A stretch of DNA of 27,350 nucleotides from a virus. The stretch covers positions 1 to 27,350 of IMG/VR virus record IMGVR_UViG_3300044835_000173; one strand, 5' to 3'. Positions 1-27,350 of the stretch are shown here, piece by piece. The translations under genes were made by a program, and so were the position numbers. The notes under the pieces were generated by a model. It was given only the letters and a program-made list of their open reading frames with translations. It was not told the origin of the DNA and ran no database searches. Positions within the stretch are counted from its first letter, which is position 1, and each line of letters opens with the position of its first letter.

Positions 1-105
1 GTCAGCAATTACTGCGCTCAATATCCGCTGAATTCTATTTCTCAGGCCTCGGCTTCGCTAATGGTCGCCCTCTACGCCAAGCAAATGCCCGCGAAGAAGC
101 ATTAG
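1..105 (+). CDS. C-terminal fragment of an unidentified small protein
   Basis: The first frame is open from base 1 to a TAG at 103-105 and encodes the last 34 residues of a protein whose start lies outside the window. The segment contains a Cys (YCAQYPL) followed by an alanine/serine-rich amphipathic helix and a basic tail (MPAKKH). A Tyr-Cys-x-x-x-Pro motif before a terminal helix is reminiscent of small secreted proteins of the HdeA/Rap1a type, but the fragment is too short for a real assignment. It is followed by more than 300 non-coding bases, so it belongs to a transcript separate from the packaging genes. Confidence 0.45.
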   Translation, partial: VSNYCAQYPLNSISQASASLMVALYAKQMPAKKH

Positions 106-434
106 ATTTCAAACTGAGACAGTGCCCGATCAAGGCAGGGGTTGACGCCTTGTACAAACACTAGGTACACATTTCTACATGTGATTCGTGCGCCTGAGGC
201 GCTGCACACTCCAAGTCTTTGCGTGGCTTTCCATCCGGGTCGCCGATTTAGACCTTACAGGCTCCGGCGGAAGCGCAGAGCGTCCTAGGCAAACCGCTTT
301 GCGGGTTAAGCCGAATGAGTGCCAGGTGGTCGGGGCACCCCGGACCGAAAGCTACGCTCTGCCAAGACGCGCAACAAAGTGCTCCAGCGGCACCGAGCCG
401 AGCGCAACAATCTTGCAACTGACCGAGGCCTATC
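106..434. other. Non-coding region upstream of the terminase genes
   Basis: No convincing gene is seen in these 329 bases. One open frame from a GTG at 188 to 454 runs into the small terminase gene; its arginine- and serine-rich translation and poor start argue against coding. The region contains a tight hairpin at 190-202 (GCGCC, loop TGA, GGCGC), a GC-rich inverted repeat around 328-345 (GGTCGGGG facing CCCCGGACC) and the promoter/operator-like sequence described at 142-183. The DNA just upstream of a small terminase gene is where cos or pac sites usually lie and where the late operon often starts, but no packaging site can be defined by eye. Confidence 0.5.
142..183 (+). promoter_or_regulatory. 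Possible promoter/operator before the late operon
   Basis: TTGACG at 142-147 matches the sigma-70 -35 consensus at five of six bases. The -10 is weak: TACACA at 166-171 after an 18-base spacer matches three of six. Two short inverted repeats overlap it: TGTAC at 151-155 with GTACA at 165-169, and CACAT at 168-172 with ATGTG at 179-183. Such dyads suggest regulator binding. The site is well placed to drive the terminase-to-tail operon, but the poor -10 keeps confidence low. Confidence 0.25.
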
Positions 435-947
435 GTGCCAGCGCCCCAAGGTAACCGCTTCTGGGAGGCGCGCAGCCGCCACGGCCGCAAGCCGATCTTC
501 GCCACGCCCGAAATGCTGTGGGAGGCGGCGACAGACTATTTCGCATGGGTCGATGACAACCCGCTCTACGAAGACAAGCTGGTCACGTTCCAGGGTGATG
601 CCACCCATGAGCCCGTCGCCAAGATGCGCGCCATGACCATCGGCGGCCTGTGCATCTTCCTCGATATCAGCCAGCAGGCGTGGTCGGAATACCGGACCCG
701 CGAAGGCTTTGGTGAAATCACCAAGCAAATCGACCAGATCATCCGTGATCAGAAGTTCACGGGCGCCGCGGCCGACCTCCTGAACGCCAATATAATTGCC
801 CGCGACTTGGGGCTTGCCGACAAGCAGGAACTCTCCGGCGCCAACGGCGGACCGATCGAGACCAAGGATGTCAGTGCCCGCGAGATTGTCGCAAGCCGAG
901 TTGCTCGCCTTGCTGCCCGAAAGGGAGAGACTGGCGGTACTGGCTGA
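435..947 (+). CDS. terS: Terminase small subunit (DNA-packaging recognition protein)
   Basis: This 170-residue protein is expected to bind the phage packaging site and recruit the large terminase. Start is GTG at 435, preceded by GAGG at 424-427 with good spacing. The N-terminal part (GRKPIFATPEMLWEAATDYF, about residues 16-35) and the following helical segment with an aromatic-rich WVDDNPLYEDK stretch resemble P22 gp3-like and related small terminases. The middle region (GGLCIFLDISQQAWSEYR) looks like an HTH-type recognition segment, followed by an oligomerisation-type helix and a charged tail ending in KGETGGTG. The next gene, which encodes the large terminase, overlaps it by 80 bases. Length and position fit a small terminase; the DNA target is unknown. 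Confidence 0.82.
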   Translation: MPAPQGNRFWEARSRHGRKPIFATPEMLWEAATDYFAWVDDNPLYEDKLVTFQGDATHEPVAKMRAMTIGGLCIFLDISQQAWSEYRTREGFGEITKQIDQIIRDQKFTGAAADLLNANIIARDLGLADKQELSGANGGPIETKDVSAREIVASRVARLAARKGETGGTG

Positions 948-2214
948 GCTATCGAACGCTCAGGCCGAAGAGCTGCAATGGGATTGGCGCTTCTGGGCGC
1001 GATCCGATCAGCTTCCTCCACCGGGCGATTGGCTCATATGGCTGATTCTCGCCGGCCGCGGCTGGGGCAAGACCCGTGTCGGGTCGGAGACGATCCGCTC
1101 TTGGGTGTGCGGCGACACGCCGATGTCCGGAGGCAAATTTGGCCGCGTCGCTCTGGTCGCTGAAACGGCGGCCGACGCGCGAGATGTTCTTGTCGAGGGT
1201 GAGAGCGGGATCCTCGCAGTGCATCCGCCAGCGTTTCGGCCGCTCTATGAGCCGTCGAAACGGCGTTTGACCTGGCCGAACGGCGCGGTCGCGACGCTCT
1301 ACAACGCTGTGGAGCCCGATCAGCTCCGCGGCCCGCAACATGACGCGGCGCTATGCGACGAGCTGGCGAAGTGGCGCTACGCGCGCGAGACCTGGGACAT
1401 GCTCCAATTCGGGCTCCGCTTGGGCGAGCGGCCGCAGCAGATCATCACGACGACGCCGCGGCCGATTCCGGTATTGCGGGACATCATCGGGTTGCCGTCG
1501 ATCGCGGTCACCCGCGGCGCAACGGCGGACAATCGCTCCAACTTGGCGCCGAGCTTTCTCAAGCAGATCACCGACCGCTACGAAGGAACGCGGCTCGGAA
1601 GGCAGGAGCTCGGCGGCGAAATCCTCGACGACGTACCTGGCGCGCTGTGGACGCGCGGAGATATCGACAAGGCGCGACTGCCGCATGGCGCTGTCCTGCC
1701 AGCGATGCAGCGGATCGTGGTCGCTATCGATCCTTCCGGCGTTGGGGGCGAGGAAGACGAGACCAGCGATAGCGTTGGGATCGTGGTCGCTGGCAAGGGC
1801 GTGGACGGCCGGGGGTATGTGCTCGCGGATCGGACGTGCCGCCTGTCTCCGGCCGGCTGGGGTCGCGTCGCCGTCAATGCCTATCGCGAGTTCAAGGCGG
1901 ATCGGATCATTGCGGAACGCAACTTCGGCGGCGCGATGGTGCAGCACGTCATCCTGACCACGGACAAGACCGTGCCCTTTACGGAAGTGGTCGCGTCGCG
2001 CGGCAAGGTGGTTCGCGCCGAACCCGTCGCCGCGCTTTACGAGCAGGGCAAGGTGACTCACGCCGGCGTGTTCCCCGAGCTTGAAGACCAGATGTGCGCG
2101 ATGACCACCGATGGCTTCCTCGGGAACGGATCGCCCGATCGCATGGACGCCGCGGTGTGGGCACTCTCCGAATTGATGGTCAGCGGCTCGACCTACACGC
2201 TCGCCAACGTCTGA
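868..2214 (+). CDS. terL: Terminase large subunit (packaging ATPase and nuclease)
   Basis: This 448-residue protein is the motor that cuts concatemeric DNA and pumps it into the prohead. Walker A is AGRGWGKT (about residues 62-69), Walker B with the catalytic acid is ALCDE (161-165), and the coupling motif TTTPRP is at 194-199. The C-terminal RNase H-like nuclease shows its acidic residues in VVAIDPSG (Asp288), IIAERNFGG (Glu350) and SPDRMDAAVWAL (Asp427). The pattern fits the Terminase_6 family. ATG 868 gives a sensible N-terminus but its AAGG lies directly against the start, so translation may depend on coupling to the overlapping small terminase. An in-frame ATG at 796 would enlarge the overlap and seems less likely. 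Confidence 0.93.
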   Translation: MSVPARLSQAELLALLPERERLAVLAELSNAQAEELQWDWRFWARSDQLPPPGDWLIWLILAGRGWGKTRVGSETIRSWVCGDTPMSGGKFGRVALVAETAADARDVLVEGESGILAVHPPAFRPLYEPSKRRLTWPNGAVATLYNAVEPDQLRGPQHDAALCDELAKWRYARETWDMLQFGLRLGERPQQIITTTPRPIPVLRDIIGLPSIAVTRGATADNRSNLAPSFLKQITDRYEGTRLGRQELGGEILDDVPGALWTRGDIDKARLPHGAVLPAMQRIVVAIDPSGVGGEEDETSDSVGIVVAGKGVDGRGYVLADRTCRLSPAGWGRVAVNAYREFKADRIIAERNFGGAMVQHVILTTDKTVPFTEVVASRGKVVRAEPVAALYEQGKVTHAGVFPELEDQMCAMTTDGFLGNGSPDRMDAAVWALSELMVSGSTYTLANV

Positions 2215-2224
2215 AAGGGCGCCG

Positions 2225-3595
2225 ATGACCGGGATTGGCACGCGCCTCTACGACTCGCTCACGAACCTCGTAACCGGGATGGGGGTCGAGGGCAGGGCGA
2301 AAAACGCCAGCAACAAGTTCGCGCTGCAATGCCTGACGCCGCTGGACCTGATCGCGGCATACCGCGGAGACTGGGTCGCCAAGAAGATCATCCGCATTCC
2401 GGCGTCCGACATGACGCGCGAATGGCGCGAGTGGAAGGCGGACGACAGCGATATCTCGGCTCTGGAGCAGGTGGAGCAACAGCTGTGCGTGCAGCTCAAA
2501 GTCCGCCAGGCAATGACATTGGACCGCCTGTTCGGTGGCGCCGTAATGGTGATGGGCGGCTTGCCCGGCGATCCCAGCGCAGAGCTGATCCCGGAAACTG
2601 TGGGCAAGGGCGCGCTGAAATACCTGAACGTCCTGAACCGCTGGCAGATCACGGCCGGCCCGGTCGAGACCGACCCGCTTTCCGAGTTCTACGGCGAGCC
2701 GCAGTATTACGAGGTCAATTCCGCGACGCGCGCGGTACGCATCCATCCATCCCGCGTGATCCGCTTCGTCGATGAGCCGATCCCGAGCGGCGTTCAGACG
2801 TCGCCTTTCGACGGCTGGGGCGATCCCATCCTGCAATCTGTCTACGACGCCGTGATGAACGTTGCGTCGTCCCAGCAATCCATCGCCGACCTGTTGGTCG
2901 AGGCGAAGATCGATATCGTGTCGATCCCGAACCTGATGGCGAGCGTCGCCAGCGAGAGCGAGAAGAAGAACCTCCTCACGCGCTTCTCGTTGGCCGCGTT
3001 GGCGAAGGGCAGTAACAACGTGCTTCTGCTCGACAAGGAAGAGGTGTGGGATCAGAAGCAGATCGACTTCGGCCAGATTCCCGATCTCGCGCAGATGTTC
3101 ATGCAGGTTGCCGCGGCGTCGGCTGACATCCCGGTCACGCGCATGTTGGGCCAAAGCCCCAAGGGCTTGAGCGCGACCGGCGACATGGACCTCCAGAATT
3201 ACTACGACGGCCTCGGCGGCAAGCAGAAGAACGACCTGACGCCGAAGCTCAACAAACTCGACGCCGTGATGCTGCGCTCCGCCCTCGGCGCCATCCCCGA
3301 TGACCTGTGGTGGGAATTCGCGCCGCTCTGGCAGATGAGCGACAAGGACAAAGCGATGGTCGGCCTACAGAAGGCCCAGGCGACGCAAATCTACTTCACG
3401 GTCGGCGCGCTGCCGGCCGACGCTCTCGCAAAGGGCGTGCAATCCCAGCTCATCGAGGATGGTACGTATCCAGGCCTCGAGCAGTTCATCGACGAATCCA
3501 CGATGGAGATCGAAGCGCTGAATCCGCCCGATCCTGAGCGCGACCCGGCGAACGACCCCAATAACCCGGACAACATCGATCCGCCTGAGCCGTAG
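2225..3595 (+). CDS. Portal protein, DUF1073 family
   Basis: This 456-residue protein is expected to form the dodecameric channel at one capsid vertex through which DNA enters and leaves. Its position directly after the large terminase and before a Mu F-like protein is that of a portal. Recognisable DUF1073 segments are the N-terminal AAYRGDWVAKKIIRIPASDM followed by TREWREW (about residues 43-70), the DRLFGGAVMVMGG segment near 100-112, and the FVDEPIPSG and QSVYDAVMNV stretches in the stem region. The C-terminus is Asp/Pro-rich (DPERDPANDPNNPDN). The family name is also linked to Acb1-type anti-CBASS proteins, but I see no paired HxT phosphodiesterase motifs here, so only the portal role is proposed. 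Confidence 0.88.
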   Translation: MTGIGTRLYDSLTNLVTGMGVEGRAKNASNKFALQCLTPLDLIAAYRGDWVAKKIIRIPASDMTREWREWKADDSDISALEQVEQQLCVQLKVRQAMTLDRLFGGAVMVMGGLPGDPSAELIPETVGKGALKYLNVLNRWQITAGPVETDPLSEFYGEPQYYEVNSATRAVRIHPSRVIRFVDEPIPSGVQTSPFDGWGDPILQSVYDAVMNVASSQQSIADLLVEAKIDIVSIPNLMASVASESEKKNLLTRFSLAALAKGSNNVLLLDKEEVWDQKQIDFGQIPDLAQMFMQVAAASADIPVTRMLGQSPKGLSATGDMDLQNYYDGLGGKQKNDLTPKLNKLDAVMLRSALGAIPDDLWWEFAPLWQMSDKDKAMVGLQKAQATQIYFTVGALPADALAKGVQSQLIEDGTYPGLEQFIDESTMEIEALNPPDPERDPANDPNNPDNIDPPEP

Positions 3596-3597
3596 GC

Positions 3598-4476
3598 ATG
3601 GCAGGGGAGACGCAGTACGAACTCGCCCAGCTCGCGCAGCGGAAGGGCAAGCAGCGCGACGCCACACTGGCCGCGATCCTCGCCACAGCGGCGCTGATCG
3701 ATGATTTGGCCCGGCTGTACCTGATCGCCATCCAAACCCGGATCGAGGAAACGGGGGATACACTCGTGCCGGCTTTCAACGCCGGTCTCACGGATGACCA
3801 GCTCAAGTGGGTGGAAAGCGCGATCGACGCCAAGGTGGCGGGGGCCGTGATCGGTGCCTCGACAGCACTGGCGACCTACTTCCGCAGGCTGGAGTCCTGG
3901 CAGCTTTCGTTCTGGGTGCGGACCGTGCTGGCCGCCACCGATGTAGACCTTGCACCGCTGCTCACGTCGAGCGAGGCGAGCGGGATCGTTCAAGCGGCGG
4001 TTAACACCAACGCGGCCCTGCTGAAAGGCGTATCCGACAATCTCAAGGTCCGGCTGGATACGATCCTCTGGGATGCGGTGAACAAGCGCCGGTTTGCGCA
4101 GATCGGCATGGGCCCGATGGTGGTGCCGCCAAATGGCCTTCCGGTGGGATCGGCCAGCTTCGCCACAGAGTTCGTCGCGGAGATCAACAAGGCGGCCGAG
4201 ATTGCGATCCGCCGCGCGAAGAACACCGCCGCCGACCAGGTGCATAGCGTGGTCGCAGACCTGAACCAATATCGGCAGCGCCAAGCCGGCGTCACCGAAT
4301 ACGTCTGGAACCACACACCGCAGGCGAATCCGCGGCATTGGCATGTCGCACGACATGGCAAGGTCTATTCCTGGTCGAAGCCGCCATACGACGGCCCGCC
4401 CGGCACGCTGCCGTTCTGCAAATGCACCGCCCGCGCCTATGTGCGCATCCGTCCGCTTGTGACGACGCCAAAATAG
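3598..4476 (+). CDS. Head morphogenesis protein, Mu F / SPP1 gp7-like
   Basis: This 292-residue protein is a minor head protein of the type that associates with the portal and can be ejected with the DNA. ATG 3598 follows the portal stop by two bases. The N-terminal two thirds are helical and rich in Ala, Asp and Glu. The diagnostic part is the C-terminus (about residues 235-287): a VWNHTPQANPRHWHVARHG segment followed by a PPYDGPPGTLPFCKCTARAY segment, the conserved His/Cys-containing end of Mu F-like domains (phage_Mu_F, SPP1 gp7). The stop TAG at 4474-4476 overlaps the ribosome binding site of a tiny leader ORF that precedes an inserted endonuclease gene. Confidence 0.85.
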   Translation: MAGETQYELAQLAQRKGKQRDATLAAILATAALIDDLARLYLIAIQTRIEETGDTLVPAFNAGLTDDQLKWVESAIDAKVAGAVIGASTALATYFRRLESWQLSFWVRTVLAATDVDLAPLLTSSEASGIVQAAVNTNAALLKGVSDNLKVRLDTILWDAVNKRRFAQIGMGPMVVPPNGLPVGSASFATEFVAEINKAAEIAIRRAKNTAADQVHSVVADLNQYRQRQAGVTEYVWNHTPQANPRHWHVARHGKVYSWSKPPYDGPPGTLPFCKCTARAYVRIRPLVTTPK

Positions 4477-4483
4477 GGAGAAA

Positions 4484-4528
4484 ATGAAGCGGGCCGATTT
4501 GGTGCTGGTAACACCTCCTCGGCCCTAA
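4484..4528 (+). CDS. Possible 14-codon leader peptide before the HNH gene
   Basis: ATG 4484 follows GGGAG at 4476-4480, which overlaps the stop of the head morphogenesis gene. The frame reads MKRADLVLVTPPRP and ends at TAA 4526-4528, twenty-one bases before the endonuclease start. Two proline codons near the end (TPPRP) are a sequence type known to slow ribosomes. A ribosome stopping at 4526 would cover the bases that otherwise pair with the endonuclease ribosome binding site. The frame is short enough to arise by chance, and only its ribosome binding site and position inside a structured leader support it. Confidence 0.4.
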   Translation: MKRADLVLVTPPRP

Positions 4529-4550
4529 CCATAGAACATGGAGGTGACCA
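4491..4550 (+). promoter_or_regulatory. Two mutually exclusive hairpins masking or freeing the HNH ribosome binding site
   Basis: Hairpin A pairs GGGCCGA (4491-4497) with TCGGCCC (4519-4525) and, inside it, GGTG (4501-4504) with CACC (4512-4515). Hairpin B pairs CACCTCC (4512-4518) with GGAGGTG (4540-4546) and TGGT (4506-4509) with ACCA (4547-4550), with AA 4510-4511 bulged. B hides both the GGAGG ribosome binding site and the first base of the start codon; A occupies part of the strand that B needs. The complementarity is seen directly. The switching role is inferred and resembles the ribosome-site hairpins reported for phage T4 homing endonuclease genes such as I-TevI. Confidence 0.5.
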
Positions 4551-5104
4551 TGCCCGTGGCTGCTAAGCCCTTTACACAACTTCTGGGCGGGAAGAAACGG
4601 TTCGGACGTTGGACTGTGGTGGCTGAAGCGCCGCCGAAACTGAGCAACGGTCGAAACCAAAGACATGCCGATTGCGTGTGTGATTGCGGAGCTCGTGCCT
4701 CCGTCATGTACACGTCACTCACTAGCAGAAAGTCGCAAAGCTGCGGGTGCTTGGCATCCGAGGTGCAGGCTCACACCGCAGCTCGAATGGCATCGTCTAA
4801 TGTCAGGCATGGCCAAGCGGCTAATGGAAAGAGAACGCCGGAGCATCGGGCGTGGGCAAATCTGAAGTACCGGTGCCTCAATCCGAACAGTCAGCAGTAC
4901 AAGAACTATGGCGGGCGCGGCATAAAGGTTTGCAAGCGCTGGTTGCTCAGTTTCGAGGCGTTCTTAGAGGACATGGGGCCAAAGCCCAATCCAAGTCATT
5001 CGATTGATCGAATAGACAACGAAGGCAACTACTCACCGAAGAATTGCCGCTGGGCGACCTCAAAAGAACAGGCGTCCAACAAGCGAAATACTCGCCGTCT
5101 CTAG
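4550..5104 (+). CDS. HNH/AP2-like DNA endonuclease, probable homing endonuclease
   Basis: This 184-residue protein is probably a free-standing mobile endonuclease rather than a virion part. The N-terminus carries a cysteine cluster typical of zinc-binding modules (Cys42, Cys44, Cys46, then Cys65 and Cys67). The segment YKNYGGRGIKVCKRWL (about 117-132) is the AP2-like DNA-contacting motif found in many phage HNH proteins. SIDRIDNEGNYSPKNCRWAT (151-170) is the associated His-Me finger-like motif, followed by a basic EQASNKRN tail. ATG 4550 is chosen because GGAGG lies five bases upstream; ATG 4538 would precede that site. The gene interrupts the head operon between two structural genes, and sampled stretches are poorer in GC (about 53-60%) than the later structural genes. 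Confidence 0.75.
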   Translation: MPVAAKPFTQLLGGKKRFGRWTVVAEAPPKLSNGRNQRHADCVCDCGARASVMYTSLTSRKSQSCGCLASEVQAHTAARMASSNVRHGQAANGKRTPEHRAWANLKYRCLNPNSQQYKNYGGRGIKVCKRWLLSFEAFLEDMGPKPNPSHSIDRIDNEGNYSPKNCRWATSKEQASNKRNTRRL

Positions 5105-5121
5105 CAGCAAGGAGAACCACC

Positions 5122-6303
5122 ATGCATTTCACCGACCGGCTCACGCTGGACGGCGCGCTGCGCCGCACGGCTGACGGCTTCGCTCTCGTTTCTGCGCGTG
5201 TCGCGCGGGGCGGAAACGTTCAGCTCTATCTGGGCTCAGAAATCGGCATCGCGGACAAAGAGATTGTTCGCGTGTACCGGCCAGAGACAGAGGTGTTCAA
5301 GCGCGCGGCGCTCAAATCATACTCCGGTGTCCCCATCACTATCGGTCACCCAAAAGATGGCGTCAGCGCCGCCAATTGGAAGGATTTGGCAGTCGGCGAA
5401 GTTGGGGAGGAAGTTCTCCGCGACGGAGAGTTTGTTCGCGTCCCCATGATGCTCCGCGATGCCAACGCGATCTCCGCTGTCGATAAAGGAACCCGCGAAC
5501 TCTCGATGGGATACGACGCGGAAATCACCATCGCGGATGGTGTTACGCCGTCTGGCCAGAAATTCGACGCCGTCATGGGCGGCTTCAAAATGAATCACGT
5601 GGCGATCGTCGGTGACGCGCGCGGCGGACCAGAACTTCGTATCGGCGACGGTGCGAAGTGGGGCGCAAGCCCTATCGAAAACAAGCAAATCGAAGACGAG
5701 CAACCCAAGGATAAAACGATGACGCTCAAGACGATTACGCTCGATGGGCTGCCCGTCGAGACGACTGACGCCGGTGCAATGGCGATCGAGAAGCTGCAGC
5801 GCCAGCTTGCAGACGCGACCACGTCCAGAGTGACGGCCGAGACCAAGACCGTCGCGGACGCGGCCGCTCACACCGCTGCGTTGGCGGCCAAGGACGTCGA
5901 AATCGCGACGCTCAAGACGCAGCTGGCCGACGCCAAGATCACGCCGGCAAAGCTGCGCGACGCGGCCAAGGATTACGCCAACACGCTCGCCGCGGCGAAG
6001 ATCATCGCGCCGGCCGTCGTCATCACCGACGCCATGGACACGCCGGCGATCTACAAGGCCGTGGTCACCGCCAAGATGGGCGACACCGCCAAGGACTGGA
6101 GCGAGGCGAACTTCGAGACCTCGTTCCGAACCCTCGCGGCCGGCCTGCCCAAGGGCGCGATCACCGACGGCGGCGATTCGCTTCGCAGCGCCTTCACCGA
6201 TGGCCTGGTGACCAACTTCGCCGATGCGCGGGCCAAGGCCGACGCGGCGCGCGAGAAGCACCTGAACGATCTGCGCAACGGCTACAAGCCGGCCACGGCG
6301 TAA
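5122..6303 (+). CDS. DUF2213 prohead protease fused to scaffold
   Basis: This 393-residue protein probably combines a capsid maturation protease with a scaffolding domain. ATG 5122 has GGAGA at 5111-5115. Residues 1-175 match the DUF2213 pattern: SYSGVPITIGHPKDG with a His, ELSMGYDAEI with a Ser, and MNHVAIVGDARGG, which resemble the His/Ser catalytic segments of S78/U35-type prohead proteases. After about residue 200 the protein becomes an Ala/Lys/Asp-rich helical, coiled-coil-like scaffold (QLADATTSRVTAETKTVADA and onward). The gene lies just before the cement and major capsid genes, as expected. An in-frame start with its own ribosome binding site at 5719 may give the scaffold alone. Catalytic residues are inferred, not shown. 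Confidence 0.8.
   Translation: MHFTDRLTLDGALRRTADGFALVSARVARGGNVQLYLGSEIGIADKEIVRVYRPETEVFKRAALKSYSGVPITIGHPKDGVSAANWKDLAVGEVGEEVLRDGEFVRVPMMLRDANAISAVDKGTRELSMGYDAEITIADGVTPSGQKFDAVMGGFKMNHVAIVGDARGGPELRIGDGAKWGASPIENKQIEDEQPKDKTMTLKTITLDGLPVETTDAGAMAIEKLQRQLADATTSRVTAETKTVADAAAHTAALAAKDVEIATLKTQLADAKITPAKLRDAAKDYANTLAAAKIIAPAVVITDAMDTPAIYKAVVTAKMGDTAKDWSEANFETSFRTLAAGLPKGAITDGGDSLRSAFTDGLVTNFADARAKADAAREKHLNDLRNGYKPATA
5719..6303 (+). CDS. Nested in-frame scaffold product (internal start)
   Basis: ATG 5719 is codon 200 of the DUF2213 frame and is preceded by AAGGA at 5707-5711 with a seven-base spacer, a good internal initiation site. The resulting 194-residue product (MTLKTITLDGLPVETTDAGA at its start) would be exactly the coiled-coil scaffold without the protease domain. 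The same arrangement is known for lambda C/Nu3. The ribosome binding site is seen in the sequence; separate expression is inferred. Confidence 0.5.
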   Translation: MTLKTITLDGLPVETTDAGAMAIEKLQRQLADATTSRVTAETKTVADAAAHTAALAAKDVEIATLKTQLADAKITPAKLRDAAKDYANTLAAAKIIAPAVVITDAMDTPAIYKAVVTAKMGDTAKDWSEANFETSFRTLAAGLPKGAITDGGDSLRSAFTDGLVTNFADARAKADAAREKHLNDLRNGYKPATA

Positions 6304-6315
6304 GGAGACACGAAC

Positions 6316-6771
6316 ATGGCTCTTCAGACGAACTATCCGGGCGCCGTCCCCGTCGCCTACGCGGGCATGGTGGCAAACGGCGAGACCAGCAACCGCATCT
6401 CGCGCACCGTCGAGGACGCCGCAGGCATTGCCTGGGGCGTGCCCGTGTGGCGCGGGACCGGCGACCATGGCGTCACGGCGACGCCGACGGCCGGCACGCT
6501 GATGGGCATCACCATCGCCAACTACGCATCCCCGCCCGTGCAGACGACCGGCGCGGAGAGCAATTCGTACCCGCAGAACTCGACCGCCGGCATCATGACG
6601 CAGGGCGTCATGTGGGTCACGGCGGGCGCCAACACGACCGACGGCGCGCAGGCCTACGCGACCTCTGCTGGCGTGATCACCCCCACCTCGACCAGCAACA
6701 CCATCATGCCGGGCTGGTTCTTTGACGACACCGTTTCGAGCGGCGCCCTCGTGCGCATCGCCAAGCGCTAA
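6316..6771 (+). CDS. Capsid cement/decoration protein (Gp24-like, DUF2190 type)
   Basis: This 151-residue protein is expected to bind the outside of the capsid lattice and stabilise it. It begins MALQTNYPGAVPVAYAGMVA, has a Gly/Thr/Ala-rich beta composition throughout and ends in DDTVSSGALVRIAKR. This pattern, in a gene placed between the scaffold-protease and major capsid genes, is typical of proteins annotated as structural cement protein Gp24. ATG 6316 has AAGGAG at 6303-6308, overlapping the previous stop. No transmembrane or signal sequence is seen. The position is a strong argument; sequence similarity is recognised by pattern only. Confidence 0.75.
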   Translation: MALQTNYPGAVPVAYAGMVANGETSNRISRTVEDAAGIAWGVPVWRGTGDHGVTATPTAGTLMGITIANYASPPVQTTGAESNSYPQNSTAGIMTQGVMWVTAGANTTDGAQAYATSAGVITPTSTSNTIMPGWFFDDTVSSGALVRIAKR

Positions 6772-6783
6772 GGAGACATGACA

Positions 6784-7728
6784 ATGCGACAGGCTTTCAC
6801 CGACGCACAGTCGGCGCTCGGCTTCGTGACGCCGCAGTTCTACAACATCGAGACGACGATCTATCAAACGAAATACCCGTCGTTCGACTACGCCTCGCTG
6901 ATCCCGGTCATCACCGAGGGCAACGAGTGGGCCCGCGGCACGCTGTTCCGCTCGTCCGACTTCGCCGGCAAGATGGAGTTCCTGAGCGGCAAGGGCTTCG
7001 ACATGCCCTACGCGGATGTGTCGCGCGATCAGTTCCTCAAGGGCTTCGAGATGGCCGGTATCGGCTATGAGTGGAGCCTGGAGGAGGTGAACGTCGCGGC
7101 GATGGAAGGCCGCAACCTCAGCGACGAGAAGGCCAATGCGGCCCGCCGCGTCGCTGAGCAGTTCCTTTGGAACACCGCCATGACCGGCCAGGCCGAAAAG
7201 GGCTGGACTGGCCTCGTCAACGACGCGACCGTGACGGCGACGACCGCCGCCGCGGTCGGCACCGGCTCCACCTCGACTTGGTCCACGAAAACGCCGGACC
7301 AGCAGCTTGCCGATGTGAACAACGCGATCACGGGCATCTTCACTGGCACCAACGAGGTCGAGATGGCCGACACGGTGCTTCTGCCGACCGCGCGCTGGCT
7401 CTCGCTTTCCGTGACCGCGCGCTCCAGCACCAGCGACACCACGCTTCTGACCTATCTCCAGAAGAACAACACCTACACGGCCGAGACCGGCAAACCGCTG
7501 ACGATCCGCGGCCTGCGCGCGCTGAACACCGCGGGCGCGTCCGGCACGGCGCGCATGGTGGCCTATCGCCGTGACCCCGACGTGGTGCGCTTCCACCTGC
7601 CGATGCCGCACAAGTTCCTGCCGCCGTTCCAGAAGTCGAGCATGACGTTCGAGATGGCGGGCATTCTGCGCACCGGCGGCGTGGAAATCCGCCTGCCGAA
7701 GGCGATCACGTACTGTGACGGTATCTAG
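6784..7728 (+). CDS. Major capsid protein, DUF2184 family
   Basis: This 314-residue protein forms the icosahedral shell, presumably with an HK97-like fold. Recognisable segments are VTPQFYNIETTIYQTKYPSF (about residues 16-35), SLIPVITEGNEWARG, the MAGIGYEWSLEEVNVAAMEG helix region (about 94-113), and the C-terminal end with MPHKFLPPFQKSSMTFEMAG followed by GGVEIRLPKAI. ATG 6784 is preferred to ATG 6778 because AGGAG at 6771-6775 lies eight bases from it but only two bases from the earlier one; the choice changes the protein by two residues. The gene follows the cement gene closely, and length and context fit DUF2184 capsid proteins. Confidence 0.88.
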   Translation: MRQAFTDAQSALGFVTPQFYNIETTIYQTKYPSFDYASLIPVITEGNEWARGTLFRSSDFAGKMEFLSGKGFDMPYADVSRDQFLKGFEMAGIGYEWSLEEVNVAAMEGRNLSDEKANAARRVAEQFLWNTAMTGQAEKGWTGLVNDATVTATTAAAVGTGSTSTWSTKTPDQQLADVNNAITGIFTGTNEVEMADTVLLPTARWLSLSVTARSSTSDTTLLTYLQKNNTYTAETGKPLTIRGLRALNTAGASGTARMVAYRRDPDVVRFHLPMPHKFLPPFQKSSMTFEMAGILRTGGVEIRLPKAITYCDGI

Positions 7729-7731
7729 GCC

Positions 7732-8058
7732 ATGAAGATCACCAACATCACCAAAGGCCCGCGCGGCCTGCACGCGCCGCACGGCATCGTCGTGCTGGAG
7801 CCCGGCGTGTCCGCCGAGCACGATCTCACCCATGGCGAATATACCTCGTCCAAGCGAACGGGCTGGTTCGCGTTCGAAGGTGAGCCGCCGAAGCCGGATG
7901 TCGAGGCCAGCCTCGACGACGACAAGGCGGTGCCGAAGCATGTCGGCGCCGGCAAGTACAAGCTGTTCATCAAGGACACGGTGTTCAGCGATGAGATGTA
8001 CCCGGACAAGGCCGCGGCGCAGGAAGCGGCCGACAAGCTGAACGCTGGCGCGCCTTGA
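7732..8058 (+). CDS. Small head/neck protein of unknown function, paralogous to the gene at 9524
   Basis: This 108-residue acidic protein has no function I recognise. It starts three bases after the capsid stop, so translation is probably coupled. The N-terminal half (ITKGPRGLHAPHGIVVLEPG then SAEHD) is beta-like. It aligns with the product of the gene at 9524-9829, with the shared pattern IT-x2-P-x2-L-x4-G-x2-VL followed by G-x-SAE-x-D. The C-terminal half (DDDKAVPKHVGAGKYKLFIK and a helix with AAAQEAADKL) is not shared. Its place between the major capsid and connector genes suggests a role in capsid or neck assembly. Confidence 0.7.
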   Translation: MKITNITKGPRGLHAPHGIVVLEPGVSAEHDLTHGEYTSSKRTGWFAFEGEPPKPDVEASLDDDKAVPKHVGAGKYKLFIKDTVFSDEMYPDKAAAQEAADKLNAGAP

Positions 8059-8408
8059 GCTGGACCTATGACCATGCGGCGATCGCCACCAGCGACCTGA
8101 ACAAGGTCCGCTTCCTGGTTGGCGACACGGTGCAGGCCGCGGCCCAGCAGCAGGACGAGGAGATCACGTTCGCTCTGACGGAACGTGGGACGGTCTATGG
8201 CGCGGCGGCGATGTGTTGCCGCGCCTTGGCCGCCAAATACGCGCGCGAGGCCGATGTTTCAGATCGCGATCTGCGCACGTCGCTGAGCCAGCGCAGCACG
8301 GCCTACCGCAAGATGGCCGACGAATACGAGGCGCAGGCTGAGGCGCCGACCGACAACACGCCGGCCGTGCTCGTGGCCGGGCTCCCGGCGGCATTCTTCC
8401 CGCAGTAA
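8055..8408 (+). CDS. Putative head-tail adaptor (connector)
   Basis: The frame starts at TTG 8055, overlapping the preceding stop as TTGA; no in-frame ATG lies nearby. The 117-residue protein begins with SWTYDHAAIATSD and then LNKVRFLVGDT, continues QQQDEEITFALTERG and a mostly helical middle containing AAAMCCRALAAKYAREADV. This pattern (a short N-terminal strand, VRFLVGDT, DEEI, then a helix with CR-LAAKYA) is typical of small adaptor proteins that bind beneath the portal in siphophages. It sits just upstream of an HK97 gp10-like gene. Confidence in the gene is high; the connector role rests on position and overall pattern. Confidence 0.7.
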   Translation: MSWTYDHAAIATSDLNKVRFLVGDTVQAAAQQQDEEITFALTERGTVYGAAAMCCRALAAKYAREADVSDRDLRTSLSQRSTAYRKMADEYEAQAEAPTDNTPAVLVAGLPAAFFPQ

Positions 8409-8417
8409 GAGGCGCTC

Positions 8418-8966
8418 ATGGACGTCGATATCAAGGCCATCGGCCTGATCGAGCAGCAGGCGCGGCTCACGAATGTGCCGACCGCAGCCGACCGCGGCAT
8501 GCGCAGCTTCGTCCGCCAGGGCACCGACACCCTGCGCGAGATGGTCAAGCAGAACATCTCTGATCGCTTCCACTCCACCGGCCCGCTGTACCAGAGCGTG
8601 CGCAGCGCTGTGACCGAGACGGCCGACACCATCACCGGATCGGTCGTGGCCGGGTTGCCGCCCTTCGTCGCCTACGCCGCCGCGCAGGAATACGGCGTCA
8701 CGATCCAGATCCCCGAGATTTCGCCTGTGCGCGCGCAAGCGCTGGCGTTCATGGGCGGCGGACGGATGGGCTTCAGCAGCGGAGGAGGGGAGAGCGGCAT
8801 GGTGTTCGCCAAGCGCGTCCGGGCGCATCCCGTCACGTTGCCCGAGCGCTCCTATGCCCGGACTGCCTTGGCCGACTTCCGGCAGCCGTTTCGCGACGGC
8901 ATCCGCGCCATTGTCCAGTCCACCTTGGACGCAGACGGCGCGCAGTATCGCGCGGTCGCGGCGTAG
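8418..8966 (+). CDS. HK97 gp10-like tail completion / neck protein
   Basis: This 182-residue protein likely takes part in joining the tail to the head. ATG 8418 has AGAGG at 8408-8412. A central helix DTLREMVKQNISDRFHSTG is followed by LYQSVRSAVTE and the AAQEYGVTIQIPEI segment (an early 'EYG' motif seen in gp10-like proteins), then a basic VRAHPVTLPERSYARTALAD segment, the conserved 'P-RSYAR-AL' ending of the family. The order of connector, gp10-like, terminator-like and tail tube genes is standard. A Gly/Ser-rich loop near residues 112-125 (FMGGGRMGFSSGGGESG) is likely flexible. Confidence 0.72.
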   Translation: MDVDIKAIGLIEQQARLTNVPTAADRGMRSFVRQGTDTLREMVKQNISDRFHSTGPLYQSVRSAVTETADTITGSVVAGLPPFVAYAAAQEYGVTIQIPEISPVRAQALAFMGGGRMGFSSGGGESGMVFAKRVRAHPVTLPERSYARTALADFRQPFRDGIRAIVQSTLDADGAQYRAVAA

Positions 8967-8969
8967 CCC

Positions 8970-9500
8970 ATGTCATCCCCGACCCGCGAGGACATTTATC
9001 AGGCGCTGTTCGCGCTGGTGACGCCGCTAATCGCCGTGGACGACGCGACGCGCGCGGCCAGCCCAAACCATCTTCAACTGCCGGCCAGCGCACCGACGAC
9101 GGCGGAACAGCCCTTCCGCACCATCAGCCGCGAAGTGATCGAGTGCCAGCGCATCGAGCCTGGCAATCAGCCCGTCCTCATGATGTACGAGATGGACGAG
9201 CACTTCGACGATAGCGGGCCTGGCCTGACGCCTTACGGCTTCCGCGTCGTCTTCATCTTCGGCGTGACATCGGCCAAGGGCACGCCAGGCCAAACGCTCC
9301 TAAATCCGCTGATCGAGCTTGCGCACGACGCCATCGACCGCCCGGACAACGAGGAAGACGTGAACACGCTCGGCGGCCTTGTCGAGTGGGCGCGCGTGAA
9401 GGGCACGGCCGGCAAGGACCACGGCAACAACTCTACCAGCCCCGATCATCGGCAGGCGTCTTACTACCTCCCGGTCGAGATCAAGCTCTCGCCGCCCTGA
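8970..9500 (+). CDS. Tail terminator-like protein
   Basis: The 176-residue product probably caps the tail tube and makes it competent to join the head. It begins with SSPTREDIYQALFALVTPLI, an N-terminal helix common in gpU-like and minor tail terminators, followed by beta segments (REVIECQRIEPGNQPVLMMY, then YGFRVVFIFGVTS) and a central helix. The C-terminal part ends YYLPVEIKLSPP. No obvious ribosome binding site lies before ATG 8970; it starts three bases after the preceding stop and is probably translationally coupled. The assignment rests on gene order (after gp10-like, before the tail tube) and on the alternation of helix and strands. Confidence 0.6.
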   Translation: MSSPTREDIYQALFALVTPLIAVDDATRAASPNHLQLPASAPTTAEQPFRTISREVIECQRIEPGNQPVLMMYEMDEHFDDSGPGLTPYGFRVVFIFGVTSAKGTPGQTLLNPLIELAHDAIDRPDNEEDVNTLGGLVEWARVKGTAGKDHGNNSTSPDHRQASYYLPVEIKLSPP

Positions 9501-9523
9501 CCTGAATTCCACAGGAGAACGCC

Positions 9524-9829
9524 ATGAGATATCGGGTGACCAGCATCACCGATACGCCCTTCCGCTTGCCCTATGGCAATGGCGAGCCCGTGCTGTTCGG
9601 CCATCGCGGCGCCTCCGCCGAACTCGATTTCGAACCGCATGTCGCGGAACGCCTCGGCAGCTACGGCACCCTGAAGTTCGAGCCGCTTGATCCCGCCGCG
9701 GCCCAACCCCTGCCGCAGCCCGCCGCGCCGCAGTCAAAGGCCAGCCTCTACAGCGCGCGGGCAGTGGGCGACGGACAAGTAGGCATTGCGCCTCCACGCG
9801 CCACGCCCTTCGACCCCGAAACCGAGTAA
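9524..9829 (+). CDS. Small unknown protein, paralogous to the gene at 7732
   Basis: This 101-residue protein is not recognised as a named family. ATG 9524 has AGGAG about eight bases upstream. Its N-terminal part (SITDTPFRLPYGNGEPVLFG then GASAELDF) shares the spacing IT-x2-P-x2-L-x4-G-x2-VL and G-x-SAE-x-D with the gene at 7732-8058, so the two appear to be duplicates that diverged. The rest is Pro/Ala/Gln-rich (AAAQPLPQPAAPQSK) and probably disordered. A gene of this kind between tail terminator and tail tube could encode a small tail or neck cofactor, but nothing in the sequence proves that. Confidence 0.65.
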   Translation: MRYRVTSITDTPFRLPYGNGEPVLFGHRGASAELDFEPHVAERLGSYGTLKFEPLDPAAAQPLPQPAAPQSKASLYSARAVGDGQVGIAPPRATPFDPETE

Positions 9830-9844
9830 CTGAGGAGACGATCC

Positions 9845-10555
9845 ATGGCCGGCCCCACCCAACTCCAGCTCAACACCGCAATCGAGTCCTGGCGCGACAC
9901 CAGCCTCGGCGTCGGCTATATCGCCGCCAACACGCGCGCCTACAACCAGGTATTCAACAAGATCCCAGCGCTGGAGGCCAACGCCTTCGCGGTCATCAAC
10001 GACGTGAGCGAGGCCTATGCCACCGGCACGCTGACCTTCACCGCCGGCACCATCGCCGACGACAAGATCGAGATCGGCGGCGTCTACTATGTCCCGGTCA
10101 CCACGCCCAGCGGATCGGCCGACGGCACTGTCGGCACGCCCTGGCAGGTCGCCAGGGGCGCGAACGCCGCGGCCTTCCTCGCCAACCTGCGCAAGGCGGT
10201 CAACGCCTCTGGCGTCGCGGGCACCGACTACAGCACGGGGTTGACGGCGCACCCGTCCGCCACGTCCACCGCGTCCGACGCGACCACGCTGACGGCGCGC
10301 GCGCTCATCATGGGATCGGCCGGCAACCTGATCACCACTTCGGTCACGGCCGTCAGTTCGCCCGACGGCTTCGCCTGGGGCGGCTCCACGCTCACCGGCG
10401 GCGTCGGCGACGACGTGCCGGCCGTCTTGGCCGTCATCGCCGCTTGGCGCGACACGCTGCGCGCCTTCCCCATGAACGCCGACCCGAACGCCGAAGCGCA
10501 GCTCGACGCCGCGATCCCGGCGCTCAACACCGCCGTGTCGGCGCTGTTCACGTAA
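9845..10555 (+). CDS. Unknown tail-region protein with duplicated helical ends around a beta domain
   Basis: This 236-residue protein has AGGAG before ATG 9845 and lies directly upstream of the tail tube gene. The middle (about residues 55-180) is Thr/Ser/Gly-rich, likely beta, and includes FLANLRKAVNASGVAGTDYS and TARALIMGSAGNLITTSVTA, a motif type seen in phage tail proteins. The two ends resemble one another: AIESWRDTSLGVGYIAANTR with IPALEANAFAV about 25 residues on, and VIAAWRDTLRAFPMNADPNA with IPALNTAVSAL about 24 residues on. This looks like an internal duplication split by an inserted domain. No enzymatic motif is seen. A structural tail or neck role is inferred from position. Confidence 0.65.
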   Translation: MAGPTQLQLNTAIESWRDTSLGVGYIAANTRAYNQVFNKIPALEANAFAVINDVSEAYATGTLTFTAGTIADDKIEIGGVYYVPVTTPSGSADGTVGTPWQVARGANAAAFLANLRKAVNASGVAGTDYSTGLTAHPSATSTASDATTLTARALIMGSAGNLITTSVTAVSSPDGFAWGGSTLTGGVGDDVPAVLAVIAAWRDTLRAFPMNADPNAEAQLDAAIPALNTAVSALFT

Positions 10556-10579
10556 CCCCATTTCGAAGGAGCACTTCCC

Positions 10580-11353
10580 ATGGTCGCAGCAGCCCCCGTC
10601 AAGCCGTCCAAGATCTTCGGTGCGGGTTACGACTACCTCATGCTCAATTCCGCCAACCCCACCCCCATGCCTATCGACACGCCCCAGGACCAGTCGGTCA
10701 CCTTCAAGCGGGACCTAAAGTCGATCACCGGCACGAACCTGTTCCCGGACGACGTGAACGCCGGCGGTACGTCCATGACGTGGAAGATGACCAGCGGCTC
10801 GATCAACGGGCGCCTGGTCGGCGACGCCATCACCGGCGCGGGCGCCCAGGACGGCATCGTGTGGACCGTGGCGCGTCGCGAGAAGGGCGTCGTGAACTCG
10901 AGCAACACAATCCGGGTCAAGAATAATGGCGCCGGCATCTTCCTCCGCGACTGCGGCGTGATCGACCCGACCACCAACCTGCCGTTGGTCAACGTCGCGA
11001 CGATCACCAAACGCAACCACTACACCGTCAGCGCCACCGGCCTGTACACCTTCCACCCGAGCGTGGTGGCCGCGACGCTGGACATCTCCTACGAGTGGGC
11101 GGGCGTTGGCAACGGTCTCGGTGCGATCTACAACATCTCCAACCAGCCGCAGGGCGCGCTTGGCGATCTCACGGCCGTCATGGGCTTCAACTGGCGCGAC
11201 GAGCAGAACACGTTCACGCTCAACTCCAACGTCATCTCGGACTTCGAGATCGGCGCGAAGGGCGGCGACTACGCCAAGCCGACGATCTCGGGCATGGTGC
11301 AAGCCGACGCCTACGGCAACATCGGCACCTTCTCGTTCGCGCAGAAGCACTAA
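10580..11353 (+). CDS. Major tail tube protein
   Basis: The 257-residue product is expected to stack as hexameric rings to form the tail tube. ATG 10580 follows AAGGAG. The protein is beta-rich, starting with a flexible N-terminus (MVAAAPVKPSKIFGAGYDYL) and containing QDQSVTFKRDLKSITGTNLF, a repeated TSGSINGR-type strand pattern, then ATLDISYEWAG and a C-terminal AKPTISGMVQADAYGNIGTF. These features and the position upstream of the tail chaperone pair and tape measure gene match major tail proteins of siphophages. No fused Ig-like domain is seen at the C-terminus, but a separate small Ig-like gene occurs at 24901. Confidence 0.78.
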   Translation: MVAAAPVKPSKIFGAGYDYLMLNSANPTPMPIDTPQDQSVTFKRDLKSITGTNLFPDDVNAGGTSMTWKMTSGSINGRLVGDAITGAGAQDGIVWTVARREKGVVNSSNTIRVKNNGAGIFLRDCGVIDPTTNLPLVNVATITKRNHYTVSATGLYTFHPSVVAATLDISYEWAGVGNGLGAIYNISNQPQGALGDLTAVMGFNWRDEQNTFTLNSNVISDFEIGAKGGDYAKPTISGMVQADAYGNIGTFSFAQKH

Positions 11354-11356
11354 GCC

Positions 11357-11767
11357 GTGACCGTCGGCGAGGAGCGCCTTCGCCTCGGCGAGCAGCGGAA
11401 GGAAATCTTCCGCAACTTCGCCAACGGCGTGCCAAAGGAAATCCTTGCAGAAGAGTACTTGCGCTCGGTCGAAGAGATCGGGCGCGAGCTCATGTTCGTG
11501 CTCAAGAAAATCCACGAATACCGCCACCAGCGCACGCTGCGACCGCACCCCGACCAAGGCATGTTGCCGCCCGTCGAATGCTCGACTGAGCTGGATATCC
11601 TCGTCAATCGTAGGCCGCTGCTGTGGACGCTCGACTTCATCGGTCCGGTTACGCTCTCCACTGAGTTGCTGATCCCGCGGTTGACCATCCAGAAGGTCGA
11701 GCCGCGATTTGAGCATGTGTTCGAAGCCGCGCGCGCGGTGCGCACCAACCCGAGAGTTGTGAAATGA
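11357..11767 (+). CDS. Tail-operon protein with an HTH-like N-terminal segment, function unknown
   Basis: The frame opens at GTG 11357, three bases after the tail tube stop, with no separate ribosome binding site, so it is probably coupled. Of its 136 residues, about 8-45 (RLGEQRKEIFRNFANGVPKE then ILAEEYLRSVEEIGRELMFV) read like a sigma region 4-type helix-turn-helix: an initial helix, a Gly turn, a second helix with AEEY and a third helix following Ser. The central and C-terminal parts are beta-like with basic residues. Its stop overlaps the next start as ATGA. Whether it binds DNA is open; a helical protein-protein module in tail assembly is an alternative. Confidence 0.65.
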   Translation: MTVGEERLRLGEQRKEIFRNFANGVPKEILAEEYLRSVEEIGRELMFVLKKIHEYRHQRTLRPHPDQGMLPPVECSTELDILVNRRPLLWTLDFIGPVTLSTELLIPRLTIQKVEPRFEHVFEAARAVRTNPRVVK

Positions 11768-12216
11768 CAGAACCCGCACCATTCGACCCGAAGCGGACGC
11801 CGTCGATCCGCTGGAACAAGAAGGACTGGCCGATTCCGCCGCTGGTGGCCGACCAGCTCGACGTGATCTGGGACGACGTGAAGATGCTCACGGCCGCGCT
11901 CGAGGCGCAGGACGTGATTGAGCCGGCCGATGGCGCGCCGGATGTGGAGAAGATCGGAAAGAGGCTCGCCGACCAGGTGTTTTCGCTGTCGGGCGACGAG
12001 TACAAGACCATGCGCGAGGTCGTCTATATCGGCCTGACGCGCGCGCACCATACTCTCACGCCGGCTGAGTTCCGTTCCGTCCCCACAACGCCGTTCGAGA
12101 TGCTGATCGCGTTCTACGTCGTGCGGCGCCAGTCGGGTATGTACGGCGCCGCCCTCGAGGGAGCGCCTGACACGGGGGAAGCGGCGGCGATCAAGGAAAG
12201 CCCGACTTCGAGCTGA
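11764..12216 (+). CDS. Tail assembly chaperone, upstream frame (gpG-like)
   Basis: The 150-residue protein begins at ATG 11764, overlapping the previous stop as ATGA. It lies between the tail tube protein and tape measure genes, where siphophages encode the chaperone that coats the tape measure protein during tail assembly. The sequence is acidic and helical (VADQLDVIWDDVKMLTAALE, then VEKIGKRLADQVFSLSGDEY), with a conserved-looking GLTRAHHTLTPAEF segment before the end. The stop TGA lies at 12214-12216. The -1 frame is open from 12171 through the next gene at 12219-12425, so a gpG/gpGT-like frameshift fusion is possible. Confidence 0.65.
   Translation: MTEPAPFDPKRTPSIRWNKKDWPIPPLVADQLDVIWDDVKMLTAALEAQDVIEPADGAPDVEKIGKRLADQVFSLSGDEYKTMREVVYIGLTRAHHTLTPAEFRSVPTTPFEMLIAFYVVRRQSGMYGAALEGAPDTGEAAAIKESPTSS
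12174..12180 (+). promoter_or_regulatory. Candidate -1 ribosomal frameshift site GGGGGAA
   Basis: Zero-frame codons here are ACG GGG GAA. A P-site GGG can slip back one base onto an identical GGG (12174-12176), and the -1 frame then reads a GSGGDQGK linker into the downstream chaperone frame, which is open from 12171 after a TGA at 12168-12170. The site is not a textbook X-XXY-YYZ heptamer, since the A-site GAA would re-pair with GGA. Only a narrow window (12171-12216) allows the shift. Known for lambda G/GT-type chaperones; inferred here. Confidence 0.35.
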
Positions 12217-12218
12217 TC

Positions 12219-12425
12219 GTGATGGATGCCTGCCGGGATTGGGGCCAGACGCCCGAATACTGGTGGTCGCACCTCACCCTTGATCGCCTTCGCGCCATGC
12301 GCAAGAGCCTGCGCCAGCGTCCCACGCTCGAAATGCTTGCTGCGGCCTACCTGCAATACGAGGCGCCGGCCGAAGATGGTCCGGCGACTGAGCTTCCCGA
12401 GCCCATGCCCCTCTACGAGCCCTGA
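12219..12425 (+). CDS. Tail assembly chaperone, downstream frame (gpT-like)
   Basis: This 68-residue frame starts at GTG 12219 (or ATG 12222), three bases beyond the upstream chaperone stop. It reads DACRDWGQTPEYWWSHLTLD and RLRAMRKSLRQRPTLEMLAA, a tryptophan-rich and then basic helical segment like the small C-terminal chaperone domains (gpT type) encoded before tape measure genes. No clear ribosome binding site precedes it, so it is made either by reinitiation after the nearby TGA or as a -1 frameshift extension of the upstream gene. The end is acidic and Pro-rich (DGPATELPEPMPLYEP). Confidence 0.6.
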   Translation: MMDACRDWGQTPEYWWSHLTLDRLRAMRKSLRQRPTLEMLAAAYLQYEAPAEDGPATELPEPMPLYEP

Positions 12426-12437
12426 TGAGGATTGCCG

Positions 12438-15344
12438 ATGTCCGGTGACGGCACAGTAGAAATCCGCATCACGGGCGTCGTGGACTCGTCCCTGAGCGCG
12501 GCTGCCTCGCAGGCCAATGCAACCATTGGCAGCCTGGGGACGCAAACCCAGGTCACCGCGAAGGCGATGTCTGACGCCCTCAAGGCGACGGGCGGCGATC
12601 TGAGCAAGATAACGCCCGAGCTGCTGGGCGTTGGCGCAGCGGCGACCTCGGCAGGATCGGCGGCCGCGTCGGCTGGTGCCGCTGCCGCGAGCGCTGGTGC
12701 TGCCGCTTCCGGAGGCTTTAACGCGGCGGCCGGCGCCGCCAGCATCTTCGAAAATGCCACCGTGCGGGCACGCACCGAGGTGGTCGTGCTGGCCCATGAG
12801 CTGATCCAGGGCCGGTTCTCGCGCATCCCTGGCTCGCTGATGGTCATGGGCGAGGCCATGGGCGGCGTGAGCCTGGCCACCTGGGCGACCATCGGCGCCG
12901 TGGCGGCCCTGGTGGGCGGCACTGGATATCTGATCTACGAGACCGTTGAGGCGGGCGTCGAGGCCAAGAAACTCGCGGACGGCTTCGCACTGACGGGACG
13001 CGCCGCCGGGGAGAGTGCCGAGGAGGTCAAGACCGAGGTCGACGCTCTCTCCGCTATCCCTGGCGTGAGCCGGGCCGCAGCGACCGAGTTCGAGCACTAT
13101 GCCGCGGCACACGCCAGTATCGATCCGCTCATCGCCAACGAGGTCGGCCAGCTTCTCCCGAAGTTCATCGAGATGTTCGGGAAGCAGGGGCCGGACGCCG
13201 CCGGCAAGCTGGCCGACACGCTCAGCAATCTGACGGAACAGGGGTTCCAGCGTCTCGACCACGAGATGCTGAACCTGCCGCCCGCCCAATACGAGATCAT
13301 CGAGAACCTGATCCGCACCGGGCAGGAGGCCGAAGCGGTCAACCGCATCATGGCCGCGCTCTCGGACAATGCGGGCGTCTACGTCAAAACGCTCGGCGAC
13401 AAGGTTTATGACCTCGAGCAGCAGATTGCCGCTGCACGCAAACTCTTTTCCGGCGACAAGGGTGATGAAGCGGCGTATCTCGCGCCGCTTCTGGATCAGC
13501 TTCGCGAGCTGCACGCCGAACAGGCGCGGGGTACGCAGCAGTCGAGCGACAACCAGTACAAAAGGGACCTCGATTGGTCCGACCAGGTCAACGACTCCCT
13601 GCGCGAGCGCAAGGGTATCCAGGACTCAATCAATCGCGCCCTGCAAGACGAGAAGAAAGCACAGCAGCGCGGCGACACGACCGGCGCGGCGAGCTTCGCG
13701 CAGACCGCGGCCGATGAGCAGAAGCGCCTCGCCGATTTCGACAAGCGACAGAACGATGAAACCCTCCACGATTTCATCGCGCATGAGGACGCGAAAGTCG
13801 CTTCAGCCAAGGCCGGATCGTCAGAACGTATCGCGGCGGTGCAACGCGAGCTGGACGAAGCAAAGCGGCTCTTCGGTGAGAACTCCAAAGAATATGACGA
13901 TCTTCTGAAGAAGCTCGGCGGCGACAAGCGCGCCTCCGCTGCGGAAGGTGTGCGAGCCGCCAAGGAAGAGAGCGAAGCCAGCCTTCGTAAGCTTCAAGAG
14001 ACCGCGGATGCCACGCGGCAGGGTTCGCAAGAGCGGATCAACGCCGACCAGAAATGGTTCGATGCGGCTAGCAAGCTCTTTGGGCAGTATAGCTCGGAAG
14101 GAAAGGCGGCGTTCGCCGCGCTTGAAGCGGCGCAAAAGGCGCAGGCGGATCAACTCGTCGCGACTGCCGCCCGTTCGGAAAAAGCAGCGATCAACGCTGC
14201 GAAGGACGCTTACGAGCAGCGCGCGACCCTGCTGGATCGCGAGGTCATTTATCAGCAGATCACCGAGAGCCAGAAGCTCGCGGCTGTCAAAGACGCAGCG
14301 CAGCAAGAGACAGACGCGGAAATTCAGGCGGCGGAGACAGAACTTAAAGCTCTCGAAGCGGTCCGCAACCTGGAGCCGCAGAAATACCAGGAGGTGTCGG
14401 ATCAAATTGTCGAGCTAAAGCGCCAACAGGCGATCAAGCTCGGACAAATCGACAATCAGATCGCACAGCAGGCAGTAGCGTCTTGGCAGCGGATCATCGG
14501 GCCGATTGAGAGCAATTCCGGCTCCATGGTGAGCAGCCTGATCCAGGGGCAGCAGAAATTTGGCGCTGCGACACGACAGCTTCTGCTCAGCATCGTGAGC
14601 GAGTGGGTCACGGCGCGGATCAAGATCGAGTTCGACTATCTCGCCGGGCAGGCGGCGATGGCGCTTGGCGGGCAAGCGTGGACCGAGAAGAGTGTCCTGG
14701 CATGGGTGTTCGGGGAATCGCAAAAGACCGCTGCGACCGTCGCAGGGGTGACCGCGCGCCAAACTGCCGAAGCAACCGGTAAGGCCGCGGGTATGGCGGC
14801 CGATGCCGCCGCTGGCTCTTCGCAGATCATGAACGATGCGTATCAAGCCGCGGCGGGCGCCTATAAGGCTGTGGTCGGCATCCCCGTAATCGGACCGTTT
14901 CTCGCGCCTATAGCAGCCGGTGTGGCGTTCGGTGCCGTCGCGGCATTCGATACCCTTACCTCGGCCGAGGGTGGGCAGGACCGGGTGTTCGGAGCGGAGC
15001 AGCTCACCATGCTGCACCGCGACGAGATGGTCCTGCCTGCGCACATCGCCAATCCCTTGCGCGTCATGATCCGGGACGTTCCGCTGAGCCTCGGCAGCGC
15101 GAGCCTGCCGACATCGTCGATCAGCGCGGGCAGCAGCAGCGCGAACCCGGCGCGGGATTACGTGATGCGCGGGCTCGGCGGCTCCGCTTCCGAAGGAAGC
15201 ACGAGCAACGCTAGGTCGGGTGACATCCACATTCACGCTACCGACGCGCAGAGTTTCAAGACGTTCCTCCGCTCCGCTGCCAATCGGCGCACCATGGCGG
15301 ACCTGTCGCGAGAGAACGCCCGCGCGGGCGTGAGGGTCACCTGA
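12438..15344 (+). CDS. Tail tape measure protein
   Basis: The 968-residue protein sets tail length and is ejected at infection. ATG 12438 is preceded by GAGG at 12426-12429. The N-terminus is Ala/Ser-rich (ATSAGSAAASAGAAAASAGA). A hydrophobic segment at about residues 144-168 (LATWATIGAVAALVGGTGYL) and a second at about 814-837 (IPVIGPFLAPIAAGVAFGAV) could cross membranes during injection. Residues 300-690 are highly charged and coiled-coil-like (DEQKRLADFDKRQNDE and similar). Near the end, EQLTMLHRDEMVLPAHIANP is a C-terminal motif common in tape measure proteins. It is the longest gene in the window and follows the chaperone frames, as expected. Confidence 0.92.
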   Translation: MSGDGTVEIRITGVVDSSLSAAASQANATIGSLGTQTQVTAKAMSDALKATGGDLSKITPELLGVGAAATSAGSAAASAGAAAASAGAAASGGFNAAAGAASIFENATVRARTEVVVLAHELIQGRFSRIPGSLMVMGEAMGGVSLATWATIGAVAALVGGTGYLIYETVEAGVEAKKLADGFALTGRAAGESAEEVKTEVDALSAIPGVSRAAATEFEHYAAAHASIDPLIANEVGQLLPKFIEMFGKQGPDAAGKLADTLSNLTEQGFQRLDHEMLNLPPAQYEIIENLIRTGQEAEAVNRIMAALSDNAGVYVKTLGDKVYDLEQQIAAARKLFSGDKGDEAAYLAPLLDQLRELHAEQARGTQQSSDNQYKRDLDWSDQVNDSLRERKGIQDSINRALQDEKKAQQRGDTTGAASFAQTAADEQKRLADFDKRQNDETLHDFIAHEDAKVASAKAGSSERIAAVQRELDEAKRLFGENSKEYDDLLKKLGGDKRASAAEGVRAAKEESEASLRKLQETADATRQGSQERINADQKWFDAASKLFGQYSSEGKAAFAALEAAQKAQADQLVATAARSEKAAINAAKDAYEQRATLLDREVIYQQITESQKLAAVKDAAQQETDAEIQAAETELKALEAVRNLEPQKYQEVSDQIVELKRQQAIKLGQIDNQIAQQAVASWQRIIGPIESNSGSMVSSLIQGQQKFGAATRQLLLSIVSEWVTARIKIEFDYLAGQAAMALGGQAWTEKSVLAWVFGESQKTAATVAGVTARQTAEATGKAAGMAADAAAGSSQIMNDAYQAAAGAYKAVVGIPVIGPFLAPIAAGVAFGAVAAFDTLTSAEGGQDRVFGAEQLTMLHRDEMVLPAHIANPLRVMIRDVPLSLGSASLPTSSISAGSSSANPARDYVMRGLGGSASEGSTSNARSGDIHIHATDAQSFKTFLRSAANRRTMADLSRENARAGVRVT

Positions 15345-15345
15345 T

Positions 15346-16005
15346 ATGGCGCTGCTGCAACCCGTGTTGCCGGCGCGTAGCGGCGTCGTGCTGCGGCCTG
15401 ACCTGGCTGACAATCCCGACGTGTTCCCGCTTCTGCGCGGCGCCTCGTTCCCTAGCAAAAGCGAGGTGTGGTCCACTACCACACTCGACTCCAAAAGCGG
15501 CCGCCGTTTCAAGAAGCAGAACTACAGCTACCCGATCTGGAAATTCAGCGTCAACTACAGCGGCGACCACGGGCTTTCGCAAAAGCCGTCCCGGCTCGAC
15601 CTGGACAGGCTTATTGCATTCTTCGGCGAGCGGGCGGGGCAGTTCGGAGATTTCTACTACTTCGACCCGACGGACAGTCTTGTGCAGGGCCAGACGCTCG
15701 GTGTCGGCGATGGTGCAACCACGCAATTCGAGCTGGTGCGCTCGATCCGCAATTGGACAGAGCCGGTTTTTGCCCTGAATGGCACACCAGAAGTTACCGT
15801 AGGCGGCTTGGTCGTCACGAACTACGCCATAGCCGCGCCGGGCGTCGTCAAGTTCGCGACGGCCCCTGCGGCCGGCGCCGTGGTTGCTTGGTCAGGATCG
15901 TTCCTGTTCTGGTGCGAGTTTATCCAAGACGAGTTTTCGGCGCAGCAACTCGGTGCGAAGCTCTGGAGCAGCGACGGCCTCGCGTTCCAGACGATCAGGC
16001 CATAG
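15346..16005 (+). CDS. Distal tail protein, DUF2460 family (GTA gp12-like)
   Basis: The 219-residue protein is expected to form the ring between tail tube and tail tip. It begins two bases after the tape measure stop with GAGGG upstream. Family-typical segments are SGRRFKKQNYSYPIWKFSVN (about residues 51-70), then LIAFFGERAGQFGDFYYFDP (about 88-107), and the C-terminal GSFLFWCEFIQDEFSAQQLG, where the protein contacts its ring partners. DUF2460 is the Dit-like component in the Rhodobacter GTA. It is the first of four genes in the same order as the GTA tail-tip module. Confidence 0.87.
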   Translation: MALLQPVLPARSGVVLRPDLADNPDVFPLLRGASFPSKSEVWSTTTLDSKSGRRFKKQNYSYPIWKFSVNYSGDHGLSQKPSRLDLDRLIAFFGERAGQFGDFYYFDPTDSLVQGQTLGVGDGATTQFELVRSIRNWTEPVFALNGTPEVTVGGLVVTNYAIAAPGVVKFATAPAAGAVVAWSGSFLFWCEFIQDEFSAQQLGAKLWSSDGLAFQTIRP

Positions 16006-16014
16006 AGGCGCGCG

Positions 16015-16887
16015 ATGCTGGATTGCACGCCCGAGATGGATGCCCTCCTGGAGGCCTGGCGGAACGACACGACCGCTGCGCCCTACGTGACCGAGTTCTA
16101 CACGTGGACGCTGTCGAGCGGCGCGGTGATCCGCTGGACCAGTGCCGACCGGGATATGACCTGGAACGGCAATGCGTACCCGCGCGGGCCTGGGATCGCG
16201 AGAGGCCAAATCTCGCGTCAGGTCGGCACGCAGGTATCGTCGCTCGATGTGACGCTTCAATACGACGACAGTGTCCTGCAAAATGGCATCCCGCTCGCGA
16301 AATTCATCGCATCTGGCGGCTTCTCGTTCTCGACCTTCCTTTTCGAAAGGGCCTACTCCGCAGCGCCGAGCATGCCGATCGTCGGCACGCTCCCGAAATT
16401 CGCCGGCCGCATGACACAGCTCAAGGACGCCGGCGAGACCACGGCCACGCTCACCGTGTCGAATTGGATGTCCCTGCTCAACGTACAGGTTCCGGTCAAT
16501 GTGTGGCAGCCGCCATGCCTGCACACGCTGTTCGACGCGGGCTGTTCGCTGAACCGGGACGACTGGGCGCAGGCAGGGATCGTGCAGGGCAGCTCCGACA
16601 CGCTGACCGTCTTCACCGACATCATGACGGAAAGCGGCTGGTTCGACCTCGGCAAGATCGTGTTCACCAGCGGTGCCAATGCGGGCCAGGCGAGGACGAT
16701 CAAGGCGCAAAGCGGCGGTGTGGTCGCGCTGGTGCGCGGGCTCTCAACTGCCCCGGTGCCGGGAGACACCTTCATTGCATATCCGGGCTGCGATCTCACT
16801 TCAGCCACATGCCTGAGCAAGTTCGACAATCTCACGCATCGGAAGGGCTACGACTTCATCCCGACGGCGGAGACCGCAGCCCCATGA
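16015..16887 (+). CDS. Tail hub protein, DUF2163 family (GTA gp13-like), probable Fe-S cluster
   Basis: The 290-residue protein is the second tail-tip component. ATG 16015 follows GAGG at 16005-16008. The N-terminus contains CTPEMDALLEAWRNDTTAAP and the TWNGNAYPRGPGIARG motif, and the middle has FAGRMTQLKDAGETTATLTV, all usual for DUF2163. Four cysteines near the C-terminus (Cys168, Cys177, Cys259, Cys266, the last pair in PGCDLTSATC before KFDNLTHRKGYDFIP) have the arrangement of the Fe-S-binding cysteines described for lambda gpL-type proteins and the GTA hub. Its stop overlaps the next start as ATGA. Cluster binding is inferred from known relatives. Confidence 0.88.
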   Translation: MLDCTPEMDALLEAWRNDTTAAPYVTEFYTWTLSSGAVIRWTSADRDMTWNGNAYPRGPGIARGQISRQVGTQVSSLDVTLQYDDSVLQNGIPLAKFIASGGFSFSTFLFERAYSAAPSMPIVGTLPKFAGRMTQLKDAGETTATLTVSNWMSLLNVQVPVNVWQPPCLHTLFDAGCSLNRDDWAQAGIVQGSSDTLTVFTDIMTESGWFDLGKIVFTSGANAGQARTIKAQSGGVVALVRGLSTAPVPGDTFIAYPGCDLTSATCLSKFDNLTHRKGYDFIPTAETAAP

Positions 16888-17345
16888 CCGGGAAACTCAC
16901 ATTCTCCGGGCAGGGCGAGGCCAACGGACGGGCGGCCATCGTCGCGGAAGCGCTGACATGGAACGGCACGCCCTATCATCCCGAAGGCCGCATCAAGGGC
17001 GTCGGCGTCGATTGCGGGACGTACCTGGCCGAGGTCTATGAGCGCGCCGGCATCATCCCGCACATGGACATCGCGCCATATCGGATTGACGAGCATCTGC
17101 ACAGCACCGAAGAAAAATACCTCGCCTATATCCTGAGCGAGGCGCATGAGATCGAGCCCGGAACGCAGAAGCCTGGCGATATCGCGATGTGGAAATTCGG
17201 CCAACGCCGCAGCCATGGCGCGATCATCATCGACTGGCCGCATGTGATCCATGCGACCTTTCGCAGCCGCCGCGTGGTCCGCTGCAACGTCGCCCAGGAC
17301 GTGCGCTTCGGGACCGACAACGTGACCTTCTACTCGTATTGGTGA
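16884..17345 (+). CDS. Tail-associated NlpC/P60 cysteine peptidase (GTA gp14-like)
   Basis: This 153-residue enzyme probably cuts peptidoglycan peptide stems during DNA entry. ATG 16884 overlaps the previous stop as ATGA. The catalytic Cys lies in KGVGVDCGTYLAEVYERAG (Cys44), preceded by the usual GTPYHPEGR segment; the catalytic His is in RRSHGAIIIDWP (His111), with a further polar residue from DWPHVIHATF (His120 or His123). GTA-type relatives usually have a more Cys-rich GxDC segment followed by L; here DCGTY is used. Length is typical of the small domain. It acts as part of the tail tip, not as an endolysin. Confidence 0.87.
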   Translation: MTGKLTFSGQGEANGRAAIVAEALTWNGTPYHPEGRIKGVGVDCGTYLAEVYERAGIIPHMDIAPYRIDEHLHSTEEKYLAYILSEAHEIEPGTQKPGDIAMWKFGQRRSHGAIIIDWPHVIHATFRSRRVVRCNVAQDVRFGTDNVTFYSYW

Positions 17346-17348
17346 CGC

Positions 17349-19877
17349 ATGGGCGGCCCGAACATCGTCAACAAGGCGCAGCGGATCACGGCGCTGCAAA
17401 TCCAGTCGAGTGCCTACGGCATCCCAATCCCCATCGGCTGGGGGCGCGGCCGTCTCGCGCTGAACCTGATCCAGTACGACGGGTTTACGTCGATCGAGCA
17501 TCAGCATCAGCAGTCCGGCGGCAAGGGCGGCGGCTCGGTCACGAATATCGACTATACGTACTATGCCGACGTGATCTTCGGAATTTGCGACACGGCCGGC
17601 GGCCCGATCCGAGGGCTCAACGCCATCTATATCGACAAGAGCGTGTTCAGCGGGCCGACGTGCGTGGGGGATGCGGGTTTCACCGCTCTCGCTGTCGGCA
17701 ACCCTGGTCAGCCCGCTTGGGACTATTGGGAAGGCAAGTTCCCCGGCACGGCTCGTGGCTACGACACGACCGCTGACCTCATGGGCGCCCAGTACCAGCT
17801 GAACGACTCTGGCGGATTACAGAACCATTCGGGGGAGGTCGATTTCGCTATCCAGGTCGGCGGTGGCATCTATGACGCCAACCCGGCCGATATCATCGCC
17901 AACTTTCTCCCGACGTGCATCCCGCAATGGAAGTCCGAGTATGTCGGGAGCCTGACGGACTACGGCACCTACTGCCTCGCGGCGGGGCTGCTGCTCTCGC
18001 CTTTGCTCGATCAACAGCAACAAGCCAGCTCCTTCATCGACGAGTTGATGACGGCGACGAACTCCATGTGCTGGATCAGGGGCGACGGCACCTTGCAGAT
18101 CAAGCCGCTCGCAGATGCGGCCGTCACGGGGAACGGGGTAACCTACACGCCTGACCTGACGCCGATCTACGATCTGACAGACGCCGACTTCATCGTAGAC
18201 GACCCGAGTGACGATCCGATCAAGTTCGACACGCCGAACGAGGACGACCTGTTCAATGTCGTCCAGGTCTCGTTCAAGAACCGCCAGCACCAGTACAACG
18301 ACGAGACGGTGACGGCCCAGGACCAAGCCAGTGCCGACGAGATCGGACAGCGCAAGCAGGATCCGACTTCGCTTCCGTCGATCAAGGACCCGGTGGTCGC
18401 GCGTCTCGTGGCGCAGCTTCTCGTGCAGCAGAGTTCCAGCCTCGCTCGGCCCTTCACCTTCAACCTGCCTTGGTGCTTCGACCGGCTCGAAGAGATGGAC
18501 CTGGTGACGGTTACCAACGCCTCGCAAGGGCTGGACCGTGTTCTGGTTCGCCTCATGGAAATCGACGAGGACGGTGACACCGGCAAGCTGACGATCAAGG
18601 CGGAAGAGGTCCTGATTGGGACGGCCAATGCGCCGTCCTATCCCAGCCAAACAGCCGATGGCACGGTCACCGATTTCAATGCCGATCCCGGCAGCGTGGC
18701 GGTCCCGGTGCTGTTCATCCCGCCATCGACGCTCACCGATGGCAATTACGAGGCTTGGGCGGCCGTCGCGAGCACCAATCCGAATTGGGGCGGCGCGAAC
18801 GTCTATGTGAGCCTGGACGGCGACAGCTACCGGCTGGCGGGCACGGTGGGCGGGCGCACGCGCTACGGCGTCACCACCGAGGATTTGCCCGTCGGCGCCG
18901 ATCCGGACGTGAGCGACACCCTGAGCATCGACCTGTCGTTGAGCGCTGGGGCGCTCAGTTCGGGCACTCAGGCGGACGCCGATGCCTTCGTCACGCTGTG
19001 CTGGCTTGGGGGCGAGCTCATCTCTTACTCGACTGTCACCATCACCGGCGCAAACCGCTATGACCTGACGGCCTATCTTCGCCGCGGCGGCTACCGCACG
19101 GCGATCGCCGCGCACCCAGCCGGCACGCCGTTCGTTCGCCTGGATAGTTCGGTGTTCAAATACCCGTTCCAGTCTGGCCAGGTCGGGCAGACGATCTATG
19201 TCAAGTTCGCGAGCTTCAACGTCTTCGGCCGCAACACGCAAGATCTGGCCCATGTGACGCCGTACACGCTGGTCCTGACGCAGCCCGGCGTGCTTCCGGG
19301 CCAGCCGACAGTGACCCTGCAATCTGACTGGGCGGGAACCCAGTTCACGGCGGTGTCATCGACCGCAGCCGACGCGGCCGACTACATCTTCCGCATATAC
19401 GACCGGAACGGCGAAAGCGTCCGGCGCCAAAGCGCGGCGACGCCGTCGCAGAGCTTCACCTACACGCAAAGCATGGCAGCGGCCGACGGCTCTATTGACC
19501 GGACCTATCTCGTGACGGCGCAAGGGATCGACGCCTCGGGCACGGGTCCGGAATCGCTCCAGATGACGGTCAGCAACCCGGCGCCGGCCGCGGTGACCGG
19601 CGTGGGCCATACGGGCTCGGGCTCGAGCGTCACGATCACCTGGGCGGCTAATTCGGAGACCGACCGCGCGGGATACGTCGGGTTCTACTCCGACACTGCC
19701 GGGTTCGACCCGACCTTCGGGCAAGGCGCGCTCTTCTATGAGGGCGTGAACCCGACGGCCGGGTTGTCGGGGCTCACCACAGGCCACACCTACTACGTCC
19801 GGGTCGCCGCTTATGACACGTGGTCGGACGACAGCCGCTATCTGAATTTTAGCGCACAGCACGCCTTCACGGCCTGA
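17349..19877 (+). CDS. Tail tip / central baseplate protein with C-terminal FN3-like domains
   Basis: The 842-residue protein is the large tail-tip component, like lambda gpJ or the GTA megatron. The N-terminus contains YGIPIPIGWGRGRLALNLIQ (about residues 24-43) and DYTYYADVIFGICDTAGGPI, the early pattern of these proteins. Residues near 195-420 match a baseplate (Phage-tail_3) domain with ATNSMCWIRGDGTLQIKPLA, ARPFTFNLPWCFDRLEEMDL and LVRLMEIDEDGDTGKLTIKA. Two fibronectin III-like stretches follow near residues 647-735 and 742-842 (TGVGHTGSGSSVTITWAANS, then LSGLTTGHTYYVRVAAYDTW). The FN3 end points towards the host surface and the fibre gene follows. Confidence 0.85.
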   Translation: MGGPNIVNKAQRITALQIQSSAYGIPIPIGWGRGRLALNLIQYDGFTSIEHQHQQSGGKGGGSVTNIDYTYYADVIFGICDTAGGPIRGLNAIYIDKSVFSGPTCVGDAGFTALAVGNPGQPAWDYWEGKFPGTARGYDTTADLMGAQYQLNDSGGLQNHSGEVDFAIQVGGGIYDANPADIIANFLPTCIPQWKSEYVGSLTDYGTYCLAAGLLLSPLLDQQQQASSFIDELMTATNSMCWIRGDGTLQIKPLADAAVTGNGVTYTPDLTPIYDLTDADFIVDDPSDDPIKFDTPNEDDLFNVVQVSFKNRQHQYNDETVTAQDQASADEIGQRKQDPTSLPSIKDPVVARLVAQLLVQQSSSLARPFTFNLPWCFDRLEEMDLVTVTNASQGLDRVLVRLMEIDEDGDTGKLTIKAEEVLIGTANAPSYPSQTADGTVTDFNADPGSVAVPVLFIPPSTLTDGNYEAWAAVASTNPNWGGANVYVSLDGDSYRLAGTVGGRTRYGVTTEDLPVGADPDVSDTLSIDLSLSAGALSSGTQADADAFVTLCWLGGELISYSTVTITGANRYDLTAYLRRGGYRTAIAAHPAGTPFVRLDSSVFKYPFQSGQVGQTIYVKFASFNVFGRNTQDLAHVTPYTLVLTQPGVLPGQPTVTLQSDWAGTQFTAVSSTAADAADYIFRIYDRNGESVRRQSAATPSQSFTYTQSMAAADGSIDRTYLVTAQGIDASGTGPESLQMTVSNPAPAAVTGVGHTGSGSSVTITWAANSETDRAGYVGFYSDTAGFDPTFGQGALFYEGVNPTAGLSGLTTGHTYYVRVAAYDTWSDDSRYLNFSAQHAFTA

Positions 19878-19916
19878 CGGCTTTTCCAAAACCAATCTCG
19901 AAAAGGGGAATTGCAC

Positions 19917-21683
19917 ATGCAGTTCGTTACGCTCGCATGCACGCAGCCGAGCCAGGATAGCTTCGGCTACATTCGTCCGCTGCCATTTGCCAAGGTCTAT
20001 GTCTGGACTGCGGACACCACGAGCACCGTGCAGCTCTACGATATCGCGGGCAATCCGATCACGAACCCGGCGATGGCCGACGTGAACGGCTTCGCCAAGT
20101 TCGCGGCGCCGGACGGCACGTACGATATCCAGATCGCCGACAACACCGGCGCTGCCATCTCTCCCCTGATCCAGCATGTGATCTTCTACGATGCTGCCAA
20201 TAACACGGCCATCGCCGGCCTGACAGCGCTGGCAACCACGGGTTTTGTGTCTCGCACGGGCGCCTCAGGCCCGAACAGCACGTTCGCTGCGCGCAGCATT
20301 GCAGGCACAGCCGGGAAGGTGGTGGTCGCCAATGGCGATGGCATCGCGGGCAATCCGACGATCTCGATTGCGGCTGGTGCCGTCGGCAACACCGAGCTCG
20401 CGGCGGGCGCGGCGGAGGCCAACATCGGCCACACGACCGAGGATGTGGCGAACAAAGACACCGACGCCACGATGGCGGCCAACAGCGACGCGCGCTATGC
20501 GTCGCAAAAGGCGACCAAGACCGCTATCGCCGCAGCGCAGGCCGCAGCGCAGGCCGCAGCGCTCGCGGGTAACTTCACCGGCAGTATCCGGGGCGTGGCG
20601 ATCAGCACCGACACACTCCTTCAGGGCCAGGGATACGTCTACGACGCGATCTCGAACTCGCTCAAGGCGCGGTCAAACGAAGGGCTCAACCAGATCATCA
20701 ACGGTGCGTTCGATATCTGGCAGGAGAACACGAGCTACAGTCTATCCAATTCGGCAAGCAAGATGTTTTTGGCTGACGGCTGGAAGGCAGGAACCGCCGG
20801 TCCCGGACGAACCGTATCCCGCGTGGCCGGCATCGCGAACTCGCGTTACGCGCTCAAAATTCAGCGGGCCGTGGGGAATGCTTCCGCGCCGAAGGTCATT
20901 CTCGCGCAGCAGCTCTCGACCGAAGAGTCGATGTTCCTCGCCGGGCGCACAGTCACCGTGTCGTTCGACTACCTGATCGGAGCGGACTATTCGCCGACGA
21001 GCGGCCCGTTCGTCAATCTCCTGGTCGGCACGGGCACGGACGAGGATGTTGACCTTCATGTCGGCACCCCGAACTTTGTCACCGGCGGGGCGACAATTTC
21101 TGGCGGGAATTTGGTTGCTCAGGTCGCGGCAGCTGGCACGGTCGTGCGCGTCGTCTCGCCGCCACTTGTGATCACGGCTGGCACGACAGAAATATGCCTG
21201 TGCATCATCGTGGGCAACTTCTCCGCTGTAGCAGCTGGCAATAACGATTTCGCGATTATCGGGGGCGTGAAGATAGAGATCGGCAACGTCGCGACGCATT
21301 TCCGAAAGGAAGAAGTTGGGGACACGCTGGCACAATGCCAACGCAGATATTGGAAGACGTTCGCCATGGGAACTGTCCCTGCGCAGAACGTCGGCGCGAA
21401 CACGGGCGAGGTCCAGTTTCCCGCCGTCAAGGCGGGCGCGAACGCTCAGTCGCTCGGGACTGTGCGCTTCAATCGTCCGATGCGCGCGGCTCCGACGATA
21501 ACGTTCTTCAATCCGGCGGCAGCGAATGCACAAGCACGCGATCTCACGGCGCCGGGCGATTGCTCGGCAACGACGGCATCCAATGTCGGCGACAGTTCCT
21601 GCGTTGTCACCACCACAGGGAACAGCTCGACCGCCGTTGCGAATACGGTTGCCGTCCACATCGTGGCGGACGCAAGGCTATAA
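19917..21683 (+). CDS. Tail fibre / receptor-binding protein
   Basis: The 588-residue protein is probably the host-recognition fibre. ATG 19917 follows AAAAGGGG; a TTG at 19911 is less likely. The N-terminal 85 residues form a small beta domain (NPAMADVNGFAKFAAPDGTY, then DIQIADN) of a kind that anchors fibres to tails. At about residue 190 DARYASQKATKTAIAAAQ is a common fibre repeat element and is followed by an AQAA linker encoded by tandem repeats. Residues 255-455 begin GLNQIINGAFDIWQENTSYS and resemble carbohydrate-binding modules; GDTLAQCQRRYW near 465 and a C-terminal beta part finish the protein. Receptor type cannot be told from the sequence. Confidence 0.85.
   Translation: MQFVTLACTQPSQDSFGYIRPLPFAKVYVWTADTTSTVQLYDIAGNPITNPAMADVNGFAKFAAPDGTYDIQIADNTGAAISPLIQHVIFYDAANNTAIAGLTALATTGFVSRTGASGPNSTFAARSIAGTAGKVVVANGDGIAGNPTISIAAGAVGNTELAAGAAEANIGHTTEDVANKDTDATMAANSDARYASQKATKTAIAAAQAAAQAAALAGNFTGSIRGVAISTDTLLQGQGYVYDAISNSLKARSNEGLNQIINGAFDIWQENTSYSLSNSASKMFLADGWKAGTAGPGRTVSRVAGIANSRYALKIQRAVGNASAPKVILAQQLSTEESMFLAGRTVTVSFDYLIGADYSPTSGPFVNLLVGTGTDEDVDLHVGTPNFVTGGATISGGNLVAQVAAAGTVVRVVSPPLVITAGTTEICLCIIVGNFSAVAAGNNDFAIIGGVKIEIGNVATHFRKEEVGDTLAQCQRRYWKTFAMGTVPAQNVGANTGEVQFPAVKAGANAQSLGTVRFNRPMRAAPTITFFNPAAANAQARDLTAPGDCSATTASNVGDSSCVVTTTGNSSTAVANTVAVHIVADARL
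20531..20562 (+). repeat. In-frame 12-base tandem repeat in the fibre gene
   Basis: The unit CGCAGCGCAGGC occurs twice (20531-20542, 20543-20554) with an eight-base partial copy at 20555-20562. It encodes Ala/Gln-rich AAQA residues within the linker between the DARYASQKATK element and the carbohydrate-binding-like module. Because the unit is 12 bases, gain or loss keeps the frame and alters only linker length. Confidence 0.7.
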
Positions 21684-21751
21684 GGCGGCCCTTGCGAAAC
21701 GGAGCGCTGTCTCGTACAGGTTGCAGCTGAGTTGCCCGGCGATCAGAGCCT

Positions 21752-22036
21752 ATGAAGACGCTGTCCGAAATCGTTGGCGAAGGCTGCCTCACCGATAGCG
21801 TCATGGCGGGCCTTCCCGCCTTGGAACGCGGCCAGCTGCACGAGGATTTGGACCAGCTGCTGAGCCGCGCGCTCTCGGGCCAAGACGATGAGTTGCTGCG
21901 TGGCTTTCGATCCGCGCAGGCAAGCCTTCATAACAAGCCAGGCTTGTGCGCCACGGCCGAGGACTATTTGGAAGAGCTTGTCGATATCGCGGTGTCGATA
22001 CAGGTGCTGCGCGACGGTTTCGTCACGCCACGCTGA
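21752..22036 (+). CDS. Small acidic helical protein of unknown function
   Basis: This 94-residue frame starts at ATG 21752 with no clear ribosome binding site, 68 bases after the fibre gene. It is acidic and mostly helical (LPALERGQLHEDLDQLLSRA, then EDYLEELVDIAVSIQVLRDG). I recognise no family. Its last 14 bases overlap the 3' end of the convergent brnA gene. Possible roles include a fibre chaperone or a cargo gene, but neither can be shown. The start is uncertain because no upstream in-frame start exists before a TGA at 21728. Confidence 0.5.
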   Translation: MKTLSEIVGEGCLTDSVMAGLPALERGQLHEDLDQLLSRALSGQDDELLRGFRSAQASLHNKPGLCATAEDYLEELVDIAVSIQVLRDGFVTPR

Positions 22037-22304
22037 CCTTCCGCGCTCTCGGCTTATGCCGAGCCAGCACATCGTTGATCCGCGCCTGCCAGCCTTCGCC
22101 GGTTGCCTTGTAGGCCTGGACAACCTCGGGATCGAGCCGCAGCGAGACGCGTTCCTTTGCCTGGGCGCCCAGGGCCGGCCGGCCGGGCCCGCGCTTAAGC
22201 GCCTCGGCCACGTCCGGCATGTCGCTCTTGAGGGACCGCGCGCGCTTGAAGTCTGCCGCCGTCATCTCGGGAATATCGTCGGTCGCCCGTGCTTTCCTAG
22301 CCAT
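22023..22304 (-). CDS. brnA: BrnA-family antitoxin
   Basis: The 93-residue protein is expected to bind and neutralise BrnT and to repress the operon as a ribbon-helix-helix DNA-binding dimer. Its N-terminus (MARKARATDDIPEMTAADFK) is the toxin-binding half and the C-terminal segment (ERVSLRLDPEVVQAYKATGE, then GWQARINDVLARHKP) is the RHH region typical of BrnA. GRGPGRPAL-like basic residues (RGPGRPALG) lie between them. Its ATG overlaps the toxin stop by eight bases (22297-22304), so the two are translationally linked, toxin first, as in known brnTA operons. It lies antisense to the late phage transcript. Confidence 0.85.
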   Translation of the reverse strand: MARKARATDDIPEMTAADFKRARSLKSDMPDVAEALKRGPGRPALGAQAKERVSLRLDPEVVQAYKATGEGWQARINDVLARHKPRARKVSVA

Positions 22305-22557
22305 ATTGTCTTTCCTCTCTCCGGCTTGCCTTGCGGAAGCTGATGATCCGAACCTTCGTGCCGCGCACACAGAACGCCACCATGTAGAGCCTGCCGTCGC
22401 GCTTTGCGAAGGCCCAGAAGCGCGGCTCTGGATATGCGAAGCGCGTGTCCGGAAGGTATGTCGCGTTATCCCAATCGAGACGCTGGACGTCGGCGAAGTC
22501 GAGACCGTGCTTTGCGAGGTTCGCGATCCGCTTGGCTCCGTCCCATTCCGTTTCCAT
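22297..22557 (-). CDS. brnT: BrnT-family toxin (RelE-fold ribonuclease)
   Basis: The 86-residue protein is recognisable from METEWDGAKRIANLAKHGLD at the N-terminus (the 'eWD-xK-xxN-xxKHGvdF' signature) and from RGTKVRIISFRKASRREERQ at the C-terminus, which carries the conserved RIIS-RKA-R motif. BrnT toxins are RelE-like ribonucleases that slow translation; a match in fold is known for the family. The length is close to the usual 85-95 residues, so the gene looks intact. It is transcribed leftwards, with the promoter and operator at 22561-22613, and its start codon lies seven bases downstream of the -10, so its mRNA may be leaderless. Confidence 0.88.
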   Translation of the reverse strand: METEWDGAKRIANLAKHGLDFADVQRLDWDNATYLPDTRFAYPEPRFWAFAKRDGRLYMVAFCVRGTKVRIISFRKASRREERQYG

Positions 22558-22560
22558 GGA

Positions 22561-22613
22561 AATAATGTAGGACGGTAATTCGTCGCCGTCAATAGTATTC
22601 GTCCTACAATATT
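22561..22613 (-). promoter_or_regulatory. brnTA promoter flanked by a palindromic operator
   Basis: On the minus strand a -35 TTGACG (22592-22587) and a -10 TACATT (22569-22564) are separated by exactly 17 bases. An inverted repeat with 13 of 14 matches flanks the promoter: AATAATGTAGGACG at 22561-22574 and CGTCCTACAATATT at 22600-22613. One arm covers the -10 and the other lies upstream of the -35, so a dimeric BrnA could block both. Autorepression by BrnA-BrnT is known for the family; the site is inferred from the repeat. The + strand esterase start lies only 18 bases beyond the right arm. Confidence 0.7.
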
Positions 22614-22631
22614 CCCTGAATGTGAGGTGCC

Positions 22632-23540
22632 ATGCCCGCCATTCTCCCGGCCCGTGCCCCCATGGTGAACGTCGGCGCCGACATCATCGTCTATGCCGGG
22701 CAGTCGAACAGCGTTGGGCGCGGCATCGGGCCGTTCTGCGACAGCGACGCGTCCCACGACGGCCGGTGCTTTCAGGTGGCACGCGCGCCCGGCATCGACA
22801 AGACGATCATCCCCATGTCGGCGCCGCTTCAGGCATGGGGCTACGACGAGGCCCAGCACGGGCACGGGGTGACCTTCGCCCGGCTCTACGCGGCCAGCCT
22901 GCTTCAGCCCGGCCGGTCCGTGATCATCGTCCCGGCAGCGTGCGGTGCGACCTCGATCCTCCAATGGCTCGGTCTCGCGGAAGGCAATGGCTACCCGCTC
23001 TATGGCGACATGGCGACCCGGATCAGGACAGCACTGGCCGCCGGCGGGTTGCTCAGCCGGATTGTGGCCTGGGTCGAGCACCAAGGTGAGTCGGATATCG
23101 CAATTGCCCGCGACCCAAGCGACCCATGCCACCGGCTCATGCCGGACGCCTTGGCCTACCGGGCGCGAAAGCTCGATCTGATCGACAGGGTGCGCTCAGA
23201 CTTCGGCATGTTTCCGATGCTGTTCGGCACGTACTCCGACGCATGGCTACCGGGCGATGCGATCAAGCTCAGCTTCACGGACGCGCTTATCGACGCGTGC
23301 GATGCGCGGCTGTTCTGCGTGCCAGTCAGCGCCTCTGGGGTTGAGGCAAATTCTCAGGTCGAGACGGGACAGAACCCCGTCCACTTTTCGGCTGTCGGTC
23401 AGGAAGAGCTCGCCCGGCGCCACTTCGCGGCCTACTGCCAGATGCTCGGGCTTACGGGGATCAAGCAATACCCCTCCGTCGCCCAGGCCAGGATCGAGAC
23501 CATCGCTGCGCTGATCCTCAATTGGGCTACTGCTTCATAG
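22632..23540 (+). CDS. SGNH/sialate O-acetylesterase-like carbohydrate esterase
   Basis: The 302-residue enzyme likely removes O-acetyl groups from host surface sugars. Family blocks are visible: the nucleophile in VYAGQSNSVGRG (Ser25), the oxyanion block PAACGATSI (Gly105), HQGESD (150-155) and the catalytic His in PVHFSAVGQEEL (His251). The residue three before that His is Asn248, where a DxxH Asp is usual. No signal peptide is seen, so it is probably virion-associated rather than secreted. The start has GAGG at 22624-22627. Placed after the fibre gene, it could act as a tail depolymerase-like accessory or alter the host receptor. Confidence 0.8.
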   Translation: MPAILPARAPMVNVGADIIVYAGQSNSVGRGIGPFCDSDASHDGRCFQVARAPGIDKTIIPMSAPLQAWGYDEAQHGHGVTFARLYAASLLQPGRSVIIVPAACGATSILQWLGLAEGNGYPLYGDMATRIRTALAAGGLLSRIVAWVEHQGESDIAIARDPSDPCHRLMPDALAYRARKLDLIDRVRSDFGMFPMLFGTYSDAWLPGDAIKLSFTDALIDACDARLFCVPVSASGVEANSQVETGQNPVHFSAVGQEELARRHFAAYCQMLGLTGIKQYPSVAQARIETIAALILNWATAS

Positions 23541-23549
23541 GAGAAATCG

Positions 23550-24245
23550 ATGAACCTCAAGATGCTCGGCGGCGCCGGGTCGCTTCTGCTTGTCTGCGCC
23601 TCGGCCACCCGCGCGGACTCGATCAACTGCGCGAACCCGTCCGGTGGCGTCGAGGCCGGAATTTGTCAGCTGCTCTCCAAGCAGAGCGCCGGCACGGCGT
23701 CCGCGCCTTCGTCCGTGGTCACGAGCACGGTCCCGGCGCGCAGCGTGCCGATGTATACGGCCATGACGTCAGGCTTCGCGGCCTACGCGACGCCCACCGA
23801 TATGACCTGTCTTCCGGGAAGCGCCACGAAGACGGTTTATCCGGTCCAGCTTTTCGCGGCGCTGCATTCGACCTCTGCCAGCGTCTTCTCATTCTATTTC
23901 GTCAAGCGCTCGACAGCGGACAGCGGCGGCACGCCGACGACGCCCACGGTGGCGCAAATGGACAGCGCCAACGCGGCGCCCACCACGGCGCCGGTGTTCT
24001 ACGGCTCCGCGCCCGCGCTCGGAACCTCGGCCGGGACCACGTTCTATTTCGAGGCCTCGGGCGCGACGCTGACGGCCGCGAACACCAATTCGATCAGCAA
24101 CTTTTCGGGCGGATCGCAGATCTCGAGCCAAGGCCTCTTCATGGCGCTGCACGGCGCCAACGAGGAGCTTTGCGTGAACTTCAACGGCGCTGCACTTCCC
24201 GCCGGCTTCACCAGCAGCTGGACGTGGCAGTGGATCGAGCAATAA
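23550..24245 (+). CDS. Phage beta-domain protein with an N-terminal signal peptide
   Basis: This 231-residue protein begins MNLKMLGGAGSLLLVCASAT followed by RADS, which has a basic start, hydrophobic core and an AxA-like cut site near residue 22, so export is likely. The rest resembles a beta domain common in phage structural proteins: a MTCLPGSATKTVYPVQLFA strand, FYFVKRSTADSGGTPTTPTV, and an end with LFMALHGANEELCVNFNGAA and a WQWIEQ terminus. ATG 23550 has AGGAGA upstream. Virion proteins rarely carry a signal peptide, so it may be a periplasmic or secreted derivative, or a membrane-anchored factor expressed in the lysogen. Four cysteines (C26, C39, C87, C209 by count, approximate) could form disulfides. 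Confidence 0.65.
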   Translation: MNLKMLGGAGSLLLVCASATRADSINCANPSGGVEAGICQLLSKQSAGTASAPSSVVTSTVPARSVPMYTAMTSGFAAYATPTDMTCLPGSATKTVYPVQLFAALHSTSASVFSFYFVKRSTADSGGTPTTPTVAQMDSANAAPTTAPVFYGSAPALGTSAGTTFYFEASGATLTAANTNSISNFSGGSQISSQGLFMALHGANEELCVNFNGAALPAGFTSSWTWQWIEQ

Positions 24246-24253
24246 CCCAGACC

Positions 24254-24276
24254 GGCGCGGTTTAAACCGCCGCGCC
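24254..24276 (+). terminator. Hairpin after the signal-peptide gene, possible weak terminator
   Basis: GGCGCGG (24254-24260) pairs with CCGCGCC (24270-24276) around a nine-base loop, and an alternative palindrome CGGTTTAAACCG lies inside. No T-tract follows (CATCATCC), so it may attenuate rather than stop transcription. It lies nine bases past the stop of the preceding gene and opens the structured stretch that extends to 24436. Confidence 0.4.
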
Positions 24277-24307
24277 CATCATCCATTCAACACGCCCCGT
24301 CCGGGGG

Positions 24308-24436
24308 CCATCCGACACCTCGAGCACGAAGCACCTGTCTCTCTGGTCCCCTTGAGGGTGGCTGGTGCGGCCCCGTGTGCTCGCGGTCGTCGGATGGTCA
24401 CCGGATGCGGCGGACCCGCATCTAACCCTCAAGGAG
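24308..24436 (+). promoter_or_regulatory. Structured RNA leader with a loop-to-ribosome-site pseudoknot
   Basis: A long laddered hairpin is formed by CCATCCGAC (24308-24316) with GTCGGATGG (24389-24397), CGAGCAC (24321-24327) with GTGCTCG (24377-24383) and GCACC (24331-24335) with GGTGC (24364-24368). The apical loop contains CCTTGAGGGT (24350-24359), a perfect ten-base complement of ACCCTCAAGG (24425-24434), which includes most of the AAGGAG ribosome binding site of the next gene. Between the two sits a second hairpin, GATGCGG (24404-24410) with CCGCATC (24416-24422). Loop-to-ribosome-site pairing of this kind acts as a translation switch in some riboswitches. The pairings are seen; regulation is inferred. 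Confidence 0.6.
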
Positions 24437-24443
24437 AATGAAC

Positions 24444-24785
24444 ATGTCCATCCTTACCGCGCTCGAAAGCATCATCGCGCCCGAGCTCAACTACGCGGAG
24501 CAGAAGCTGGAATCGGTCGGCTCCGCGCTGGCCGCCGGCGTCACCGTGATCTTCAACGGCTTCTTCAGCAGCCAGCGGCTGATCTTCACCAACATCTCGG
24601 CGTTCTGGCAGGCGAAGCACAAGGCCGCGCTCGCGGCCGACGCTTCCGCGCTCGCCGCCATCGAGCAGGCCTCGACGGCCACGCTCCAGGAATTCTGTGC
24701 CGAAGAGGCCGCGGAGTTCCAGAAGGAAAAGCTGGCCTTCATCACCCTGCTCGAATCCTCGGTCAAGCAGAGCACGACGAGCTAG
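24444..24785 (+). CDS. Small helical protein of unknown function under the structured leader
   Basis: ATG 24444 is chosen because AAGGAG at 24431-24436 lies seven bases upstream, whereas ATG 24438 is only one base from it. The 113-residue protein is Ala-rich and helical: an amphipathic ILTALESIIAPELNYAEQKL, a hydrophobic middle (VGSALAAGVTVIFNGFFSSQ) that could be membrane-active, and a charged C-terminal helix (EFCAEEAAEFQKEKLAFITL). I recognise no family. A hydrophobic helix between charged helices could suit a small membrane or virion protein. Its ribosome site is the target of the loop complement described at 24308-24436. Confidence 0.65.
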   Translation: MSILTALESIIAPELNYAEQKLESVGSALAAGVTVIFNGFFSSQRLIFTNISAFWQAKHKAALAADASALAAIEQASTATLQEFCAEEAAEFQKEKLAFITLLESSVKQSTTS

Positions 24786-24900
24786 GCGCGCCATGCGCGA
24801 CCTGTGGCGCCTCGTGCGCCGATTTCCCTGTTTCCGACGCATCCGGCCTGAACGGCGTCGTGTGACGGGCATCCTCGCGTTCGGGCTTCAAGGAGTCTCC

Positions 24901-25209
24901 ATGTCCAAGATCATCCGCGTCGGCGGAGCCAGCACCACGGCCACCGCCCTTTTCGTCGATCCCCAGGGCGTCGCCCAGCCGCTCACCAGCAAGCCGGTGT
25001 GGGCGGCCTCGCCCGATGGTCTCGTCACGCTCACGCCGGCCGACGACGGCATGACGTGCGCCATCGCGCCCGTCGCCGCTGGCGACGTCACCGTCACGGT
25101 CTCGGCCGAAGCCGATCCGACGCCGGGCGTGAACACTGTCACCGGCACCGCGTCGCTCACCGTCTCGCCCGACGAGGACACGACGGCGACGATCACCTTC
25201 AGCGACTGA
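24901..25209 (+). CDS. Small Ig-like beta domain protein
   Basis: The 102-residue protein starts at ATG 24901 with AAGGAG at 24890-24895. It is a single bacterial Ig-like (Big2-type) domain: SKPVWAASPDGLVTLTPADD followed by MTCAIAPVAAGDVTVTVSAE and a last strand TASLTVSPDEDTTATITFSD. Such domains decorate phage capsids or tails and bind surface sugars loosely. An in-frame ATG at 24793 would add an arginine-rich segment (MRDLWRLVRRFPCFRRIRPE) but has no ribosome site. The 115 bases upstream hold two small hairpins, GGCGC/GCGCC at 24806-24820 and GACGC/GCGTC at 24836-24859. Confidence 0.7.
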   Translation: MSKIIRVGGASTTATALFVDPQGVAQPLTSKPVWAASPDGLVTLTPADDGMTCAIAPVAAGDVTVTVSAEADPTPGVNTVTGTASLTVSPDEDTTATITFSD

Positions 25210-25231
25210 ACGGCCACAACACTGGGAACGG

Positions 25232-25251
25232 CCGCGGGCTCCGGCTCGCGG
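25232..25251 (+). terminator. Strong hairpin just upstream of the tRNA
   Basis: CCGCGGGC (25232-25239) pairs with GCTCGCGG (25244-25251), eight pairs including one G-T, around a TCCG tetraloop. There is no T-tract. It lies six bases before the tRNA, where it could act as a processing barrier or weak terminator after the Ig-like gene. Confidence 0.4.
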
Positions 25252-25257
25252 TCGCGC

Positions 25258-25334
25258 GCCGGGTTAGCTCAGTCGGTAGAGCAACCGATTTGTAATCGGT
25301 AGGTCGCGGGTTCAATTCCACGCACCTGGCACCA
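25258..25334 (+). tRNA. tRNA-Thr (anticodon UGU) with a bulged T arm
   Basis: The cloverleaf is visible: acceptor GCCGGGT (25258-25264) with ACCTGGC (25324-25330) including one G-T pair, D stem GCTC/GAGC with loop AGTCGGTA, anticodon stem ACCGA/TCGGT around TTTGTAA with anticodon TGT at 25291-25293, and encoded CCA (25332-25334). The T stem GCGGG (25306-25310) and loop TTCAATT are followed by CCACGC, one base longer than expected, so A25320 is bulged if the stem is to pair. This could be a real tRNA with an odd T arm or a decaying copy. Threonine ACA codons are the presumed target; a role in late translation is inferred. Confidence 0.75.
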
Positions 25335-25404
25335 ATTCGCTCCAGAGCGATCCGCCGCGCGTCGGTCACGCGCTATCTCCATCATCTCACACAGGAGAAC
25401 GACT

Positions 25405-25635
25405 ATGGGCATTCGCTGCAAAATGCGGCTTGAGAACGTGTACGCGCAAAGCTGGGGCGGCTCGAAGGCCATCTTCCGCTGCGAATACGATCAGAAGATC
25501 GCGGAAGATATTTCGTTCCAGAAGGCGACGCCGAGCGGCCACGCCGAATTCCAGATCGACAACCCGAAGGCCGCTGAGCAACTCGTGATCGGTGCGAGCT
25601 ACTACGTCGACTTCACGCCCGTTCCGGCGGCCTGA
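25405..25635 (+). CDS. Small conserved-looking phage protein of unknown function
   Basis: The 76-residue product starts at ATG 25405 after AGGAGA. The sequence MGIRCKMRLENVYAQSWGGS, then AIFRCEYDQKIAEDISFQKA and TPSGHAEFQIDNPKAAEQLV with the end GASYYVDFTPV, is a compact beta protein of a type often seen near the end of late operons of alphaproteobacterial phages. No enzyme motif is visible. The region 25335-25404 upstream is short of genes and holds a small hairpin, TCGCT (25337-25341) with AGCGA (25346-25350). Confidence 0.7.
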   Translation: MGIRCKMRLENVYAQSWGGSKAIFRCEYDQKIAEDISFQKATPSGHAEFQIDNPKAAEQLVIGASYYVDFTPVPAA

Positions 25636-25645
25636 CGCGTACCGA

Positions 25646-25665
25646 GCGCGGGCGGATACCCGCGC
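25646..25665 (+). terminator. Hairpin between the small gene and the lysis cassette
   Basis: GCGCGGG (25646-25652) pairs perfectly with CCCGCGC (25659-25665) around a six-base loop. ACCTCTTTCG follows, only a weak T-rich stretch. It could be a partial terminator or an mRNA-stabilising hairpin directly upstream of the holin-like gene. Confidence 0.45.
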
Positions 25666-25694
25666 ACCTCTTTCGCTATATTGAGGAGACCACC

Positions 25695-26123
25695 ATGAGC
25701 TTTCTTCGCTGGTTCGCGTCGCTCGGCGTCGTGCGCCGCTTCGCCACGTCAGAGACCCGTCATCTCGCCACGGCGGCGTCGGGCTTTGTCCTCGACTGGC
25801 TGCTGACACACCACGCCGCGCAATCCGACGCCATGAATATCGCACAAGCGGTCGGCATGATCCTCGCCGGCGGCGCGGGCTACGGCCTCAGCCTCATCAA
25901 CGGCAAGGGACAGGACGTGCGCGCCGCTGTGGCGGCTGCCACGGGCACCGTCCTGCCGTCCGCCACGTCCAACCAGCTCTACGCGAAAGGCGTCCAGGCC
26001 CAGCAGGTGGCCGACCAGGGGCAGGCCGACAAGGTGCGCTCTGCCGTCGCCGCGGCCGATGCTGCCGCCCCGAAGGACCAGGCGGCGCTGATCGCCGATC
26101 TTCTCAAGGAGGCCGGGCAATGA
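25695..26123 (+). CDS. Putative holin-like membrane protein
   Basis: The 142-residue protein has two likely membrane segments: about residues 23-42 (LATAASGFVLDWLLTHHAAQ) and 48-67 (NIAQAVGMILAGGAGYGLSL), with a basic N-terminus and a charged Ala-rich tail (AAVAAADAAAPKDQAALIAD). ATG 25695 has GAGGAG upstream. The size is larger than a minimal holin, but the position next to a lipoprotein gene and a membrane coiled-coil gene, followed by a terminator, suggests a lysis role. It overlaps the next gene as ATGA. A membrane protein of other function is possible. Confidence 0.5.
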   Translation: MSFLRWFASLGVVRRFATSETRHLATAASGFVLDWLLTHHAAQSDAMNIAQAVGMILAGGAGYGLSLINGKGQDVRAAVAAATGTVLPSATSNQLYAKGVQAQQVADQGQADKVRSAVAAADAAAPKDQAALIADLLKEAGQ

Positions 26124-26431
26124 TGCGCGCCGCCATCGTCTTCGGCACCGCGCTCGCATTGGCCGGCTGTGTCGGCGCCCCGCTGACCATGCCGTTGGCG
26201 CACGACGCTCCGGCCACGCTGCCGGCCGCTCCCGCGCCGGAGCCAGTCGTCAAGACCATCGTCCAACAAGTGTGCCTCAAGTTTGAGCCGTGGAGCGCTG
26301 CGGACCTCAGGGGTCTCGCGGCAGCTATTCCTGCGATCCCCGACAACTCACTCGTCAAGAAAGCGGTGCTCGACTGGCGCCGCTACTACGGCGACGCCAA
26401 GGCCTGCGTTGCGGCCCAAGGGAAGGGCTGA
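26120..26431 (+). CDS. Small lipoprotein, Rz1-like outer-membrane spanin candidate
   Basis: The 103-residue protein carries a lipoprotein signal ending LALAGC, so Cys17 is the expected lipidated residue. A Pro/Ala-rich stretch follows (PATLPAAPAPEPV), as in Rz1-type outer-membrane spanins, then VCLKFEPWSAADLRGLAAAI and a C-terminal helix with a second Cys near the end. AAGGAGG at 26106-26112 serves ATG 26120 (overlapping the previous stop) or ATG 26123. The following gene is a membrane-anchored coiled-coil protein that could be its partner. The spanin role is inferred. Confidence 0.65.
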   Translation: MMRAAIVFGTALALAGCVGAPLTMPLAHDAPATLPAAPAPEPVVKTIVQQVCLKFEPWSAADLRGLAAAIPAIPDNSLVKKAVLDWRRYYGDAKACVAAQGKG

Positions 26432-26437
26432 TTGCTC

Positions 26438-26758
26438 ATGGATCTCGGATGGTGGATCGCGACGATCGGCGTGCCGTTGGTCGGGGCGTTGTTCGCCCTC
26501 GACTTCTTCATTCACCGCAACGCCCAAGCGGAGCTCGAGAAGAACATCTGCGGCAAGGACAAAGAGATCGCTGATCTGCACACGCGCATCAACGCTGCCG
26601 CCAAGGAGTTCTACGAGTACAAGGTGACCGCGTCGATGCTGTTCGCGACCAATCCGGCGATGAGCGAGGTCAAGCGCGAGCTTATGAGTTCGTTGAGCCG
26701 GATCGAGGACAAGCTCGACCGCATCGTAGAGCGGAACGACAGGCGCGACCACATCTGA
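26438..26758 (+). CDS. Membrane-anchored coiled-coil protein, possible inner-membrane spanin
   Basis: The 106-residue protein begins MDLGWWIATIGVPLVGALFA, one transmembrane helix, then a charged coiled-coil (QAELEKNICGKDKEIADLHT) and a C-terminal helix with EDKLDRIVERNDRRDHI. One N-terminal helix plus a periplasmic coiled coil is the plan of Rz-type spanins, which bridge to the lipoprotein. The order here, lipoprotein first, differs from classic Rz/Rz1. GGAAGGG lies about ten bases before ATG 26438; TTG 26432 is an alternative. It ends 27 bases before a strong terminator. Confidence 0.6.
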   Translation: MDLGWWIATIGVPLVGALFALDFFIHRNAQAELEKNICGKDKEIADLHTRINAAAKEFYEYKVTASMLFATNPAMSEVKRELMSSLSRIEDKLDRIVERNDRRDHI

Positions 26759-26785
26759 TCATCGCCCAGCCCATGCCGAAGAAAA

Positions 26786-26819
26786 GGCCCCGCCGGCGAA
26801 AGCCGCGCGGGGCCTTTTT
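26786..26819 (+). terminator. Strong intrinsic terminator closing the lysis cassette
   Basis: GGCCCCGC (26786-26793) pairs with GCGGGGCC (26807-26814), extended by CGGC-GAAA-GCCG with a GNRA tetraloop, and is followed by TTTTT (26815-26819); AAAA precedes the stem, so it may also work in the opposite direction. It fits the end of the late transcript. Confidence 0.88.
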
Positions 26820-26861
26820 CGTTTGTGGTGCGTTGAGTCGCAAAAGAACAGGGTGATGGTG

Positions 26862-27128
26862 ATGGCAATCTCCAAGCGCGGCCCGGCGCCGCGGCAGCGC
26901 ACGGCCGCAGTGGGCGACGATGAACCCCGCCGGCGCGACCGGCCGCCGTGGGCGGACGAGACCGAGGGCTATGTGGATTTTTTCGACAATTCCGGCCGGC
27001 GCCGAGCCATGCCGATCATCCTGACGGACGGGACCTCGGTGCGCTTTCCGCAGGGGTGGACCGAGAAGGACGCCAAGCGGTGGCGCGAGGCTTCAGGCTA
27101 CGAGCGGCCACTGTCAGGACAAAAATAG
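26862..27128 (+). CDS. Small basic protein of unknown function
   Basis: ATG 26862 is preferred because AGGG at 26850-26853 lies eight bases away; ATG 26856 would also be in frame. The 88-residue protein has a basic, Arg/Pro-rich N-terminus (AISKRGPAPRQRTAAVGDDE), then EGYVDFFDNSGRRRAMPIIL and GTSVRFPQGWTEKDAKRWRE. No family is recognised. It lies beyond the late terminator and converges on the HTH gene with only three bases between their stops. Confidence 0.55.
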   Translation: MAISKRGPAPRQRTAAVGDDEPRRRDRPPWADETEGYVDFFDNSGRRRAMPIILTDGTSVRFPQGWTEKDAKRWREASGYERPLSGQK

Positions 27129-27131
27129 GCG

Positions 27132-27350
27132 TCAGATCAGCTTGGCGGCCCATTTCTCCAATGCTGCGCCCCGCTTGCGGCAGATGGCACCGATGTCCCT
27201 CCAGACTCTCTCGGGCACGGAGACATCGCCGGCCGCCCAGCGGCGAACGGTGCGATCTGAGACCTCCAACGCCACGCTCAGCGACGTTTGCCAGAGGGGA
27301 CCATACAGGGCCTCTCCGACAGCGGCTAAGCGTTCTCCGTCTTCGGTCAT
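27132..27350 (-). CDS. Small Cro/CI-like helix-turn-helix DNA-binding protein
   Basis: The 72-residue frame opens at ATG 27350-27348, exactly at the window edge, so an upstream extension cannot be excluded. A typical HTH is seen at about residues 20-45: WQTSLSVALEVSDRTVRRWA, with recognition helix SDRTVRRWAAG, followed by VPERVWRDIGAICRKRG. It belongs to the small XRE/Cro-like group common on phages and may control an adjacent early or lysogeny gene to its left or right. No operator for it lies inside the window. Confidence 0.8.
   Translation of the reverse strand: MTEDGERLAAVGEALYGPLWQTSLSVALEVSDRTVRRWAAGDVSVPERVWRDIGAICRKRGAALEKWAAKLI

Follow-up and report, generated by a model that had tools for sequence, protein, structure and literature searches.

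A recurring hairpin leader complementary to its own ribosome-binding site suggests an undescribed translational switch in alphaproteobacterial phages

To our knowledge, few leader switches of phages are known beyond coliphages. Phages are known to time gene expression by sequestering ribosome-binding sites (RBSs), and in the T4 genes e, soc, 49 and I-TevI it is structure in the phage mRNA that sequesters the Shine-Dalgarno (SD) sequence, where expression can be timed through the presence of the 5' strand in one transcript and its absence from another (PMC3014915). Among worked examples of such timing, T4 gene e comes closest, by analogy, to the leader described here, in which mRNA structure would likewise sequester the SD. 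In the T4 genes, however, the RBS forms one side of a plain local hairpin, whereas here the capturing loop would sit at the tip of a separate, bulged hairpin some distance away, and a second hairpin adjoins the RBS. Leader pseudoknots also take part in translational control in T4/T2 gene 32, which is autoregulated by gp32 (PMC3014915), and in ColIb-P9 repZ, where the pseudoknot lies upstream of the RBS (PMC8383071). In gene 32, the role of the pseudoknot is to nucleate protein binding; it makes no pairs with the SD and has no sequence relation to our leader. The repZ pseudoknot is an activator controlled by an antisense RNA, whereas the pairing considered here would cover the SD. The leader of Mu mom is, like ours, a hairpin serving a single small phage gene, with a CC(N)2-3GAG loop (PMC6483171), but its start codon lies within the stem and no loop/SD kissing is described for it, and the four phage records studied here hold no homologue of its activator Com. 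Finally, U-turn loops of the YUNR type speed RNA-RNA pairing (PMC6562991). The UUGA loop of our leader fits this type, as do the loops that give fast contact in antisense systems such as hok/Sok (PMC6562991), although those systems involve two molecules and here the partners lie 63-65 nt apart in one leader at three of four loci. The principle of RBS sequestration is known, and the form seen here, a distant bulged hairpin's apical loop combined with an RBS-adjacent hairpin, appears to be new.

The window, by which we mean the whole stretch of DNA analyzed, corresponds to an IMG/VR virus record 27,350 bases long, in which small genes follow a siphophage-like tail module. The interval from the stop codon at 24245 to the ATG at 24444 contains a structured leader. 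That ATG opens a plus-strand gene of 113 codons (24444-24785) for a predicted all-helical protein; another ATG in the same frame, at 24438, is too near the SD to serve as the start. All leader features lie on the plus strand. The main hairpin, P1, has its 5' arm at 24306-24335 (P1a 24306-24319, P1b 24321-24328, P1c 24331-24335) and its 3' arm at 24364-24399 (P1c' 24364-24368, P1b' 24376-24383, P1a' 24385-24399), the latter carrying a 7-nt bulge (24369-24375) that occupies the same place in the folds of two relatives, L002 and L009. The original prediction had placed three helices here, of 9 bp (24308-24316/24389-24397), 7 bp (24321-24327/24377-24383) and 5 bp (24331-24335/24364-24368). These helices stand, and the positions it gave for helices, loop, RBS, SD and ATG are all right, but the structure reaches further than proposed, as the outer stem can be lengthened as far as 24293/24412 and a 7-bp hairpin, P2 (24404-24410/24416-24422, loop 24411-24415), also belongs to it. 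P2 ends 2 nt upstream of the RBS motif ACCCUCAAGGAG (24425-24436), which consists of the SD AAGGAG (24431-24436) and a conserved upstream ACCCUC.

The apex of P1 carries a 17-nt motif, P1d (24346-24362), with the sequence GUCCCC-UUGA-GGG-U-GGC and a YUNR-type UUGA loop. Within it lies the anti-RBS CCUUGAGGGU (24350-24359; given as CCTTGAGGGT in the original prediction), which forms a perfect 10-nt complement to ACCCTCAAGG (24425-24434), as had been claimed; the ribosome site that the loop would pair at the gene starting at 24444 reads ACCCUCAAGG(AG). The match does lie at the hairpin apex, enclosed in the small conserved apical hairpin with UUGA at its tip and not presented as a fully open loop. 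The minimum-energy fold of the window positions the bases of P1d slightly differently, and the same small hairpin can be drawn. As expected from the start, such a match is unlikely by chance: its probability at the window locus alone was 0.0044 with the loop shuffled, 0.001 with the RBS side shuffled and 0.00045 with the whole leader shuffled. We compared 351 SD-ATG sites from the retrieved loci, some of which overlap: an upstream complement of 10 nt was found exclusively in copies of the element, and the best unrelated sites reached 9 nt (3 of the 351). The leader also folds far more stably than dinucleotide-shuffled sequence, the comparison named beforehand as able to overturn the prediction: the fold of 24300-24446 has -73.5 kcal/mol against -57.6 +/- 3.9 for the shuffles (z -4.1), none of 200 being as good, and the P1 hairpin alone gave a z of -4.0.

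A pattern combining loop and RBS identified 13 loci in viral contigs, of which L002 and L009 share the architecture and the remainder do not. As these two were first retrieved by a pattern that demands the loop/RBS match, we guarded against circularity with searches free of the RBS, using either the 16-nt loop motif alone or the outer stem plus loop. Among the matches listed, these searches recovered L009 and L002 again, the latter together with L079, an alphaproteobacterial MAG contig holding the same prophage, and newly found L017; all three real hairpins among these matches have the ACCCUCAAGGAG complement before an ATG. The sole other match to the hairpin pattern, L143, was rejected as it sits inside a coding gene. 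The matches listed thus comprise three independent relatives, all from alphaproteobacterial phages or prophages. The distance from loop to RBS is 63-65 nt in the window, L002 and L009. In L017, the complement ACCCTCAAGGAG is absent within 130 nt of the hairpin but sits 359 nt further on, at a 97-aa gene's RBS, where the locus would be expected to hold 0.03 chance copies of the 9-mer; about 320 nt containing hairpins lies between P1 and P2/RBS. The roughly 300 nt at 7234-7530 of L017, within this interval, hold a possible 27-codon ORF (MTAPATITEDHQPSRDRVLAAYRAWFD) besides hairpins.

R1, a covariance model that we derived from the relatives L002, L009 and L017 with the window excluded, had its best window match at 24306-24399 (20.8 bits, E 0.012). 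Applied to 385 genomes of the class of genome G001, the model recovered G001 itself, a real copy, and ten other matches (E 0.0016-0.94) that on inspection lacked the apical motif and were discarded. A looser free-loop pattern gave 23 further loci in viral contigs, with a best loop/RBS complement of 8 nt, and none was real. Besides G001, pattern searches of 398 genomes from the order of G480, 96 from the order of G001 and a sample of the class returned chance matches only. BLAST with the L002 leader gave no match in phages and plasmids, and scans with neighbouring proteins gave no further phages having the element. Within the 4.8-Mb genome G001, ACCCUCAAGGAG occurs in one copy only.

The same architecture, a long P1 hairpin with a 7-nt 3' bulge and the apical motif followed by P2 and the RBS motif, is conserved at all four loci. 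The apical motif is identical in the window, L002 and L017 and differs by one base in L009, and its UUGA, which fits the sequence 5'-YUNR, is identical in all four. The RBS motif is likewise identical at 12 of 12 bases, with a variable spacer to the ATG, and the spacer from P2 to ACCC is exactly 2 nt at every locus. The stems are more variable: P1a keeps a conserved CCAUCCG/CGGAUGG while its outer part covaries with the relatives, P1b and P1c differ in sequence and retain the same arrangement (window CGAGCACG... and GCACC; L002 CGCUGCG and UGCUCA), and P2 recurs at every locus, showing one two-sided change, several G-U changes and loops of 5 or 6 nt. From P1a, P1d, P2 and RBS segments cut out of the four loci and put end to end we made one alignment (A9), in which 99.1% of 116 structure cells are paired, a figure biased by the segments having been hand-picked to fit the structure. 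Three pairs in this alignment show two-sided changes, two of them in P1a (columns 2 and 11) and one in P2 (column 44), and five more show one-sided changes. The covariation score, subject to the same bias, is 0.236; slid structures score 0.029-0.065, and 9 of 500 shuffles attain the observed value. The window, L002, L009 and L017 carry a structured RNA element with a shared architecture and covarying flanking stems.

The compensating changes predicted for homologous leaders were thus present in the flanking helices, but not in the loop/RBS helix, where nine pairs are invariant across the four loci, the terminal pair is broken in L009 and no compensatory change occurs. The complement accordingly measures 10 bp in the window, L002 and L017 and 9 bp in L009. 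Because this helix is invariant, the proposed pairing rests on conserved complementarity and not on covariation. Elsewhere in P1, the bulge reads GGGACGC in L002, L009 and L017, and in L002 and L017 its GGGAC complements the GUCCC of P1d; the window bulge, GGCCCCG, lacks GGGAC, and we claim no shared role.

Neither the RNA nor its target could be assigned to a described family, in line with the original suggestion that both may be new. At the gathering score, Rfam (release 15) gave tRNA matches only across the whole window, and the window and L002 leaders had no meaningful sub-threshold match; nor was the element found in the open-access literature searched. The 113-aa protein, modelled from its single sequence as one long helix (pLDDT 79, pTM 0.35), matches no family in PHROG, Pfam or PADLOC and has no homologue in the viral contigs, genome contigs and phages searched. 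The corresponding genes of L002, L009 and L017 encode 97-aa proteins of 84-88% mutual identity and no known family, with a helical model of low confidence (pLDDT 61, pTM 0.60) and no useful match from Foldseek in viral models (best E 0.28) or a PDB sequence search (best E 0.47). Homology between the 113-aa and 97-aa proteins was undetectable by hhalign (probability 0.1); given their like size and place, they may still be distantly related. The upstream neighbours differ, being a 231-aa gene in the window and ORFs of 885 aa in L002, 151 aa in L009 and 133 aa in L017, and so the leader and its gene seem to travel together as a cassette. Because a terminator-like hairpin and T run follow directly 3' of the 97-aa gene in L002 and L009, that gene is probably the last of its transcript there, judging from sequence.

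Several other features were observed around these loci. Beyond the 97-aa gene and its terminator, L002 (1-1501, minus strand) and L009 (1-1504, minus strand) carry HipA/HipB-like genes (PF07804, PF13657 and HTH_3 in L002), which in L002 have their own strong sigma-70-like promoter. In the window, the opposite strand of the tail-end region encodes the toxin BrnT (PF04365) together with the antitoxin BrnA (PF14384) (22023-22557, minus), a pair that is likely a moron, and a tRNA-Thr (TGT) with encoded CCA lies among small phage genes (25258-25334, plus). The gene following that of the 113-aa protein (24901-25209, plus) encodes 102 aa and, judged by eye, looks beta-rich and Ig-like. Its product, possibly a decoration protein, matches nothing in Pfam and has no significant match in PHROG. 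Its RBS, UCAAGGAG at about 24889-24896 before the ATG at 24901, has 6 nt complementary to the same apical loop, and the region 24885-24900 may, from this short match, be a weaker second target.

Energy calculations were used to evaluate the proposed contact. Unfolding both partners would cost 8.7-10.2 kcal/mol and the 9-10 bp duplex would return 15.2-17.1, giving predicted kissing gains of -8.4, -6.9 and -6.2 kcal/mol with the loop/pseudoknot penalty excluded. The gain is moderate because the loop/RBS pairing competes with the local P1d hairpin, and in these models the contact is energetically plausible rather than overwhelming. At all four loci, the hairpin is predicted to be 8-10.6 kcal/mol more stable on the sense strand of the gene than on the opposite strand, because G.U pairs are used; this bias therefore favours an element that acts as an RNA produced together with the gene. 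The outermost extension in the window, P0, pairs 24293-24304 with 24401-24412 (fold of 24285-24446), and similar extensions surround P1 in the folds of L002, L009 and L017. Since the 3' strand of P0 overlaps the 5' strand of P2, the two stems are mutually exclusive in the window, where the fold has -79.9 kcal/mol with P0 and -75.0 with P2 enforced; the corresponding values in L009 are -77.1 and -76.0, and the best fold of L002 already includes P2. In these models, P0 and P2 are possible alternative pairings.

The recurrence of fold and match in the relatives suggests an undescribed on/off switch for protein synthesis. We consider it probable, with some reserve, that the leader is an undescribed cis-acting RNA of temperate phages of alphaproteobacteria, in which the apical loop captures the SD and represses translation until release. 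We infer that a kissing helix forms, that it represses and that a trigger relieves it, as follows. P1 would fold first on the transcript, before the RBS is made and thus perhaps with a kinetic advantage in pairing, and its apical UUGA loop would be shaped for starting RNA-RNA contact. When the nascent ACCCUCAAGGAG appears beside P2, the loop would pair with it over 10 bp in a kissing or pseudoknot contact, and the duplex would block 30S binding, so that the small helical protein would not be made from the long transcript. Removing or opening P1 would then turn translation on, whether through RNase III cutting of the long stem, protein binding to P1, the P0/P2 alternative pairing or a transcript starting downstream of P1. 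Of the pseudoknot translation switch originally proposed, the complement is found at all four loci, but the pairing itself does not covary, its partners are 359 nt apart in L017, and switching and its direction remain our reading of these features. It is also conceivable, though we are doubtful, that the element is a portable phage module whose U-turn apical loop captures the SD of whichever gene follows P2, the RNA being conserved and at least two unrelated small helical proteins being cargo.

The long interval in L017, about 320 nt with hairpins between P1 and P2/RBS, weakens the case for a contact in cis at that locus and raises the question of whether P1 instead becomes a small RNA of its own, by processing or by separate transcription, and represses the gene in trans, possibly also contacting other phage RBSs. 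The complement in L017 is still perfect across 359 nt with intervening hairpins, YUNR loops are typical of antisense pairs, and UCAAGGAG at the RBS of the next window gene would offer a further target. However, the loop lies 63-65 nt from the RBS at the other three loci, P1 is everywhere just upstream of the putatively controlled gene, and no sigma-70-like promoter was detected in the leader or elsewhere in positions 23900-25400 of the window, in a scan that does not cover phage-specific promoters, which together make a trans-acting P1 RNA unlikely. We regard as improbable that P1, P2 or both are instead a protein site, either for autoregulation by the small helical protein or for an activator like Com of Mu, with the match letting one protein or one displacement control both. 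The loop CCUUGAG fits the Com motif CC(N)2-3GAG, and the stems vary around a nearly invariant apical motif; but the motif match is short and may be chance, no Com zinc-ribbon protein (PF10122) scored above the cut-off in the four phage records, which may be fragments (G000, G002, G003 and G004), or in G001, and a protein site alone leaves the six extra loop-complementary bases of the RBS motif unexplained.

The direction of control could also be the reverse, with the pairing activating translation by positioning the RBS beside P2, as in a standby site or in ColIb-P9 repZ, which requires a pseudoknot upstream of its RBS (PMC8383071). The fixed 2-nt spacing of P2 from the motif at all four loci would agree with this, but a 10-bp duplex would hold four of the six AAGGAG bases and should block 16S rRNA, and we think activation quite improbable. 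Still less credible is that the element works as DNA, for instance as an operator, an inverted repeat or a site of recombination, and that the RBS match is a by-product. The loop has dyad symmetry (CCCT-N2-AGGG) within a long inverted repeat, and the cassette occurs in different gene contexts; against this stand the G.U pairs in the stems and the opposite strand that folds 8-10.6 kcal/mol worse at four loci. The leader itself shows no terminator-like site (hairpin plus T tract) on its plus strand. The least credible reading is chance complementarity on an ordinary hairpin, retained through shared descent alone. There are only four independent loci among the matches listed, perhaps from one common ancestor, yet loop and RBS motif are unchanged even though P1b and P1c have been replaced and the proteins are not detectably similar, and the match has a chance probability of about 0.0005-0.004 in the window alone.

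Capture of the SD by the apical loop, the reading we prefer, lends itself to experiment, as the conserved 6-nt extension of the RBS allows a direct mutational test of loop capture with the AAGGAG core intact. If the reading is true, temperate phages of alphaproteobacteria would carry an undescribed structured RNA outside Rfam, in which an antisense-type loop targets its own mRNA.
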